A stretch of DNA of 64,000 nucleotides, taken from positions 372,001 through 436,000 of the forward strand of contig NZ_JACHBY010000003.1 of assembly GCF_014200495.1 (NCBI RefSeq). The letters are read 5' to 3'. Shown piece by piece: positions 1-64,000 of the stretch. Positions within the stretch are counted from its first letter, which is position 1. Each line of letters opens with the position of its first letter. This DNA comes from Mucilaginibacter geliditolerans. GTDB taxonomy: Bacteria; Bacteroidota; Bacteroidia; Sphingobacteriales; Sphingobacteriaceae. The translations under genes and the position numbers were made by a program. The notes under the pieces are model-generated. The model was not told where the DNA came from, did not search any database, and saw nothing but the letters and a program-made list of their open reading frames with translations.

Positions 1-453
1 ACCACCCGACACTTTAGTATTATCGGCATAGTTTTTTACCGGGCCATAATATGAGCTCTCATTACTGGCGCCCATGGCAAACTCATCGCAATTACAGCGA
101 CCTATGATTATGGCATCTTCGGCCAATAAACGCTCAACTATGGTTGAGGAATAAATGGAGGTAAAACCTTCTAAAATTTTTGATGATGCGGATACCTTGT
201 GATCTTTATAGCAGATATTATCTTTTATTCCGATAACCATGCCTGCAAGTTTACCGGCACTCCCAAGCTGGATGCGGGAATCAATATCATTGGCACGTGT
301 TAATGCTTCCTGTTCAAACACTTCGTTAAAAGCATTTAAATGGGCATGCTGTTTAATTTTTTCTAAATAACCTTTTACCAGTTTTTCAACAGTAATTTCC
401 CCACTTTGCAACCCGCTCTTTATTTCAGTTAAAGAGGAATAGAATTTAGCCAT
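1..453 (-). CDS. gatA: Glu-tRNA(Gln)/Asp-tRNA(Asn) amidotransferase subunit A, N-terminal part (cut by the window edge)
   Basis: GatA is the amidase subunit of GatCAB, which converts misacylated Glu-tRNA(Gln) or Asp-tRNA(Asn) to the amide form in the cytoplasm. The frame stays open from an ATG at 453 to base 1, giving 151 residues beginning MAKFYSSLTEIKSG. The amidase-signature lysine is visible in VIGIKDN (about residue 77), followed by the family's conserved DEFAMGASNESS stretch and the start of the KVSGG segment. The Ser-cisSer-Ser catalytic region lies outside the window. It is the last visible gene of the minus-strand run that includes the two TatA genes, but 635 bp of repeat-rich DNA separates it from them, so it probably has its own promoter. 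The family call is firm; only the truncation limits it. Confidence 0.93.
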   Translation of the reverse strand, partial: MAKFYSSLTEIKSGLQSGEITVEKLVKGYLEKIKQHAHLNAFNEVFEQEALTRANDIDSRIQLGSAGKLAGMVIGIKDNICYKDHKVSASSKILEGFTSIYSSTIVERLLAEDAIIIGRCNCDEFAMGASNESSYYGPVKNYADNTKVSGG

Positions 454-1088
454 GCGGCTAAAATAAAAATTAAAATTGATTTGGAGACTTGTTGATTTGA
501 AGATTTGGTGATGTACCGGTTTGAAGACTTGTTGATTTGAAGATTTGAGGATGTGCTGATTTGAGGAAAATGTTAATTTGAAGATTTGAAAATGTGCTGA
601 TTTGAGGATGACGGATCGTCTGTTCAAGCGTCTACGCATGAACAGGCGACGAAATAATAACGCGCTCCGGTAACTCACCCGGCTTCGCTAAGCCGCTCGT
701 CTGCCCTCTCTTCGCCGTTGGCGGAAAGAGGGCGATTGAATTATAGCTTATTTGAAGTGATCTTACTCCAGCATCATTGCGAGGAACGAAGCAATCCCCG
801 ACTGTAAAGAGATATTCCGTTGGCTCAAGCGTCTACGCTTACCTGACATTAAAAAAAACAACATGATTTTGTAGGATCTTTAGCGTGGACGCTAAAATCT
901 TTTTTCATTCAAGCGTGGGCGCTTGAACGGGCGGGAAATAATGTTGATTTGAAGATTTGAGGATGTGCTGATTTGAAGATGCACTACCTTTTAACTTAGA
1001 AAATGATCTGAAAATTTGAAGACATACCAACTGATAGCGGTAATTTAACCTTCAAATTTTCAAATCAACATATTTTCAAATAAAGTTT
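454..1088. repeat. Intergenic repeat cluster (gatttgaag words, R-type hairpin, TCATTGCGAGG arm, AAGCGT hairpins)
   Basis: This 635-bp gap has no convincing gene. From about 478 to 600 and again from 943 to 1080 it is a run of words such as GATTTGAAGATTTGAGGATG; the second block ends in the inverse words (CTTCAAATTTTCAAATC), so it can fold. Between them lie an R-type hairpin element (659-732), one TCATTGCGAGGAACGAAGCA arm (774-794), and stem-loops TTTAGCGTGGACGCTAAA (about 877-895) and TTCAAGCGTGGGCGCTTGAA (about 907-926). A related copy of the last sits near 622-655, and both are followed by a GCGG/CGAAATAAT motif, making a direct repeat about 285 bp apart. A role in terminating or separating gatA and tatA is inference. 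Confidence 0.75.
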
Positions 1089-1268
1089 TTATACTTTAGG
1101 TTTGTCGTCGGTATTTGTGGTAGTAGTACCCTCGCCGTTTTGCGCGTCTTTAAATTCCTTAACCCCTTTTCCTAAACCTTTCATTAGTTCAGGAATTTTT
1201 TTACCTCCAAACATCAATAATATTACGCCGAATATTAAGATGAGCATTACTGGTGATTCTAATCCCAT
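1089..1268 (-). CDS. tatA: TatA/TatE-family twin-arginine translocase subunit, short form
   Basis: This 59-residue protein starts at ATG 1268 and ends at TAA 1089-1091. It begins MGLESPVMLILIFGVILLMF, a single N-terminal membrane helix, followed by the TatA/E hallmark FGGKKIPELMKGLGKGVKEF (an amphipathic helix preceded by the FG hinge) and a short acidic, threonine-rich tail. TatA oligomerises in the inner membrane to let folded twin-arginine proteins cross. It lies 37 bp downstream of a second TatA-like gene on the same strand, so the two are probably co-transcribed. TatC is not in the window. It is very short, but the family signature is clear. Confidence 0.9.
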   Translation of the reverse strand: MGLESPVMLILIFGVILLMFGGKKIPELMKGLGKGVKEFKDAQNGEGTTTTNTDDKPKV

Positions 1269-1305
1269 GATTTTAAGTTTTTATATTATGATTTATATAC
1301 TGTAC

Positions 1306-1749
1306 TTATGATTTAACTTCTTCCTGCGGTGATTTAAGCGACTCAATAGGTGTTTCCCTTAAATGAGCCGGCTCAGCAGGTGTATTAGGTTCGTGGTGTA
1401 CCGGTGCAACTTCGGCTGTTGAGCTTATCTCAGCTACCGGCATTGTATTGGGTGCCGGTGTTATAACAGGTGGTTCAGTTGCCGCTACCACCGGGGCTGC
1501 TGCTGCAGTTTCAGTTGTAGTTGGTGCAGCGTTTGCCTGGTCAGCTTTTTTAGCTTCAAAACTATCAATCTGATTAGTTATTTCACGTTTTACGCCTTCA
1601 GATGCATCTTTAAAATCACGAATGCCCTTACCCAGGCCGCGTGCCAGCTGAGGAAGTTTTTCGCCTCCAAACAATAATAATACCACCAGCATGATGAGCA
1701 TTATTTCCCCTCCGCCAATATCAAAAAACAGAAAAACTGAACTAAACAT
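1306..1749 (-). CDS. TatA/TatB-family translocase subunit with long Ala/Pro-rich tail
   Basis: The protein has 147 residues. Residues 1-26 form the membrane helix (FDIGGGEIMLIMLVVLLLFG), followed by the FGGEKLPQLARGLGKGIRDF hinge and amphipathic helix typical of TatA/E and TatB. From about residue 65 the tail is low complexity, rich in Ala, Pro, Thr and Glu, ending in SPQEEVKS. The N-terminal acidic residue inside the helix favours TatA/E over TatB, but the total length is TatB-like, so the division of labour with the 59-residue neighbour cannot be settled by sight. A TATATTTG box (1771-1778) lies 21 bp before the start. Downstream of EnvC on the same strand. Confidence 0.88.
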   Translation of the reverse strand: MFSSVFLFFDIGGGEIMLIMLVVLLLFGGEKLPQLARGLGKGIRDFKDASEGVKREITNQIDSFEAKKADQANAAPTTTETAAAAPVVAATEPPVITPAPNTMPVAEISSTAEVAPVHHEPNTPAEPAHLRETPIESLKSPQEEVKS

Positions 1750-1770
1750 AATCTTACTATTAAAAGGTTA

Positions 1771-1778
1771 CAAATATA
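1771..1778 (-). promoter_or_regulatory. Bacteroidota -7 promoter box before the TatA pair
   Basis: TATATTTG on the minus strand matches the TAnnTTTG consensus and lies 21 bp before the ATG at 1749. A TTTG that could act as the -33 element lies about 16 bp upstream, slightly closer than the usual 19-21 bp. Inferred from sequence alone. Confidence 0.5.
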
Positions 1779-1805
1779 AACATTTTTAATATTACAAAGT
1801 TTCAA

Positions 1806-3101
1806 TCAATTTGGCGCCAGCCATAATTTAGGGTTAACCGGTGTTGAACCTTTGTACAAATCAAACTCAACATCCGTTTCGCCGGTTGTTGAATCAGTAG
1901 CTACCGTGCCTATTGTTTGCTTCGTAGTTACCTTTTGCCCCTTTGATACACTAACCGATCTAAGGTTTGAGTAAGCTGTAAAATACTCACCATGCCTTAT
2001 AACTACCAGGTAGGTACCCACAATATCACGCACATTTATCACCTCCCCTTCAAATATCGCCCTCACACTTGCACCAGGGTTTGTTTTAATAGAAACGCCT
2101 GTACTCTCACTTTTAATATTCTCGGGCGTATAATAAACGCCAAAACCCTGTATTATAACTCCATTAGTTACCGGCCATGGCAAACGGCCCCGGTTACCCA
2201 AAAAGTCGTTTGATAGTCGGGCTGCCTCTGGCGTTGCGTTCAAAACCTCGCTGTTACTTGATGTTTTAGTAATAGTTTTGGTTTTTGGTATCGTAACTTC
2301 CCTATTCTCGGCTTTAGCCTTCGCGGCAGCTACTCTTGCTGCTTCTTTTGCTTCCTCTTCGGCCTTGCGCCTGGCTTCTTCAATTTCCCTGCGTACTGCC
2401 GCGTCTATCTCACGGTTAGTAGCAGCTATTTTCTTTTGCAGATCCTTTTGCTGCTGCTTAAGCTGCCCTTCATGCTGCGACAAATCGGCTATGGCTTGTG
2501 TCTGCGTATTTTTCTGTTCGCCTAATGTTTGTTTCTCCTTCTCCTGGTCCTTCAGCAATGCACTTTTTTCTTCTTTGCTCTTGTCCAGTTCAACTATCTT
2601 AACATGCAGGTCTTTTTGTGTTCCTTCAATATAATCGGCCTGCCGCTCGCGGTAGGTACCAAACTGCTGTAAATACTTTAAACGTTTATAAGCCTGGTTA
2701 AAATCTTTCGCCGCGAAAATAAACATCAGTTTATTATATGCGCTTTGATTACGATAAGCAAACAATATCATGCCCGCGTATTCTTTTCTGAGCTGATTTA
2801 ACTGGCTTTGTAAACTACGTACGGAATTATTACTCTCAGAGATTTGATTATCCAAGTTTCTTACCTCAGAATTTATAACATTTATTTTTTCTTCGCGGAT
2901 ACTGATCTGCGCTTTTAGGTTATCAAGTTGTTTTTTAGATAATTTTTTATTGTTTGCTGTTTCCTGGTACTCCTGGTTTAGCTGCTGCAACTCCTGGGTT
3001 AGCTGGTCGCGGCGGCGTTTTAACTCCTGGCTACTTTGCGCGTGTACATTAAATGACGTAAAAACGCAGAGCAAAAAGAAAACAATTTTTAAAAATTTCA
3101 T
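1806..3101 (-). CDS. envC: EnvC-type murein hydrolase activator (degenerate LytM/M23 domain)
   Basis: The protein has 431 residues with a signal peptide (MKFLKIVFFLLCVFTSFNVHAQ). Residues 22-260 are a long coiled coil rich in Lys, Glu and Gln, and about 305-431 form an M23/LytM domain. The metal ligands of active LytM enzymes are not seen: the usual HxxxD site reads STGVSIKTNPGA, and the C-terminal HxH site reads VEFDLY. This is the EnvC/NlpD pattern, in which the protein does not cut peptidoglycan itself but switches on an amidase at the division septum. It sits between a DUF4292 lipoprotein gene and the TatA pair, a common Bacteroidota order. The family is clear; the partner amidase is unknown. 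Confidence 0.9.
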   Translation of the reverse strand: MKFLKIVFFLLCVFTSFNVHAQSSQELKRRRDQLTQELQQLNQEYQETANNKKLSKKQLDNLKAQISIREEKINVINSEVRNLDNQISESNNSVRSLQSQLNQLRKEYAGMILFAYRNQSAYNKLMFIFAAKDFNQAYKRLKYLQQFGTYRERQADYIEGTQKDLHVKIVELDKSKEEKSALLKDQEKEKQTLGEQKNTQTQAIADLSQHEGQLKQQQKDLQKKIAATNREIDAAVRREIEEARRKAEEEAKEAARVAAAKAKAENREVTIPKTKTITKTSSNSEVLNATPEAARLSNDFLGNRGRLPWPVTNGVIIQGFGVYYTPENIKSESTGVSIKTNPGASVRAIFEGEVINVRDIVGTYLVVIRHGEYFTAYSNLRSVSVSKGQKVTTKQTIGTVATDSTTGETDVEFDLYKGSTPVNPKLWLAPN

Positions 3102-3181
3102 CCGTATGTGGTAGTGTTTAATGGTTTTGACAAGGCTATTTATATCCTATCATTCCTGTTACATAAGCGCAAAAATACAAT

Positions 3182-3967
3182 TTAATTTGCCTGCGAGTAG
3201 CTGTCGGGGATATTAAATGGATATTCAAGCGGTTGATTAATATCAACTTTAACGTAGTGCAAATTAACCTGTATCTTTTTATCACCGGCAACAGAGGCAA
3301 TATTTATTTGCGATGGCACTTTTTGAGTGCCCGCTAAAGTAAACGCGTTAACCGCCTGTAACGATTGCCCCGCACTCTGGTTTGTGAGGTTGGTTTGGCT
3401 CACTTTCATATCATTGCCAAGCACCAGTTTATATATCAGGTCCTGCAAATTGCCGCTTAGTGTGATGTTATTACTACTATCCGACGCAAATTTTGTGCTA
3501 TCATTCAACGCCTGGGGTATAGCGTTTCCTACCAGCAGCGCCTGTAGCATGGTATAATCTATCTGCTTATTAGCATACTTATATATAAAGCTGAAAGGCT
3601 TTTTAAAGTAGATACCCTGCAAACGGTTTATAACCTGTATGCTATCAGGCGTAATTATAGCCCGGGCTACTTCAATACCTAATAAAGCGGTTACTGAAAC
3701 CCATATCTTTTTACCATTATTAATGCGGAGATTGAGTGTACAGTCGTTATTATTACCATTAATAGCCAGGCTTGCTTTGGCCTTACCCGAAAAGGTATTA
3801 AAGCCGAGCTGCTGCGTACGAATAGGTTCAAGCTGTAATTCCTCGTTAGCTTTTGTCTTTGAAACCGTGGCCGATGTACTCGCAGTAAGATGCTTATGCG
3901 CCGAGCAGCTTACCATTATCAGCAAGCCGCAGACTATCATCAGTTTATTCAAAATATTTTCTTTCAT
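3182..3967 (-). CDS. DUF4292 outer-membrane-type lipoprotein
   Basis: The protein has 261 residues, with an N-terminal hydrophobic segment ending in a lipobox (LLIMVSCSAHK), so it should be lipidated at the Cys near residue 21. The rest matches the Bacteroidota DUF4292 family: LGFNTFSGKAKASLAIN, then alternating beta-strand and turn sequence resembling LolA/LolB-like half-barrels. That likeness is only an inference. The start overlaps the end of the upstream TPR gene by 23 bp; a later Met at residue 10 (MIVCGLLIMVSC) would shorten the overlap and still give a lipoprotein signal. Gene order TPR, DUF4292, EnvC suggests a shared role in envelope assembly; no enzymatic motif is visible. Confidence 0.82.
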   Translation of the reverse strand: MKENILNKLMIVCGLLIMVSCSAHKHLTASTSATVSKTKANEELQLEPIRTQQLGFNTFSGKAKASLAINGNNNDCTLNLRINNGKKIWVSVTALLGIEVARAIITPDSIQVINRLQGIYFKKPFSFIYKYANKQIDYTMLQALLVGNAIPQALNDSTKFASDSSNNITLSGNLQDLIYKLVLGNDMKVSQTNLTNQSAGQSLQAVNAFTLAGTQKVPSQINIASVAGDKKIQVNLHYVKVDINQPLEYPFNIPDSYSQAN

Positions 3968-5666
3968 TTATTTTACGATCTAAAACCGGCGACTGCTCTC
4001 CGAATGATTTTGCTTTTTTCCAGTTTTGTACGGCAGCATTGGTATCACCTAAATAAAACATGATATCGCCATAATGTTCTATCTGTACGGCGCTGTTTGT
4101 TTTATCATGCACTATGGCTTTCTCTATCCAAATTTTAGCATCGGCATATTTTTTCTGCTTGAATAAGATCCAGGCATAAGTATCCTCAAACGATGCTGTA
4201 TTAGGCTGCAACTCATTTGAGTGTGCCGACATCTGCGCTGCCTTATCCAACTGTTCTCCTCTTAACGATAAATAATAGGCATAATTGTTTAAGGCAAAGG
4301 CATTGTCCGGATTATACGTCAGCGATTTATCATAGGCAGCATCAGAATTGCTGAAATCCTTCATTTCATGATAACAATCACCTAATGAGGAATAGCTTAA
4401 TGAGAGCAGGTCCTTATCGTCGGGTGCTACATCAATCGCGCTTTTAATATAGCCTATCGCTTTTTTGTAATCCTTTGTTTGCTGGCAGGCAATGCCCACC
4501 AGGTAATTCATCCAGGCCTGGTTAGGGAAAAGCGCAAGAGCATTCTCACCATCTTTTATGGCCTGATCCATTTCGTTCGAGCTTATTTCAATACGTACCA
4601 GCTGTTCATAAACCGCATAGTGGCTGCCGTTTAGCTGGATGGATTTTCTGTAGGCTGCTTCTGCTTCCTTAAATTTCTCGGTCTGAAAAAGCATATCACC
4701 ATACATGGCATAAGATTTTGAATCATCAGGGTGAGCACTTATCAATATCTTGCTCAACTCAAGCGCGCTGGCTTTGGCGTTGGGATCGGGGAATTTTGGG
4801 AAATACCCTAAAATGATCTTAATCTTTTGGTCGATATCAACTTCCGGAGCCGCAAAAGCCAGTTCCAGTTCATTAAAGAAAGATTCATTATCCTTTTTAT
4901 CACGATAGATATCGGCCAGGGCTAAATGTATCTGCCCGTAATTGGGCGCAATTTTCTCGGCATCCTTTAAAACTTTGAATGCCTTATCCTGCAGATTATT
5001 TGAGTTGTACAACTCGGCCAATACCAGGTAATACTTTACTTGCGAGGGGTTATCGGCAATCATTTCCTGCAACTGGGCAGCAGCCGGGTCAACCTTGCCT
5101 TGTATAAGGTATATTTTTTGTTTACCTGCCAGTATATCATCATCAAGCCCGTTCATGGCCTGCAACTGATCATAAACTTTCAGCGCATCATCATACCTTT
5201 TCTCAATAAAAAGGGCATTAGCGTTATCATAATAATATTCGGGCTTATCGGGGTTTATCCTTATCAGCTGTACAAATACATTCTGGAGCTTTACTATGTT
5301 ATTATTTTTTTCATAACATTCGGCAAGTGAGAGCCAGTACCACTCATTATCCGGACTGATGGCAACGGCCTTTTCAAGCAAGGGCTGCGCATCCACATAA
5401 TTATTTTTTTGTTTTTTAAGATTTGCCAACTCAAACAGCGCGGCAGCATTGCCCGGATCAGACTGGAGCACACGACTGAACAATTCGGCAGCCTGGGTGT
5501 AATTCTCCATTATCTTTTCATGCAAGGCCGACATAAAAATCTGCCTCACCATCACACTATCTATCTGCGACATGGGTTTGGCAGCCACAACGGTACCAAT
5601 GCTTTTGTTTTGTGCAAAAACAAAAGCCGGTATTACTGAAAAAAGCACAACTATAAACCGCCTCAT
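3945..5666 (-). CDS. Periplasmic tetratricopeptide-repeat protein
   Basis: The protein has 573 residues with a signal peptide (MRRFIVVLFSVIPAFVFAQ). From about residue 45 to the end it is nearly all TPR units; examples are YTQAAELFSRVLQSDPGNAA, FKEAEAAYRKSIQLNGSHYA and FSNSDAAYDKSLTYNPDNAF. I count about ten to twelve repeats. Such arrays act as scaffolds for protein complexes, here probably in the periplasm. It overlaps the DUF4292 gene by 23 bp and follows dut by 16 bp, so the run flippase-dut-TPR-DUF4292-EnvC looks like one transcription unit. No catalytic domain is seen, so the partner is unknown. Confidence 0.9.
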   Translation of the reverse strand: MRRFIVVLFSVIPAFVFAQNKSIGTVVAAKPMSQIDSVMVRQIFMSALHEKIMENYTQAAELFSRVLQSDPGNAAALFELANLKKQKNNYVDAQPLLEKAVAISPDNEWYWLSLAECYEKNNNIVKLQNVFVQLIRINPDKPEYYYDNANALFIEKRYDDALKVYDQLQAMNGLDDDILAGKQKIYLIQGKVDPAAAQLQEMIADNPSQVKYYLVLAELYNSNNLQDKAFKVLKDAEKIAPNYGQIHLALADIYRDKKDNESFFNELELAFAAPEVDIDQKIKIILGYFPKFPDPNAKASALELSKILISAHPDDSKSYAMYGDMLFQTEKFKEAEAAYRKSIQLNGSHYAVYEQLVRIEISSNEMDQAIKDGENALALFPNQAWMNYLVGIACQQTKDYKKAIGYIKSAIDVAPDDKDLLSLSYSSLGDCYHEMKDFSNSDAAYDKSLTYNPDNAFALNNYAYYLSLRGEQLDKAAQMSAHSNELQPNTASFEDTYAWILFKQKKYADAKIWIEKAIVHDKTNSAVQIEHYGDIMFYLGDTNAAVQNWKKAKSFGEQSPVLDRKINERKYFE

Positions 5667-5682
5667 CCCAATTTATCTAAAT

Positions 5683-6117
5683 CTAAGCTACCCCTGTATG
5701 TCCATAACCACCCACACCGCGCGAAGTTTCATTTAACACCTCAACTTCTTCCCAATTTACTTGTTCGTGTTTGGCAACAATCATTTGCGCAATCCTGTCG
5801 CCGGTATTTATCTCAAATACCTGGTCGGAAAGATTGATCAGTAATACCTTTATTTCGCCACGGTAATCGGCATCAATAGTCCCCGGGGAATTAACTATGC
5901 TGATACCATGTTTAAATGCTAAACCGCTGCGCGGGCGTATCTGTGCCTCAAAACCTTCGGGCAATTCAATATGTAACCCTGTTGGGACAAGCTTGCGCTC
6001 AAATGGTTTAAGCGTTATGGTTGTTTCCAGGTCGGCACGCAGGTCCATACCTGCGGCATGCATAGTTTCGTAGGCCGGCAGGCCATTTTTTGATTTGTTT
6101 ATTACTCTGATAATCAT
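5683..6117 (-). CDS. dut: dUTP diphosphatase
   Basis: The enzyme hydrolyses dUTP to dUMP and pyrophosphate, keeping uracil out of DNA and supplying dUMP for thymidylate. The 144-residue protein, normal for the trimeric family, shows all five motifs: AGMDLRADL (1), RPRSGLA (2), [14 protein letters not shown] (3, with catalytic Asp and Tyr), GDRIAQMIV (4) and [10 protein letters not shown] (5). Motif 5 has Tyr where Phe is usual, which still provides a ring to stack on uracil. Its start overlaps the flippase stop by 4 bp (ATGA), implying translational coupling. Confidence 0.96.
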
Positions 6118-7616
6118 CGTTTAAATATAGCCCTTAAGTTTTCGCGTTCAAAATAAAATGCCACTGATATATATAATAATAACAACGAATCGCCTATATA
6201 AATATTCCTGTTAAATACATAAAATGACAGATAAACTACTACAATTGATGAAACTATATAAGCCAGGTTCTTTTTAAGATTATAAGGGATAGGGTAATTT
6301 TTCTGTCCCCATACATAGGATAGCACCATCATGGTTGCATAGGCTATGAATGACACCCATGCCGAAGCCATGTAAGTATATCTGGGAATGAACAACACAT
6401 TCAGCACAATGGTGAGTATTGCCCCTATACCTGAAATGTACAAACCATATTTTGTTTGATCGGATAGTTTATACCATACTGATAAATTCATGTAAATACC
6501 CAGGCTCACGTAACCAAAAACCAATGGTGGTACTACACGCAAACCTGTCCAGTATAATGCAGTTTGTTTTGCATCGTGGCCTTTTACAAAGTATTTTAAA
6601 ATTTCGATATTAGCTATCAGTGCTATAAATATTACGCAAACAGTAATTACAAAATAATCCATGATACGGGCATAGGTTTGGCCTGCATTTTTATTTTTAG
6701 CATGACTAAAAAAGAAAGGCTCGGCACCTAAACGGAAGGCTTGCACAAATATGCTCAGGAACAGGGATATTTTAGCACAGGCTGCATATATGCCTACTTC
6801 GCGCACACTGATATTTTGCGGCAGCAGCTTACCCAAAAGTAGTTTATCTAAATTTTCATTAACTAAAAACGACAGGTTTGCAATTAACACCGGCCAGCTG
6901 TAGGCAAACATTTCTGCAAGCATTTTGCCATCAAAGTCAAGTCTTAATTTCAATATCTCAGGCAGCAGCAGCACCAAAGTAATGATACTTGCAATTAGGT
7001 TTGACAGGAACACATAGCCTACCCAGCCTTTTGTATACCATGTACTTATCCAGCCCGAGCCAATATAGTGGTGGTTTATCCAATAAGGAATAACATAAAT
7101 AAAGACCAGGTTTAGCGAAACGAAGATGATAATATTGATAAACTTTATTATGCTATACCTGCCGGGTTTGCCATCGGCACGTATTTTGGCAAAAGGAATA
7201 ACGCACCATGCATCAATTACCAGTATAGCTATAAAGTAGTCTATAAATGTTACAAACTCACTGTGTGAAGTATCCTTACCTACCTGTATAAAATTGGCTA
7301 TATGCCCAATAAAGGGCAAAGTAACCAGCAGAAACACAATGGTAATGGAGAATACCGATGCAAAAGCATTGTTATAAACTCTCTTTTTGTTATCGGCATG
7401 TTTATTTAAATACCTGAAAAAAGTAGTTTCCAATCCAAATGCCATTATTGCATTTAAGATTGCCGCATAGCTGAATATGGTTGATAAAATACCATATATC
7501 CCGGTAGCAAATGTGCGTGTATAAACAGGGGTAAGAAAAAAATTTAACACCCTGCCGGCTATAGTACTTGCGCCGTATATGGCGGTTTGACCCGCGAACT
7601 TTTTAGCTGTTGACAA
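6114..7616 (-). CDS. Polysaccharide/lipid-linked oligosaccharide flippase (MOP superfamily)
   Basis: The protein has 500 residues and about 12-14 hydrophobic helices spread over its length. The N-terminal [20 protein letters not shown] and the [10 protein letters not shown] turn are typical of the Wzx/RfbX branch of the MOP exporter superfamily (COG2244), which moves lipid-linked sugars across the inner membrane. No glycan gene adjoins it; it lies between acylphosphatase and dut, an arrangement seen in other Bacteroidota, so its substrate cannot be inferred from neighbours. Lipid II flipping (MurJ-like) is an alternative. It ends 4 bp inside dut. Confidence 0.85.
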
Positions 7617-7649
7617 TGATTATACTTGAATTAATTTGCAGTGGCTGTA

Positions 7650-7937
7650 CTACCACAAATGATTTTTTTTAACTACCTCAAAATTACGATAGTTTTTTAA
7701 TTCGCCTTCATTTGATTCTACAGAACTTACTTCGGCATCCTGCGGGCCTTCGTTGCACCAGTCTAAAAACATTTCGAGGGTGGCTTTATCGGCTTCGGCG
7801 GCTATGAGCACATCGCCATCTTCACCATTTTTTACAAAGCCGCGTACGCCAAGCTGATCGGCAACGGCTTTGGTTGATGCCCGGTAGAATACGCCTTGTA
7901 CTTTGCCTTTTACAGTTATATCCAGATGCTTTATCAT
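7650..7937 (-). CDS. acyP: Acylphosphatase
   Basis: This small cytoplasmic enzyme cleaves the carboxyl-phosphate bond of acyl phosphates. The 95-residue length is right for the family. Motif 1 is GKVQGVFYRAS, containing the catalytic Arg of the phosphate-binding loop, and motif 2 is GFVKNGEDGDV, containing the catalytic Asn. The gene lies 33 bp upstream of the flippase and may lead its operon. Its upstream side is the repeat-rich gap 7938-8287. Confidence 0.93.
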   Translation of the reverse strand: MIKHLDITVKGKVQGVFYRASTKAVADQLGVRGFVKNGEDGDVLIAAEADKATLEMFLDWCNEGPQDAEVSSVESNEGELKNYRNFEVVKKNHLW

Positions 7938-8028
7938 AAGTTAAAAGTCAAAATTAAAAAGTCAAAAATAGGAAGGTTTGGTGGTTAATTCAGGTTTGAA
8001 AGATATTTTGTGGTTCATTTAATGATTG

Positions 8029-8284
8029 GCCGCTCAATTGCCGCTATGGCTGTTACTTTGGCTTGATCCAAAGTAACCAAAAGATCAAGTCAGCAAATAG
8101 GCTTCTTTTCGCACAGGGCCCTCGTTGCAAATCCGGCAAAACCTGGGCTGCAATCTTTTTGCGGCCTTATTGCTGCTATGGCCTGTGCGCTGCAAAAATT
8201 TCCTATGCCCTGCCCGCGCTCAAGGCCATCATTGTTTTGCCTGATCTCGGCTGAAGCTTTTTTACTGACGGCATGAAAGACTAA
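8029..8284 (+). repeat. Composite palindromic element, copy A (left half only)
   Basis: This is a half copy of the large repeat also found at 23261, 27632 and 60614. It starts with a divergent inner arm (CCGCTCAATTGCCGC), then a perfect stem-loop GTTACTTTGG-CTTGAT-CCAAAGTAAC (8052-8077), then the palindromic core (8089-8269). Core landmarks are GCAAATCCGGCAAAAC pairing with GTTTTGCCTGATCTC, and TTTTTGC pairing with GCAAAAA. The other copies have TTTTAC/GTAAAA at the last site, a paired change that keeps the stem. The right half and the outer TCATTGCGAGG arms are absent. A 63-codon frame through it (8063-8254) is not taken as a gene. Confidence 0.8.
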
Positions 8285-8287
8285 ACC

Positions 8288-8713
8288 CTACTCACTATAT
8301 TCTTTAATATCACAATGATTGATGTTAAACATTTTAAGGATGTTTAACGCACGTTCTGAGATAATAAGTCTGGAATTAGGAATAATAAAAAAATCTTCAT
8401 TTTCATTCCCAATTACCTTAAACCAATAAAAAATTGGTAAATCCAAACCATCTTCATTTAAGTCATCAAAAAGTTCAGATTTAGAAATCTTACAGTCTTC
8501 TAACTTATATCCGGTTAGTTTATTTTCATTTAAGTAATTCGCTAATCTTTCCGTACAAATAAAACATTGAAATCCTTCTAAAAAATCATCGCCCAACCAA
8601 TCATCGAACCTATAATGTAGTTTCTCAATAATGGGAGGTTTTGTTGAATAATTTAAAATTGTATCATTACCTAATTGTCCTGCGACTTCTGGACCTATTA
8701 AATATCTCCTCAT
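8288..8713 (-). CDS. Hypothetical protein, AT-rich, possibly an orphan immunity protein
   Basis: The protein has 141 residues, beginning MRRYLIGPEVAGQLGNDT and ending MFNINHCDIKEYSE. It has no signal peptide or membrane helix. The pattern of a FICTERLANYL segment, a FYWFKV strand and a late ISERALNILKMFNIN helix recalls small intracellular proteins of the DUF1629/Imm11-Imm43 type that protect against polymorphic toxins; this is a resemblance from memory, not a search result. The gene is clearly more AT-rich than its neighbours, has no partner toxin within reach, and directly abuts a repeat half-copy. Acquired cargo or a remnant of a toxin-immunity locus is plausible but unproven. Confidence 0.6.
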   Translation of the reverse strand: MRRYLIGPEVAGQLGNDTILNYSTKPPIIEKLHYRFDDWLGDDFLEGFQCFICTERLANYLNENKLTGYKLEDCKISKSELFDDLNEDGLDLPIFYWFKVIGNENEDFFIIPNSRLIISERALNILKMFNINHCDIKEYSE

Positions 8714-8729
8714 AATTTTTTATTGATAG

Positions 8730-10241
8730 CTACTTCAGCATAAACACCTGCGATGGGAAGCTCTTATCATCATAAACATCTTTCAGTCCCGTTACGCTAT
8801 CCGTAGTATCAAACATCATCACCTGGCGGGTGTTGCTATTGTATTTTGGCCATTGGGGTAATGATGATATATTGGGATTCCCGGTTTTGATGAAGGCTAT
8901 CCATGCACCGTGCAGGTTAATGGTTAATTGCTTTTTCACGCTGTCGGTTATGGTGTTGGGGGTGTTTGTATTCCAAATATATTGCAGTTCTTCGCCATGT
9001 TTGGCGCCAAACGATTTGCCGTTATCGTATTTAAAGCGGTACATCCAAACCGGTATGTTATTTTGGGCCAGTACTCTCGCAAAGCGATAAGAGTGCATTT
9101 GGTACATATACTGCGTGAGTATTTTTACTTCGGCAGCATATGGCGAATCTGTTTTTAGCTGCTGCTGATAAGCCGCATAAACTATGGGTGCGTCATCCTC
9201 AAATAATGGTTTAAAAATGGTGTTGTTTGCATCCTTCAGGTCGCTATTGGGACCAACAAAGGCTGCCGCCTCGTATTCATTTGTGCCGATGAGTGCTTTT
9301 ATTGGGGGTTGCTCTTTACCGGCTGCATATTTATAGCCATCCATTAGGATCACTTTTCCATCATAAACAGGGCCGAAGCAGGAGTTACCGCCAATGCCTT
9401 CTGTTATAATGCCTTGTATCTTCATGATGGAATCAGCCGGAAGGGTCAAGAGGTTGCGCACATCATTTGATATAAGCCCCATCTTATTCAAAAGCCGCAA
9501 CCTTTCGTTTTTAGCGGTAACGGTATCGCGAATGCATTGTACCGAGCCACTTTCAAGGATGCATTGCTGAAACAGTCCTCTGGATTGCGGGGAAACCATC
9601 ACTGCGCTGATGAGCTTTGCCCCTGCCGATTCGCCCATAATGGTAATCCTATTAGGGTCGCCGCCGAAGGAAGTGATATTTTGTTTTATCCATTTTAGCG
9701 CTGCTATTACGTCCAGTACCCCACAATTACCTGATTGTGCGTAACGCTTATCCACATCGCCCATATATAAAAAGCCAAAAGCGCCAAGCCTGTAATTAAT
9801 GGTGATGGTCACGATATCATCATGATCGGCAAAAGCATGGCCGTTCATTCCTTTACCCGAGCCGTTTGTCATACTGCCGCCGTGTATCCAAACTACTACC
9901 GCGCGTTTATGGTTATCGGTTTTTGGGGTATACAGGTTTAGTGAAAGGCAGTCTTCGGAGCCAATAACTTTATTACCTGAATATTGAGTGGCTATCGGGC
10001 CAAATTTGGTGGCTGCCAATGTATCTGTCCATGTTGCATGAGCTGCAGGGGGCATAAATCTTAAATCGCCGACAGGCGGGGCACCATAGGGTATACCTTT
10101 AAAAACCTGGACATTGTTTTCAACTATCCCGCGTATATACCCTTTATCGGTTTTAACAACAGGATCATTGTTTTGGGCTGATGCTTTGCAGGCAATACAA
10201 ATCGCCAGAAATAAAATTATATACCTGATTCGTGAAAGCAT
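8730..10241 (-). CDS. Secreted type-B carboxylesterase
   Basis: The protein has 503 residues with a signal peptide ending near CKASAQ, so it should be exported to the periplasm or beyond. It has the type-B carboxylesterase/lipase signatures: FKGIPYGAPPVGDLRF, SEDCLSLNLYTP, the oxyanion-hole HGGS (about 120-123) and the nucleophile elbow GESAGAK with Ser205. The acidic residue is expected near ALIGTNEYEAAAF and the His in GAKHGEELQYIW. Length is normal for the family. The substrate is unknown; bacterial members hydrolyse p-nitrobenzyl, aromatic or carbamate esters. It is followed on the same strand by the AT-rich gene at 8288. Confidence 0.92.
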   Translation of the reverse strand: MLSRIRYIILFLAICIACKASAQNNDPVVKTDKGYIRGIVENNVQVFKGIPYGAPPVGDLRFMPPAAHATWTDTLAATKFGPIATQYSGNKVIGSEDCLSLNLYTPKTDNHKRAVVVWIHGGSMTNGSGKGMNGHAFADHDDIVTITINYRLGAFGFLYMGDVDKRYAQSGNCGVLDVIAALKWIKQNITSFGGDPNRITIMGESAGAKLISAVMVSPQSRGLFQQCILESGSVQCIRDTVTAKNERLRLLNKMGLISNDVRNLLTLPADSIMKIQGIITEGIGGNSCFGPVYDGKVILMDGYKYAAGKEQPPIKALIGTNEYEAAAFVGPNSDLKDANNTIFKPLFEDDAPIVYAAYQQQLKTDSPYAAEVKILTQYMYQMHSYRFARVLAQNNIPVWMYRFKYDNGKSFGAKHGEELQYIWNTNTPNTITDSVKKQLTINLHGAWIAFIKTGNPNISSLPQWPKYNSNTRQVMMFDTTDSVTGLKDVYDDKSFPSQVFMLK

Positions 10242-10264
10242 CCTTATAAAGATTAGTGTAGCAC

Positions 10265-11440
10265 TTAAATTAAACGCCTAACTTTTGATTCCGCGGTTAA
10301 TTTAAGTCCATCCATATTGGTTATTAAATTTAAGCCGGGTGATTTGCCGGGCTCAAGGCTTCCCTTTTCATTGTCGATACCTAAAAATTGAGCACCGTTA
10401 ATAGTACCCCACTCCATTAGTTTAGCTGTACTAATAGTTGGGAACTTTTGCTGAATGGTTTTCATTTCATGCAGTACGCACAGCTTGGTGTTTGATGCCA
10501 GGCTATCGGTACCCAGGGTGATGTTAAAGCCCTGATCAATAAACAGATTGATCTTTGGCACCCTGTTTTCAATATATAAATTAGCATTGGGGCAAAAGCA
10601 CCAGTTTATTTTGCGATCGAAACGTTTAAGGAAATAGATGTCTTTAAGATTGGTACAGGTGTTATGCACCATTAAAATATCCTGCTTGCTGGTAAGTAAC
10701 GGAATTATGGATTGCATGGAATTACGGGCCTGGGGCTTAAAGTGGCTGGTATCCATACCAAAAAACTCATAAAGCTCATTAAACTTACCCAGTTTGTATC
10801 GGAAGAACTTATTCTCATCATCGCACTCCTGGTTGTGGATGCTCAGCAGGTTTTTAACACCTGAGTCGGAATATTTCTTTATCAGCCTGAATAATTCTTT
10901 TGATACCGAATACGGGGCATGCGGTGTTATGGAACACGACTGCGGCCTGAATTCATCCAGCAACATTAAACCATTAGCATACAATTCATCGGCATTGTGC
11001 GGCAAAAAGCCCAATACCTCTACAAAAGTGTGGTAGTATAGTTTGCTTTTAGCTTTTATGGGGATGGTAACATTGTTGTTTGATATATCGCCAACGGCAA
11101 CTATGCCATTATCATACATATCGCTGTCGGCTTTTTCGGCAGCTTCAATAATTGATTGATGATCGGCATTACGTACCTTTAGTATCTGTTTTATGAAGTC
11201 GACCAAACCTGTTTTTGTGGGGACCTTACCCTCCAGGTGTGAAAGTTCAAGATGGCAATGTGTATTTATAAATCCGGGGCAAATAATGCCACTTAGGTGC
11301 TCAAGGGGCTGGTTTTGATCTGATGCGGGCTGGTAATCTGTAACTGAAATGATCCTGCCATAATCATCAACTGTAACAATTCCATTTTTAATTGGTTCGG
11401 CATAAACAGGAAAAACATAATCGGCTTTAAAACTTTTCAT
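10265..11440 (-). CDS. Amidohydrolase-superfamily metal-dependent deaminase/hydrolase
   Basis: The protein has 391 residues of the SsnA/chlorohydrolase-like branch of the amidohydrolase superfamily. Metal ligands appear as the HxH of PGFINTHCHLELSH, His in LLSIHNQE, His in LMVHNTC and Asp in TLGTDSLASN. A small N-terminal strand domain (about residues 1-55) and C-terminal strands (from EKGSLEPGKSPGLN) form the usual composite beta-sandwich. Members deaminate purine-like or nucleoside substrates; aminodeoxyfutalosine deaminase of the futalosine menaquinone route is one possible role, but nothing nearby supports it. The gene diverges from rlmN across 156 bp. Confidence 0.82.
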   Translation of the reverse strand: MKSFKADYVFPVYAEPIKNGIVTVDDYGRIISVTDYQPASDQNQPLEHLSGIICPGFINTHCHLELSHLEGKVPTKTGLVDFIKQILKVRNADHQSIIEAAEKADSDMYDNGIVAVGDISNNNVTIPIKAKSKLYYHTFVEVLGFLPHNADELYANGLMLLDEFRPQSCSITPHAPYSVSKELFRLIKKYSDSGVKNLLSIHNQECDDENKFFRYKLGKFNELYEFFGMDTSHFKPQARNSMQSIIPLLTSKQDILMVHNTCTNLKDIYFLKRFDRKINWCFCPNANLYIENRVPKINLFIDQGFNITLGTDSLASNTKLCVLHEMKTIQQKFPTISTAKLMEWGTINGAQFLGIDNEKGSLEPGKSPGLNLITNMDGLKLTAESKVRRLI

Positions 11441-11584
11441 TAAATCATAATACTTAGCATCTTCTAAAAAAACCTTTTAAAATATACCAACCAAATCTAT
11501 AAACATTTACAATTAACTTAAAGTTATCGTTTTTAATTTGACAAAAAGAATATACTAAAAAAAGTTACTATTTTTTTATTTCAG

Positions 11585-11592
11585 TACCTTTG
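11585..11592 (+). promoter_or_regulatory. -7 promoter box almost touching the rlmN start
   Basis: TACCTTTG matches TAnnTTTG and ends 4 bp before the GTG start at 11597. Bacteroidota transcripts usually begin a few bases after this box, so the mRNA would be leaderless or nearly so. The region upstream is very AT-rich (poly-A and poly-T runs). Confidence 0.6.
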
Positions 11593-11596
11593 CAAA

Positions 11597-12658
11597 GTGA
11601 GCATTAAAAAAGACAAAATTGATATCCGCAGCATTAGCCTGCAAACTCTGCAAGAGCACTTTATCCGTATGGACGAAAAAAGCTTCAGGGCAAAACAAGT
11701 TTATGAATGGCTTTGGAAAAAATCATGTTTCTCTTTCGATGAAATGAGCAATATTTCAAAAGAACTTCGTAATAAACTGGACGAAAATTTTGTTATAAAT
11801 AACGTAAAAATTAACAACTCACAGTTTAGTGCAGATAAAACTATAAAAAATTCTTTTATTTTACACGATACCCACCTAATTGAGGGTGTTTTAATTCCCA
11901 CACCGGGCAGAATGACGGCCTGCGTATCATCACAAGTGGGCTGCAGCCTCACCTGTAAGTTTTGTGCCACCGGCTATATGGAGCGCAAACGTAACCTTAA
12001 CCCCGATGAAATCTACGATCAGGTTGTTTTAATAAGCAAGCAGGCCATGGAAAATTACGGGCAGCCATTAACCAACATCGTGTACATGGGCATGGGCGAA
12101 CCATTGCTTAATTACAAGAACGTAATGGATTCGGTCGAAAAAATAACATCGGAAGACGGGCTTAATATGGCTGCTAAGCGCATCACCGTATCAACCGCCG
12201 GCATAGCCAAAATGATAAAAAAACTGGGCGACGATCAGGTGAAGTTTAACCTGGCCCTATCCCTTCATGCCGCTAACGATGAAAAGCGCAACACTATTAT
12301 GCCTATAAACGAGCAAAACTCGTTAAAAGCACTGGCCGAGGCATTAAAATACTATTATGCTAAAACCAAGAACCCGGTAACTTACGAGTACATTGTTTTT
12401 GATGGCTTTAACGATACTTTGCAGGATGCTATTGAACTGGCAAAATTCTGCAAGCACCTGCCATGTAAGGTGAACATTATTGAATATAACCCCATTGCCT
12501 TCGCCAGCTTTATAAATGCGGGCGAGGATAAAATAGAAGCTTTTGCCGATTACCTGCGCAAACAAGGTATCAACACCAATTTACGCCGGAGCCGTGGTAA
12601 GGATATTGACGCAGCCTGCGGGCAACTGGCGATTAAGGATAAGGTGAACCAGGATTAA
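11597..12658 (+). CDS. rlmN: Dual-specificity RNA methyltransferase RlmN (23S rRNA A2503 C2)
   Basis: This radical-SAM enzyme methylates C2 of A2503 in 23S rRNA and of A37 in some tRNAs. The 353-residue protein carries the CxxxCxxC cluster motif in CSLTCKFCATG (Cys116, 120 and 123), the conserved YMGMGEPLLNY and NIVYMGMGEP region, and the C-terminal mechanistic Cys in IDAACGQLA (about Cys341). Start: GTG at 11597 gives the family-typical N-terminus (RSISLQTLQEHF), and no ATG precedes it in frame. The last codons (NQD then TAA) come from a dispersed repeat (12646-12683), so the natural C-terminus may once have been different. Confidence 0.95.
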   Translation: MSIKKDKIDIRSISLQTLQEHFIRMDEKSFRAKQVYEWLWKKSCFSFDEMSNISKELRNKLDENFVINNVKINNSQFSADKTIKNSFILHDTHLIEGVLIPTPGRMTACVSSQVGCSLTCKFCATGYMERKRNLNPDEIYDQVVLISKQAMENYGQPLTNIVYMGMGEPLLNYKNVMDSVEKITSEDGLNMAAKRITVSTAGIAKMIKKLGDDQVKFNLALSLHAANDEKRNTIMPINEQNSLKALAEALKYYYAKTKNPVTYEYIVFDGFNDTLQDAIELAKFCKHLPCKVNIIEYNPIAFASFINAGEDKIEAFADYLRKQGINTNLRRSRGKDIDAACGQLAIKDKVNQD

Positions 12659-12683
12659 ACGGATTCTTTTGATTTTCAGGATT
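12646..12683 (+). repeat. AACCAGGAT repeat overlapping the rlmN stop codon
   Basis: The word starting GAACCAGGATTAAACGGATT and ending TTTTCAGGATT matches 16104-16140 at most positions. It supplies the last three rlmN codons and the TAA. A related, reversed version lies at 61320-61357 beside the end of the GT2 gene. Confidence 0.7.
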
Positions 12684-12750
12684 ATATATTAAATGTCATT
12701 GCGAGGAGGAACGACGCGGCAACCTCGTCGCGTTTGATTTGTATGCGGTA

Positions 12751-12821
12751 AACGCGCTCCGTTGACTCACCCCGACTACGTTTCACTTGTCGACCCTCTC
12801 TGCGGTGAACCGCAAAGAGGG
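12751..12821 (+). repeat. R-type hairpin repeat, single copy
   Basis: It reads AACGCGCTCCGTTGACTCAC, then CCCGACTACG..CTTGTCGA, then a hairpin CCCTCTCTGCGG-TGAA-CCGCAAAGAGGG. The same unit occurs at 659, 13430-13522, 47568-47635 and 52159-52230, and inverted elsewhere. It lies in the convergent gap between rlmN and the 12830 gene, preceded by a degenerate TCATTGCGAGG arm at about 12694-12730. Confidence 0.75.
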
Positions 12822-12829
12822 TTGCGGGA

Positions 12830-13138
12830 TTAGATATGGCAGCTTATCAGAATCAATAATACCCCAATTATAATATTTATTGCAACACATGTAACGACCA
12901 GCGTGGATTTAGCTATCGCTTGATTATAATAGAAATAGTACTCATTTTTAAGTCTGGGGCTTATCTCTCTGTATAACAGACTTGATATAGTACCGCCGGT
13001 CATAAATGATACGGCAAATAATCGCAATAATATAATAGGTGAGCCAAACATGGCAAGCGCAGCAGTCATAACCGCGAAACAAATGCTTATGGTTAAAGTG
13101 CTTTTGTAAAAAATGGCAAGAAGATGAATTTTAACCAT
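12830..13138 (-). CDS. Hypothetical small membrane protein
   Basis: The protein has 102 residues and is not recognised. Three hydrophobic segments are visible: about 14-32 (LTISICFAVMTAALAMF), 34-56 and 78-100 (STLVVTCVAINIIIGVLLIL), separated by a charged loop SLLYREISPRLKNEYYFYYN. No cysteine cluster or catalytic motif is seen. It converges on rlmN and is bounded on both sides by repeat clusters. Codon use is a little AT-richer than rlmN. A real but uncharacterised gene is more likely than chance, given the coherent helix pattern. Confidence 0.55.
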   Translation of the reverse strand: MVKIHLLAIFYKSTLTISICFAVMTAALAMFGSPIILLRLFAVSFMTGGTISSLLYREISPRLKNEYYFYYNQAIAKSTLVVTCVAINIIIGVLLILISCHI

Positions 13139-13554
13139 ATACTGTACTGGTACAATTGTTTTGATGTAAACTGGTGAGCTGTGAATTTATTGTTTGATTG
13201 CACCTCTTTGGTGAATAGCGGAGAAGATGCAGAAGGTTGCGTACCTACGGCACGCTAACTATTCATTTCTATTTTTTTGCTACCAACATTGTGCTCCTAC
13301 GGAGCAAGCGTTTAAACTCCATCGGGGTTATATATTGGTAGAAATAATATTAAAATCCCCTTACCCTCTTTACCGCTTGCGGTAGAGAGGGTGGTCGGGC
13401 GAAGCTAAGACCGGGGGAGTCGATGGGCAAGCGGACATTAGCGCTAATGCATTGCGCAGAGTTGACTCACCCCGACTACGCTGCGCTAGTCGACCCTCTC
13501 TGCGGTAAACCGCAAAGAGGATTGGGAAATAAAATCTTTTACTAAATTACTACC
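13139..13554. repeat. Repeat-filled gap: TGCTCCTACGGAGCA palindrome block and an inverted pair of R units
   Basis: No gene is seen in this 416-bp gap. From about 13195 to 13345 it holds short hairpins (CACCTCTTTGGTG, CGTACCTACGGCACG, TGCTCCTACGGAGCA at 13292-13306), the last enclosed by CTACCAA (13280) and TTGGTAG (13335). From about 13362 to 13522 an R unit (CCCTCTTTACCGCTTGCGG-type hairpin) is followed by a second R unit in the opposite orientation, so both hairpins are outermost and the GACTCACCCCGAC-type ends face inward. The comF start follows 32 bp later. Confidence 0.7.
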
Positions 13555-14253
13555 GTGAAACTATCTCGCGGTTACCTTGCTGATTTTGTTGCTTTATTTT
13601 TTCCTGAGCTTTGTCCGGCTTGTGGAGAAAGTTTGATGGCTAACGAGCATGTAATTTGCACGGATTGCCTGTACCATTTGCCGCAAACCAATTTCCATTT
13701 ACAGCCCGACAATATTGTTGCCCGGCAGTTTTGGGGAAAGATACAGTTGGAGGGTGCTTATGCGCTGTACTTTTTTGCCAAAGGGGGCCGTATCCAAAAC
13801 CTGATGCACCATTTTAAGTATAAGGGCATGCAAAAGATCGGCAACCTGTTAGGCAATATCGCGGGTAGTCAGCTGGCAAAAAGTGCCGTTTTTAATACGG
13901 TTGATGTGATTATACCTGTGCCGCTGCATAAAAGCAGGTTGAAGGAGCGAGGCTATAACCAAAGTACTTGCTTTGCCGAGGGATTAGCGCAAAAGCTGAA
14001 TGCTGTTGTTCAGACAGATAATTTGGTTCGTTTAAAGGCCACCGAAACACAAACTCATAAATCGCGGTTCCTGCGGTTTGAGAACATGCAGGAAGTGTTC
14101 ACTATAAATAACCCCGAAAGCTTAAAGAATAAGCATATATTACTGGTTGATGATGTGGTAACCACTGGTGCAACGCTTGAAGCTTGTGGAATTGAGCTAT
14201 TGAAGATAGAAGGGTTAAAATTGAGCATTGCTACTATTGCGTATGCGGAGTAA
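13555..14253 (+). CDS. comF: ComF-family amidophosphoribosyltransferase-like protein
   Basis: The protein has 232 residues. The N-terminal zinc-ribbon-like part has paired cysteines (CPACGESL and CTDCL). The C-terminal half is a type-I phosphoribosyltransferase fold with DVIIPVPLHKSRLKERGYNQ and the PRPP loop HILLVDDVVTTGATLEAC. ComF/GntX proteins are linked to DNA uptake in competent bacteria, though the enzymatic role is not settled. The start is GTG at 13555, giving a leading LSRGYLADFVALFFPELC that matches the family. It sits just after the R pair and 174 bp before a Crp-type regulator. Confidence 0.9.
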   Translation: MKLSRGYLADFVALFFPELCPACGESLMANEHVICTDCLYHLPQTNFHLQPDNIVARQFWGKIQLEGAYALYFFAKGGRIQNLMHHFKYKGMQKIGNLLGNIAGSQLAKSAVFNTVDVIIPVPLHKSRLKERGYNQSTCFAEGLAQKLNAVVQTDNLVRLKATETQTHKSRFLRFENMQEVFTINNPESLKNKHILLVDDVVTTGATLEACGIELLKIEGLKLSIATIAYAE

Positions 14254-14427
14254 CCCTGCTATTTGTTGATCCACATCAATGTTTGCCGCTTTTAATTAAC
14301 TGAATTTTGTAGCTATAGTTTAAAACGTATGGATACAACAATTCATACTTCATTGCTGCTTTGCGGACTTTAATTGCAGCTTTATTAATTTATATTGCTA
14401 TTAGAAAAACCCGATCAGAAAACAGCC

Positions 14428-15006
14428 ATGTATAACCAACTAAGCCAGTATATTTTAGACAGGGTTGCCTTGAGCGATGAACAACTGCAAAGCATTTTAT
14501 ACTATTTTAAACCCCTATCGCTTAAAAAAAATGAACTGGTATCGGTAACCGGTAACCCGGCCAGGCGTATGTTGTTTGTGAACAAGGGCTGTCTACGGGT
14601 ATATTTTACCAAATCCGATGGCGCCGAGGTTACCCGCAGATTTGCGTTTGAAAATTCCTTTTCAACCTCACTGGTTTCATTTATCAGCGGTGAGGCATTA
14701 ACAGAATATACTCAGGCCATTGAAAAAACAGAGCTGCTTTATATAACACGCAATGATTTTTATTACCTGCTGGATGTTATCCCCGCATGGGAAAAATTCT
14801 ACCGCAATTACCTTGAATATGCCTATGTAAATAACACGCGGCGCCTGCAAAGTTTTATGACGCTTGATGCAACCGAGCGCTATAAACTACTGTTGAAAGA
14901 AAACCCAGCTATTGTACAGCGCCTGCCCAATAAATTAGTAGCCAATTACCTGAATATTTCGCAGGAGGCATTAAGCAGGCTAAAGGCTAAGCTGATATAC
15001 GAATAG
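14428..15006 (+). CDS. Crp/Fnr-family transcriptional regulator
   Basis: The protein has 192 residues from ATG 14428 (MYNQLSQYILDRV). A longer frame from a TTG at 14395 is possible but lacks support. Residues about 15-110 form the cyclic-nucleotide-binding beta-roll (LKKNELVSVTGNPARRMLFV, CLRVYF), and the C-terminus carries a helix-turn-helix (KLVANYLNISQEALSRLKAK). The strict cAMP-binding RxS motif is not obvious, as in many Bacteroidota homologues that may bind other ligands or none. It lies 109 bp upstream of a decarboxylase-like amidohydrolase on the same strand, its likeliest target. Confidence 0.88.
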   Translation: MYNQLSQYILDRVALSDEQLQSILYYFKPLSLKKNELVSVTGNPARRMLFVNKGCLRVYFTKSDGAEVTRRFAFENSFSTSLVSFISGEALTEYTQAIEKTELLYITRNDFYYLLDVIPAWEKFYRNYLEYAYVNNTRRLQSFMTLDATERYKLLLKENPAIVQRLPNKLVANYLNISQEALSRLKAKLIYE

Positions 15007-15115
15007 CCCATCCCGGATAATTATAACCTTTATATGCTTAATTAAACGTCAATATTTTGATACAAACCTGTCTCAGGCTTGATTATTGGATTGGTGATAA
15101 CTCCATACAAATAAT

Positions 15116-16117
15116 ATGCGTATTATAACACTTGAAGAACATGTAGCTTTTCCGGAAATGGTAAAGCAAATACCCCCAGCGGCATTGAGCGGTCGCGACA
15201 AATCGCCAATGATGCAAAAGATGGCAATTAAACTGGCTGATATCAGTGGGGAACGGCTAAGATCAATGGATGATAACGGGATAACTGTACAGGTATTATC
15301 AGTAGTAAATGCCGGCGCTAACCTGTTGAGCCCCGAGCAAGGGCCCGCTTTTGCCCGGGAATATAATGATATGCTGGCGGAGAGGATAGCTGCTCATCCG
15401 GACAGATTTATGGCATTTGCACACCTGCCCATGACCGCGCCCGAAGCCGCTGCTGATGAATTGGGACGCACAGTTAAAATCCATAATTTTTGCGGGGCGC
15501 TCATCAACGGGCTAACCCAGGGCGAGTTCCTGGATCACCCCAAATTTGCACCAATACTACAGAAAGCTGAAGAGTTGAATGTCCCCATCTACCTGCACCC
15601 CGGCTTGCCACCAAAGGCTGTTGAAGAAGCTTATTATAGTGGTTTGCCTAAGCATTCGGGTACGGCTTTATCAGTTTCGGGATGGGGATGGCATTCTGAA
15701 ACGGCTATTCATGTTTTACGGCTGATAATTTCAGGCACATTTGACCGTTACCCCAAACTAAAACTGATCATAGGCCATATGGGCGAAATGCTGCCTATGA
15801 TGATGGCCCGCTGCGATGGCAAATTTAAAGTTGGCGAGGTTGGCGATAACCAGCGGACCATAAGCCAAACCCTGAAAGACCAGGTATATATTACTACCAG
15901 TGGGCTATTCACTTTGCCACCGCTAATAGTGGCTATTGATACTTTTGGGATTGATAATATTATGTTTTCGGTAGATTACCCATTCAGTACCAATGAGGAG
16001 GGTAAAGTATTTTTGGATAGCTTGCCGTTATCAAAAGAAGATGTGGAAAAGATAACGTATAAGAATGCGGAGAGAGTTTTGAACCAAGATAACCCAGGAT
16101 TAGGAACCAGGATTTAA
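15116..16117 (+). CDS. Amidohydrolase-2 family protein, gamma-resorcylate/ACMSD decarboxylase type
   Basis: The protein has 333 residues. The N-terminus reads MRIITLEEHVAF, giving the E-x-H metal site found in gamma-resorcylate decarboxylase-like enzymes rather than H-x-H. Further ligands are His in IYLHPGLPP, His in LIIGHMGEMLP and Asp in FSVDYPFS. These enzymes are Zn or Mn non-oxidative decarboxylases of aromatic acids, so aromatic breakdown or detoxification is a reasonable inference. The extreme C-terminus (NQDNPGLGTRI) is written by a dispersed repeat. Probably controlled by the Crp-type gene upstream. Confidence 0.85.
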   Translation: MRIITLEEHVAFPEMVKQIPPAALSGRDKSPMMQKMAIKLADISGERLRSMDDNGITVQVLSVVNAGANLLSPEQGPAFAREYNDMLAERIAAHPDRFMAFAHLPMTAPEAAADELGRTVKIHNFCGALINGLTQGEFLDHPKFAPILQKAEELNVPIYLHPGLPPKAVEEAYYSGLPKHSGTALSVSGWGWHSETAIHVLRLIISGTFDRYPKLKLIIGHMGEMLPMMMARCDGKFKVGEVGDNQRTISQTLKDQVYITTSGLFTLPPLIVAIDTFGIDNIMFSVDYPFSTNEEGKVFLDSLPLSKEDVEKITYKNAERVLNQDNPGLGTRI

Positions 16118-16140
16118 CCGATTTTATGGATTTACAGGAT
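16104..16140 (+). repeat. AACCAGGAT repeat overlapping the amidohydrolase stop codon
   Basis: The block GAACCAGGATTTAACCGATT followed by TTATGGATTTACAGGAT is the sister of 12646-12683. A partial extra word (AACCCAGGATTAG) precedes it at about 16091. It encodes the final residues and the TAA. Confidence 0.7.
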
Positions 16141-16182
16141 GTGAGTGACTGCTTAACATAATGTCCTTTTGCCTTTAAAAAC

Positions 16183-19100
16183 CTACTGCTTCTGGTATTT
16201 ACTCAGTTTATCGTAAAGCGTTTTTGGCTCGAAGGGTTTCAGGATGAAATCATTCATACCTGATTCTATCATTTGGTTTACCTCGTTACTTAACATGGAT
16301 GCGGTTAGGGCAAGTATAGGTAATTGCTGAAAATAGGCTCCATCTTTAGCCCGCAATATCTCGGTCGCTTCCAGGCCACCCATTACCGGCATGTGTACAT
16401 CCATCAGTACAACATCGTAGTTTCTATTTGCGTCTATCTTGTCAATGGCTTCCCGGCCATTTTCAGCGAAGTCTACAGTGGTGCCCCATTTCTTAAGCAC
16501 TTTGTTAACCAGTATGCGGTTGATCTGGTTATCATCAACTACCAATACATTTATATCTAATCCCATATCCATTTTACTCGCATTAACTGCCTGGTTTTCT
16601 GCCTTGTTAAATGTTATTGTAAACCAAAATGTCGATCCCTGCCCAAGCACGCTATCTACGTTTATTCTTGAATCATGCAGCTCTACCAGTCGTTTACTAA
16701 TGGCGAGGCCAAGGCCAGTGCCACCATATTTACGTGTAGTATCAAGCTCTGCCTGTTTAAACGATTCAAATATAGTTCCTTGTTTATCAGCTGCAATGCC
16801 TATACCGGTATCAATAACTGCAAACCGTATACGTACCGTATCAGCATTTTGCTCCAAAACCTTCAGATCAATGGTTACACCACCCTTTTCGGTAAATTTA
16901 ACAGAGTTACTCACCAGGTTCAGCAATATTTGAATAAGGCGCGCACTATCGGCAATAACCATTAGCGGCACATCCTGATCTACGTTTTGCTTTATGTAGA
17001 TGCCTTTTTCATTGGCCCGGTATTGCAGCGAGTTGGTAACGCTTTCCACCAGTTCGCGCAGGTTAACACTTGCTTTTTCCAGCTGAACGTTCCCGGTTTC
17101 AATTTTGGTAAAATCGAGGACATCGTTTATCAGCTTCATTAAATTTTCGGCTGAAAATTTCAGTACGCTCAGGTTTTCCTTCTGCGACTCCAGCGGATCT
17201 TCATCCAATAATAAATGCGACATGCCAATTACCGCATTCAGCGGTGTGCGTATCTCATGGCTCATCACCGAAATGAACATGTCCTTGGCCCTGTTCAACT
17301 GCAGCGCCTGCTCTTTAGCTGATATAAGTTCCAGCTCCACCTTCTTTTTGGAGGTGATATCAATAATAACCTCAATGTATTTATCAACCTCACCTTCACT
17401 GTCAATAATAACCGAATTGATGACTGAGATCCACAGCATCTGCCCATCCTTGCGGTAAGCCAGCAGATCAACCTCAAATGATTGTTTATTTTTTGAAAGA
17501 TCCCGTGCCCGCTCTATAATGGCTATATCAGTAAGTTCACCTTTAAGGGCATCACCCAAATGCCTGCCCTTAACATCGTTAATATTATATCCGGTAATTT
17601 TCTCAAACGCGCTATTGATCCATTCTACATTGCCGTCACTGTCATTTATTACCACACCACTCATGGTATTGCTGGCTACCAATGAAAGCATTTTTAATTG
17701 CTCGTCGGCTTTCTTGCGCTCTGTAATATCTACAAATACACCTATCTGGCGCTCTACAACCCCCATCTCATTTAGCAAAGGGCTATTGGATATAAATACC
17801 CAAATGGGTGTTCCATCTTTTTTATAAACCTTTAATTCAACCTCATAGGTTTTGTTCTCCTTCGCAGCATCAACCGCTTCATGATATACATGCATATTGG
17901 TTCCTTCGCCTAAAAGTATAGTACCAAAAGCTTTGCCTTTCATCTCTTTAAGCGTATAGCCTAAAATACGCTCCATCGCTTCATTCATCCATATCACATT
18001 CCCATCAGCATCACGTATTAATGAGCCGCTGGGAGTTTTTTCAGCTGCGAATGATAGTATTTCAAGATCTTTCTCGGCAGTTTTCCGTGCAGTAATATCT
18101 ATTATTATACGTATGTATTTGTCAATATTGCCGTTGGCATCATAAATATTAGAACTTACTATAGATATCCATTTAGGCTGTCCGTCTTTTCTGTTGAAAA
18201 AAACTTCTACTTCATACGGCTGCTTATTTGCTCTGGCTACCTCCAGTATTTTTTTACTTTCTGGTGTAGGCTCGCCATTAAGCGTGTTTTTTAATGTCTT
18301 ATTTTCAACATCTTTCAGATCATAACCTGTTATCCGTTCAAAAGCCTCATTTACCCATATCACCTCATCCTTAGTATTGGTTATCACCACCCCGTTGCGC
18401 ACCTTACTGGCCACCAGTGATAGCTGCTCCATTTGTACCAATAAATGCTTTTGATAGGTAATGTCCCTGCCGCTGGCATACCATTTTCCCTCCTTGTGTA
18501 CAGCACACCAGCTTATCCATTTCACCTCATTGTCGGCTGTTATGGTTTCTGTCTCCAGCTCAAACGGGCGCTGCGTAGCTACCGCTTTTTCAATAAGCGG
18601 CACAAACTGATCGCGGCTGTTCGTGCCAACCACAAACTGCCACAATGAACGCCCCATTGCCTGTTGCGGCGTATAACCCAGCACGCTGAGCACCGCATCA
18701 TTTATCAGTTCGATATTGGAATCCTTATCGGCAATAAAATGTACCTCCGAGGAATTATTGAAGAGTGTAAAGAAATCTTTATGAACGGCAAGCGATGCTT
18801 CAAGCTCGCGCTTTTGCTTACGCAATACCAAGTGCGACATCACCTCATTGGCCAATGTACGCAATGCATCTTTTTGCTCAAAAGTGAGTTTACGGGGAAC
18901 ATTGTCAATAACGCACAATGCTCCTAAACGATGGCCGTCAGGATCGATTAGCGGGGCACCTGCATAAAACCTGATATGCGGCTCGCCTAAAACAAGGTTG
19001 TTATCTTTAAAAGTATCAGACTCAAAGGAATCATTAACTTCAAGTATGGTATCATCAAGGATGGTGTGATTGCAAAATGCCTCCTGCCGGGGCATATTAC

Positions 19101-19320
19101 CCCCCTCATCATCCAAACCTATTCTTGATTTTACCCACTGCCGATCGGCATCAATTAAGGTAATAAGAGCAATAGGAACCTGGCATATGTAGGATGCCAG
19201 ACGGGTTATTGCATCATACTCTTTCTCGGGCAATGTATTTAAAACATTGTATGAATCAAGGGCCTTTAACCGTTGATCTTCATTGCCAGTAAGAGTATGA
19301 TGCGTAATCACTTTTATCAA
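16183..19320 (-). CDS. Cytoplasmic hybrid sensor histidine kinase: GAF, four PAS, HisKA, HATPase, receiver
   Basis: The protein has 1045 residues. A GAF domain spans about 30-170 ([19 protein letters not shown]). Four PAS/PAC units follow at about 181-295, 300-415, 420-535 and 540-660, each ending in a DIT signature such as [11 protein letters not shown]. The HisKA dimerisation helix contains the phospho-acceptor His688 in [16 protein letters not shown]. The HATPase domain (about 785-905) has the N box [11 protein letters not shown] and the G boxes DTGIGIA and [10 protein letters not shown] receiver domain (about 925-1043) carries Asp974 in [13 protein letters not shown]. No transmembrane segment is seen, so the signal is probably cytosolic (redox, gas or metabolite). 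It overlaps the glyA stop by 4 bp. Confidence 0.95.
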
Positions 19321-20603
19321 TCAGTGCCTTTATGTTTATATAGTGGATAGTCATCCATAAGTTTATGAACCCTCTTACGTATTTTCTTTAAGGAAAGTTC
19401 ATTATCTGGATTGGTAATTACATTATCTATTAATTCAACAATGTGTTCCATTTGCTTTTCTTTCATGCCGCGGGTTGTAATAGCGGCAGTACCCACGCGG
19501 ATACCTGAAGTTACAAACGGCGACTTATCATCATAAGGCACCATGTTTTTATTTACCGTGATATCAGCTGTAACAAGTGCATTTTCAGCAGCTTTACCAG
19601 TGATATTTTTATTTCTAAGGTCGATAAGGATCAAATGATTATCTGTTCCGCCTGATACAATTTCGTATCCGCGGTCAATAAATGCTTTTGCCATGGCTGC
19701 GGCATTCAATTTAACCTGTACGATATACTTCATGTAGTCATCAGTCAGGGCTTCGCCAAAAGCAATTGCCTTTGCAGCTATGATATGCTCAAGCGGGCCA
19801 CCTTGTGTTCCCGGGAAAACAGCCATATCCAGCAGAGCCGACATCATCTTCACTTCGCCTTTTGGTGTTTTTAAACCCCATGGGTTTTCAAAGTCCTTAC
19901 CTAATAAGATCAGGCCGCCACGCGGGCCGCGCAATGTTTTATGGGTAGTAGTAGTAACAATATGGCAATGTGGCAGTGGATCGGTTAGTAAACCACGTGC
20001 TATTAAACCTGATGGGTGTGAGATATCAGCCAAAACCAAAGCGCCAATTTCGTCAGCTACTTTACGGATAAACTCATAATCCCAATCGCGCGAGTAAGCC
20101 GAAGCTCCGCAGATGATCATTTTAGGTTTTTCGCGCAGGGCTACTTCCTTAAGCTGATCATAGTCAACATAACCGGTATCTTTTCTTACCCCATAAAAAT
20201 GAGGCTCATATAATTTACCCGAGAAATTCACTGCTGAACCATGTGTTAAGTGGCCACCGTGAGAAAGATCAAACCCTAATATTTTATCGCCGGGATTAAG
20301 GCAGGCCAGCATAACTGCCGCGTTTGCCTGTGCGCCAGAGTGTGGCTGCACGTTTGCCCATTCAGCATTAAACAACAGCTTGGCGCGTTCAATAGCAATG
20401 GTTTCAATTTCATCAACTACCTGGCAGCCGCCATAATAACGTTTGCCGGGTAAGCCCTCAGCATATTTGTTGGTAGCTACTGATCCCGCGGCTTCCATTA
20501 CCTGCAGGCTTACAAAGTTTTCAGATGCGATAAGCTCAATGCCTTCTTCCTGGCGTTGCTGTTCTTCGTCTAATAATTTGAATATTAATTTGTCTCTTTT
20601 CAT
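19317..20603 (-). CDS. glyA: Serine hydroxymethyltransferase
   Basis: This PLP enzyme interconverts serine plus tetrahydrofolate with glycine plus 5,10-methylene-THF, the main one-carbon source. The 428-residue protein carries the family opening [13 protein letters not shown], the [16 protein letters not shown] segment, and the PLP-lysine motif [24 protein letters not shown] box (20631-20638) lies 27 bp before the start. Its stop overlaps the start of the hybrid histidine kinase by 4 bp, so the kinase is translationally coupled to glyA, an unusual pairing. Confidence 0.97.
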
Positions 20604-20630
20604 TGTGATGCTTAAACGCCGCTAAGGTAG

Positions 20631-20638
20631 CAAAAATA
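20631..20638 (-). promoter_or_regulatory. -7 promoter box before glyA
   Basis: TATTTTTG on the minus strand fits TAnnTTTG and lies 27 bp before the glyA ATG. No good -33 element is visible. The upstream stretch 20645-20740 is an inverted repeat built from AGTGATTAG words. Confidence 0.5.
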
Positions 20639-20737
20639 AATTTTTAGTGATTAGAGAATAGTGGTTAGTGATTAGTTTTTAAACATTTGCGCTTGCTTTT
20701 TACCTAATCACCGGTCACTAACCTCTAATCACTAAAC

Positions 20738-23137
20738 TCATTCGCTCCTCAAGCTTTTTATGGGGTTGGCGAAAGCGGCTTTTATGGTTTGGAGGATGAT
20801 CAGCACCCCGGTTATAAATACCAGCAGTGTTATTGACAAAACAAACGGCGAAAAGCTGATGTTGACCCTGTAAGCATAATCGCTTAACCATTTTTGCATA
20901 ATTAAATAAGCCAGCGGACAGGCAATTATCCCGGCAATTAAAACCACGCCTAAAAAATCTTTCAGGAACAGTGTTGTAATACCCGCAACTGATGACCCCA
21001 GCACTTTGCGGATACCTATTTCCTTGGTACGTTTTTGGATGCTGAGTGATATAAGCCCTAATACACCAAGTAACACGATTATAACAGATAAAACGGTGGC
21101 AATATAGGCGGCTTTCTGTAGTTGAATCTCGCTGGTGTATAGCCGGTTAAGCGCATCATCCATAAAATGATATTCAAAAGGTTCGCCGGGTAATAGTTCT
21201 GCCCATTTCTTTTGTAATGCCTCTGCACTTTTTTGCAGATCCCCGGGTTTAACCCTAAATGAGAAGTAGCGGTAATACGGTGAGCGGTTAACATTAATAA
21301 AGGTGATGGGCAGTATTTTAGCCTGCATCGATCCAAAATGAAAATCGGCGGTAACGCCACAGATAGTGAACGGCTGATCCCAATACATGATCTTGTGCCC
21401 GATTGCATCGTTCGGGTCATTCCAGCCTAATGCCTTTGCCTCTGTTTCGTTGATCACTATCTGGGTGGAATCTGCCACATTGAAAACCGGACTAAAAAAT
21501 GTGCCTGCTTTTAAGGGTATATTATAGGTGGCCGCATATTGGTTATCTGCTGTTAATGCCTGTGTAGTTACAGGTTTTGATGGATCTGAGCCTTGTTTAT
21601 ATACAGGCACGCTCCCTCCATTTATCCCGTCGGGGATTTCAAATGAAAGCGAAACACTGCTTACCTGCGGCATTTGCGCCATTTGATAACGGATAGCTTC
21701 CATCTTTTTCACACCTTTTGGCGACCAATCGCGTGGCAGTTGCGCATAAATTACGTAATCCTTATTATAACCCAGGTTACTGCTGAAAAACAAGCTGATC
21801 TGCTGCGAAATAATTACCACGCCTATAAAAACCACAGCTGCTGTTGTAAACTGGAATGCCACCAGCGTTTTGCGGAACAGTACACTCTCTTTTACTGTAG
21901 TTAGTTTCCCTTTTAATGAGTCGACAGATTTTAGGGCCGATAATACCAGCGCCGGGTAAATACCTGCAAGCAAACCAACCAATAGCGCAAATACAAACGG
22001 TATCAGCATAAAATAAACAGGGAAAGCTAACAGGCTCATGACATCCCTGCCCAAAGCCGCACCAAAATATGGCCTTGCTATGGTGTAGATGATCAGCGCC
22101 AAAATAGTTGCCAGCATTACCATCAGTACAGATTCAGTAAGGAACTGCCAGATGAGCTGTTTGCGCAAACTACCCATCACCTTGCGTATACCCATCTCCT
22201 TCATCCTGCCCGAAGCACGGCCGATACAGATATTCACAAAATTGATAACCGCCATCAGCAAAATAAACAGGGCGATGCAGGAGAGCGTCCATGTCATTTT
22301 TTTTATGGTGCCATTATTGGCCAACAGGTTATAGTCCTTCATTTTTAGCAGGTAGGGCGTCAGGTTTTGGTTGATATCATCAGAAGCATTCTTCTTTAGC
22401 AACACCACCATGGCCCGTTCCACCGCCTTGGGGTCGATACCTTGTTTCAGTTCGATATGATCAATTGTGGCTGAATTGTCCCAGCCATCCATACCACGCT
22501 CAAAAAATTTATTAACGCTGGCATTAAAAAAGAACTGTATAGTTCTGCCGTTTAAGTCGGTAATGGTGTTGCGTGACAGTTCATCCAATACCGCGGTGAC
22601 CATAAAATCATGGTTACTGCCTGCAAAGCTCTCGAAGTTCAGCGTTTGGCCAACCACATCCGTTCTGCCGAAATATTTTTTGGCCATTTGCGCCGTTATC
22701 ACCACCGAATAAGGCTCAATTAAGGCAGTTTTTGCATCGCCATAAAGCAACTTAAAGCCATACATATTCAACAAAGTGCTATCGCCCACCAGCAAACTCT
22801 CATGAAAATGCATATCGCCTTTTGATACATTGGTGAATGCAGGGTCGGAATTATAATAGTTGGCTACCAGGCCGGGGTAATTATCTTTTAGCGCACGTGA
22901 CAGCTGCGCGATGGAAGTATAGTCGGCCCCCATAGCCGGGTCCTTCCATTTACTCATAATGATGTATTGGTTGTCGGCATCTTTAAGCTGCTGGTTTACC
23001 TGTAGCTCGCCCCATACGTACGCGCCGATAAGCAGCGTAAAAGCTATACCTACCGAAAGGCCAAATATATTGATGAAGGAAAAAACCTTGTTCTTCCAGA
23101 TGTTTCTCCAGGCGATTTTGAAGTAGCTTTTTAACAT
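20738..23137 (-). CDS. FtsX/MacB-type ABC transporter permease
   Basis: The protein has 799 residues. It has an N-terminal helix (SFINIFGLSVGIAFTLLIGA), a MacB-type periplasmic core (about 45-260), a first FtsX three-helix block (about 285-430, with GRASGRMKEMGIRKVMGS), a second periplasmic core and a second FtsX block at the C-terminus (LGVLGLISLSIQKRTKEIGI). The duplicated FtsX architecture is typical of Bacteroidota export-type permeases that work with a separate MacB-like ATPase. No ATPase gene is present nearby. Substrates could be antibiotics, peptides or lipoproteins; none is indicated by context. Confidence 0.92.
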   Translation of the reverse strand: MLKSYFKIAWRNIWKNKVFSFINIFGLSVGIAFTLLIGAYVWGELQVNQQLKDADNQYIIMSKWKDPAMGADYTSIAQLSRALKDNYPGLVANYYNSDPAFTNVSKGDMHFHESLLVGDSTLLNMYGFKLLYGDAKTALIEPYSVVITAQMAKKYFGRTDVVGQTLNFESFAGSNHDFMVTAVLDELSRNTITDLNGRTIQFFFNASVNKFFERGMDGWDNSATIDHIELKQGIDPKAVERAMVVLLKKNASDDINQNLTPYLLKMKDYNLLANNGTIKKMTWTLSCIALFILLMAVINFVNICIGRASGRMKEMGIRKVMGSLRKQLIWQFLTESVLMVMLATILALIIYTIARPYFGAALGRDVMSLLAFPVYFMLIPFVFALLVGLLAGIYPALVLSALKSVDSLKGKLTTVKESVLFRKTLVAFQFTTAAVVFIGVVIISQQISLFFSSNLGYNKDYVIYAQLPRDWSPKGVKKMEAIRYQMAQMPQVSSVSLSFEIPDGINGGSVPVYKQGSDPSKPVTTQALTADNQYAATYNIPLKAGTFFSPVFNVADSTQIVINETEAKALGWNDPNDAIGHKIMYWDQPFTICGVTADFHFGSMQAKILPITFINVNRSPYYRYFSFRVKPGDLQKSAEALQKKWAELLPGEPFEYHFMDDALNRLYTSEIQLQKAAYIATVLSVIIVLLGVLGLISLSIQKRTKEIGIRKVLGSSVAGITTLFLKDFLGVVLIAGIIACPLAYLIMQKWLSDYAYRVNISFSPFVLSITLLVFITGVLIILQTIKAAFANPIKSLRSE

Positions 23138-23260
23138 GGGATAAGGGATTGATTTGTAAAGGGAAAGATACGAAAAAGTGGGCTTAAATTTATTTTAAGG
23201 ATAATATTCTGTAGAACATTAATTGCGTACAACAACATGTCAATCGCATACATACATATA

Positions 23261-23778
23261 GTCTACTTGTTTTGCGAAGCCGCTCATTGCCGCGGAGGCT
23301 ACTACTTTTGTCTTGATACAAAAGGTAGCAAAAACCGACTGTAGGGAGCTCATGAATACCATTAAAGAACAAATAATAGATGAATAAATCAAGTCAGTAG
23401 ATGCTTCTTGCGCACGAGGCCTTATGCCCTGCAAATCAGGCAAAACCTAGGCTGCTATATTTTACCCGGCTGTCGCTACGCGCTTAGCCTTTGCGCTTCT
23501 GTAAAAATCTGCTATGCCTGCCACTGCACAAGCCACCATCGTTTTGCCTGATTTCGCCCGAAGCCGTTCTACTGACGGGGGAAAAAGAAAGCATTCTCTA
23601 AAAGAAATACTTTGAATGAACCTAGATCAAAAGCGGGCAAAGGCCCGACAAAAAGCGCGGGCCTGGGTGTTTTGCCTGTGGGCGGAAGGATCTTTTTGTC
23701 TTGACTTTTTGGTTCTTTTGTGTCAAGACAAAAGAACTAGCCTCCGCGGCAATGAGCGGCTTCACATGACAAGTAGAC
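23261..23778 (+). mobile_element. Composite palindromic element, copy B, with terminal inverted repeats
   Basis: A 518-bp unit is bounded by inverted arms. The left arm (from 23261) reads GTCTACTTGT..GAAGCCGCTCATTGCCGCGG, and the right arm (to 23778) is its reverse complement, matching over about 70 bp with few differences. Each arm carries a stem-loop (for example GTTCTTTTGT-GTCAAG-ACAAAAGAAC on the right). Inside is a palindromic core (23393-23576) with GCAAATCAGGCAAAAC facing GTTTTGCCTGATTTC, and then a G/C-rich part with CGGGCAAAGGCCCG. No transposase and no clear target-site duplication are seen. Calling it MITE-like is inference. Confidence 0.72.
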
Positions 23779-23835
23779 GATAACCATAACCCTTTGCACA
23801 GTCCGGGATTGCTTTGCCCCCCCTCAAACCGCTTA

Positions 23836-24009
23836 TTATTTCTTCTTCGGCACCTTCGCCCCTTCTTTCCTCGCTTCCGATAGCCCAATAGCTACGGCTT
23901 GTTTTTTACTGGTAACTTTTTTACCACTGCCACTTTTTAGTGTACCTTCTTTCATTTCATGCATGGTTTTTTCAACTTTTTCCCCTGCTTTTTCTGAGTA
24001 CTTTGCCAT
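23836..24009 (-). CDS. Small basic protein, DUF6496 family
   Basis: The protein has 57 residues: it starts MAKYSEKAGEKVEKTMHEMK, continues with EGTLKSGSGKKVTSKKQAV, and ends SEARKEGAKVPKKK. It is lysine-rich with no membrane segment. The pattern matches the small DUF6496 proteins of Bacteroidota and Proteobacteria, whose function is unknown; a nucleic-acid-binding or stress role is only a guess from charge. The ATG at 24009 is preceded by an A/T-rich stretch. It stands alone on the minus strand between repeat copy B and the Vat-like gene. Confidence 0.8.
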   Translation of the reverse strand: MAKYSEKAGEKVEKTMHEMKEGTLKSGSGKKVTSKKQAVAIGLSEARKEGAKVPKKK

Positions 24010-24039
24010 AATGTTTTTTATTTAAGTAGATGATAATAC

Positions 24040-24705
24040 TTAAAGCAAATCATCTGCCAAAAATCGTGCATTTTCCAATCCAACAATATCTATTGAATTG
24101 ATCAGGTGCAGATTAGCAGTGATATTTTCAACGCTCCAATCCCACCACGCAATTTTTAGCAGGCGTTCAATATCACTGTCACTAAATCTTTTGCGGATGA
24201 TTTTCGCGGGGTTACCCCCAACAACAGCATAATCAGGCACATCTTTGGTCACCAATGCCCTGGTGCCGATAATTGCGCCATTACCAATTTTTACGCCCGG
24301 CATAATGGTGGCATCATAGCCTATCCATACATCGCTGCCAATTATGGTGTCGCCTTTGTACGGGTATTTATCACCATGAATAACGCCATCGTTTATTCGC
24401 TCCCATCCATTCCCAAATATCGCAAAGGGGTAGGTCGACACAGGTTTTATCTCATGATTGGCGCCATTCATTATAAATTTTACGCCACAGGCAATGGCAC
24501 AAAACTTGCCGACAATGAGCTTATCGCCAATAAAGTCAAAATGATATAATACGTTATTTTCAAAACCCAGTGGGTCAACAAAATCATCGTAATAAGTAAA
24601 ATCACCCACTTCAATATTTTTCCGGGTGATGATATTCTTTAAAAAAACTAATTTCTGGTGATGCTCCACCGGGAACATAACAGCAGGATCAGGTCCATTC
24701 AGCAT
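24040..24705 (-). CDS. Vat-family xenobiotic (streptogramin A-type) acetyltransferase
   Basis: The protein has 221 residues with a left-handed beta-helix of hexapeptide repeats. Landmarks shared with Vat enzymes are NGPDPAVMFPVE at the N-terminus, GKFCAIACGVKFIMNGANHE with the catalytic His (His84), YPFAIFGNGWE, KGDTIIGSDVWIGYDATIMP and GGNPAKIIRKRF. Vat proteins acetylate streptogramin A antibiotics from acetyl-CoA in the cytoplasm; related chromosomal proteins may act on other hydroxyl compounds. No mobile-gene signature other than the nearby repeat accompanies it, so it may be an intrinsic gene. Substrate is inferred from the family. Confidence 0.88.
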   Translation of the reverse strand: MLNGPDPAVMFPVEHHQKLVFLKNIITRKNIEVGDFTYYDDFVDPLGFENNVLYHFDFIGDKLIVGKFCAIACGVKFIMNGANHEIKPVSTYPFAIFGNGWERINDGVIHGDKYPYKGDTIIGSDVWIGYDATIMPGVKIGNGAIIGTRALVTKDVPDYAVVGGNPAKIIRKRFSDSDIERLLKIAWWDWSVENITANLHLINSIDIVGLENARFLADDLL

Positions 24706-24961
24706 ATAAATGAGCTAATTAAAAAATGAATAAATAATTGATTAAACAGCTTTACGGCCTGCTGCCTTTAGAGAGGAGTATTCAGAAAGAAATTAAACAG
24801 GCCGCTTAAATAATCATTGGAGTAATCTGCTTTTGCTTAAAGCAAAGATAACCAAGTATCTATATTAAAAAAAGTATTAGCCTGCTAAATAATAATGCTT
24901 AACTTCAAAACATATAAATAATACGTGGTGTTTAGCACATAAAATTTATACTTATCGGCTT

Positions 24962-26059
24962 ATGACTGTAAAAAAAATTACGACACCTTTCTATGAAAAA
25001 CTTTCTTTAGTACTGGTAGGTCTTATTGCCCTGGGCTACCTGGTTATTCAGGCTAAAGATGTACTCGACCCAATGATGTTTGGTTTTCTATTCGCGATAC
25101 TTCTGTTGCCAATTGCAAACTTTTTTGAACGTAAGTGCCGTATGCCCCGCAGTATATCTTCGTTCCTGTCCATATTATTGCTGGTCGGTTTTATAGGTGG
25201 TATCGTTTACCTTGTAAGCTCACAAATATCCGGCCTTGCCAGCGATTGGCCACAGCTCAAAACCCAGGTAATGCAATCCGTCAATGATCTGTCTGGCTGG
25301 ATATCAACAGCATTTCATATCAATACCGATAAGCAAATGGTGTATGTACACAACACCACCAATAAAATATTGGCTGCAGGTACCGATGTTTTGGGTACAA
25401 CTTTCGGGGCCATATCATCACTTATGCTGTTCTATGCGTTCATACTTATATTCACCTTCTTTATCCTTTTCTACCGCAAGCTTTTACTGAAGTTTATCAT
25501 ATGGGTTTTTAACGAAGAAAACTCAGCCACGGTATTTGATATTGTAGAGAATGTTCAAACCATTTTAAGGCAATACATCATCGGCCTGCTGCTGGAGATG
25601 GCCATAGTAGCCACAATAGCCTGCACCCTCTTTTGGATGATCGGTGTTAAATATGCCGTTTTGTTGGGCTTATTCGTAGGGCTGTTCAACATTATACCCT
25701 ATATCGGTATTTTTTCGGCGCTGTTGCTCAGCAGTATCATCACTTTCGCTACCGGCACTATTAAACAAGCAATTGAAGTTGCCGTTGGTGTAATTGCCAT
25801 ACATGCTGTAGATTCAAACCTGTTATTGCCCACCATAGTAGGTTCAAAAGTAAGGCTTAACGCCCTGATTACATTTTTAGGAATAGTTTTTGGCGAAATG
25901 ATCTGGGGATTATCAGGTATGTTCCTTTCCATCCCTACCATAGCCATTCTCAAGATTATATTTGATCGTATTGAAAGCCTTAAACCATGGGGATTTTTAC
26001 TCGGCAGCGGCGACCATGAATCAAAAAAGACAGCCCAGAAAAAAATGAAGACTGAATAG
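24962..26059 (+). CDS. AI-2E family membrane transporter
   Basis: The protein has 365 residues with about seven or eight hydrophobic segments, including the family's central part GLLLEMAIVATIACTLFWMI and the terminal LIGVKYAVLLGLFVGLFNII-type and WGLSGMFLSIPTIAI segments. The AI-2E (PerM/TqsA) family is linked to autoinducer-2 export and, in other members, to Na+/H+ exchange, so the substrate is open. The C-terminus is short, soluble and lysine-rich. An inverted repeat downstream (26071-26112) could end the transcript. Confidence 0.88.
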   Translation: MTVKKITTPFYEKLSLVLVGLIALGYLVIQAKDVLDPMMFGFLFAILLLPIANFFERKCRMPRSISSFLSILLLVGFIGGIVYLVSSQISGLASDWPQLKTQVMQSVNDLSGWISTAFHINTDKQMVYVHNTTNKILAAGTDVLGTTFGAISSLMLFYAFILIFTFFILFYRKLLLKFIIWVFNEENSATVFDIVENVQTILRQYIIGLLLEMAIVATIACTLFWMIGVKYAVLLGLFVGLFNIIPYIGIFSALLLSSIITFATGTIKQAIEVAVGVIAIHAVDSNLLLPTIVGSKVRLNALITFLGIVFGEMIWGLSGMFLSIPTIAILKIIFDRIESLKPWGFLLGSGDHESKKTAQKKMKTE

Positions 26060-26070
26060 AACTCGATTTT

Positions 26071-26112
26071 TTTGAATTATAGAATTTCGTCAATTCGTTA
26101 ATTCTATAAATT
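26071..26112 (+). terminator. Hairpin from GAATTATAGAATT words after the AI-2E gene
   Basis: GAATTATAGAATT and AATTCTATAAATTC face each other across a short loop, just after a run of T. It is a plausible end of the AI-2E transcript, but the same words recur as dispersed repeats in this phylum. Confidence 0.45.
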
Positions 26113-26308
26113 CGGGTTCAGACAATTTGGGCGTTTCCCGCTATCCAGCGGGCCGTGCTATCCGCTTATACTACACGAGCTTGTAATCCTGAGCCTAGTC
26201 GAAGGACGCTCTTATCACTAACGCAAACTTCATCATTGGCTTTAGTCTGCGCCGACTACTGGCTTCAGTCTGTGACTGAAGCCCACAAATAATGAAAGTT
26301 TGCAACTG

Positions 26309-26635
26309 TCAAGCTGCTCCCCCCACCGCCTGGTAAACTTTAATAAAAATAGCCAATCCATAAGCCATCAACACTAAAGTGTTAATTACCAGCAGCCAGT
26401 TAAGATCAATCTCCTTATACTTTTTAATGGTGCACAAAACCAGCAGACTAATAAATCCGCCCAACAAAATTGCAGGGAATACCAATGTCCATTTTTGGCG
26501 GATCACGAAATTAAAATTTTGTAACTTGGCATTGTTGCCCGTAATATATGGCACCGTTGCTATAAGCAACAGAAAAAAGAATAAGCGTACAACTACCTTT
26601 GCAACTATCTGACTGGTTTTCATATGATCCGTCAA
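26309..26635 (-). CDS. Hypothetical three-helix membrane protein
   Basis: The protein has 108 residues and is not recognised. Three hydrophobic helices are visible: about 10-28 (VVVRLFFFLLLIATVPYI), 50-67 (LVFPAILLGGFISLLVLC) and 79-99. A short basic loop (TIKKYKEID) lies between the last two. The start is ATG at 26635; a second ATG at 26623 (MKTSQI) is equally good. It diverges from the phosphodiesterase gene, which starts at 26662, leaving a 26-bp space in which both genes must find their signals. Confidence 0.6.
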   Translation of the reverse strand: MTDHMKTSQIVAKVVVRLFFFLLLIATVPYITGNNAKLQNFNFVIRQKWTLVFPAILLGGFISLLVLCTIKKYKEIDLNWLLVINTLVLMAYGLAIFIKVYQAVGGAA

Positions 26636-26661
26636 AATTAAAAAATAATAGCTACCGAATT

Positions 26662-27618
26662 ATGCTTCGTACCCACCGTTTTATAACTGTATTATATTTT
26701 TTACTTATACCCTTTTCGGTTTTCTCACAGTCAGCGCCATCTTTCAGGATAGTGCCGCTAGGTGTTTTAGGCGGTATTGATGAAAGCAACCTATCCGCCT
26801 ATATGATTGCCGCGACAGGCACTAACAATTATGTTTGTATGGATGCGGGTACCCTGCATTACGGCATTCAGCAGACTGTGGATAATAAAGTATTCTCTAT
26901 CCCCACAGAGCAGGTGCTGAGGCAATACATCAAAGGCTACTGTATTTCGCACGCGCATCTGGACCATATCGCCGGACTCATCATCAACTCTCCCGACGAT
27001 ACCGCTAAAAATATCTATGGCTTAGCCAGCACCCTACAAACCATTAAAACACATTATTTTACATGGGACAGCTGGGCCAATTTTGCCGATGATGGCGAAG
27101 CCCCGGCACTAAAAAAATATCATTACCAGATACTTACGCCCGACAGCATTATCCCGATAAAAAATACCGGGATGACCGTTCAGGCATTTCCATTAAGCCA
27201 CTCCAACCTAACCAGCACTGCTTTTTTGGTGAATAGCAATGATGTCTATATTTTATATTTGGGCGATACCGGTGCCGATGATATTGAAAAAAGCCATAAT
27301 CTGCACAAGCTATGGCAGGCCGTTGCGCCACTCGTAAAAAGCAAAAAGCTAAAGGCTATTATGATCGAAACTTCTTTCCCCGACGAGCAGCCTGATAAAA
27401 CCCTGTTCGGCCACCTTACCCCACATTGGCTCATGGCAGAGATGGACGATCTCGCCGCACTAACCGGCACCGATGCCCTAAAAGGCTTTAACGTGATCAT
27501 CACCCACCTTAAGCCACCGCAAACAAGTATCTATAAGATCAAACTACAGCTTTTTAACGAAAACAAATTAAACTTAAACCTTATCTACCCGCAGCAGGGT
27601 GAGGCTATTGATTTGTAA
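26662..27618 (+). CDS. Secreted class II 3',5'-cyclic-nucleotide phosphodiesterase
   Basis: The protein has 318 residues from ATG 26662, with a signal peptide (LYFLLIPFSVFSQ). The fold is metallo-beta-lactamase-like: FRIVPLGVLGGIDESNLSAY, then the metal motif YCISHAHLDHIAGL (about residues 94-107), YLGDTGADDIE, and IMIETSFPDEQPDKTLFGHL, all hallmarks of class II cAMP phosphodiesterases (yeast Pde1 and Vibrio CpdP types). A periplasmic location means it would clear cyclic nucleotide outside the cytoplasm. The upstream in-frame extension to 26599 overlaps the divergent gene and lacks a signal peptide start, so it was not used. Confidence 0.88.
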   Translation: MLRTHRFITVLYFLLIPFSVFSQSAPSFRIVPLGVLGGIDESNLSAYMIAATGTNNYVCMDAGTLHYGIQQTVDNKVFSIPTEQVLRQYIKGYCISHAHLDHIAGLIINSPDDTAKNIYGLASTLQTIKTHYFTWDSWANFADDGEAPALKKYHYQILTPDSIIPIKNTGMTVQAFPLSHSNLTSTAFLVNSNDVYILYLGDTGADDIEKSHNLHKLWQAVAPLVKSKKLKAIMIETSFPDEQPDKTLFGHLTPHWLMAEMDDLAALTGTDALKGFNVIITHLKPPQTSIYKIKLQLFNENKLNLNLIYPQQGEAIDL

Positions 27619-27631
27619 AAAAACAACCATA

Positions 27632-28312
27632 TCATTGCGAACAATAGTGTGGCAATCCTGTAGCTATCAGGTTTGAGTGCCTATTGAGTCACATGAAGCC
27701 GCTCATTGCCGCGGGGGCTACTACTTTTGTCTTGATACAAAAGGTAGCAAAAACCGACTGTAGGGAGCTCATGAATACCATTAAAGAACAAATAATAGAT
27801 GAATAAATCAAGTCAGTAGAAATGCTTCTTTGCCGCACAAGGCCTCTGCCCTGCAAATCAGGCAAAACCTGGGCTGCTATATTTTTACGCCGCTGTCGCT
27901 ACGCGCTTAGCCTTTACGCTTCTGTAAAAATCTGCTATGCCCTGCCACGCACAAGGCCACCGTTGTTTTGCCTGATTTCGCCCGAAGCTGTTCTACTGAC
28001 AAGGAAAGAAAAAACTTAATTGAACCGTGATCAAAAGCGCGTCGGCCCTGACAACAAGGGCGGGCCAGCGTTGGCGGGAATGACGGTTTAGCTTTTTGTG
28101 TGATGTGAAGGTACGAATGTACCGAACAGCGAAAAAAGCGTGAAGAACCGGCAGGGAGCAAGGGAAGCATCCTTGTTGTCTTGATTTTTTTGGTTACTTT
28201 TTGTATCAAGACAAAAAGTGACTTCTTAGCGAAAAGCGATACCATAAGATAGGTCTACAACTATGCCTATTCGCTCTGCACAGTCGGGGATTGCTTCGTT
28301 CCTCGCAATGAC
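27632..28312 (+). mobile_element. Composite palindromic element, copy C
   Basis: The element fills the convergent gap between the phosphodiesterase and the PfkB gene. The left outer arm (TCATTGCGA, 27632) and right outer arm (CCTCGCAATGA, about 28301-28311) are reverse complements. Inside are the inner arm GAAGCCGCTCATTGCCGCGG (from 27695) with a CTACTTTTGT-CTTGAT-ACAAAAGGTAG stem-loop, the core (27812-28000) with GCAAATCAGGCAAAAC facing GTTTTGCCTGATTTC and TTTTTAC facing GTAAAAA, and a right stem-loop GTTACTTTTTGT-ATCAAG-ACAAAAAGTGAC. The middle-right part has diverged from copies B and D. No gene is accepted in it. Confidence 0.72.
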
Positions 28313-28344
28313 GCTTGGAGAGAGATTGAATCAAATAAATCCGC

Positions 28345-29217
28345 TTAACCCTGGTCCCCCATAAACCGAACCACATCCCCCTCCGTACCCTTAAAAGCTC
28401 CCGTCGCAGCAGTCTTTAACCCCGACATAGCCGCGGCAAATTCGCCGGATTCCTGAATGCCAACACCATTAACACGCTTGTATAAATAACCAGCCATATA
28501 AGTATCGCCGCAGCCGGTAGCATCAACAATTATTGGGGGTGAATAGGCTGGTATAGTGTAGTAAACACTATCACTATAAATCAATGAACCCTGGCTGCCG
28601 TTAGTGATCACAATTTCTTTTACACCCCATTGGGTTAATTGTATAATGCCATCGTTCACCTTATCACAGCCGGTTAATTCCCCAAGTTCAGCGACATCAG
28701 CTTTCAGGATATCGATATATGGCAGGATCTCCTTTTTTGAGGGCCAGTCGGTAGCATATACTTTTTTGTTCTCAACCTTGCGCAGGTAGCCCTGTACATC
28801 AAGGCTGATCAATCCCCGGCCTGCTATGCTTTTAACAAATTCTGCCGAAAAATCATTGGCTAGCAGTGGGCCGAGGTGAAATATTTTTGCATTTACCGAT
28901 TGCAATTGCTCTGGTTTGAATGGATCGGCAACCTGTAATACATTTTGGGTGCGCTCGTCCTGATTCTTGCCGTAGATATTTTCAAAGTATACGGTATGGG
29001 CGCTGGGCTGTACTTTTATTTCGATGCCTTTAGCCCGCAGGTCATTCACATAGTGCATTTCGGTTTCGGCAAGGGCGGTAATCAGCAGGTATTTTACATC
29101 GAGCTTATTTAACGCGAATGAGAAATAAAAAGCCGTACCACCCGGCATATACAGGGTAGTTTGGGTGTTTACTACTTTATCAGATGTGATGTGGCCTATG
29201 CAGCAGATATCGTACAT
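28345..29217 (-). CDS. PfkB-family carbohydrate/nucleoside kinase
   Basis: The protein has 290 residues, close to the ribokinase family norm. The N-terminal PGGTAFYFSFAL segment is the substrate-side GG motif, and the C-terminal DATGCGDTYMAGYLY is the ATP-site signature with the catalytic Asp of the GxGD element. VITNGSQGSLIY is the usual strand before it. The substrate (ribose, fructose-6-phosphate, adenosine or another sugar) cannot be read from sequence alone, and the neighbours give no clue. It converges on repeat copy C. Confidence 0.88.
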   Translation of the reverse strand: MYDICCIGHITSDKVVNTQTTLYMPGGTAFYFSFALNKLDVKYLLITALAETEMHYVNDLRAKGIEIKVQPSAHTVYFENIYGKNQDERTQNVLQVADPFKPEQLQSVNAKIFHLGPLLANDFSAEFVKSIAGRGLISLDVQGYLRKVENKKVYATDWPSKKEILPYIDILKADVAELGELTGCDKVNDGIIQLTQWGVKEIVITNGSQGSLIYSDSVYYTIPAYSPPIIVDATGCGDTYMAGYLYKRVNGVGIQESGEFAAAMSGLKTAATGAFKGTEGDVVRFMGDQG

Positions 29218-29348
29218 GGCGGCAAAAATAGTGATTTGTGGTTAGTGATTGAGGATTAGTGGAATATCGTGAGATTTCTATTGCCGATATTCCGCTCCCG
29301 CAGGGTCCTCTACGCAAGACCCTGCGGGGATGTAAAAATGGGTGTAAT

Positions 29349-30011
29349 CTAATTATATTTTCGAAAAGTTGGAGAAGCAGAATGTTGATTTTCGAAAATA
29401 AAAGTATCTTCTAATACTGCCCAAAACTCAGCGTCATTTGGATAATTTCGCTTTAATGTATCTAGTTTGTTCCTCAAAAGTAGCTTTTCACCCAAGAAGA
29501 TTTTCATCGTAACAAATAAGTCATAGTAGGCCTCTTTATCCACTACCGAAGAGTTTTCGTTATTAATAAAACGCTGAATTGTATCCGCAGCTTTTCTAAA
29601 ATAAATATGCTCGTTTACTGTATCCGACCTGCTGCCATAATCGAGCGCCCGGAAATAATCGTAACTCATTGCCTTTTTATACTTATAATTACCCTCTGTT
29701 TTTTTTAAGGATGCTACATATTCATAGCCTGTTTTATAATGCTTCAATAACTGCAATATGGTAATTTTAAAACTGATGGCTTTATCCCTTGTTTCGGGGC
29801 ATAACAATGATTGATCAGATTCATCCAAAGCCTGTTTCAACTTTAGTGTATCCATAGTTGCCGAATAAGATCTTACCAATATTGAAGCATTATGCAGATG
29901 TTTTTTACAATCGTCGGGGTTAGTACTTTGGCCGCTACAACTGTTTATAAGCAGCAAAAGAAGAGATAAAACGAGCAACTGAGGTTTTAGGCGATTTTTT
30001 AATAGTTTCAT
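29349..30011 (-). CDS. Hypothetical lipoprotein
   Basis: The protein has 220 residues and is not recognised. It begins with a long hydrophobic signal (LLVLSLLLLLINSCSGQ) whose INSC is a lipobox, so the mature protein should be a lipoprotein with Cys near residue 25. The rest looks helical with no obvious repeats or metal site; segments such as YKKAMSYDYFRALDYGS may be TPR-like. It is the only gene between the PfkB kinase and scpA. A short hairpin (CCCTCCC-GTG-GGGAGGG, near 30134) separates it from scpA. Confidence 0.7.
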   Translation of the reverse strand: MKLLKNRLKPQLLVLSLLLLLINSCSGQSTNPDDCKKHLHNASILVRSYSATMDTLKLKQALDESDQSLLCPETRDKAISFKITILQLLKHYKTGYEYVASLKKTEGNYKYKKAMSYDYFRALDYGSRSDTVNEHIYFRKAADTIQRFINNENSSVVDKEAYYDLFVTMKIFLGEKLLLRNKLDTLKRNYPNDAEFWAVLEDTFIFENQHSASPTFRKYN

Positions 30012-30192
30012 ATAAAGGGCATTCGTAATTTGTAAATGGGTTGTAATTTCTCTTTATCACAGGATTTGGAGGTTGTTCTTTATCTTCCATTAGCAGAAAC
30101 CCCTCCCTGCCTTTGCACACATTACAGCCGCACCCCTCCCGTGGGGAGGGAACTGTAAAGGCAGCCGGAAAACATCCTGAAAATCAACTTAA

Positions 30193-30954
30193 TCAGTTCA
30201 ATCCTGGTTCATTCTCTTTTTCTGAAATCCAAAAATTATTATACCCCAGCCCAATCTGTATCTCCACCAACTCCTGTTGCAGCATTTCAAGCATGGCGAG
30301 GAAATTGTACACAAAATGCACCTTGTTATCGGAGTAGGATGCCATGGCCTTAAAATCAAGCATCTTGTTGATCTTCAGCAACTGACTTATGGCCGCCTTT
30401 TGTTTTTCAATGGTATAAGGGTACTGCACAATAGTGTGGGTAACCTGTTTTTCACGCAGCTCGTAGTTGCGCATCAGGCGTTCGTAAACCATCATCAGCT
30501 TGTACAGGCTTATTTCCTGCAATTCATCGCCGGGGAGGGCCACTTTTTCAACTTGCTCCAGGTCGGCGCTAATGTTGCCGCGCTTTTCCTGTTTAAAGCG
30601 TTCATCTTCAAAAGGGCGCAGCTCTTCACATACTACCTTTATCTTTTTGTATTCTATCAGCTTTCGTATCAGGTCCTCCTTATGGTCGATCTCATTCCCT
30701 GCTTCATCCACCTCGTATCGCGGCAGCAACATTTTAGCTTTGATGCGCATGAGTGTGGCGGCTACATAAATAAACTCACTGGCAATTTCCATATCGAGGC
30801 TGGCCATGTGGTGTATGTAGTTCAGAAAATCGTCGGCAATGCGGGCAATGGGGATATCATGGATGTCGAGCTCATCCCGTTCAATAAAAAAAAGAAGCAG
30901 ATCAAACGGCCCTTCAAACTGTGGTAACCTGATCTCAAAGCTTTCTTCTGTCAT
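30193..30954 (-). CDS. scpA: Segregation and condensation protein A (kleisin)
   Basis: ScpA is the kleisin of the bacterial condensin, joining SMC heads to ScpB. The 253-residue protein has the N-terminal FEGPFDLLLFFIERDELDIH and IADDFLNYIHHM, which are diagnostic, the acidic linker, and a C-terminal winged-helix-like part (QELVEIQIGLGYNNFWISEK). ScpB and SMC genes are not in the window. It diverges from dxs across 127 bp. Confidence 0.92.
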   Translation of the reverse strand: MTEESFEIRLPQFEGPFDLLLFFIERDELDIHDIPIARIADDFLNYIHHMASLDMEIASEFIYVAATLMRIKAKMLLPRYEVDEAGNEIDHKEDLIRKLIEYKKIKVVCEELRPFEDERFKQEKRGNISADLEQVEKVALPGDELQEISLYKLMMVYERLMRNYELREKQVTHTIVQYPYTIEKQKAAISQLLKINKMLDFKAMASYSDNKVHFVYNFLAMLEMLQQELVEIQIGLGYNNFWISEKENEPGLN

Positions 30955-31081
30955 TTGCTATCAAATTAAGCTAATTATCATCAAAAAATAAAATCGCTAA
31001 AGAAAACAATAATTAACGCTCAGTTTATCTTATTTTTAACAATTAAAATAACTTACTTTGTAAGTTCAAATATTCTTACTA

Positions 31082-33016
31082 ATGGCAATGCAGGTACCGG
31101 CCGGTAATTTATTACAAGATATATACTACCCTTCTGATTTAAAGAAACTTAACGAGGATCAACTTGAACAGGTTTGCCAGGAGTTGCGCCAGTATATTAT
31201 TGATGTTGTTTCGGTAAATGGCGGTCACTTTGCGGCCAGTTTAGGCGTTGTGGAATTAACCGTTGCCCTGCAATATATATTAAACACCCCGTACGATCAA
31301 CTGGTTTGGGATGTGGGTCACCAGGCTTACGGTCACAAGATATTAACCGGCCGTCGCGATCAGTTTCATACCAATCGTATTTACAAAGGCATAAGCGGTT
31401 TCCCAAAACGTTCTGAAAGTATTTATGACGCTTTTGGCGTTGGCCACTCCTCTACTTCTATTTCGGTAGCATTGGGTATGGCCGTGGCCTCGCAATATAA
31501 AGGAGAAACCGACAGGCAGCACGTTGCCGTAATTGGTGATGGTGCCATGACCGCAGGTATAGCTTTTGAAGCGTTGAACCATGCCGGGATCGAAAACTCG
31601 AACCTGCTGGTTATTTTGAATGATAACAACATGGCAATAGACCCGAACGTGGGTGCCTTGAAGGAATACTTAACAGACATAACCACCTCGAAGCCATATA
31701 ACCGCTTTAGGGACGATATTGCACATGTATTGAATAAACTATCAGCTATTGGGCCCGATGCCTTTAAAATAGCTAAAAAGATAGAAAAAAGCATCAAGGG
31801 CACACTGCTTAAACGCAGCAACTTTTTTGAGGCTTTACAGTTCCGCTATTTTGGGCCGATTGATGGGCATGATGTAAAACACCTGGTTAAAGTGCTGAAC
31901 GACCTGCGAGATATACCGGGACCAAAGCTATTGCATTGCGTTACCACAAAAGGTAAGGGTTATGCGCTGGCCGAAAAGGACCAGACCAAATGGCATGCTC
32001 CCGGCTTGTTTGATAAGATAACCGGTGAGATCAAAAAAACCAAGCACGAAAAGCCACAGCCGCCGAAATACCAGGATGTATTTGGTCATACCATTATTGA
32101 GCTTGCCGAGCAAAACCCCAAAATTATGGGCATTACCCCGGCTATGCCATCAGGCTGCTCATTAAACCTGATGATGAAGGCCATGCCAAACCGCGCGTTT
32201 GATGTGGGTATTGCTGAGCAGCATGCCGTTACATTTTCTGCAGGCTTAGCTACACAGGGGCTGATACCTTTCTGTAATATCTACTCCAGCTTTATGCAGC
32301 GGGCTTATGATCAGGTGATACATGACGTGGCTATACAAAAGCTGAACGTAGTGTTTTGTCTCGATAGAGCCGGTATAGCAGGCGCGGACGGGCCAACCCA
32401 TCACGGTGCTTACGACCTGGCTTATATGCGTTGCATACCGAACATGATCGTATCGGCACCGATGAACGAAGAAGAGCTGCGCAACCTGATGTATACCGCT
32501 CAGCAGGATGATATGGGGCCGTTCAGCATACGCTACCCGCGTGGTAACGGTGTTATGGTGGACTGGCAGCGCCCTATGAAAGCTATACCTGTTGGCAAGG
32601 GCCGTAAGATATGTGATGGTGAAGAAATTGCCATACTCAGCATAGGCACCATAGGCAATGAGGTAGTAAAAGCTACAACTGCCCTAAACGCCGAAGGCTA
32701 TAATCCTGCGCATTACGACCTGCGGTTTGTAAAACCATTGGATGAAGCTTTACTGCATGATGTGTTCAGCAAATTCAACAAGGTAATTACTGTTGAGGAT
32801 GGCTGTATTGAAGGCGGCATGGGAAGCGCTGTACTTGAGTTTATGGCCGATAACAACTACCACTCACAGGTTATACGGATGGGTATCCCTGATCGTTATA
32901 TAGAACACGGTGAGCAACCCGAACTTTGGGCCGAAGCTGGTTACGATGCTAACTCAATAGCAGAGAAAGTTAAAAGCGTGGTAGAGAAACGCAATACACA
33001 TACGATTGCATCGTAA
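31082..33016 (+). CDS. dxs: 1-deoxy-D-xylulose-5-phosphate synthase
   Basis: This thiamine-diphosphate enzyme makes DXP from pyruvate and glyceraldehyde-3-phosphate, the entry step of the MEP isoprenoid route. The 644-residue length is standard. Visible motifs are GHQAYGHKILTGRRDQF, the ThDP-binding VIGDGAMTAGIAFEALNHAG, GPIDGHD, and the transketolase middle-domain FCLDRAGIAGADGPTHHG. No other MEP gene lies nearby. An ATG at 31088 (MQVPAG) is an alternative start. The converging RemB-like gene is separated by an inverted repeat of AAGTCCGGAAAGTC-type words. Confidence 0.97.
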   Translation: MAMQVPAGNLLQDIYYPSDLKKLNEDQLEQVCQELRQYIIDVVSVNGGHFAASLGVVELTVALQYILNTPYDQLVWDVGHQAYGHKILTGRRDQFHTNRIYKGISGFPKRSESIYDAFGVGHSSTSISVALGMAVASQYKGETDRQHVAVIGDGAMTAGIAFEALNHAGIENSNLLVILNDNNMAIDPNVGALKEYLTDITTSKPYNRFRDDIAHVLNKLSAIGPDAFKIAKKIEKSIKGTLLKRSNFFEALQFRYFGPIDGHDVKHLVKVLNDLRDIPGPKLLHCVTTKGKGYALAEKDQTKWHAPGLFDKITGEIKKTKHEKPQPPKYQDVFGHTIIELAEQNPKIMGITPAMPSGCSLNLMMKAMPNRAFDVGIAEQHAVTFSAGLATQGLIPFCNIYSSFMQRAYDQVIHDVAIQKLNVVFCLDRAGIAGADGPTHHGAYDLAYMRCIPNMIVSAPMNEEELRNLMYTAQQDDMGPFSIRYPRGNGVMVDWQRPMKAIPVGKGRKICDGEEIAILSIGTIGNEVVKATTALNAEGYNPAHYDLRFVKPLDEALLHDVFSKFNKVITVEDGCIEGGMGSAVLEFMADNNYHSQVIRMGIPDRYIEHGEQPELWAEAGYDANSIAEKVKSVVEKRNTHTIAS

Positions 33017-33017
33017 T

Positions 33018-33126
33018 TCTTAGTCGGAAAGTCCGGAAGACGGGAAGTCCAGAAAGTGCTTTTCACCAATAGAAAGGCTAAATAACTTTCGGACTTATGC
33101 GGACTTTACTGACTTTCGGACTTAAC
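33018..33126. terminator. Inverted repeat between dxs and the RemB-like gene
   Basis: Words such as GTCCGGAAGACGGGAAGTCC on the left face GGACTTTACTGACTTTCGGA on the right, so each strand can fold. It lies in a convergent gap and may end both transcripts. It belongs to a class of word-like intergenic repeats in this genome. Confidence 0.5.
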
Positions 33127-33130
33127 CAAC

Positions 33131-34744
33131 TTAATGCGTTTGAAAACTAGCCAAATCATTATAAACAGCGCGGAATGAGCTGCGGACACCAATGGTTACA
33201 AGACCTGTTTTATCATTAAACTGGGCATTCTTTTCGTCGCGGTAAATGCCGCTAAGTTCAAGGCGTAAGTTATATTTAGGATTAAGTATATAGGCTACTT
33301 TACCTTCCAGGTAATACATATTGGTGGTTAAGCCCTGGCCTATGTAATTGCCCTCAAGCTTTGCCGGTGTAGTATAATCCTGGAATGGATCTTTACCATA
33401 GTTAAGGCCATTAATATCGAGCCCGTAGCGGCCGTAATCGCCCTCACCCGAGAAATCAAATCTTTTGTAGCTGTAGTTTAGCAATGCAACCACTTCGCGA
33501 TAGTTAGCACCCCATGGCTGGCCTAATGGTTCACCATTTGCGGTATAGCTAATTATTGGGCCGCGTTCAGAGTAGGTATATGGTTTGGCACCGTTGGTTT
33601 CTATTAAATAATTTAATCCTTTTACGTCAAACATATTTGCTCCGCGGAAACCGAATTGCCAGGCATATTTATTTCGTGAGCTGCCACCATCAGTGAAGAA
33701 TTGTTTTGCCTGAAACTCATCCAGAGTAAACTGTCCGTATGCGGTTATACCGTTAGTGATCTTGTATTTACCGGTAAAGCCAATCAGCGCGTTATCAGGC
33801 GATCCATTTGATGCTTCAAGCGGACGAAGGAATGTTACAGGGTTTAAATAAGTAACATCAAAGCCACGGTAATTACCGGCATTGTCCCTGTTATACCAGA
33901 TGATAGAATCAAAGAAACCGAAGGAAAGGCGGTTACTTACATTCCAGTCTAAATAATGAAAAACACCCCATTTGGTCCGGTCATTGCCGTTGGCATCCAG
34001 ATCGATCGGGTCATTAAAATAGGCCCACATCACCATATACTTCACATTGCCCAAATCAGCGGTTAATTTCAGGAAGGGGTATGGTGAGGCGTAATCAGAT
34101 AAAAGGGTTGAGCGGTAGCCATCGCCTATAAACGTTTTATCATGCCCTAAGGTAATATTCAGGTATTTATTGGGTGTGAAGGATACATTGGCGGTATAGT
34201 CCTGCCAATCGTAGCTGTCCAGTCCATATATCTTGGCACGTGCCTGACCCGGGATCATGCCTGTTTGGTTGATATAGGTTGATATGTATTCCGGGAAATT
34301 ACCCTGGTTTTCAAAACCGGTAAAATTGTAAGAGAACTTATTGCTTATAGAACCGCCAAATTGAAATCCGTAGGATACCAGTGAAGTACTTTCCTTACCA
34401 CCCAGGTAATTTTTACCCATGGTAAAATCGGGTAACAGATCAGCATAAAAAGTACTGTTGGCTGATTTGATATCGATCAGGTGTTCGTTGAATAGTTTAT
34501 TATAGCCCCAGCTGTGTTTTTTACCATCGTTATTCAGGTTCATTAATGAATCATAATGAACTTTTAAGATCGAATCATCCACAAAAAATGGTCTTAATGA
34601 AGTATGCTCGCGGGTGGTGGTTGAATAGGCATCAGCATCCAGTTTCTGATAAAAATCATACGAATAGGGCTGGTACTGGGATTGAGAATGGGCAACACCA
34701 ACAATTGCTAATACTAATAAAATGCTGCCTAAAATTCTTTTCAT
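33131..34744 (-). CDS. RemB/Wzi-like outer-membrane beta-barrel protein
   Basis: The protein has 537 residues from ATG 34744, with a signal peptide (ILGSILLVLAIVGVAHSQ). It is rich in beta strands, as in a barrel: LRLELSGIYRDEKNAQF near the end and KYLNITLGHDKTFIGDGYRS in the middle. That GHDKTFIGDGYRS/LSDYASPYPFLK block is characteristic of RemB-type gliding proteins and the capsule-assembly (Wzi-like) family. It may anchor a surface polysaccharide or take part in surface motility. An upstream in-frame extension to 34801 would run into gmd and lacks a signal start, so it was rejected. It lies 25 bp after gmd. Confidence 0.83.
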   Translation of the reverse strand: MKRILGSILLVLAIVGVAHSQSQYQPYSYDFYQKLDADAYSTTTREHTSLRPFFVDDSILKVHYDSLMNLNNDGKKHSWGYNKLFNEHLIDIKSANSTFYADLLPDFTMGKNYLGGKESTSLVSYGFQFGGSISNKFSYNFTGFENQGNFPEYISTYINQTGMIPGQARAKIYGLDSYDWQDYTANVSFTPNKYLNITLGHDKTFIGDGYRSTLLSDYASPYPFLKLTADLGNVKYMVMWAYFNDPIDLDANGNDRTKWGVFHYLDWNVSNRLSFGFFDSIIWYNRDNAGNYRGFDVTYLNPVTFLRPLEASNGSPDNALIGFTGKYKITNGITAYGQFTLDEFQAKQFFTDGGSSRNKYAWQFGFRGANMFDVKGLNYLIETNGAKPYTYSERGPIISYTANGEPLGQPWGANYREVVALLNYSYKRFDFSGEGDYGRYGLDINGLNYGKDPFQDYTTPAKLEGNYIGQGLTTNMYYLEGKVAYILNPKYNLRLELSGIYRDEKNAQFNDKTGLVTIGVRSSFRAVYNDLASFQTH

Positions 34745-34769
34745 ATATAATGTTAAACTATTATGTACA

Positions 34770-35906
34770 CTATTCAAAATAATTGAGTGTTTGAAAACCA
34801 CCTTTTTTCAAGTAATCGTCTTTTTTAATCAGGTGGAGGTCTGATTGCATCATATCGCTAACCAGTGCCTGTAGGTCGTATTTAGGTTTCCAGCCTAATT
34901 TTTCATTCGCTTTTGTGGCATCGCCTATTAACAGGTCAACCTCAGTTGGCCTGAAATATTTAGGGTCTACTTTAACTACGGTTTGGCCAAATCTTAAAGC
35001 ATCGGCGTTTAAGCCCAGTTCTTCAATCTTTTGCTCATCTATGTCAATAATAACACCCCGCTCGTTTTCGTCCTTACCGCTGAATTCTATTTCTACACCT
35101 AATTCAGCAAAAGCCATTTTTATAAAATCGCGTACGGTTGTTGTTACGCCTGTAGCAATTACGTAATCTTCGGGGGTATCCTGCTGCAACATCAGCCACA
35201 TGGCCTCAATATAGTCTTTAGCATGGCCCCAATCGCGCTGTGCCGACAAGTTACCTACATATAAACAAGTTTGCAAACCTAATCCAATTTTTGATGCTGC
35301 GCGGGTAATTTTACGGGTTACAAAAGTTTCACCTCTAACCGGGCTTTCGTGATTGAATAATATACCGTTGCAGGCATACATGTTATAAGCTTCGCGATAG
35401 TTTACGATGATCCAATAGCCATATAATTTGGCCACCGCGTACGGTGAACGCGGATAAAATGGCGTGGTTTCACTTTGCGGCACCGCCTGTACCAGGCCAT
35501 AAAGCTCGGAGGTGGATGCCTGGTAAATACGCGTTTTTTGCGTAAGCCCCAACAACCTTACAGCTTCCAGTATACGTAACACACCAATACCATCGGCATT
35601 AGCTGTATACTCAGGAGTATCAAAACTCACTTTAACGTGGCTTTGAGCGGCAAGATTGTATATTTCATCAGGCTGTATTTCCTGTACAAGCCTTATGAGA
35701 TTGGTTGAGTCGGTAAGATCGCCGTAATGCAGCTTGAATTTAACATTCGGCTCATGCGGGTCGTGGTATAAATGATCAATGCGTTCGGTATTAAATGAGG
35801 AAGCCCGTCTTTTAACACCATGTACTTCATAGCCTTTTTTCAATAGAAACTCAGCTAAGTAAGCGCCATCCTGCCCTGTTACACCGGTTATTAAAGCTAC
35901 TTTCAT
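34770..35906 (-). CDS. gmd: GDP-mannose 4,6-dehydratase
   Basis: The enzyme converts GDP-D-mannose to GDP-4-keto-6-deoxy-D-mannose, precursor of GDP-L-fucose or GDP-rhamnose. The 378-residue SDR-fold protein has the NADP-binding [20 protein letters not shown], the catalytic Thr region [10 protein letters not shown] and the YxxxK pair in [12 protein letters not shown]. The next enzyme (fcl or rmd) is not in the window. Adjacent RemB/Wzi-like gene supports a link to surface glycans. Full length, no defects seen. Confidence 0.97.
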
Positions 35907-36044
35907 TAATAATATTATACTGTACTTATAATATTACAATATTATCAATTTAATTGCAAAAGCAGTGTATGGGATTAACGGATATAGATATTTTGTTTTA
36001 GCCTTATAGTGGAATGCCAAAGACTTGTACTTAACGCATCGATA

Positions 36045-36746
36045 TTATTTACTTTTTTTAATAAAGCTTTCTACTTCATTTACATAAGCTGCACCCACAG
36101 GTAGCTCGTCTTTTCCAATCCAAATGCTTCTTTTATCCACTTTAGCTATATGCCTTTTTGCAGCAATGTAGGAACGATGAATGCGGACAAACATTGTAGC
36201 GGGTAATAGCTCCGCGGCTTCAGTCATGGTGAGCCGCGAAACAATGTTTTTGTCGGCTAAAATAAATTGCACATAATTGCCGATGCTGGCAGCATATAAA
36301 ATATCGTTCAATTCCACACGCACCTGTTCATAGCCGCTCTTTATAAATATGGAAGGTTCGACAGGCAAAGCACTCCCGTCATTTTTACGCAATTCAAATT
36401 GTTCGTGCGCTTTATTACAGGCTTTCAATAAACGGGGCAACGAAAAAGGCTTTAATAAGTAATCAATTGCATCCAGCTCAAAGCTCTGCACAGCATGTTC
36501 ACTATAGGCAGTAGTAAATATTACCATAGGAGGATTGGGAAGCGCCTTCAAAAAATCTATTCCTGAAATACCGGGCATCTTTATATCCAGGAACAGCAGG
36601 TTCACCTTGTTTTTTTGCAGGTATTCTAATGCCGAAAATGGGTTTGTAAAACAAGCTTCGATAGTTATAAAACCCACCTGTTGTGCAAGCGATTTTATCA
36701 CTTCCAATGCAATTGGCTCATCGTCTATGGCTATGGCTTTCAGCAT
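36045..36746 (-). CDS. LytTR-type response regulator
   Basis: The protein has 233 residues. The receiver domain (1-120) has the acidic pair in IAIDDEP, the phospho-acceptor Asp54 in LLFLDIKMPGISG, and the switch Thr and Lys in TTAY and LLKPF. A LytTR DNA-binding domain spans about 130-230 (ILYAASIGNYVQFIL, FVRIHRSYIAA). It overlaps the sensor kinase by 1 bp (TAATG), so the pair is co-translated. Targets cannot be told from the window. Confidence 0.94.
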   Translation of the reverse strand: MLKAIAIDDEPIALEVIKSLAQQVGFITIEACFTNPFSALEYLQKNKVNLLFLDIKMPGISGIDFLKALPNPPMVIFTTAYSEHAVQSFELDAIDYLLKPFSLPRLLKACNKAHEQFELRKNDGSALPVEPSIFIKSGYEQVRVELNDILYAASIGNYVQFILADKNIVSRLTMTEAAELLPATMFVRIHRSYIAAKRHIAKVDKRSIWIGKDELPVGAAYVNEVESFIKKSK

Positions 36747-38323
36747 TACATCCAGTTTAACTTTATTGCTTTTTTGTATAGTATACCTACAACGGGTTCA
36801 ATTTGCAGTTTAACAACAAATTCATCGCCTTGTATGCCATAACTTAGCTGGTGTTTCCCTTTATAAAGTATCCGTAGCCGTTGCTGTACATTATTTAATC
36901 CAACGCCCGATTGGTTTTTCTCAGGGTCTTTATCAACCTGTGTATGCAAACTATTTCTCACTTCAAAGCTAATATACTGATCATTACATTCCAGTTTAAT
37001 TTTTATCCATGATTTGCCGGTAAGGCTTATACCATGCTTAAAGGCATTTTCAACAAAGGGAATCAACAACATGGGAGCTAGTTTATGGTTGTATACCTGT
37101 TCGCCAATATTATCCTCAATAATAATATCTTCTGAAGTTTGTGTGCGCAATTTTTGCAGGTCGATATAATTTTTTAAATATTCTATTTCCCTTTCCATGG
37201 CAATATAATCCAAGGTATTATCATGCAGCATAAAGCGCATCATATCGCCCAGCTTCTGTATGCCTTCCGCGGTTTTTACCGAGCCCTCTATTAAAGCGGT
37301 TCCATATAAGGTATTAAATGCATTAAATAAAAAATGCGGGTTTATTTGCGAACGTAAAGCATACAGATCGGCATTTGATTTTACCAGCGCCTTTTCGGCA
37401 CCCCGCAACTGCAATATTTTATCCTTGCGCTGCTGGTAATCCAACCAGGATATTGGGGTTACAAAAATTAGTTGTATCGCCCAGCTAAATAAAATCATTA
37501 TTAACGACCAGCTTGAACCCAACGCTATACTAAACAGCAAACAATAGCAAAAGCTAAGGAACAATAATGGACCTAAAAATTGCCATTTAAAAAATGAACG
37601 GTCGCCTTTTAAGGGAAACAGCCAATAAGTGTTGGTGACAAATACAGCCTGTACCGGTAGAATCAATGCAAAATAGCCTGCATAATAAATATGATCGGTT
37701 ACTAAATTAAAAACCGAGGTAAATACAGGAATACAGAGAAACACCACAAGGAACGTAGTAGTTTGATTGACAATTAAAATGCGATAAGATCTTCTTTCTG
37801 ATTCCCTTTCCAGATAATTGGTAATAAGGGTACGGAATACGGCGTATACTATACATAAAAACAACAATACAAAAGCATCGTTGATACCACCAAGAGCATT
37901 TAAAAAAGGCTGCGGGTGAAAACCGAACGTAAACGGTAAAAAACTACTAGCCGGGTGATAATATTGGTTTACATAAAACGATATGTAATTATTTACAGGG
38001 CCAATAATGTAAGCGATAATAATAAATTGTAATACAGCCCATATAAATCTGCCTGCGTAGTTTTTACCCGTATTGAACAGTTGTGGCAGAACGAGCCTGT
38101 TTACCCATAGGTATGAGAGCCATAAAAGCAGCGTTGTGCCTATTTGGGGTAGCAACACCCGCTCGAAATAATTAAAAGGAATGTGCGCTTTAATAAATGG
38201 GGCTGCATAAGTAGCCATTTGTGCAGGTGTAAGCCAAAACATATCCCATATGTAGCTTGCAATAATTATGACCGCAATTAGGGTTACTAAAACGACTTCA
38301 TGTTCTTTCCATCTTACTTTCAT
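36746..38323 (-). CDS. LytS-like (His_kinase family) membrane sensor histidine kinase
   Basis: The protein has 525 residues. The N-terminal two thirds holds about eight hydrophobic helices. The His_kinase domain follows, with the phospho-acceptor in RSQINPHFLFNAFNTLYG, and a C-terminal HATPase with PMLLIPFVENAFKHGI and GVGLNNVQQRL. It is the classic Bacteroidota partner of LytTR regulators. The signal is unknown. It starts at 38323 and is translated together with the regulator (1-bp overlap). Confidence 0.93.
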   Translation of the reverse strand: MKVRWKEHEVVLVTLIAVIIIASYIWDMFWLTPAQMATYAAPFIKAHIPFNYFERVLLPQIGTTLLLWLSYLWVNRLVLPQLFNTGKNYAGRFIWAVLQFIIIAYIIGPVNNYISFYVNQYYHPASSFLPFTFGFHPQPFLNALGGINDAFVLLFLCIVYAVFRTLITNYLERESERRSYRILIVNQTTTFLVVFLCIPVFTSVFNLVTDHIYYAGYFALILPVQAVFVTNTYWLFPLKGDRSFFKWQFLGPLLFLSFCYCLLFSIALGSSWSLIMILFSWAIQLIFVTPISWLDYQQRKDKILQLRGAEKALVKSNADLYALRSQINPHFLFNAFNTLYGTALIEGSVKTAEGIQKLGDMMRFMLHDNTLDYIAMEREIEYLKNYIDLQKLRTQTSEDIIIEDNIGEQVYNHKLAPMLLIPFVENAFKHGISLTGKSWIKIKLECNDQYISFEVRNSLHTQVDKDPEKNQSGVGLNNVQQRLRILYKGKHQLSYGIQGDEFVVKLQIEPVVGILYKKAIKLNWM

Positions 38324-38461
38324 ATACTTGTTTTTTGATCAATATTAATACATACGCCTATGTATTTTATGAAAATGTGACCAAACAACATAAAAGTGTG
38401 ATGAAAAGAATATAGGTGGGATAGTTAAGAGAAAAACAATAACAATACCTGGCAAACTCGC

Positions 38462-39025
38462 TTATATCCCCGCAACGGTATCTTCCAGTTCCTGGTACCA
38501 TTCCTCGCCGTATTTACGGATGAGCGGGCCTTTCAGAAATTGATATACCGGTACTTTAAGTTCATCGCCAAAAGAGCAAGCGGGGCTGCATATACTCCAC
38601 CGATCATAATTCAGCACATCAAACTCGGGGTATTTAGTTATACGGATAGGATATAAATGGCAGGAGATAGGTTTTTTCCAGCTGATATCGCCATGCTCAT
38701 AGGCTTTCTCAATGGCACATTTGGTGATGCCGCCTTCAAATATCACGTAAGCGCATTCTTTATTTACATCAACGCAGGGGGTGGTATAATCGCCTTCAAA
38801 ATCGGTTACATGGGTACCTTCTCTTTCTATAGTGGCAATACCTTTGGCATTCATATAAGGTTTTACTTTAGGATATATCTCTTTAATTATATCCAGTTCA
38901 TCGGCGTTTAGCGGCGCACCTGAGTCGCCCTCTAAACAACAGGCCCCTTTACACTTGTTCAGGTTGCATACAAAGTTGTTTTTTACAACATCCTCGTGCA
39001 CCAAAATATTCCCTACCTCTATCAT
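38462..39025 (-). CDS. DUF3109 cysteine-rich protein
   Basis: The protein has 187 residues with many conserved cysteines: CNLNKCKGACCLEGD at the start, CVDVNKECAYV and CAIEKAYEHGD in the middle, ISCHLYPIR and WSICSPACSFG near the end. This is the Bacteroidota DUF3109 pattern, related to YkgJ-type zinc/iron cluster proteins; the metal is not known. No signal peptide is visible. It lies 12 bp after the DUF3108 gene, probably the same transcript. Confidence 0.88.
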   Translation of the reverse strand: MIEVGNILVHEDVVKNNFVCNLNKCKGACCLEGDSGAPLNADELDIIKEIYPKVKPYMNAKGIATIEREGTHVTDFEGDYTTPCVDVNKECAYVIFEGGITKCAIEKAYEHGDISWKKPISCHLYPIRITKYPEFDVLNYDRWSICSPACSFGDELKVPVYQFLKGPLIRKYGEEWYQELEDTVAGI

Positions 39026-39037
39026 CTCTTTATTTAC

Positions 39038-39820
39038 TTACTTTTTACTTACCTTATTTAATGGAAATTTAAGCCCTTTGGTATCGGCCAGGTCCATTGT
39101 TAAACTACCCAGTATTACTTCAACCTGCGCCTTTACAGGTATCCTGTTGGCATCATCAGTTATCCACAAGTATAACTTGCTGTTCTTTTTAAAGATACGG
39201 CCGGGTACAATTGTGGGGTTAAATTTAAGACAATTAAACGTACCTAACGAGCAACTTACCTTTTCTTTGCCTACATAGGTTATTCCCAGTGTATTTACGG
39301 TATCCTCTAAGAAATAATGCAGCTCAAATTTTTCGCCTATATGCATCTTCGATACATCAATACTACGAGCAAAGTAATAGGCCGATAAAAAATCGAAGGT
39401 TTGCCCTTTTAGCGGATAACTACCTTTATTTGCTGTTATTTTATCCTTTTGATGATCAAAAGTTACCTTATCGCTGTGTTTGTAGTTTGATTCGTGCCTG
39501 TTCTCTTCATAATAATAAGGCAGCAATGTTTTCTCATCAACATACGTTTCGTAGCGGTTGCGCACTTTATAAAAAAAGTCAAACGTTCCTGCTGTTTTGC
39601 CTTCGGCGATGATATGATATGCAGGCTGACCGTTAAATTTTGTATCTGTGCTCTCTACCCGCAAGTCAGCTGTAGCGGCTGTAAAAATGCCATACTTCAG
39701 CTTATAGCTCAATTGTTCGCCCACCTTGAAGACCGGCTCATTTATTTTGGTTAGTTCCTGTGCTTGTATTTCGCTAAAACAGCAAGTTAAAAGCAGCGCT
39801 ACTAAAAGGTATAATTTCAT
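39038..39820 (-). CDS. DUF3108 exported protein
   Basis: The protein has 260 residues with a signal peptide (LLVALLLTCCFSEIQAQ). The body matches DUF3108: FKVGEQLSYKLKYGIFTAAT at the start, YETYVDEKTLLPYYYEENR, and a late GRIFKKNSKLYLWITDDANR. It should be periplasmic and mainly beta-strand. The function is unknown; an envelope role is suggested by location only. No catalytic motif is seen. It is co-directional with DUF3109. Confidence 0.87.
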   Translation of the reverse strand: MKLYLLVALLLTCCFSEIQAQELTKINEPVFKVGEQLSYKLKYGIFTAATADLRVESTDTKFNGQPAYHIIAEGKTAGTFDFFYKVRNRYETYVDEKTLLPYYYEENRHESNYKHSDKVTFDHQKDKITANKGSYPLKGQTFDFLSAYYFARSIDVSKMHIGEKFELHYFLEDTVNTLGITYVGKEKVSCSLGTFNCLKFNPTIVPGRIFKKNSKLYLWITDDANRIPVKAQVEVILGSLTMDLADTKGLKFPLNKVSKK

Positions 39821-39979
39821 CTGGTTAGTACTTAGTGCTAAGTCTTTACTTTAATGTTAAGACTTCAGCCTAAAACTACAGGTTTAATATTTTATTGTAA
39901 TCTTTTAGTAAAACCTTATTACAAACTAAATTAATAAGTGCCTACTGGTGACTAAAGACCTAAGACTCCAGACTAAAAA

Positions 39980-40495
39980 CTAATCCCTCCTTTTATAAAT
40001 AGGCACAGTTGAGCACGGCTCGCCAAACATCATGCTTTTAACTACAGGAGTTAACTTTTTAGTAAGCTCCACATAAGCTGATACCGGCACATCTATATCG
40101 CCACAACCTTTTATTACTATACGCTGATCGCGGTATTGTTCCACATCAAGCGTGGCTATTCCTTTTAAAAATAATACTGTTTCCAATACCTGTGCATCGC
40201 CAAAAACAATCTCGCTGGCATAAGGGGACATTCTGTTTGCCAACAGCATATAGGCCCATGCAGGCACAACAGCATCGGCAGTGCAAGTTATGGCTACATT
40301 TTTATCCTGGTATTGCGCCCAGTCGTGTGCCTTTACAAACTCCCTGAAATCCTTTTCGCGCAATATCAGTTCCATAAACAGGTTATCCTTAATATCGTAC
40401 ACCACACGTTCGCCCTGCGGATAAAAAGAAGCCGGGTCCAAAGTGACCAAACCACTTTGTGCAACCTTATTCACTATATTTTCCTGTATATCCAT
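39980..40495 (-). CDS. DUF2480 family protein
   Basis: The protein has 171 residues, soluble, with no signal peptide. Conserved features of DUF2480 are visible: YDIKDNLFMELILREKDFRE, TCTADAVVPAWAYMLLANRM and KGCGDIDVPVSAYVELTKKL, the last two looking like two copies of one motif (AD/DxVPxxAYxxL), so the protein may be an internal duplication. Function unknown. It lies in the repeat-word-bounded space between DUF3108 and the ppiD-like gene. Confidence 0.86.
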   Translation of the reverse strand: MDIQENIVNKVAQSGLVTLDPASFYPQGERVVYDIKDNLFMELILREKDFREFVKAHDWAQYQDKNVAITCTADAVVPAWAYMLLANRMSPYASEIVFGDAQVLETVLFLKGIATLDVEQYRDQRIVIKGCGDIDVPVSAYVELTKKLTPVVKSMMFGEPCSTVPIYKRRD

Positions 40496-40574
40496 TGTAT
40501 TTAAAATAAAACCTTCATGGCGATGACTATCGCTATGATAGCTTCGTTACCATTAAAAAACAAAACCCTATTAA

Positions 40575-40611
40575 CAAAAAATCCGGAAACCACTACACGT
40601 GATTTCCGGAT
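40575..40611 (-). terminator. Rho-independent terminator after the ppiD-like gene
   Basis: On the minus strand, ATCCGGAAATCAC pairs with GTGGTTTCCGGAT and is followed by TTTTTTG. It lies 22 bp past the ppiD-like stop codon (40633), where the lptC-ppiD transcript should end. Confidence 0.75.
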
Positions 40612-40632
40612 ACAAAAATACTCTAAATTTGA

Positions 40633-42738
40633 TTATAAGAACTTAACCCTGTAATCTTTTACATTCGCCTTATCTTTCAAGGCGTCAAGTATCTGTTGAC
40701 CGGAGCGCTGTAACAGCGCCTGGCTTATTTCTTGTTTCTGCCTTACCGCGTTTGTAAGCGGTGCAGGTTTTATAAAGTTATCAACCACAAATACAAAAAC
40801 ACCTGCCTGACCTTCAACAGGTTTTGACAGTTTGCCCGGCTGTGAACCAAACACGGTACCTATCAATTTATATTCAGCAGCGCCGCCTGGTATTACAGGG
40901 TTAGCTAATACGATGTTCTGTATAGGGACAACCTGACTACCGGCTTTTTGAGCCACCTGATCGATATTTGATGAACCGCTTAAAGCATTCTGCAATTTAT
41001 CAGTCAGCATTTTTGCTTTAACTTCGGTTATAACAAATGGTTTTATTTGTGTTTTTACAGCTTCTAAAGGTAAAATGCCTTTAGGTTTTATAGTTGTTAA
41101 CTGAGCTACTATATATTGATCGCCAATGGTAAATACCTGGTCTGATACATCGCCACCGCTGGCTTTGTACGCCCATCTTACCACTTCGCGGCCATTGGTA
41201 ACAGCGCCAAAGCTTGCTGCTGTTGCAGTAACATCAGGTGCAAGCAATACTTTTAAGCCTGATTTTTGAGCTTGCCCGGTAAAGTTGTCATTATTTACTG
41301 TACCCAGGAAAGCCTGTGCTTTGCTGTATGCTGCAGATTGTGTAGCAGTACTTGCAGTTAACGCCTTATCAACAATGGCTACCTTAACTACCTTTGATGA
41401 TCCTTTTTGATCCATGATCTGGATGATGTGTACACCAAATTGTGAAGTAACTACTTTAATGTCGCCTTTTTTGCCATTAAATGCGGCATCTTCAAATATC
41501 GGTACCATTGCACCACGGCCAAATGTTCCTAAATCGCCACCTTTCTCGGCAGAACCTTTATCAACTGAGTACATTTTAGCTAAGTCGGCAAATGATTTAC
41601 CGCCTTGTATTAAGCTTTTAAGTGAATCGGCTGTCTTTAATGCTTTATCAACACCAGCATTTACCGGTAATAATATATGCCTTGCGGTTACTGAATCAGG
41701 ACCAATGCGTGAATCAACCAGCTTAGCAATTTTATAACTTCCGGTTGAAAGGTACGGACCATATACAAAACCCGGAGCCGCGCTAAACATTACCGAATCA
41801 AGCTTAGGATCAAGCTGACCTTTGTGCTGGTAAACCATTGGTGTTTTTGTATCAGCGTTAACTTCAACAAAAAGTGAATCGTTAGTGCTTGCCTTAAAGG
41901 CAGGAACTAATTTTTCTACTTGGGTTTTTATTGCTGCCGAATCATCTTTTGAAGGAGCAGCGTTGAAAGATACGTAAGCTAAGCTGCGTGTTTCCTGTGA
42001 GTTATCAAATGATTGTTTGTGATCATTATAATAGCTCTGGTAATCATCATCAGTAGGTGTAACCTTGCTATCAGGAATAGCAGCATAATCAAGCTTTACA
42101 TATTTAAAGTTAGCCAGCTGATTTTTTGCTTCATAATCATCCTTAGCCTCCAATGAGTTAACGTATAAACCGTTTGATACCAGTGACAGGTATTTCTCGT
42201 TACGTTTGTTATCAACTATTTGCTTTACAAACGAATCCCAGCGCCCTCTTATAGGGTCATCGGCTTTCGCTGATGACAGGTTGCTTAAAAAGTTCATCAG
42301 TTTGGCTCTGTCCACCTGACCTGTTTGCGGATCACCGAAAGCCTGTATGATCTGCGGGCTTGGGTTATCACCTTGTATTAATGATTTAATTTCATCATCA
42401 CCTACAACCAGACCCAGCTTATCCATCTCTTTTTCAAGGATTTTTTCACTAACTACCTGGTTCCAGGTATTTTCCTGAATGTAACTTGTGATCTGCGGAT
42501 TGATGTCATCCTGGCGAGATTGTTGTTTAAAATTCGCTGTATTTTCTTCAACCCTTTTGTTGAAATCATCATACGCTATCTTTTCGCCGGCTACTTCGCC
42601 TATTTCATTACTATCGCCGTGAAAAAACGAGCTTCCATAATGTATAACCTCACCTGCGATAAAAGCAAAAAGTGCAAAACCAATAACGATGACTAATATT
42701 AGCCCCATCCGGTTACGCAAAAAACCCATTATTCCCAT
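40633..42738 (-). CDS. Periplasmic peptidyl-prolyl isomerase, PpiD/SurA-like membrane-anchored chaperone
   Basis: The protein has 701 residues. A single N-terminal membrane helix (about 10-30, GLILVIVIGFALFAFIAGEV) anchors it. A SurA_N-type region follows (EKIAYDDFNKRVEENTAN), then a parvulin-type rotamase at about 350-445 (VTARHILLPVNAG, GKSFADLAKMYSVDKGSAEK, GGDLGTFGRGAMVP, FGVHIIQIM), and a long C-terminal chaperone part with a possible second degenerate rotamase. PpiD-like chaperones help outer-membrane proteins fold. It follows the lptC, outer-membrane protein and coaX genes, an arrangement common in the order. Confidence 0.9.
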   Translation of the reverse strand: MGIMGFLRNRMGLILVIVIGFALFAFIAGEVIHYGSSFFHGDSNEIGEVAGEKIAYDDFNKRVEENTANFKQQSRQDDINPQITSYIQENTWNQVVSEKILEKEMDKLGLVVGDDEIKSLIQGDNPSPQIIQAFGDPQTGQVDRAKLMNFLSNLSSAKADDPIRGRWDSFVKQIVDNKRNEKYLSLVSNGLYVNSLEAKDDYEAKNQLANFKYVKLDYAAIPDSKVTPTDDDYQSYYNDHKQSFDNSQETRSLAYVSFNAAPSKDDSAAIKTQVEKLVPAFKASTNDSLFVEVNADTKTPMVYQHKGQLDPKLDSVMFSAAPGFVYGPYLSTGSYKIAKLVDSRIGPDSVTARHILLPVNAGVDKALKTADSLKSLIQGGKSFADLAKMYSVDKGSAEKGGDLGTFGRGAMVPIFEDAAFNGKKGDIKVVTSQFGVHIIQIMDQKGSSKVVKVAIVDKALTASTATQSAAYSKAQAFLGTVNNDNFTGQAQKSGLKVLLAPDVTATAASFGAVTNGREVVRWAYKASGGDVSDQVFTIGDQYIVAQLTTIKPKGILPLEAVKTQIKPFVITEVKAKMLTDKLQNALSGSSNIDQVAQKAGSQVVPIQNIVLANPVIPGGAAEYKLIGTVFGSQPGKLSKPVEGQAGVFVFVVDNFIKPAPLTNAVRQKQEISQALLQRSGQQILDALKDKANVKDYRVKFL

Positions 42739-42843
42739 AAAACAATTTTATATATAATATTATTAGTACTCAAAAAAGAGGCGCAAGATACAACTTTTAG
42801 TAAAATATTTTAATACAAAAAAAAATACTGAAAACGTTGTGAA

Positions 42844-43419
42844 TTATTGCGTTGGCGCATCGGTTACATTAAAAAGCCCTGTTGATTTTACCATCGTCCA
42901 TGGCCATAAGGTTTGTGTGCTTTCAAAGCTGGTTCCATTATAAATATCGCCATTGGTCATAGTGATTTGAACCTGTTTATTGGAATGCATCCGCTTAGTA
43001 TTCTGATCCCATATTAATTCATCCGACTTAAATGTTTCGCCTTTGGCATTGCGGGCAACCACATTTTTATGAAATTCAATCACGTTCTGATCTTCACGCT
43101 GGATACCTGTATCGGCGGTGAGGGTGCCTATCTGGTTTAAATCTTTATCGTAAATATTAATATGAACACCCTTTGGCATTACGTTGTACTGCTTTTTACC
43201 GGTGTGCTGTAATAACAGCGGTGCATCAATAGTAAACTTAACCCTTGCAGAATCGCTGAAAATGATGTTGACAACGTGTATGGTGTCAACATCCATATTT
43301 ATCTGGTTCTGTGATATTTCTTTAACTTTTTTCAGGTCGTTTTCACAGGCGCTTAGCAGCATGCCTGCAATAAGTGCCGGCAAGCATATTGTTAATACCT
43401 GTTTTGCCCGACTATACAT
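42844..43419 (-). CDS. lptC: LPS export protein LptC (lipoprotein form)
   Basis: The protein has 191 residues. Its signal ends in a lipobox (ALIAGMLLSACENDLKK), which is typical of Bacteroidota LptC-related lipoproteins; LptC of E. coli is instead membrane anchored. The body is repeated beta-strand of the LptA/LptC jelly-roll: LTADTGIQREDQNVIEFHKN and GETFKSDELIWDQNTKRMHS are typical. LptC links the LPS ABC transporter to the LptA bridge. It sits 8 bp after the outer-membrane protein gene and upstream of the ppiD-like gene. Confidence 0.85.
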   Translation of the reverse strand: MYSRAKQVLTICLPALIAGMLLSACENDLKKVKEISQNQINMDVDTIHVVNIIFSDSARVKFTIDAPLLLQHTGKKQYNVMPKGVHINIYDKDLNQIGTLTADTGIQREDQNVIEFHKNVVARNAKGETFKSDELIWDQNTKRMHSNKQVQITMTNGDIYNGTSFESTQTLWPWTMVKSTGLFNVTDAPTQ

Positions 43420-43427
43420 ACACTGAA

Positions 43428-44774
43428 TTATTCCTGACCAATTTTATATTTCATGAACCACCTGTCATTAAGGGTGAATGATAAATGCAGATTAACATAG
43501 TTTTCTTTGATCAATCCGTTATCCAACGTTCCGCGGCGGCCAACTTCTGCAGAAAAATTGATCTTGTAAAAGCTGGTTACATTTGGGCGCAGTGGCAAAC
43601 CTAAACCAAAGGTTAAAGCGTAATTTTTAATATTGGTGTTGGTATTGTTTAAAGGGTTATTTACATCAATATAAGTTTGATCATATATAGCACCCAGTTT
43701 ATAATCAACTGTTGCCCAGTAATTATTTAGCGCGTTAATATTTGGTGTAAACGAAGTACCTATATTATAGGTTTTACTATTCTGTAAGCCCTGGTTTACC
43801 CCGCCAATAGTTAATTGCGACCAATTGGATGTACTATACTCAGCACCTACCAATAATTTGTAATCAACCACGTATGATATACCAAAGTGATTAATAAGCG
43901 GAAGCTTGATCTTATCCTTAGGGTTTTTTGTACTCGCGAGTGTATCTATAGGCACATTCTGGTTTCCGCTGCTATCATAAGTATACAAACTAACAAAGCT
44001 GCTATACTGGCTGGTGATTGATGAACTGGAAGAGCCTGAATAACCGAATATAATGTGTTTAGTGGCACTTAGATCAACAGTGTACTGGCCACCAAAATCA
44101 TAATCTAAACCTCCGATTGCATAATCATTCTCAACCCTTGAGTCAAGCGTACCCGCCAAATTAGGTATTTCTGTTGAGCTGTATTCTTTTAGCTTACCAA
44201 ATATATAGGAGGCATTAGCACCCAATAAAAGGTGTTTGCCTATACCAAAACCATAACCTAAATATGCTTTTGATAAACCACCTTCACCACTATAGATATG
44301 GTTTACGGCATTGGTATCAGCAGATGAGGTTGTACCAAGGTTAGCGCTTGTGATTTTGTAGTTGTAGCCAAACTCGCTGTATGGTAATAAACCAAAGCTT
44401 ATAGCAGAATGCTTGGTAACAGGAAAGGCAAATGCTACGTGACTTAACCTGAAGTTACCATCGGTTTGGCTGTTTTGCCCGGTCTGATTAAGGGTGAGCG
44501 AGCTGCCATATATACCTACATCGGCAACGGTTAACCCAATTTTTCCATATGAGGCAGGGTTAAGCGGGTTTATATCCGAATAGCCATTTAGGCTATTGGT
44601 AGCCACCGAAAGATCGCCCATACCAATATTCTGGGGTAGCACCTGTGGTGTAATATCACCTAAGCCATATCTTGAATATGGAGAGCTTGTGGTAGCAGTT
44701 GATTGTGACCTTGCCTGGAAAACAATAAGTGCAAGTAAAAATGTTATAAAAAATCTGGTATATTTAATCATCAT
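43428..44774 (-). CDS. Outer-membrane beta-barrel protein, OMPP1/FadL-like
   Basis: The protein has 448 residues with a signal peptide (FFITFLLALIVFQARSQ). A conserved opening SSPYSRYGLGDITPQVLPQN and the Gly/Asn-rich strand pattern to the end (NFSAEVGRRGTLDNGLIKEN) match the FadL-like outer-membrane family of Bacteroidota, often called hypothetical. Substrate unknown. It overlaps the coaX gene by 11 bp and precedes lptC, so it is made together with LPS export. Confidence 0.82.
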   Translation of the reverse strand: MMIKYTRFFITFLLALIVFQARSQSTATTSSPYSRYGLGDITPQVLPQNIGMGDLSVATNSLNGYSDINPLNPASYGKIGLTVADVGIYGSSLTLNQTGQNSQTDGNFRLSHVAFAFPVTKHSAISFGLLPYSEFGYNYKITSANLGTTSSADTNAVNHIYSGEGGLSKAYLGYGFGIGKHLLLGANASYIFGKLKEYSSTEIPNLAGTLDSRVENDYAIGGLDYDFGGQYTVDLSATKHIIFGYSGSSSSSITSQYSSFVSLYTYDSSGNQNVPIDTLASTKNPKDKIKLPLINHFGISYVVDYKLLVGAEYSTSNWSQLTIGGVNQGLQNSKTYNIGTSFTPNINALNNYWATVDYKLGAIYDQTYIDVNNPLNNTNTNIKNYALTFGLGLPLRPNVTSFYKINFSAEVGRRGTLDNGLIKENYVNLHLSFTLNDRWFMKYKIGQE

Positions 44775-45507
44775 GCTTTTGTATCGCTGCGTTTAATCCT
44801 TCAAGAACCAGGTAAGGTTCAGTTTTAATATAGGGGGCAAAGATGCTATTTTTCAATAGAGTATCAAAAAAAATACTGTCGCCACCGGTTAGTATAATGT
44901 TAAGCTCTTTATTATTGTGCCTGTAGCTTTCAATAAAGCCTGTAAGCTCATATTTTATGCCGTTTTGCACGCCCGATAGCATGGCTGCCGGGGTGTCGTT
45001 TCCATATGTTGTATTAAATGTTTTATCTTCCTGTATCAATGGCAAGCCTGCGGTATAATTATTTAATGCCTTATAACGCATATTTAAGCCCGGCGATATA
45101 CTGCCGCCATAATAATTTGCAGCGGCATCAACAAAATCATAGGTTATACAGGTTCCGCCGTCAATTACAAGTGAGTTTTTGCCGGGATATAAATGGTTTG
45201 CGCCAATAACGGCAGCCAACCGGTCGCGGCCCAGGGTTTTCGGCGTAAGGTAATGATTAGTGATCCCGGTTGTCATCTCAGCATTAAAATATATTACGGG
45301 GATCTTCTCTTTTAATACTGTTTCCCACTCTTCTTTTTTGTTTTTTACTGATGATATGATGGCTTTATCAACCTCGTTATCCTGCAGCAATGTATTTAGT
45401 GTATTGATATCCGGTTCTTCAAACTGCTGTGCAAAAGCTATTTTATTATGCCTGAACAGTGCAATTTTTGTGTATGTGTTACCTATATCAATAACCAGGT
45501 TGGCCAT
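44764..45507 (-). CDS. coaX: Type III pantothenate kinase
   Basis: The enzyme phosphorylates pantothenate, the first step of CoA synthesis, and is not inhibited by CoA. The 247-residue protein has the ASKHA-fold phosphate loop LVIDIGNTYTKIALF, the LGRDRLAAVIG segment, and the DGGTCITYDFVD and GGSISPGLNMRYKAL motifs. Its start overlaps the purQ stop by 1 bp (TAATG) and its end overlaps the outer-membrane protein gene by 11 bp, so all are coupled. Confidence 0.95.
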   Translation of the reverse strand: MANLVIDIGNTYTKIALFRHNKIAFAQQFEEPDINTLNTLLQDNEVDKAIISSVKNKKEEWETVLKEKIPVIYFNAEMTTGITNHYLTPKTLGRDRLAAVIGANHLYPGKNSLVIDGGTCITYDFVDAAANYYGGSISPGLNMRYKALNNYTAGLPLIQEDKTFNTTYGNDTPAAMLSGVQNGIKYELTGFIESYRHNNKELNIILTGGDSIFFDTLLKNSIFAPYIKTEPYLVLEGLNAAIQKHDD

Positions 45508-46199
45508 TAGGCTTTAACCAATGATAATATAGATTCAAAAATAGCCAAACCGTCCTCATTTGCTAATAATGCATCGGCAGCGCGCTCAGGGTGTGGCATT
45601 AAGCCAAACACGTTACGGTTTTTGTTACATACACCGGCAATATTCTCTAATGATCCGTTAGGGTTTGAATCAGCAGTAACCAAGCCCGATTCATCACAAT
45701 ACCTGAATAAGATCTGGTCATTATCCTTTAACCCCTGCAACACATCAGCATCAGCAAAATAATTTCCCTCGCCATGAGCAACAGGAATTTTTAATGCTCT
45801 CTGCGGATCGATCTGTGAAGTGATCATCGAGTTGCTGGTCTCGGCCTTTAAATAGATATTGCGGCAGATGAATTTCCTGTTCTCGTTATGCAGCAGCGCG
45901 CCCGATAAAAGGCCTGCCTCTGTCAATACCTGGAAACCATTACATATGCCCAATACATAGCCGCCGTTTTCGGCAAATTTGATAACTTCGGTCATGATTG
46001 GCGAAAAACGGGCAATAGCACCTGAACGCAGATAATCGCCGAAAGAGAAACCGCCCGGCAGCACAATAAAGTCAACACCTTGCAGGTCATGGTCTTTATG
46101 CCATAATTTAACTACAGGCTCACCTGTTAATCTTTCTAATGTATAGATGATATCCTCGTCGCAATTAGACCCCGGAAATATTACTACGCCAAATTTCAT
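45507..46199 (-). CDS. purQ: Phosphoribosylformylglycinamidine synthase subunit PurQ
   Basis: PurQ is the glutaminase of FGAM synthase in purine synthesis. From ATG 46199 (MKFGVVIFPGSNCDEDIIY) it has 230 residues, the normal length; the in-frame extension to 46256 adds an unrelated leader and was dropped. The catalytic Cys is in VLGICNGFQVL, and the His/Glu pair in MPHPERAAD. A TAGTTTTG box (46282-46289) lies 82 bp before the start. It heads the purQ-coaX-OMP-lptC-ppiD-like run. Confidence 0.96.
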   Translation of the reverse strand: MKFGVVIFPGSNCDEDIIYTLERLTGEPVVKLWHKDHDLQGVDFIVLPGGFSFGDYLRSGAIARFSPIMTEVIKFAENGGYVLGICNGFQVLTEAGLLSGALLHNENRKFICRNIYLKAETSNSMITSQIDPQRALKIPVAHGEGNYFADADVLQGLKDNDQILFRYCDESGLVTADSNPNGSLENIAGVCNKNRNVFGLMPHPERAADALLANEDGLAIFESILSLVKA

Positions 46200-46281
46200 T
46201 TGAATCGCTTTTTTAATGGTAATGCAGTCATCATAAGTCAATTTGTGCAGATACACAGGTGCTCATGATGGTTTTACGGTA

Positions 46282-46289
46282 CAAAACTA
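46282..46289 (-). promoter_or_regulatory. -7 promoter box before purQ
   Basis: TAGTTTTG on the minus strand fits TAnnTTTG, leaving a leader of roughly 75 nt before the purQ ATG. Such a leader could host regulation, but no riboswitch fold is recognised. Confidence 0.45.
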
Positions 46290-46322
46290 ATATAACGGCT
46301 GAAATTTGAACGAATATAATAG

Positions 46323-47312
46323 TTAAAAAGTGTTAAACTGGAAGTATATTATGCTTACAAGCAGCAAAAAAAACAAAGTTTCGAACACCCATTTGTTTGT
46401 GGCGTATAAAAAATAGTAGGCAAAAAAGATGGCAGCAGGTATGGCGCACAGTAAAAAGTGGTTTAAATTAAACTCCGCCTTTACATAAAATGAGAGCCCG
46501 GCTATCAGAAAAATGAAAAATAAAAGCTGGAATGATTTGCGCACCTGCACATAGCTCCTGAAAAAGTTTTCGCGCAGTTTCACAAAGCAAAGGAACAGGA
46601 TGATGATAACCGGGATAAGCACCAGGTAGTTATAATAATCGATATTAATCTTATTTGGGAACTTGGTGCCCAATGGCAGCCAGATGTTTGAGAATTCGCC
46701 TATGCGGTTATTTAAGTAGTAAAATACTGCCAGAAAGAAAAATATAGTAGCATAACCCAATACCCCGGCTATCCACTCGCGCCAGTTGAAAGGCTTGAAT
46801 ATGATAAGCGCTATCCATATCACCAGGAAAAGATAGATGAACGGAAAATAGATGAGTGAGCCTATAGCTACGATCATCCCCAAATCATAAGCTGTTGACT
46901 TGGCATCTTCGCCTTTATACAGGTTGAACAGCTTAAACAGCATCCATATCACCAGGAAATTACATATAAGCGGAGCGCTCAGCAACAAAAATGGCGTAAA
47001 CAATCCCGAAATGGTGATATACATTAAGGCAGGCAAAAAGGTTGGCTTGCCTAATAAGTTATAATGGTTTACTAAGTAGTTAAGCAGCAAAGCCTGTATA
47101 AGCACTAAAACAGCGGCCAAAAATATATTGGCACCGGTAGAGAACACATGCTCATAAGATACGGGAATGAGCAGGCGGGCAAATGGCTCCAGGAAAGCGA
47201 CGCTGATATTTGCCGGCGCGTGATAGGCATAACCCACCCGCAGCACGAATAATAAAATTATCAGCCATATAATACTAAGCGGGTTAAGTGTCCTGAATGC
47301 TCTAACTATCAT
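46323..47312 (-). CDS. DUF6427-type polytopic membrane protein
   Basis: The protein has 329 residues from ATG 47312 (MIVRAFRTLNPLSIIWLIIL). About nine hydrophobic helices are visible, and a central FIYLFLVIWIALIIFKPFNW followed by REWIAGVLGYATIFFF is typical of the DUF6427 family in Bacteroidota. Function unknown. A frame open to 47465 adds 51 residues translated from an R-type repeat unit and is rejected as a start. It is followed downstream by purQ. Confidence 0.8.
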   Translation of the reverse strand: MIVRAFRTLNPLSIIWLIILLFVLRVGYAYHAPANISVAFLEPFARLLIPVSYEHVFSTGANIFLAAVLVLIQALLLNYLVNHYNLLGKPTFLPALMYITISGLFTPFLLLSAPLICNFLVIWMLFKLFNLYKGEDAKSTAYDLGMIVAIGSLIYFPFIYLFLVIWIALIIFKPFNWREWIAGVLGYATIFFFLAVFYYLNNRIGEFSNIWLPLGTKFPNKINIDYYNYLVLIPVIIILFLCFVKLRENFFRSYVQVRKSFQLLFFIFLIAGLSFYVKAEFNLNHFLLCAIPAAIFFAYYFLYATNKWVFETLFFLLLVSIIYFQFNTF

Positions 47313-47378
47313 TATGTATGTTCCGGGCGCAATATTAGCAGAAAAAAGGCTTATGATGAAATTGCTTGTTGTTTTGCA

Positions 47379-47635
47379 CCCTCTTTGCGACTTGTCGCAG
47401 AGAGGGTGGTCGGGCGAAGCACGACCGGGTGAGTTAAATGTACAGACAACATCTGCTTCCGTCATCCTGAACTTGTTTCAGGATCTCACGGGACAAGTCG
47501 TCAGCCTATTGGTCATTTAACCTGTGAGGTGCCGAAACAAGTTCGGCTGACACTTTAATTTACTTTTACGCTCCGTTGACTCACCCCGACTTCGTTTCAC
47601 ATGTCGGCCCTCTCTGCGGTAAACCACAAAGAGGG
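47379..47635. repeat. Inverted pair of R units enclosing a second inverted repeat
   Basis: An R unit (CCCTCTTTGCGACTTGTCGC-type hairpin, 47379-47436) and an opposite R unit (CGCTCCGTTGACTCACCCCG, 47570-47635) face each other. Between them GTCATCCTGAACTTGTTTCA (47461) and its near reverse complement (GAAACAAGTTCGGCTGAC, to 47551) form another long inverted repeat. The whole is a nested palindrome of 257 bp with no gene. Confidence 0.75.
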
Positions 47636-47660
47636 CTAAAAAATTAAAAAAGCATTTCCC

Positions 47661-48650
47661 TTACTGCCTTGCATACTTTTTAACCATATCATCAACTATA
47701 CGGGCGGTTTCATCGGGGAAATTCACCGGTATTATTTTGCCGTTTTTTAGCCAGTCGTCAATTTGGGTATCAAAGTGCTCATCTATTTCATTTATAACGG
47801 GCACACCCAGTTTTGATGCGGATAGCGCATTGCAGCGCTGCTCGTATTGGCCGGTCATGGGTATCATTAATACCTTTTTTTGCAGGAACAGTGCTTCGGC
47901 GGGCCCTTCAAAGCCGCCACCGGTAAGCAGGCCCTCGCAACTAGCCAGGCTATTGTTAAACTCCTGATTATTTACCGGGAATATATACACATTACCTTCG
48001 CGGTGCGGTGTTTTTTGCCGTTTGGAGAAGATGTGCCACTCCACATCCTTTGCCCGGCTCAGGTGCTTAAACAATATTTTATCATCATAAGCGGGTAGGT
48101 ATACGGTGTAATGGCCTTTGTTTGATGTTTCCATATTACGGATCTCGCTGCGGATAACCGGGGTATGGATAAAATCGGCATAACGCTCAAAGTGAAAGCC
48201 GATATGGTGTGTGGTTGGCGAATAATATTTAAACAGCCACTCGGCATAGTTCCATTTTGCCGGGCGCGGCGTGTTGGGCGATACAAATGAGCACTGGTGA
48301 CTTAATGATACCGACGGGATCTTCTGCAGTCGGCATGCCCATGCGCTAACGGGCTCAAAATCGTTAATGACCAAATCGTACTGACTTAGCGGCAGGCTGT
48401 GCATATCGCGCCAAAGCTGCGGCAGGTTCATGATCTTAAAGGTGGCCCAGTTATCAACCCCGCCCTTGGTGCCAAACACAAAGCTAAAACCATGGAAGCG
48501 GTATTTAAGCGGCTGTGACAGGCTAACCTCGGCCTGTGTGCCGCTCACTAGCAGGTCGAGCTCGCCATATTGCTGCAGCAAGGGCACAATTTCGCGCGCG
48601 CGGCTAATATGTCCGTTCCCTGTTCCCTGTATGGCGTAAAGTATTTTCAT
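47661..48650 (-). CDS. GT1-like glycosyltransferase (GT-B fold)
   Basis: The protein has 329 residues. The opening LYAIQGTGNGHISRAREIVP is the glycine-rich acceptor-side loop of GT-B enzymes such as MGT/MurG-like proteins, and the C-terminal GLLTGGGFEGPAEALFLQKK is the donor-sugar loop with GGGFEGPAE. A Rossmann strand (YTVYLPAYDDKILFKHL) lies between. Sugar and acceptor are unknown; a lipid or glycan acceptor at the membrane is plausible. It stands alone on the minus strand downstream of an AT-rich gene. Confidence 0.82.
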   Translation of the reverse strand: MKILYAIQGTGNGHISRAREIVPLLQQYGELDLLVSGTQAEVSLSQPLKYRFHGFSFVFGTKGGVDNWATFKIMNLPQLWRDMHSLPLSQYDLVINDFEPVSAWACRLQKIPSVSLSHQCSFVSPNTPRPAKWNYAEWLFKYYSPTTHHIGFHFERYADFIHTPVIRSEIRNMETSNKGHYTVYLPAYDDKILFKHLSRAKDVEWHIFSKRQKTPHREGNVYIFPVNNQEFNNSLASCEGLLTGGGFEGPAEALFLQKKVLMIPMTGQYEQRCNALSASKLGVPVINEIDEHFDTQIDDWLKNGKIIPVNFPDETARIVDDMVKKYARQ

Positions 48651-48726
48651 GCGCGATAAATGCGGGGGGAAAGTTAGTAAAGAAAAATGGCTTTGGTGAA
48701 AGATTTAGGAGTGGCTCAGTTTGAAT

Positions 48727-49203
48727 TTAATTACTAATAAAAAGATCTTTTAACTTTTCACTATTCTCGAACCAATCAGGTATTAACTCAACCCTTTTTT
48801 CATTACATATAAGTACGATTGTAGTAAATCTTTTTTTGTCTGTTAAACTATAAGCTTCTGTATAATATTCTCCTTTTTTAATCTTAAAACTATTTTCAAT
48901 TAAGGTAATTGTTTCAAAAGTATAACTATCTAAGATGCGGAATTCAATAATAATATTGTTATATCTCTTAATAGCTTTGGTTGTGATAAAATAGATAAAA
49001 ATAGTTGTAAGGATGCAAAGGACAATATATATTATATAAGTTCTGAAATAATTATCAACTCCAAATAGGTCATAAACGAATAGATAGTTTATAAATAAAA
49101 ATATAACCGGACTTAAAACTCTTGACCTTTTAAACGAATTGAGCCTTTTTAGGCAAAAGCTAACTCGATCCTTAACCATTATAAATGTTTGAATATTTTC
49201 CAT
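48727..49203 (-). CDS. Hypothetical AT-rich two-helix membrane protein
   Basis: The protein has 158 residues from ATG 49203 (MENIQTFIMVKDRVSF); the longer frame starts at a GTG inside a terminator hairpin and was rejected. Two adjacent hydrophobic helices (SPVIFLFINYLFVYDLFG, and YIIYIVLCILTTIFIYFITT) are followed by a soluble beta-rich domain with lysine and isoleucine (IEFRILDSYTFETITLIENS). The base composition is far more AT-rich than its neighbours, suggesting recent acquisition. Not recognised. The start codon sits immediately after the upstream gene's terminator. Confidence 0.6.
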   Translation of the reverse strand: MENIQTFIMVKDRVSFCLKRLNSFKRSRVLSPVIFLFINYLFVYDLFGVDNYFRTYIIYIVLCILTTIFIYFITTKAIKRYNNIIIEFRILDSYTFETITLIENSFKIKKGEYYTEAYSLTDKKRFTTIVLICNEKRVELIPDWFENSEKLKDLFISN

Positions 49204-49204
49204 T

Positions 49205-49229
49205 AAAAAAGCCACTTGTTAGGTGGCTT
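49205..49229 (-). terminator. Rho-independent terminator of the LpxH-like gene
   Basis: On the minus strand AAGCCAC-CTAACAA-GTGGCTT is followed by TTTT. The run of T ends two bases before the ATG at 49203 of the next gene, so read-through would be needed for co-transcription, or the next gene has a promoter within this overlap. Confidence 0.75.
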
Positions 49230-49256
49230 AAATGTATAAATAATTAATCTCCTATA

Positions 49257-50111
49257 TCACCCCTTATCCTGCCTGAATATCTCCAACAGATTTTTCACAT
49301 CCATTTTTGCGTTCAGGTCCTCGGCATCGGTGGTATCGTCGTCGTTTTCGTCCTTTATAAAATCTTCGGGTTTATATTGGAAGATCTTCCATTGCTTGTT
49401 GTGGTATTCCAGCGCGGTAAGGCTCTCCACCCAGTCGCCAGAATTTAAATAAACCACGCTGCCATTTTTTTCTGTCGATTCTATCTTCCTGATCTCGGCA
49501 TGGTGAATATGCCCGCAGATCACATACTGGTAATTTTTATCAACGGCCAGGTCTGCGGCGGTTTGCTCAAACTGGTTGATGAATTTCACGGCATCCTTAA
49601 ATCTGGCCTTTACTTTTTGGGAGAAGCTCATCTTTTCGCGGCCGATCGCGGTCAAAAGCCAGTTGGTAATACTGTTTAAAATAATAAGCGTATCGTACCC
49701 TACCGCGCCCAGTTTGGCCAGCCATTTGGAGTGCTGCATGGTAACATCAAACACATCACCGTGAAAGATCCAGGCTTTCTTGCCATCAATATTTAAAACT
49801 ATTTTATTGGATAGCTGGAACGAGCCCATATTAAAATCGGCAAACTTGCGCAGCATTTCGTCGTGGTTACCGGTGAGGTAATACACAGGGATGCCTTCGG
49901 TAACAAATTTCAGGATGCGGCGCACTACCTTCATGTGCGCCTCGGGCCAGTATGATTTGCTGAACTGCCATATATCAATGATATCGCCGTTCAGGATCAA
50001 AGTTTTAGGCTTAATACTTTTAAGGTATTTAAGCAATTCCTTTGAATGACATCCGTAGGTGCCTAAATGCACATCGGATATAACTACTATATCTACTTCG
50101 CGTTTTGCCAT
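49257..50111 (-). CDS. LpxH-like UDP-2,3-diacylglucosamine diphosphatase family metallophosphoesterase
   Basis: The protein has 284 residues with the calcineurin-like motifs in order: VVISDVHLGTYGC, LILNGDIIDIW, YYLTGNHDEML, HGDVFD and YVICGHIHHAE. This set is typical of the LpxH family, which removes UMP from UDP-2,3-diacylglucosamine in lipid A synthesis. The C-terminal end is an acidic, Asp-rich tail. No other lpx gene is nearby, so another phosphoesterase role cannot be excluded. Followed by a clear terminator. Confidence 0.85.
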   Translation of the reverse strand: MAKREVDIVVISDVHLGTYGCHSKELLKYLKSIKPKTLILNGDIIDIWQFSKSYWPEAHMKVVRRILKFVTEGIPVYYLTGNHDEMLRKFADFNMGSFQLSNKIVLNIDGKKAWIFHGDVFDVTMQHSKWLAKLGAVGYDTLIILNSITNWLLTAIGREKMSFSQKVKARFKDAVKFINQFEQTAADLAVDKNYQYVICGHIHHAEIRKIESTEKNGSVVYLNSGDWVESLTALEYHNKQWKIFQYKPEDFIKDENDDDTTDAEDLNAKMDVKNLLEIFRQDKG

Positions 50112-50183
50112 GAAAGTTTGGGGGTTAATTGTCCGGACCGGTTTTTAATCCGGTAATTTGAGAGAGGGTTACGATTCCGACGC

Positions 50184-50294
50184 CTATTCGTTGTCGTCTT
50201 CTTCATTAACACTTAGTTCGTAAGGGCTGATATAGAATATGGCCAACAACGACAGCAACACTACAACAACCAGATAAGAATACTCAAAATTCAT
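50184..50294 (-). CDS. Possible small membrane protein, 36 residues
   Basis: A short frame runs ATG 50294 to TAG 50184, starting MNFEYSYLVVVVLLSLLAIF and ending in an acidic SVNEEDDNE tail. It has one hydrophobic helix and a soluble acidic end, a plausible small membrane protein, but short frames can arise by chance and there is no family match in memory. It lies between the LpxH-like and DinB genes on the same strand. Confidence 0.45.
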   Translation of the reverse strand: MNFEYSYLVVVVLLSLLAIFYISPYELSVNEEDDNE

Positions 50295-50418
50295 TATCAA
50301 AAATTTTTAAAGGCAAATATCAATATAATACATTATCTATATGTTAAGACTGCATTAAAAGATAATAGTTTAACGAAAGTTATAAACATTTGTTAAACTG
50401 GCATATACAACTAAAAAA

Positions 50419-50949
50419 TCAGGCGATTTTCAGTTGTTTTTTGATCCTGCCAAGCTGCCTTAAATGATGCTGTAAGTGTATCCGTATAAATTTAAACCAT
50501 TGTTCGGCATTCAGCATGCCCAAACGCGGGTGCTGCGAGCGGCGCACTGAGGGCGTGGTGTTGATAAGTATTGCCATTTCATCAACCCGCTTGCGCAATT
50601 TGATGATGAGGTTGCGGGCTTCTTCCTTGCTTATTTTTGTTGCGGGCATTCTGGCCTCAACCTTCGGGGGAACTTTTGACTTAATGGGTGGAAAACGACT
50701 GGTAAGCATTACATACCAACCCCAGAAGTTTAGTTTTTTATTGGTTGGCTTGGCGGTACCATGTGTGCAGCGCTCCGTAGCTATGGTTGATGCCATGCTG
50801 GCCTGCATTATATGTGAATATACTTCGGCGCATGACCAGCCACCGTTAGGAGGAGTTACATCAAATGCCTCGTCGGGGATGATATCCACTTGTTTACGGT
50901 AATCATCCAATACGGCGCTGATGGCTTTTTGCTCTTTTATAATACTCAC
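50419..50949 (-). CDS. DinB-superfamily protein
   Basis: The protein has 176 residues, all helical. The DinB/YfiT fold shows as a WSCAEVYSHIMQAS helix and a final FKFIRIHLQHHLRQLGRIKK helix, with His residues at YSHIM and HLQHHL as candidate metal ligands. DinB proteins are metal-dependent thiol transferases or hydrolases in other species; this one is not assigned. It ends inside a repeat-rich stretch between LpxH-like and YjjG genes. Confidence 0.8.
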   Translation of the reverse strand: MSIIKEQKAISAVLDDYRKQVDIIPDEAFDVTPPNGGWSCAEVYSHIMQASMASTIATERCTHGTAKPTNKKLNFWGWYVMLTSRFPPIKSKVPPKVEARMPATKISKEEARNLIIKLRKRVDEMAILINTTPSVRRSQHPRLGMLNAEQWFKFIRIHLQHHLRQLGRIKKQLKIA

Positions 50950-51030
50950 TTTATAAAGGTAGGGGTTTTTAAATTATTAACGCATTGTACTATTCAAAGT
51001 CGTTGTATGATAAAACTCTAAAAAGCCCAA

Positions 51031-51128
51031 TGTCATTTCGAACGGAGGGAGAAATCTTCTGCGTGTGACTATACAACCGTAAAAGCCAGGCGAAGAAGAT
51101 TTCTCCTCGTTCCTCGTTCGAAATGACA
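51031..51128. repeat. TCATTTCGAACGAGG inverted repeat
   Basis: TGTCATTTCGAACGGAGGGA at 51031 and its reverse complement (TCCTCGTTCGAAATGACA, to 51128) face each other over about 35 bp, with a 28-bp loop. It is a well-known type of intergenic repeat in this phylum, between DinB and YjjG genes. Confidence 0.7.
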
Positions 51129-51148
51129 GGGGGTGAGATTTGGTTATT

Positions 51149-51844
51149 TTATAATATCCAAACCAACTCAGCCAATTTACCGATCTGCTCGGGTACATCA
51201 TCCGGTTTGGAAAGGCCCATGGGGTTAAAATAAATGGCATCCATACCAAAATTCAAAGCTCCGCGTACATCTGCTTCCAGGCTATCACCTATCATGATGC
51301 TTTCTTCTTTTTTAGCCCCTGCTGATTTCAGCGCATGCTCAAAAATGGCCTTATCGGGTTTATTAATGCCTATTACTTCCGAGATAATGATCTGATCGAA
51401 ATAACCGCCGATATTGGTTCCCGCTATTTTTATTTCGGTTGATTCCTTAAACCCGTTTGATATTAAATGCAGCACATACCTCGATTTTAAATAAGTAAGC
51501 ACCTCATGCGCCCCCGCAAAAAGGTTTGTTTTGGTGGGACACAAAGCCACATAAGCATCCTCAAAACCAATAGGTATCACATCCGGGTGCATGCCAAGTT
51601 CAAGAAACGTGGTTTTAAACCGCGCCTCGCGCAAATAATCCTTGGTGATCTTGCCCACATGGTATTGCGCCCACAAACTATGGTTATTGCGGGTATAGGT
51701 TTCGATAAAAAGGTCGGCTGAGCTGAGGCCGACTTCTTTCAGCTTATAGATCTCATAAAGCTCTTTTAAGGCCTCTTCGGCATTTTTATCAAAATCCCAG
51801 ATGGTGTGGTCGAGGTCGAAGAAAATGTGACGGTATTTTTTCAT
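51149..51844 (-). CDS. YjjG-family noncanonical pyrimidine nucleotidase (HAD superfamily)
   Basis: The protein has 231 residues. HAD motif I is IFFDLDHTIWDFDKNAEEAL with the nucleophile and acid Asp, motif II is LISNGF, motif III uses Lys in GINKPDKAIFEHAL, and motif IV is IMIGDSLEADVRGA. The DFDKNAEEAL cap fits the YjjG subfamily, which cleans up noncanonical pyrimidine monophosphates. It is preceded on the same strand by the DinB gene. Confidence 0.9.
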   Translation of the reverse strand: MKKYRHIFFDLDHTIWDFDKNAEEALKELYEIYKLKEVGLSSADLFIETYTRNNHSLWAQYHVGKITKDYLREARFKTTFLELGMHPDVIPIGFEDAYVALCPTKTNLFAGAHEVLTYLKSRYVLHLISNGFKESTEIKIAGTNIGGYFDQIIISEVIGINKPDKAIFEHALKSAGAKKEESIMIGDSLEADVRGALNFGMDAIYFNPMGLSKPDDVPEQIGKLAELVWIL

Positions 51845-51902
51845 TATTCAAAGTTAAACTTTCCGGCAAAGTCGGATAAATTATTATTTCATCTTACTGT
51901 CT

Positions 51903-52230
51903 TTACCCTCTTTGCGACTTGTCGCAGAGAGGGTGGTCGGCGAAGCAACGACCGGGTGAGTCGGCGGAGCGCGTTGAAGCTCTGCGTTAGGGGTAGAAGC
52001 GGATACCGGCCACTTCGAGGGCCTCAGTGCAGGCCGTGCATAACGCCTGCAGGCGTATGAGCGGATAACCCGGGCCGCAGGCAACGCCCTAATTTACCCC
52101 CTCCGTCTCCTTCGTCGACACCTCCCCCTAAGCTTAGGGGGAGGCCGGATAAGGGTAAAACGCGCTCCGCCAACTCACCCCGACTTCGTTTCACTTGTCG
52201 GCCCTCTCTACGGCAAGCCGCAAAGAGGGC
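51903..52230. repeat. Inverted R pair flanking palindromes, including a perfect 24-bp one
   Basis: R units at 51903-51976 and 52159-52230 are in opposite orientation, hairpins outermost. Between them CGCCTGCAGGCG (about 52045-52056) and a perfect 24-bp palindrome at 52121-52144 (half-site CCTCCCCCTAAG) stand out. The gap upstream of uvrB (51845-52379) holds no gene. Confidence 0.72.
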
Positions 52231-52363
52231 TGGGAGGCAAAGAAAAATTATTTTTTTATCCATCCTATCATCCTACTGACATAACGTTGTCACACCCCGG
52301 TAATTACTTTGCATTAAAACGAATGGAACATTTGAAAAACAAATTCGTTATTAACTAATTACG

Positions 52364-52371
52364 TATTTTTG
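52364..52371 (+). promoter_or_regulatory. -7 promoter box just upstream of uvrB
   Basis: TATTTTTG matches TAnnTTTG and ends 8 bp before the uvrB ATG at 52380. A transcript starting a few bases after it would have almost no leader. Confidence 0.55.
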
Positions 52372-52379
52372 TAATACCA

Positions 52380-54404
52380 ATGGATTTCAGTTTAACCTCT
52401 CAATACAAACCCACCGGCGACCAGCCCGAGGCCATACGCCAACTGGTTGAAGGTGTTAATAATAACGATATTTATCAAACGCTGCTTGGTGTAACAGGCT
52501 CGGGTAAAACATTTACTATTGCCAACGTTATTCAACAAACGCAGCGGCCTACCTTAATATTAAGTCATAACAAAACTTTGGCCGCCCAGTTGTATGGCGA
52601 GTTCAAGCAGTTTTTCCCGGAGAATGCGGTGAATTACTTTGTTTCCTACTATGATTATTACCAGCCTGAGGCATTCATAGCTTCATCCAATACTTATATT
52701 GAAAAGGACCTGCAGATAAACGATGAGATAGAGAAGTTGCGCTTACGCACTACATCGGCCCTAATGTCGGGCAGGCGCGATGTGATTGTGGTTTCGTCTA
52801 TTTCCTGCATTTATGGTATGGGTAATCCCGAAGATTTTGCCAATTCGGTATTTAAGTTCGCGGTGGGTACAAGAATCAGCCGCAATGCTTTTTTGCATAG
52901 ATTGGTAGAGATACTTTATGCACGCACTACCGCCGATTTTAAACGTGGTACTTTCCGTGTTAAGGGCGATGTGGTTGATATTTTCCCGGCGTATATGGAC
53001 CATGCTTACCGCATTTCCTTTTTCGGCGATGATATTGAAGAGCTTACCACTTTTGATATTTCTACCGGCAAAACCATTGAGAAAATGACGCACATGGTGG
53101 TTTACCCCGCCAATTTATATGTTGCGCCGCGCGAGCGTTTCACCCAATCTATATGGGCGATACAGGAAGAACTGGAAACCCGCAAAAAGCAGTTTATTGA
53201 TGATGGCCGCTTTTTAGAAGCCAAGCGACTGGAAGAAAGGGTTAACTATGATCTGGAAATGATCCGTGAGCTGGGTTATTGCTCGGGTATTGAGAACTAC
53301 TCCAGGTTTTTTGATGGCAGGGCACCGGGTGCAAGACCATTCTGTCTGCTGGATTATTTTCCGGAGGATTATTTGATGGTGATTGATGAGAGCCACGTTA
53401 CCGTACCGCAGATCAGGGCGATGTATGGCGGCGACAGGTCGCGCAAAATTTCCTTAGTTGATTATGGTTTCCGTTTACCTGCAGCTTTGGATAACCGCCC
53501 GCTTAATTTCAACGAGTTTGAAAGTCTGGCTCCGCAGACCATTTATGTAAGTGCTACCCCCGGCGATTTTGAATTGGAAAAATCAGAAGGCATTGTAGTA
53601 CAACAGGTGATACGCCCGACAGGATTACTTGACCCGGTTATTGAGATACGCCCGGTAATAAACCAGGTGGATGATTTATTGGATGAGGTGGATAAAACTG
53701 TAAAAATGGGCGACCGCGTACTGGTAACTACGCTGACCAAGCGCATGTCGGAAGAACTGGCGAAATATATGGACAGGCTGGGCATCAAGTGCCGCTATAT
53801 CCACTCCGAAGTTAAAACACTCGACAGGGTCGAGATTTTAAGAGGCTTACGCCTTGGCGAATTTGACGTACTGATAGGCATTAACCTTTTGCGTGAAGGG
53901 CTCGACTTACCCGAAGTATCGCTGGTAGCCATATTGGATGCTGATAAGGAGGGCTTTTTACGATCTGAACGCTCGTTGATACAAACCATTGGTCGCGCGG
54001 CTCGTAATGATCGTGGCCGGGTAATTATGTATGCCGATAAGATAACCAACTCCATGCAAATAACGATGGATGAAACGAATCGTCGCCGTGAAATACAGAT
54101 AGCCTATAATACCGAGCATGGTATAACACCAACCACAGTAGGCAAATCCCGCGAGGAGATATTGGAGCAAACTTCGGTTATGGACTTTAAGGGTGGCGTA
54201 CAGCAGGCCTATGTTGAAAATGAGATGGTAACCCTGGCCGCCGACCCGATTGTACAATACATGACCAAAGCCGATCTTAAAAAATCAATAGAAAACACTA
54301 AAAAAGACATGCTTGCCGCCGCCAAGAACATGGATTTCCTGCTTGCCGCCAAACTGCGTGATGAAATGTTCGCGCTGGAAAAAATGATGGAAGAGAAGTT
54401 TTGA
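52380..54404 (+). CDS. uvrB: UvrABC excinuclease subunit B
   Basis: UvrB is the damage-verifying helicase of nucleotide excision repair. The 674-residue length is standard. It has the Walker A GVTGSGKTFTIANV, the beta-hairpin region VSYYDYYQPEAFI, the DESH box (MVIDESHVTV), helicase motifs V and VI (VLIGINLLREGLDLPE, QTIGRAARND), and the C-terminal UVR domain (FLLAAKLRDEMFALEKMM) that binds UvrC. The start at ATG 52380 gives the family N-terminus MDFSLTSQYKPTGDQPEAIR. Likely leaderless, and followed by gatttgaag words. Confidence 0.97.
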   Translation: MDFSLTSQYKPTGDQPEAIRQLVEGVNNNDIYQTLLGVTGSGKTFTIANVIQQTQRPTLILSHNKTLAAQLYGEFKQFFPENAVNYFVSYYDYYQPEAFIASSNTYIEKDLQINDEIEKLRLRTTSALMSGRRDVIVVSSISCIYGMGNPEDFANSVFKFAVGTRISRNAFLHRLVEILYARTTADFKRGTFRVKGDVVDIFPAYMDHAYRISFFGDDIEELTTFDISTGKTIEKMTHMVVYPANLYVAPRERFTQSIWAIQEELETRKKQFIDDGRFLEAKRLEERVNYDLEMIRELGYCSGIENYSRFFDGRAPGARPFCLLDYFPEDYLMVIDESHVTVPQIRAMYGGDRSRKISLVDYGFRLPAALDNRPLNFNEFESLAPQTIYVSATPGDFELEKSEGIVVQQVIRPTGLLDPVIEIRPVINQVDDLLDEVDKTVKMGDRVLVTTLTKRMSEELAKYMDRLGIKCRYIHSEVKTLDRVEILRGLRLGEFDVLIGINLLREGLDLPEVSLVAILDADKEGFLRSERSLIQTIGRAARNDRGRVIMYADKITNSMQITMDETNRRREIQIAYNTEHGITPTTVGKSREEILEQTSVMDFKGGVQQAYVENEMVTLAADPIVQYMTKADLKKSIENTKKDMLAAAKNMDFLLAAKLRDEMFALEKMMEEKF

Positions 54405-54534
54405 TTTGAAGATTTGTTGATTTGAGGATTTGAAAATGTCTACTCTCAATTTTCAAATCTTCAAATTAGCACATCTTCAAATTCACTTTTGGCCTCTTCA
54501 AATTCTCAAATCGTCAAATTTTCAAATTAATATT
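54404..54534. repeat. gatttgaag word inverted repeat after uvrB
   Basis: From the stop codon on, GATTTGAAGATTTGTTGATT words are followed by their inverse (TTTTCAAATCTTCAAATTAG and CTTCAAATTCTCAAATCGTC), which makes a long imperfect hairpin. It probably ends the uvrB transcript and belongs to the same family as 478-600 and 943-1080. Confidence 0.65.
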
Positions 54535-54609
54535 CTGTAACAATCCGTATCAACCGTTTGTCAAAAAAACAACGTAGATCATAACAAAACAATTTTACCG
54601 TTATAATCT

Positions 54610-54617
54610 TATATTTG
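54610..54617 (+). promoter_or_regulatory. -7 promoter box before the DUF4834 gene
   Basis: TATATTTG matches TAnnTTTG and lies 19 bp before the ATG at 54637. A -33 element is not clear. Confidence 0.5.
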
Positions 54618-54636
54618 TAAGCTTAATTTTAATACA

Positions 54637-54888
54637 ATGGAATTTTTAGAATTCTTATTCATAATAGTCCTTATACTGTGGGTAATCAGAATGGTTGCAC
54701 GCATAGTATTGCCTATGCTTTTTCAAAAAATAGTGAACAAAGCACAACAGCAGCAACAAAACTATCAGCAAAACTATACCAGTAACGCCAAACCAGGCAG
54801 CGTAAAAATAGACCATATACCGCAGCAACCCAAAGGTAAGATCCCTGATTCTGAGGGTGATTTTATTGATTATGAGGAGATAAAGTAA
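54637..54888 (+). CDS. DUF4834 small membrane protein
   Basis: The protein has 83 residues. A single N-terminal membrane helix (FLEFLFIIVLILWVIRMVAR) precedes a glutamine-rich linker (QQQQQNYQQNYTSN) and an acidic end (PDSEGDFIDYEEIK), which is the DUF4834 pattern of Bacteroidota. Function unknown. The next gene starts 4 bp downstream. Confidence 0.85.
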   Translation: MEFLEFLFIIVLILWVIRMVARIVLPMLFQKIVNKAQQQQQNYQQNYTSNAKPGSVKIDHIPQQPKGKIPDSEGDFIDYEEIK

Positions 54889-54891
54889 GCC

Positions 54892-55182
54892 ATGCTTCCT
54901 GACGACCTATATAAACGCAGGCACTACGGTACGCCCCAGTCGTTATTGCTTATTGTTGCCAATTTCACCGTATTCTGCTTAAGTGCCTCCATATTTGCCA
55001 TGTGCGATAAGATCAGCTGGGTGTTTTGGGCAATCCTGGGCTTATTGGCCGTGTACAACATTTTCAACATCCGTAAGGACCGGGAAGAATATAACCGTGT
55101 GCGCATAATTACCTATATTATAAGTATAGGCATAATGGTGCTGATGTTCGTACTGTTCAGGTCAAGGCCTCAAAATTGTTGA
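54892..55182 (+). CDS. Hypothetical three-helix membrane protein paired with DUF4834
   Basis: The protein has 96 residues. Three hydrophobic helices are visible (SLLLIVANFTVFCLSASIFA; ISWVFWAILGLLAVYNIF; ITYIISIGIMVLMFVLF), with a basic loop (RKDREEYNRVR) between the last two. Not recognised. The close spacing to the DUF4834 gene, and their linked position ahead of YfhO-type genes, suggests an operon. Confidence 0.65.
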   Translation: MLPDDLYKRRHYGTPQSLLLIVANFTVFCLSASIFAMCDKISWVFWAILGLLAVYNIFNIRKDREEYNRVRIITYIISIGIMVLMFVLFRSRPQNC

Positions 55183-55484
55183 TCATTTCTTTAACGAAGT
55201 AATCGCTTTTATAAATTTTTCGGCTAAAGCCACTTTTCATTTTTTGCTTTAACCGCCCCATAAATGGGACGGCAATGAATTTTGGCGCCCCTCGCGATTA
55301 ATCTTTTCATTCATTGCCGTTGGCTTCAGCCAACGGATAAAATTCAAACCTCCAAAATGGCTTTAGCCAAACTCACCAGGAGGCTTTTTAAAGGCGATTT
55401 TCCTGAATCCTTTTACAACTTATAATTCCTTTTCCCGTTCTATTTTCTATTTTTGGAACATTATGCTCATTTTAAAGCCTATAC
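55183..55484 (+). repeat. Palindrome block and duplicated leader upstream of the YfhO pair
   Basis: The gap holds GGCTAAAGCC (55222) facing GGCTTTAGCC (55359), CGGCAATGAATTTTGG (55270) against ATTCATTGCCG (55309-55319), and a stem-loop at 55317-55336 (CCGTTGGCT-TC-AGCCAACGG). From about 55418 the leader of the first YfhO gene begins; it is repeated before the second YfhO gene. Confidence 0.6.
55448..55455 (+). promoter_or_regulatory. -7 promoter box before the first YfhO gene
   Basis: TATTTTTG lies 29 bp before the ATG at 55485, inside a leader (TTATAATTCC, CCCGTTCTATTTTCTATTTT) repeated before the second gene. Confidence 0.55.
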
Positions 55485-57971
55485 ATGAATAACTGGCTCA
55501 AACGTTATGGCGTACATTTCGCCGTTGCAGGTATTTTTTTAGTGATCTGCTTCTTCTATTTCACACCTGCTTTCCAGGGTAAAACTTTAGGACAAAGCGA
55601 CGTACTGGGCGCTCAATCCACCCAAAAAGAAATCAACGATTACAAGGCGAAGGACACCACCATACTGTGGACCAACCAAATATTTGGCGGCATGCCTGTG
55701 TACCAGATATGGGCCCCTTACTCCAGCAATATCACCACACACGTGGTTAACACTTTAAAAACAATTTTCCCCAACCCTATTGATACGGTACTGCTGCTGC
55801 TTTTCGGCACATACTTTTTATTCTGTGTATTAAAGCTTAACCCATGGCTGGCTGCTGCGGGCGCTTTCGCATTTACATTTTCATCCTACAATATTATTCT
55901 GCTGGTAGCCGGGCACTCCAACCAGGCTTATGCCATAGCCTTTTTTGCACCCATTATTGCCAGCGTTATTTTAACGCTCAGGGGGAGGTACATTTTAGGC
56001 GGAGCGCTAACAGCCTTGTTTATGGCGATGGAGTTTAAAGCAAACCATATCCAGATGACCTATTACCTGTTAATGGCCTTGGTTATTTTGATAGGGATTG
56101 AGCTTTATCATGCTATAAAAGAAAAGAATACTAAGCCATTTTTAAAGTCGCTGGCCTGGCTTGCCGGCGCTATTGTACTGGCACTTATGGTAAATGCTTC
56201 CTTATTATGGAGCACACAGGAGTACAGCAAATACAGCTACAGGGGCCAATCAAACTTAACACAGCATACTAATGAACCAAGCAATGGATTAAGTAAACAC
56301 TATGCCTATGAATATAGTCAAGGCGTTGGCGAATGTTTTACCTTTTTGGTACCAAATGCATATGGCGGTTCTACAGGCTCTGTTGAAGGTATTGATCAAA
56401 ATTCGGCTGTAGCCAAAGTATTTATTACCAATGGCATGCCCGAAGACCAGGCAGTTAGCACTGCTCAGCAAATTACTGGCAGCTTCCCGGGGCTTGGCAT
56501 GTACTGGGGCAATAAACCACTTACATCCGGTCCGTTTTATTTTGGCGCGGTAATTTGTTTCCTGTTTTTATTTGGATTGATAGCCGTAAAAAGCCGCATC
56601 AAATGGTGGATACTGGGTACAGTAGTTTTAACCATGCTGTTATCATTCGGCAGCAACTGGCCTTATGTGTCCGATATCTTCTTTAACTATTTCCCGCTTT
56701 ATAACAAATTCCGTACAGTGGAATCTATCCTGGCTGTAGCCAGCATCTGCTTCCCGATATTGGCATTTTTAGCTGTGCGCGAAATTATCGAAGCAAAGGA
56801 TAAAACTGTTTACCTTAAAAAGCTTTTCCTTACGCTGTATATCATTGGTGGCGTAACATTAGTACTGATTGCGGCTCCGCAGATTTTCCTGAGCTTTAAA
56901 CCCGATGGATTTCAAACCGGCATTGGTTATTTGAGCCAGGCGCTTAAAGGCGACAGCGCGACAGCTAACGCCATCGCAAATGCAATTGTTACCGACCGGA
57001 TGGCCCTTGAGCGTGCCGATGCCATCCGTACCCTGATATTTATTGTAATAACTTTTGGCCTTGTTTGGGCATTTATAAAACAGAAAGTTAATCTAACTAT
57101 TCTTTCTGTGGGCCTGTTCGCGCTTGTATTGATAGATATGTGGCAGGTTGACAGGCGTTACCTGAAGGATGCAAACTTCCAGGAGAAACAGGATGCCGAC
57201 CAGCAAATTAAACCCCGGGACGTTGATACGCAGATAGCGCAGGACCATGATCCTGACTTCAGGGTGTTTGATTACAGCCAGTTCCAGAACATAAAACAGG
57301 ATACCTTTAATCCTTTCTTCCATAAATCTATCAGCGGTTATTCTGCTGCACGTTTAAAACGATATGATGAGCTGATCGATAATCAATTACTCAACACACC
57401 GAACCTGAATGTGCTGAATATGCTGAACACCAAATATGTGATTGTGGGCGATCAGAAAACACAGGCATTATCAGTACAAAAAAATCCGGATGCCTGTGGA
57501 AATGCATCGTTCATTAAAAGCATACAGTATGTTAACAATGCCGATGACGAGATGAAAGCCATTACCAGTTTCACACCCAAAACAACGGCAATTGTTGATC
57601 AACAATACAAGACACAAATCAACCCGATCCCGGCAGCTGCCGATACCAGCGCCACTATAAAACTAACCAGTTATAACCCCGATCATTTAATTTATCAAAG
57701 TAAATCAGCAACCGCACAGGTGGCCGTTTTCTCGGAGATCTATTATAACAAGGGCTGGAAAATGTTGATCGACGGTAATGAGCAGCCCTATTTCCGTGCT
57801 GATTATTTGCTGCGCGCGGCAAACATCCCGGCAGGTAATCATAAGGTTGAGTTTGTTTTCCACCCTGCGTCATATTACACAGGCGAGAGCATTTCACTGG
57901 CTGGTTCAATTCTTTTAGTATTGGCATTAGGCGGGGCAACTTATGCCGAAACACGTAAGAAAAAGAGCTGA
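55485..57971 (+). CDS. YfhO-family polytopic membrane protein, first of a tandem pair
   Basis: The protein has 828 residues with a dozen or so membrane helices in the first 560 residues and a soluble C-terminal domain (about 570-790) plus one last helix. Conserved blocks include FGGMPVYQIWAPYSSN near residue 65, YYLLMALVILIGIELYHAI, and the final HPASYYTGESISLAGSILLV. YfhO-like proteins are GT-C-fold-like membrane proteins; members in Firmicutes act in wall or lipid glycosylation. The role here is unknown. It is 93 bp upstream of a close paralogue with a near-identical leader. Confidence 0.88.
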   Translation: MNNWLKRYGVHFAVAGIFLVICFFYFTPAFQGKTLGQSDVLGAQSTQKEINDYKAKDTTILWTNQIFGGMPVYQIWAPYSSNITTHVVNTLKTIFPNPIDTVLLLLFGTYFLFCVLKLNPWLAAAGAFAFTFSSYNIILLVAGHSNQAYAIAFFAPIIASVILTLRGRYILGGALTALFMAMEFKANHIQMTYYLLMALVILIGIELYHAIKEKNTKPFLKSLAWLAGAIVLALMVNASLLWSTQEYSKYSYRGQSNLTQHTNEPSNGLSKHYAYEYSQGVGECFTFLVPNAYGGSTGSVEGIDQNSAVAKVFITNGMPEDQAVSTAQQITGSFPGLGMYWGNKPLTSGPFYFGAVICFLFLFGLIAVKSRIKWWILGTVVLTMLLSFGSNWPYVSDIFFNYFPLYNKFRTVESILAVASICFPILAFLAVREIIEAKDKTVYLKKLFLTLYIIGGVTLVLIAAPQIFLSFKPDGFQTGIGYLSQALKGDSATANAIANAIVTDRMALERADAIRTLIFIVITFGLVWAFIKQKVNLTILSVGLFALVLIDMWQVDRRYLKDANFQEKQDADQQIKPRDVDTQIAQDHDPDFRVFDYSQFQNIKQDTFNPFFHKSISGYSAARLKRYDELIDNQLLNTPNLNVLNMLNTKYVIVGDQKTQALSVQKNPDACGNASFIKSIQYVNNADDEMKAITSFTPKTTAIVDQQYKTQINPIPAAADTSATIKLTSYNPDHLIYQSKSATAQVAVFSEIYYNKGWKMLIDGNEQPYFRADYLLRAANIPAGNHKVEFVFHPASYYTGESISLAGSILLVLALGGATYAETRKKKS

Positions 57972-58024
57972 TTATTGGGTGATTTCCTTTTATAACTTAT
58001 AATTCCTATTCCCGTTCTATTTTC

Positions 58025-58032
58025 TATTTTTG
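58025..58032 (+). promoter_or_regulatory. -7 promoter box before the second YfhO gene
   Basis: TATTTTTG lies 31 bp before the ATG at 58064 in the second copy of the duplicated leader, so each paralogue seems to have its own promoter. Confidence 0.55.
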
Positions 58033-58063
58033 AAAATATTATATCCATTTTAAAAAACCTTAA

Positions 58064-60583
58064 ATGAATAACTGGTTCAAGCGCAATAGTACTCACCTTA
58101 TTATTGTCGCACTTTTAATAGTAATTCCGTTTGCTTATTTTTTTACGCCATTAATGCAGGGCAAGGCATTGGCCCAGGGCGATGTTCAGCGTGCACAATC
58201 CATGCAAAAAGAGATCATGGATACCCGGGCAAAAACCGGTCACGAGCCTTTGTGGACAAACAGTATGTTCGGCGGTATGCCCTCTTACCAAATCCACGTG
58301 CTTTATCCAAATAACGTTACCAGTTACGTTGTTGAGAGCTTCAAAACTATTTTCCCTAACCCTGTTGATACGGTGTTGCTAACTTTGTTAGGCGCCTATT
58401 TGCTACTTTGCGTTTTAAGGCTTAACCCATGGCTGGCTGCAGCGGGCGCTTTGGCATTTGCTCTTTCATCCTATAATTTTATTTTGTTGGATGCAGGCCA
58501 CGCCAACCAGGCTTTTGCCATCGCGTTCTTCGCCCCGATCATCGCTGGTATCATCCTTACTTTCCGTGGCAAATATTGGCTGGGCGCATCACTCACCGCG
58601 TTATTTTTAGCGATGGAGATACGTGCTAACCACATACAAATGACCTATTACCTGCTCATATCAATACTGATACTGGTAATAATTCAGCTATATCATGCAA
58701 TTAAAACCAAACAGTTGAACCCGTTTGGTAAATCCATTATCTACCTGGTAGCAGCTACTTTGTTAGCCGTAGCGGTAAACGCCTCAATGCTTTGGACAAC
58801 TGCCGAATATGGCAAGGAAACAAACCGCGGCCCATCAAACCTTACCCAGCACACCTCCGAGCCAAGCAATGGTTTGGATAAAGATTACGCCTATGCCTGG
58901 AGCCAGGGTGTTGGCGAATGTTTCACATTCCTGATACCGAACGCTTACGGCGGCGCATCTGAATGGCCCGCAGGCTTTGATGTTCCAGGCTCAAATGTTA
59001 CCAAAGCTTTAGTTGCAAAAGGTGTCCCGCAGGATCAGGCTTCCAACATCGCGCAGCAATTATTACAGAGCGGTCTGTCGCCTTATTGGGGTAATAAGCA
59101 ATTTACCGGCGGTCCGTTTTATTTTGGCGCCGTAGTTTGCTTCCTGTTTATACTAGGGCTTTTTATTGTAAAACACCGCATAAAATGGTGGCTGCTGGCA
59201 ACGGTGATATTAACCATGCTGCTTTCCTTCGGCCGCAATATGCCTTTTGTATCGGATCTGTTCTTTAACTATTTCCCGATGTATAATAAGTTCAGGGCGG
59301 TTGAATCCATACTGGCGGTTGCCATGTTATGCTTCCCGGTACTTGCATTTATGGCTGTGCAGGAAGTAATTGACAATAAGGACAAGGCCTATATATTTAA
59401 ATATGTAAAGATCGCTTTTTATATAACCGGCGGCATTACCTTATTACTGGCAGTTGCCCCTACCATATTCTTCAGCTTCAGAAATGATCAGCATCAAACC
59501 CTTATTTCCGGCCTGACCCAGGCATTTAAAGGTGATGGCGACCTTGCCAACAGCGTAGCAAACGGCCTGGTAAACGACCGCGTAGCGCTTGAACGTGCCG
59601 ATGCTATCCGCTCACTTATTTTTATAGTGATAGCTTTTGGTTTGTTATGGGCATTCATCAAACAAAAGATAAACATTACCGTAACCTCAATAGCGTTTTT
59701 ACTGCTTACGCTGATAGATATGTGGGGTGTTGACAGACGCTATTTAAACGACAATAACTTCGTTGACAAAGAAGACCTGGCCCAGCCTTTTAAAATGCGT
59801 GACGTTGACCAGTTTATCCTGCGTGATACTGATCCTGATTACAGAGTATTTGACCTGAGCCAGGGCGATCCGTTCACCAATGCCAGTACATCTTATTTTT
59901 ATAAGAGCATCGGTGGTTACCATGCTGCTAAACTAAAACGTTATGACGAGCTGATCAGTAGTCAATTTAGCAAAACTACTAACCGTGATGTTTTGGATAT
60001 GCTGAATACCAAATACATCATATTGGCAGATCCAAAAACAGGTACTGTAAGTATGCATGCTAATGAAACCGCATGCGGGCATGCCTGGTTTGTAAAAAGC
60101 GTTAAATACGCTGCCAATGCCGACCAGGAAATGCAGGCCATCAGCAGCTTCGACCCTAAGAACGAAGCTATTGTTGATCAGCAATACAAAGGGTTGCTGG
60201 ATGGCAAAAATTTAGCTAACGATCCGAATTCAACCATAACCCTTACCAGTTATGAGCCCGAACATTTAACGTACCAAACAGGTTCATCAACTTCGCAGAT
60301 TGCGGTTTTCTCTGAGATTTACTATAAAGAAGGCTGGAAAATGTATATAGATGATGTTGAGCAGCCTTATTTCCGTGCCGATTACCTGCTGCGTGCAGCT
60401 GTTATCCCGGTAGGAAATCATAAGGTTGAGTTCAAGTTCCACCCGGCATCCTATTATGTAGGTGAGCAAATCTCATTGGCAGGTTCAATACTGCTTGTTT
60501 TAGCTTTAGGCGGTGTAGTTTATTCGGAAAGTAAGAACAAGAAAAAACCTGAAGTAAAAGGTACGAAAAAGAAGAAAGCTTAA
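58064..60583 (+). CDS. YfhO-family polytopic membrane protein, second of a tandem pair
   Basis: The protein has 839 residues, closely similar to the first YfhO gene along its whole length: the opening MNNWFKRNSTHLIIVALLIV, the FGGMPSYQIHVLYPNN motif, ANHIQMTYYLLISILILVII, the terminal HPASYYVGEQISLAGSILLV and a lysine-rich tail (KNKKKPEVKGTKKKKA) that the first lacks. The pair arose by tandem duplication including the leader. Differences concentrate in the mid-region (SEWPAGFDVPGSNVTK against SVEGIDQNS), which may reflect different substrates. Confidence 0.88.
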   Translation: MNNWFKRNSTHLIIVALLIVIPFAYFFTPLMQGKALAQGDVQRAQSMQKEIMDTRAKTGHEPLWTNSMFGGMPSYQIHVLYPNNVTSYVVESFKTIFPNPVDTVLLTLLGAYLLLCVLRLNPWLAAAGALAFALSSYNFILLDAGHANQAFAIAFFAPIIAGIILTFRGKYWLGASLTALFLAMEIRANHIQMTYYLLISILILVIIQLYHAIKTKQLNPFGKSIIYLVAATLLAVAVNASMLWTTAEYGKETNRGPSNLTQHTSEPSNGLDKDYAYAWSQGVGECFTFLIPNAYGGASEWPAGFDVPGSNVTKALVAKGVPQDQASNIAQQLLQSGLSPYWGNKQFTGGPFYFGAVVCFLFILGLFIVKHRIKWWLLATVILTMLLSFGRNMPFVSDLFFNYFPMYNKFRAVESILAVAMLCFPVLAFMAVQEVIDNKDKAYIFKYVKIAFYITGGITLLLAVAPTIFFSFRNDQHQTLISGLTQAFKGDGDLANSVANGLVNDRVALERADAIRSLIFIVIAFGLLWAFIKQKINITVTSIAFLLLTLIDMWGVDRRYLNDNNFVDKEDLAQPFKMRDVDQFILRDTDPDYRVFDLSQGDPFTNASTSYFYKSIGGYHAAKLKRYDELISSQFSKTTNRDVLDMLNTKYIILADPKTGTVSMHANETACGHAWFVKSVKYAANADQEMQAISSFDPKNEAIVDQQYKGLLDGKNLANDPNSTITLTSYEPEHLTYQTGSSTSQIAVFSEIYYKEGWKMYIDDVEQPYFRADYLLRAAVIPVGNHKVEFKFHPASYYVGEQISLAGSILLVLALGGVVYSESKNKKKPEVKGTKKKKA

Positions 60584-60613
60584 TTTACTATAGCTTTCAC
60601 CAATACCTCCACG

Positions 60614-61303
60614 CGTCATTGCGAGGAACGAAGCAATCCCAAACTATGCAGATCGGCTCTGCTAATCGGGGATTGCTTCGTTATTTTAAAGCTTTCTCTT
60701 TACACGTTATTACGCGGTACAACCTGTCCCGAACTTGCTTCGAGAAAGCAATCCCCGGGTGAGAGCGAATATACAAGGCTATTTACTTATCTGATGGTAT
60801 CGCTCATAGCCGCTAAGGCCTATTTCTTTTGTCTTGATACAAAAGAAACAAAAAGTCAAGTCAGTAGAAATGTTTCTTTGCCGCACGAGGCCTCTTCCCT
60901 GCAAATCAGGCAAAACCTGGGCTGCTATATTTTTACCCTGCTGTCGCTACACACCTGGCCTTTACGCTTCTGTAAAAATCTGCTATGCCCTGCCACGCTC
61001 AAGGCCACCATCGTTTTGCCTGATTTCGCCCGAAGCTGTTCTACTGACGGGGGAGCCACGTAATTTCTTAAGATGAAGGAACTTTAATTGAATCGTGATC
61101 AAAAGCGGGTAAAGGCCCGACAAAAAGCGCGGGCCTGGGTGTTTTGCCTGTGGGTGGAAGGATCTTTTTGTCTTGACTTTTTGTTTCTTTTGTGTCAAGA
61201 CAAAAGAAATAGGGCTCCGCGCCCATGAGCGGCTTCAAGCGACATTCACGCCAGCATATTCGCCCTGCATAGTCGGGGATTGCTTCGTTCCTCGCAATGA
61301 CGC
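60614..61303 (+). mobile_element. Composite palindromic element, copy D
   Basis: This fills the convergent gap between the second YfhO gene and the GT2 gene. The outer arms start at CGTCATTGCGAGGAACGAAG (60614) and end at its reverse complement CTTCGTTCCTCGCAATGACG (61303). The inner arms carry the stem-loops TTTCTTTTGT-CTTGAT-ACAAAAGAAA (60823-60848) and TTTCTTTTGT-GTCAAG-ACAAAAGAAA (61184-61209), identical in stem. The core is 60860-61048, followed by CGGGTAAAGGCCCG and a G/C-rich part like copy B. The extra left part contains a second TCGGGGATTGCTTCG arm near 60677. It has no convincing gene. Confidence 0.75.
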
Positions 61304-61319
61304 TTTGTTTTATTAAGCA

Positions 61320-61357
61320 TCAGGAAAATCTTTCAAATCCTAAAAATCCTAGTTCCT
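61320..61357 (-). repeat. AACCAGGAT-type repeat beside the GT2 stop codon
   Basis: On the minus strand GAACTAGGATTTTTAGGATT with CCTGA at the end resembles the repeats at 12646 and 16104. It begins just past the GT2 stop codon at 61358. Confidence 0.5.
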
Positions 61358-62116
61358 CTAATCATTCGTCCTTCTATTCCTCAACCAATACCAGCCCAAA
61401 TTAAAGGCGATCACAAAATGATTGAAGATGGTTGGCACCAGGCCGTAATGCCGTTTCATGATATCAAAACGCTCCGATAAACTTTGGCGGTGTTTTTTTT
61501 TGGACATGCCCCCTACCAGGTATTTGGCTACATAGCGGTTCACGTTTACTATTTTCTTAGCTTTTTTTGCTGCGCGGATGATCCAGTCGATATCGGCACT
61601 TAGGGCGTACCGCCTGTCGTAGGGTTCAACAAGCGCTCGTTTAATATAAATAGCCTGGTGACTAACGCTCATACCTAAATTAAAGCTACGCCAGGTAAAT
61701 TGTTCCGGCGCTTTGTGGCGGCGCTGGCCGAGGCTTTGTCCGCTGGCATCGATCATTTCTGTTTCGCCATAATAAATATCTGCATCCGGCGCTGAGGCAA
61801 ATACAGACGCTACAGTACCGGCATCATAAAACCCATCACCAGAGTTCATGAAGATAATATAATCGCCTGTAGCGGCAGTTATGCCCTTATTCATGGCATC
61901 GTAGATGCCTTCATCCTTTTCGCTGATGAGTTTGGCTATGCGGCTTTCGTATCGTTTAACTATTTCAAGCGTACCGTCGGTTGATCTGCCATCGATAATG
62001 ATGTATTCAATATACCCGTAAGTTTGGCTAAGCACCGAAAGCATGGTACGCTCAATATCATTGACGTTATTGTAAACTATGGTAATAACAGATAATATAG
62101 GTTGAGCCGTCGCCAT
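61358..62116 (-). CDS. Family 2 glycosyltransferase
   Basis: The protein has 252 residues. The GT-A fold shows as ILSVITIVYNNVNDIERTML, the IDGRSTDGTLEIVKRYE nucleotide-binding segment and IFMNSGDGFYD at the metal site, where an Asp-x-Asp or equivalent is usual. AEKDEGIYDAMNKGI-type motifs (SEKDEGIYDAMNKGITAATG) are typical of colanic or capsule-type GT2 enzymes. Sugar unknown. It shares 1 bp with the GT4 gene, so both are one unit. Confidence 0.9.
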   Translation of the reverse strand: MATAQPILSVITIVYNNVNDIERTMLSVLSQTYGYIEYIIIDGRSTDGTLEIVKRYESRIAKLISEKDEGIYDAMNKGITAATGDYIIFMNSGDGFYDAGTVASVFASAPDADIYYGETEMIDASGQSLGQRRHKAPEQFTWRSFNLGMSVSHQAIYIKRALVEPYDRRYALSADIDWIIRAAKKAKKIVNVNRYVAKYLVGGMSKKKHRQSLSERFDIMKRHYGLVPTIFNHFVIAFNLGWYWLRNRRTND

Positions 62117-63381
62117 TACTTTAAAATAGATTTATAGAGCTTATGGTACTGCTGTGCCACCATTTTATTGGTAAATGTGTTCAATACCTTATTACGCGCG
62201 TTTAAGGAAAACTCTTCCGCTTTATCTGAATGCAGGATCTCATACATTCCTTTCGCCAGGTCGTTGGCTGATTTATATTCCGCCAAATAACCGTTCTGCT
62301 GATGATCTATCATTTCGGGGACGCCGCCGGTGTTAAAGGCCACAACCGGAGTTCCACAGGCGAGGGCTTCCATTACGGTATTGGGCAGGTTATCTTCAAT
62401 TGATGGCAATACAAATACATCGGCAAGGTTATAGATCTCCACCAATTCCTCCTGCACCGTGATTGGGCCCAGTTCGTACACCCTAAAAGGTAATTGGGTT
62501 GCATCAAAATGCTTGTTCTTGCCAAATATTACTATTTCTATTAATCCTGCATCAGGACATAAACTATATAGATCCTTCAGCGCATCAACCAGGTAAGTGA
62601 TACCCTTGCGCCTGTCATTAATATTAGCCGCACCAAATAATATGATCTTAGCGAATGGATTAATGCGCCACCGTTCCTTGGCGGTTATTTTATCGCTTGG
62701 CGAGAAAAAATCAACATCAATAGGATTGGGAATGGATTCAATCCGAAACTTGCTGATCAGCGAGCTGCGTTTTGCAATACCGCCCAACCATTTACTACAG
62801 GTTACAAATGTGATATTCTCAACCCCGGCATACATAGCCGCCTTGCGCAGCCAGCCTTTGCGCGAAATATCATTCTCGCCGGAGTCGCTTAAAAAGTAGC
62901 AATCGCCGCATTCGCCCGTAAAATGGTCGCAGGTACCGGCGTAGTGGCAGCCCCCGGTAAAGGTCCACATGTCATGCAGTGTCCATACAATGGGCTTACC
63001 TGTATCAATCAGTTCTTTCAGATCATCAATTGATAAAAAGCCGGAGTTTGTCCAGTGCAGGTGTATAATATCAGCCTCCTTAACCCACGGCTCATCTTTT
63101 ATGCTTATACCTGCATTGGCCGTTGAAAAAGCAAAGCGCACGGTTTTATCCTTCTCATGTAAGAACATGAAAGGCAATCGTTCATAAAAGAAATCAACCC
63201 GGGCTTTTACACGGGAGGCAAAGTTCTTTACAATTCCCTGTACGCGGTTTTCGTTAGTCTTTTTTTCCTGGACTAAAAGCTGTGCATCAATCTTTTGCTC
63301 ATCCAATGCCTTTAACAGGCGCAGGCAAGCAACGGGTGCGCCTCCACCAGCATCGGATGTATTGATCAATGTAACTTTCAT
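62116..63381 (-). CDS. Family 4 glycosyltransferase
   Basis: The protein has 421 residues of the GT-B fold. The opening LINTSDAGGGAPVACLRLLK and WTLHDMWTFTGGCHYAGTC are typical of the WcaC-like branch; the C-terminal donor site includes VFVLPSIEDNLPNTVMEALA with the E-x7-E motif and CGTPVVAFNTGGVPEMI. A cysteine-rich patch (CHYAGTCDHFTGECGDCYFL) is characteristic. It probably adds a hexose in exopolysaccharide synthesis. It shares 1 bp with the GT2 gene downstream. Confidence 0.9.
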   Translation of the reverse strand: MKVTLINTSDAGGGAPVACLRLLKALDEQKIDAQLLVQEKKTNENRVQGIVKNFASRVKARVDFFYERLPFMFLHEKDKTVRFAFSTANAGISIKDEPWVKEADIIHLHWTNSGFLSIDDLKELIDTGKPIVWTLHDMWTFTGGCHYAGTCDHFTGECGDCYFLSDSGENDISRKGWLRKAAMYAGVENITFVTCSKWLGGIAKRSSLISKFRIESIPNPIDVDFFSPSDKITAKERWRINPFAKIILFGAANINDRRKGITYLVDALKDLYSLCPDAGLIEIVIFGKNKHFDATQLPFRVYELGPITVQEELVEIYNLADVFVLPSIEDNLPNTVMEALACGTPVVAFNTGGVPEMIDHQQNGYLAEYKSANDLAKGMYEILHSDKAEEFSLNARNKVLNTFTNKMVAQQYHKLYKSILK

Positions 63382-63541
63382 TCACACAAGTATAGTACTA
63401 TTAAGGTACACAGAAAAATATCTATGTATGATAATGTTTAAAAGAGACACAAAGTATTGTGTCTCTACGATTGATTGATTTCTGCTGAAAAATTTTACTT
63501 TTGATTGCGCTAATAAAACGCTTAGAAAAACGCCCGGTAAA

Positions 63542-64000
63542 ATGAACTTTTTTGCATACTTATTCCAGGATCGGCAGGCAAACCGCAAAAATTTTAAGGC
63601 GCAACTGGTACTGTTTATGTTCAGGCTGGTGCAGCTCATCAACCGGTCGATGCTACTGAAAGTAATTTTTATACTTTACCTGCTGTGGTACCGTTATTGG
63701 GTTGATTGGGTTTGGGGCATTGAGCTGCCGCGAAAACTTACCGTTGGCAAAGGCTTATCATTATACCATGGCCATGCGCTGGTGGTTAATCAGGGTGTTG
63801 TTATTGGTGATAACTGCGTGCTCCGGAATTCTACCACTATCGGACATAAAAAACTGGCCGACGGCAGCTTCACTAAATGCCCCGTAATAGGAAATAATGT
63901 GGATATTGGCGCCAATGTATGTATCATAGGTGATATCACCATCGGCGATAATGTGATCATCGGGGCCGGTTCAGTAGTAACCAAAAGCTTTCCATCAGAT
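63542..64000 (+). CDS. Serine O-acetyltransferase-like hexapeptide transferase (cut by the window edge)
   Basis: The frame opens at ATG 63542 and stays open to 64000, giving 153 residues (MNFFAYLFQDRQANRKNF onward). After an N-terminal helical part, a left-handed beta-helix follows: VGKGLSLYHGHALVVNQG, GDNCVLRNSTTIGHKK, CPVIGNNVDIGANVCIIGD. The HGHALVVN segment corresponds to the catalytic His of serine acetyltransferase and colanic-acid acetyltransferases. With GT2 and GT4 next door but divergent, a sugar acetyltransferase of a polysaccharide cluster is more likely than cysteine synthesis. Confidence 0.82.
   Translation, partial: MNFFAYLFQDRQANRKNFKAQLVLFMFRLVQLINRSMLLKVIFILYLLWYRYWVDWVWGIELPRKLTVGKGLSLYHGHALVVNQGVVIGDNCVLRNSTTIGHKKLADGSFTKCPVIGNNVDIGANVCIIGDITIGDNVIIGAGSVVTKSFPSD

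What the first reader, a model, noticed from the sequence alone, without database searches (positions are those of the whole stretch)
60823..61209. Stem-loops vary by paired changes between element copies
The arm stem is TTTCTTTTGT/ACAAAAGAAA in copy D, GTTCTTTTGT/ACAAAAGAAC on the right of copy B, GTTACTTTGG/CCAAAGTAAC in copy A and GTTACTTTTTGT/ACAAAAAGTGAC on the right of copy C, with a loop of CTTGAT, ATCAAG or GTCAAG. In the core, TTTTTAC/GTAAAAA becomes TTTTTGC/GCAAAAA in copy A. Paired substitutions that keep pairing point to selection on folding.
Basis: partly seen in the sequence, partly recalled or inferred. Interest (0 to 1): 0.85.

Follow-up and report, generated by a model that had tools for sequence, protein, structure and literature searches.

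The report
Folded two-part repeat of Mucilaginibacter
A non-coding DNA repeat present in dozens of copies in the genome of a Mucilaginibacter bacterium keeps, across species, a complicated folded shape with a knot, while its letters and even its orientation change, so the fold itself appears to be what matters.

Summary
The paired changes are real and exceed background. Window 60801-61231 is one of at least 58 copies (my tally) of a non-coding repeat in this Mucilaginibacter genome. A core model finds it in 123 of 149 genomes of the genus and in 11 genomes of other genera of the family; arm-like hairpins also occur in 5 of 16 genomes of other families of the class. No Rfam family matches it above threshold. 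A copy is mostly a doublet (23 of 29 units): a type 1 and a type 2 body face each other, each ending in an arm of hairpins H1 and H2. A phylogeny-aware test gives 11 significant column pairs, ten of them exact partners; with diverged units only, 7. Wobble pairs favour one strand, 211 to 85. Against sister genome G072, 4 of 15 shared sites are reversed, and 2 of 17 G072 units have no counterpart. Best reading: a non-autonomous mobile repeat that must fold as a single strand; its enzyme was not found.

The parts
60801..61231 (.). Copy D: whole doublet, left arm + type 1 body + spacer + type 2 body + right arm; arms are 63-nt inverted repeats
   Evidence: the repeat finder I1, 89% complementary; genome copies
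60801..60822 (-). Left H1, terminal hairpin region (GCTC..GCCGC)
   Evidence: H1 column pair 26-41 covaries, E 0.017
60823..60848 (-). Left H2 hairpin, stem TTTCTTTTGT/ACAAAAGAAA, loop CTTGAT 60833-60838
   Evidence: column pairs 49-74, 57-66, 58-65 with E<0.05
60855..60860 (-). Pseudoknot strand GTCAAG, pairs with loop 60833-60838 across linker 60849-60854
   Evidence: column pairs 63-82 and 64-81; loop/tail shuffle test
60860..61049 (-). Type 1 body. P1 60860-60868/61040-61048; P1b 60872-60876/61032-61036; P2 60903-60916/61013-61026; P3 60919-60922/60987-60990; P4 60930-60936/60972-60978
   Evidence: 21 of 35 pairs with two-sided changes; model R1
61119..61172 (+). Type 2 body, closing stem GACAAAAAG 61119-61127 / CTTTTTGTC 61164-61172
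   Evidence: stem variants in other species and genera: GACAGAAA/TTTCTGTC, GAAAGAAC/GTTCTTTC, GAAAAGAA/TTCTTTTC (which required a perfect stem, so it illustrates and does not test)
61172..61209 (+). Right pseudoknot strand CTTGAC 61172-61177 and right H2 hairpin 61184-61209, loop GTCAAG
   Evidence: sequence; same arm type as the left
61210..61231 (+). Right H1
   Evidence: inverted repeat I1
8031..8271 (-). Copy A: single type 1 unit; same site and orientation in sister genome G072
23281..23758 (-). Copy B: doublet with a ~50-nt insert in the left linker
27700..28216 (-). Copy C: doublet with the longer type 2 body and a linker insert
60602..60663 (.). Outer REP-like repeat, left; a separate repeat, not always present
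   Evidence: the repeat finder I2, 81% complementary to 61253-61314
61253..61314 (.). Outer REP-like repeat, right
   Evidence: the repeat finder I2

Best explanation
It is a non-coding, non-autonomous mobile repeat of the Sphingobacteriaceae, with relatives of its arm farther out in the class. Its working form is a doublet of two different folded modules with arms outward, and each module must fold as a single strand. SHOWN: the anatomy, the covarying helices and pseudoknot, the one-strand bias, the copy number and distribution, sites occupied in one sister genome and not in another, and reversed orientation at some shared sites. INFERRED: copies are moved in trans by an enzyme that recognises the folded arm (H1 + pseudoknotted H2) in one strand, a single-strand DNA enzyme being the likeliest; afterwards, recombination and conversion between the inverted arms exchange bodies and turn doublets round in place, so hairpins change as blocks while only copies that still fold keep spreading.
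For: Covariation above a phylogenetic null. Wobble asymmetry, 211 A.C/C.A against 85 G.T/T.G cells on the window strand, so the opposite strand pairs better (35 against 18). Mostly intergenic: 7 of 150 units lie in a long ORF; 38 of 119 with both neighbours lie between convergent genes (43 of 251 in the baseline); no orientation bias to neighbours, ++ 31 and -- 34 (some units counted twice, from named and unnamed records). Site occupancy differs: G163 has no element at the D site; G000 has none at two G072 sites. Reversed doublets at the D site, L013/L306 and L020/L312 with both flanks, L030/L309 with one flank; by eye the outer arm is the same in both genomes at L013/L306 (left) and L030/L309 (right) while the bodies are exchanged. 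The 23 doublets listed are all one type 1 plus one type 2, arms out. Y1 transposase genes occur in all 58 genomes with 7 or more scored copies; the 16 genomes without Y1 have 0-6 (Fisher p 2.5e-4; 0.008 within a hand-typed set of about 4.0-5.7 Mb).
Against: No autonomous partner or recurrent mobile gene among neighbours. The six RAYT-like genes of G000 have other hairpins beside them, read by eye, and only one relative of the G000 Y1 proteins occurs in the other loci held (324 loci, 1.72 Mb with overlaps, 292 units). No clean target-site duplication at the two one-sided sites. The Y1 association is not controlled for ancestry or for general permissiveness to mobile DNA. Reversed bodies often differ in type or are more diverged than their flanks (D: 77% against about 91-92%), so replacement is as possible as simple inversion.
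Confidence: 0.45

Rival explanations
1. It is a family of functional structured RNAs. Each module is transcribed from P1 towards the arm and acts as an RNA; copies multiply by ordinary duplication.
For: Wobble asymmetry for one strand; invariant or nearly invariant loop motifs such as GCTTC and GCCGCAC; pseudoknot with a T-rich linker on the favoured strand.
Against: No recurrent mobile or partner gene among neighbours, no orientation bias to genes, sequence beyond the P1 edge differs between copies except for a purine-rich tract, occupancy differs between sisters, and no match in 26 of 149 genus genomes.
Confidence: 0.25
2. It is a large REP/REPIN-type element moved by a resident RAYT (Y1) transposase.
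For: Inverted doublets, intergenic, high copy; Y1 in all 58 genomes with 7 or more scored copies. PMC6006769 (section 25 read) reports Bacteroidetes subclass 2.6 RAYTs flanked by atypical secondary structures with copies elsewhere.
Against: The RAYT-like genes of G000 carry other hairpins (by eye); one Y1 relative in the loci held; unit ~250 nt with a pseudoknot. RAYTs of other genomes were not examined.
Confidence: 0.17
3. It is spread by reverse transcription (retron-like or SINE-like).
For: One-strand fold; purine-rich, A-rich tract after P1.
Against: No RVT_1 match in G000 and in 18 of 33 genomes with 12 or more scored copies.
Confidence: 0.05
4. The body is a guide-type RNA (IS110 bridge RNA, or the omega RNA of IscB/TnpB) left from an RNA-guided element.
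For: Two-module folded RNA with a pseudoknot at an element end; analogy only, recalled.
Against: No Rfam hit above threshold and no recurrent recombinase or nuclease among the neighbour clusters shown. The one IS110 gene seen interrupts a copy that is uninterrupted in G072.
Confidence: 0.05
5. The covariation is an artefact of recombination and shared ancestry between copies.
For: Hairpins do move as blocks and copies recombine; the tree null does not model that.
Against: Ten of the 11 significant pairs are exact complementary partners and the other is two columns off; several are over 100 columns apart; the result holds in part for units under 80% identical.
Confidence: 0.03

Closest known systems
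REPINs (REP doublets; PMC3116915, abstract and outline read)
   Same: Inverted doublets in extragenic DNA, high copy, no gene inside
   Different: Unit ~250 nt with several covarying helices and a pseudoknot; two different modules per doublet; no linked RAYT found
Hairpins beside Bacteroidetes RAYT subclass 2.6 (PMC6006769, section 25 and passages read)
   Same: Phylum, atypical structures with copies elsewhere
   Different: Those sit beside the gene; the RAYT-like genes of G000 carry other hairpins (by eye)
Flavo-1 RNA, RF01705 (Bacteroidetes; PMC2864571, passages seen)
   Same: Structured motif of the phylum; a sub-threshold match (27.7 bits, threshold 42) lies about 150 bases from a unit in L086, and a 13.1-bit one overlaps the right arm in the window
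   Different: A single hairpin of 76 positions; no match above threshold on any unit searched
MITEs (recalled)
   Same: 63-nt terminal inverted repeats, no ORF needed
   Different: No parent transposase and no target-site duplication found; ends fold on one strand
HEARO/omega RNAs and IS110 bridge RNAs (recalled)
   Same: Structured RNA-like module tied to mobile DNA
   Different: No Rfam match above threshold, no linked protein found
Retron ncRNA and msDNA-like repeats (recalled)
   Same: Closing stem around a long hairpin
   Different: No reverse transcriptase in G000

Membership tests
REPIN/REP | inverted doublet arrangement | tested here: met
   23 of 29 units listed have a partner, always arms-out and inverted
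REPIN/REP | short palindrome (20-40 bp) | tested here: not met
   unit ~250 nt, many helices
REPIN/REP | GT[AG]G foot at the hairpin base | not tested
   no dedicated scan was made
REPIN/REP | cognate RAYT flanked by the same hairpin | tested here: not met
   six RAYT-like genes of G000 have other hairpins, read by eye; RAYTs of other genomes not examined
MITE | terminal inverted repeats | tested here: met
   63-nt arms, 89%
MITE | target-site duplication | tested here: inconclusive
   two one-sided sites, flanks carry other repeats
MITE | autonomous relative with the same ends | tested here: inconclusive
   none seen among ORFs within 1.5 kb of units or behind arms without a core (the latter cut in the output); whole genomes were not scanned for it
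Retron or other retroelement | reverse transcriptase in the genome | tested here: not met
   no RVT_1 match in G000
HEARO/omega RNA and all other Rfam families | covariance-model match above the family threshold | tested here: not met
   only sub-threshold matches on or beside units
IS110 bridge RNA | linked IS110 recombinase | tested here: not met
   only an IS110 gene that interrupts one copy; none among the clusters shown
Functional ncRNA class | stable transcript | not testable with these tools
   no expression data

The most novel reading that the evidence does not exclude
A new class of bacterial mobile element, spread through the class with one common arm, in which two different pseudoknotted RNA-like modules, paired arms-out, direct their own recombination: a host-encoded, still unidentified enzyme recognises the folded arms and swaps or flips the bodies between fixed arms, so sites persist while content and orientation turn over.
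Probability: 0.18. Interest if true: 0.9.

Novelty: new variant of a known kind. Interest (0 to 1): 0.72.

Why it matters
As far as I recall, interspersed repeats of bacteria are mostly short palindromes. Here a ~250-nt fold with a pseudoknot is kept by selection over a genus and into related genera, at dozens of copies in some genomes, with no known RNA family or enzyme found behind it. It gives a natural, highly replicated test of whether repeat ends are recognised as folded RNA or as folded single-strand DNA, and of how often inverted arms turn elements round in place.

Tried and rejected
Rfam at gathering threshold gave nothing on the window; with relaxed thresholds only sub-threshold matches fell on or beside units, among them Flavo-1 (27.7 bits, threshold 42) about 150 bases from a unit in L086 and 13.1 bits over the right arm of copy D (the rRNA hits lie elsewhere in L086). 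Autonomous partner by clustering 635 ORFs within 1.5 kb of units: of the clusters shown (3 or more loci, at most 22), most were shared chromosomal contexts and some were spurious ORFs within the repeat arrays. Arms without a core: found the type 2 body, no gene-bearing element in the part of the output shown. Y1/RAYT and reverse transcriptase as mobilisers. Plasmids and phages: no match; one viral contig held the core pattern. Seven literature searches listed no paper that I recognised as describing this repeat; listings were read by title and abstract start, and four papers were opened in part.

One search used a bracket string partly out of register (helices 3-6), so its totals are not used; replace it. 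One search used a faulty search pattern and was replaced. Searches are crude hairpin parses, used for the loop test and for choosing units. The copy numbers are capped at 17 per genome. Of the 179 distinct units, 31 with no parsed hairpin or with a long linker were dropped before the alignment, and 18 more as redundant.

Full report
OBSERVATION. The finding covers only part of the element. The inverted arms are 60801-60863 and 61169-61231 (63 nt, 89% complementary), and a separate REP-like repeat (CATTGCGAGGAACGAAGCAATCC type) lies outside on both sides (60602-60663 and 61253-61314). The left neighbour is a YfhO-type membrane protein gene and the right a family 2 glycosyltransferase gene.

HOW MANY AND WHERE. 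The window lies in contig C3 of a 6.5-Mb genome, G000. From I tally at least 58 type 1 cores in it: 53 distinct (55 rows, two of them window duplicates; one is cut by a contig end) plus five elsewhere. With a covariance model of the core (R1), 123 of 149 genus genomes match. In the order-wide sample, 99 of 400 match, 11 of them from other genera of the family; the non-genus total was not shown. A closer look at these 11 gives 1 to 32 matches each, with arrays of alternating orientation in G437. In one search, 5 of 16 genomes of other families of the class gave short weak DNA matches; read by eye (L088-L092), these are H2-like hairpins with a matching downstream strand, and in L088 and L092 a closing stem like that of type 2 follows. 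They were not tested further.

ANATOMY. The table (70 of 102 oriented units shown) and later calls show one plan. A terminal hairpin H1 (NNNGCTC..GCCGCNNN) is followed by hairpin H2. The loop of H2 is complementary to a short strand a few bases downstream: CTTGAT with ATCAAG, CTTGAC with GTCAAG, CTTGAA with TTCAAG, AAGCAC with GTGCTT, and so on. This is an H-type pseudoknot. In some copies a ~55-nt insert sits in the linker and the two strands still match. The body follows. Type 1 (~190 nt) has a closing stem P1, a conserved P1b, a 14-bp P2, and P3/P4. Type 2 is ~55 nt, or longer in a second variant, with its own closing stem, whose variants in other species and genera keep pairing. That search required a perfect closing stem, so it is an illustration and not a test. 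Of 29 units listed (G000 and G072), 23 have a type 2 partner, in every case facing the type 1 body with arms outward; 6 have none found by the motif used. A type 2/type 1 pair with arms outward also recurs in genome G185 of another genus (read by eye).

COVARIATION. RNAalifold on 40 cores gave 35 pairs, 21 with two-sided changes. I wrote a test after the R-scape idea: parsimony substitutions on a FastTree tree are re-placed at random columns, and all column pairs are scored by an APC-corrected G-test. On 130 non-redundant units, 11 pairs have E<0.05: three in H2, three on the pseudoknot (one of them two columns off register), two in P2, and one each in H1, P1 and P3. On the 60 units under 80% identical, 7 pairs have E<0.05: two in H2, one each in P1, P2 and P3, and two on the pseudoknot, one of them two columns off; H1 no longer reaches significance there. 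An alignment-light test agrees: 80 of 121 distinct loop/tail pairs have a complementary run of 4 or more, shuffled mean 56 and maximum 68; for the 64 with other loops, 24 against a shuffled maximum of 19. Limits: copies recombine, which the tree null does not model, and this is not R-scape itself.

STRAND. On the window strand the helices hold 85 G.T/T.G and 211 A.C/C.A cells. A.C on one strand is a G.T wobble on the other, so the opposite strand, read from P1 out to the arm, is the one that tolerates its variants (P2 11 against 62, P3 6 against 45, H2 10 against 32, P1 26 against 40; H1 10 against 13 and the pseudoknot 22 against 19 show no clear bias). Cells count sequences, not events. This fits RNA, or a single DNA strand bound in one polarity; it does not separate them.

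CONTEXT. Of 150 units, 7 lie within a long ORF. Of 119 with both neighbours, 38 lie between convergent genes, 65 tandem, 16 divergent; the baseline for gaps of 100 or more is 43, 149 and 59 (some units are counted twice). Relative to the unit, neighbour orientation is even (++ 31, -- 34). This is the pattern of tolerated insertions, not of a cis-regulatory element.

CHANGE BETWEEN SISTER GENOMES. G072 and G163 are close to G000 (97% and 95% amino-acid identity for the YfhO-type protein). Copy A is at the same site in G072 with flanks about 94% identical; its H2 hairpin differs as a block on both sides, and the core stem is TTTTAC/GTAAAA instead of TTTTTGC/GCAAAAA. Between 23216 and 28248 G000 has copies B and C with three genes between them; G072 has 654 bp and one unit. 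At the D site G072 has a doublet the other way round and G163 has none, but a DUF433/DUF5615 gene pair. Of 14 further G072 copies, 11 were paired with a G000 copy by flanks: 8 in the same orientation, 3 reversed (L013/L306 and L020/L312 by both flanks, L030/L309 by one flank). For the other three, one search found the flanks in G000: at L311 G000 has a unit in the same orientation, and at L305 and L314 it has none, but other REP-like repeats. With A, B/C and D, 15 of 17 G072 units examined share a site with G000, and 4 of these 15 are reversed, all four doublets. The G072 units examined are its best-scoring ones plus those opposite the window. By eye the left arm at L013/L306 and the right arm at L030/L309 are the same in both genomes while the bodies are exchanged. 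At D, element identity is 77% against about 91-92% in the flanks, and at L020/L312 and L030/L309 the type 2 variant differs, so replacement by other copies is as possible as simple inversion.

WHO MOVES IT. Not found. ORFs near units form no recurrent mobile family in the clusters shown. G000 has seven Y1 matches: I read one as IS200-like and six as RAYT-like, the latter with other hairpins beside them (by eye). Across 149 genus genomes, all 58 with 7 or more scored copies have a Y1 gene and the 16 without have 0-6 copies (p 2.5e-4; p 0.008 in a hand-typed set of about 4.0-5.7 Mb). RVT_1 is missing from G000 and from 18 of 33 genomes with 12 or more copies.

LITERATURE. Seven full-text searches listed no paper that I recognised as describing this repeat. 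PMC6006769 (section 25 and passages) notes RAYTs of Bacteroidetes flanked by atypical structures. PMC3733652 (passage) mentions CGTC repeats in Bacteroidetes. PMC2864571 (passages) lists Flavo-1 among candidate RNAs of Bacteroidetes; a sub-threshold Flavo-1 match lies near a unit in L086. PMC3116915 (abstract and outline) defines REPINs. MITEs, omega RNA, bridge RNA and retrons are compared from recall.

VERDICT. The covariation is real and reflects selection on a one-strand fold with a pseudoknot. The most likely setting is a non-autonomous mobile repeat; an RNA function is the main rival.

Noticed in passing
window 23216-28248: Three genes (hexapeptide protein, AI-2E transporter family, class II cAMP phosphodiesterase family) lie between direct copies B and C; the G072 interval is 654 bp with one unit, as expected for recombination between the copies.
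   Followed up: partly
L088-L092: H2-like hairpins with a matching downstream strand (CTTGAT/ATCAAG and the like) in five genomes of other families of the class, two with a type 2-like closing stem.
   Followed up: partly
L086 426-501: Sub-threshold Flavo-1 RNA match (27.7 bits, threshold 42, E 0.00095 in 541 bases) about 150 bases from a unit.
   Followed up: partly
window 60602-60663 and 61253-61314: REP-like repeat CATTGCGAGGAACGAAGCAATCC flanks many copies; similar repeats occupy element-free sites in sister genomes.
   Followed up: partly
L052 1975-3347: An IS110-family element interrupts P1 of one G000 copy; the G072 copy is uninterrupted.
   Followed up: partly
L118, L140, L145, L167; window copies B and C: A ~55-nt insert (CCGAGCGTAGCGAGATAATGAGCACC..GAATAA type) occurs either after H2 or, inverted, inside its 5' side; the pseudoknot strands still match.
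   Followed up: no
L253, L254 (G437): Arrays of units in alternating orientation, about 300 bp apart, in another genus.
   Followed up: partly
L059-L064: Six RAYT-like genes of G000, each with a different flanking hairpin type by eye.
   Followed up: no
L192 7639-7812: The core pattern occurs once in a viral-contig collection, on a 32.7-kb contig.
   Followed up: no
right of P1, named loci: A purine-rich GGGGAAGAAAA tract follows P1 in many copies (76% purine in the first five bases of 84 units, near 50% farther out).
   Followed up: partly
L302 10818-11408 (G163): A DUF433/DUF5615 gene pair sits at the D site in place of the element.
   Followed up: no
L144 3125-3709, L203 1316: A different hairpin repeat with AAAGAAAAAGTAC stems and CATCCACTG edges.
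   Followed up: no
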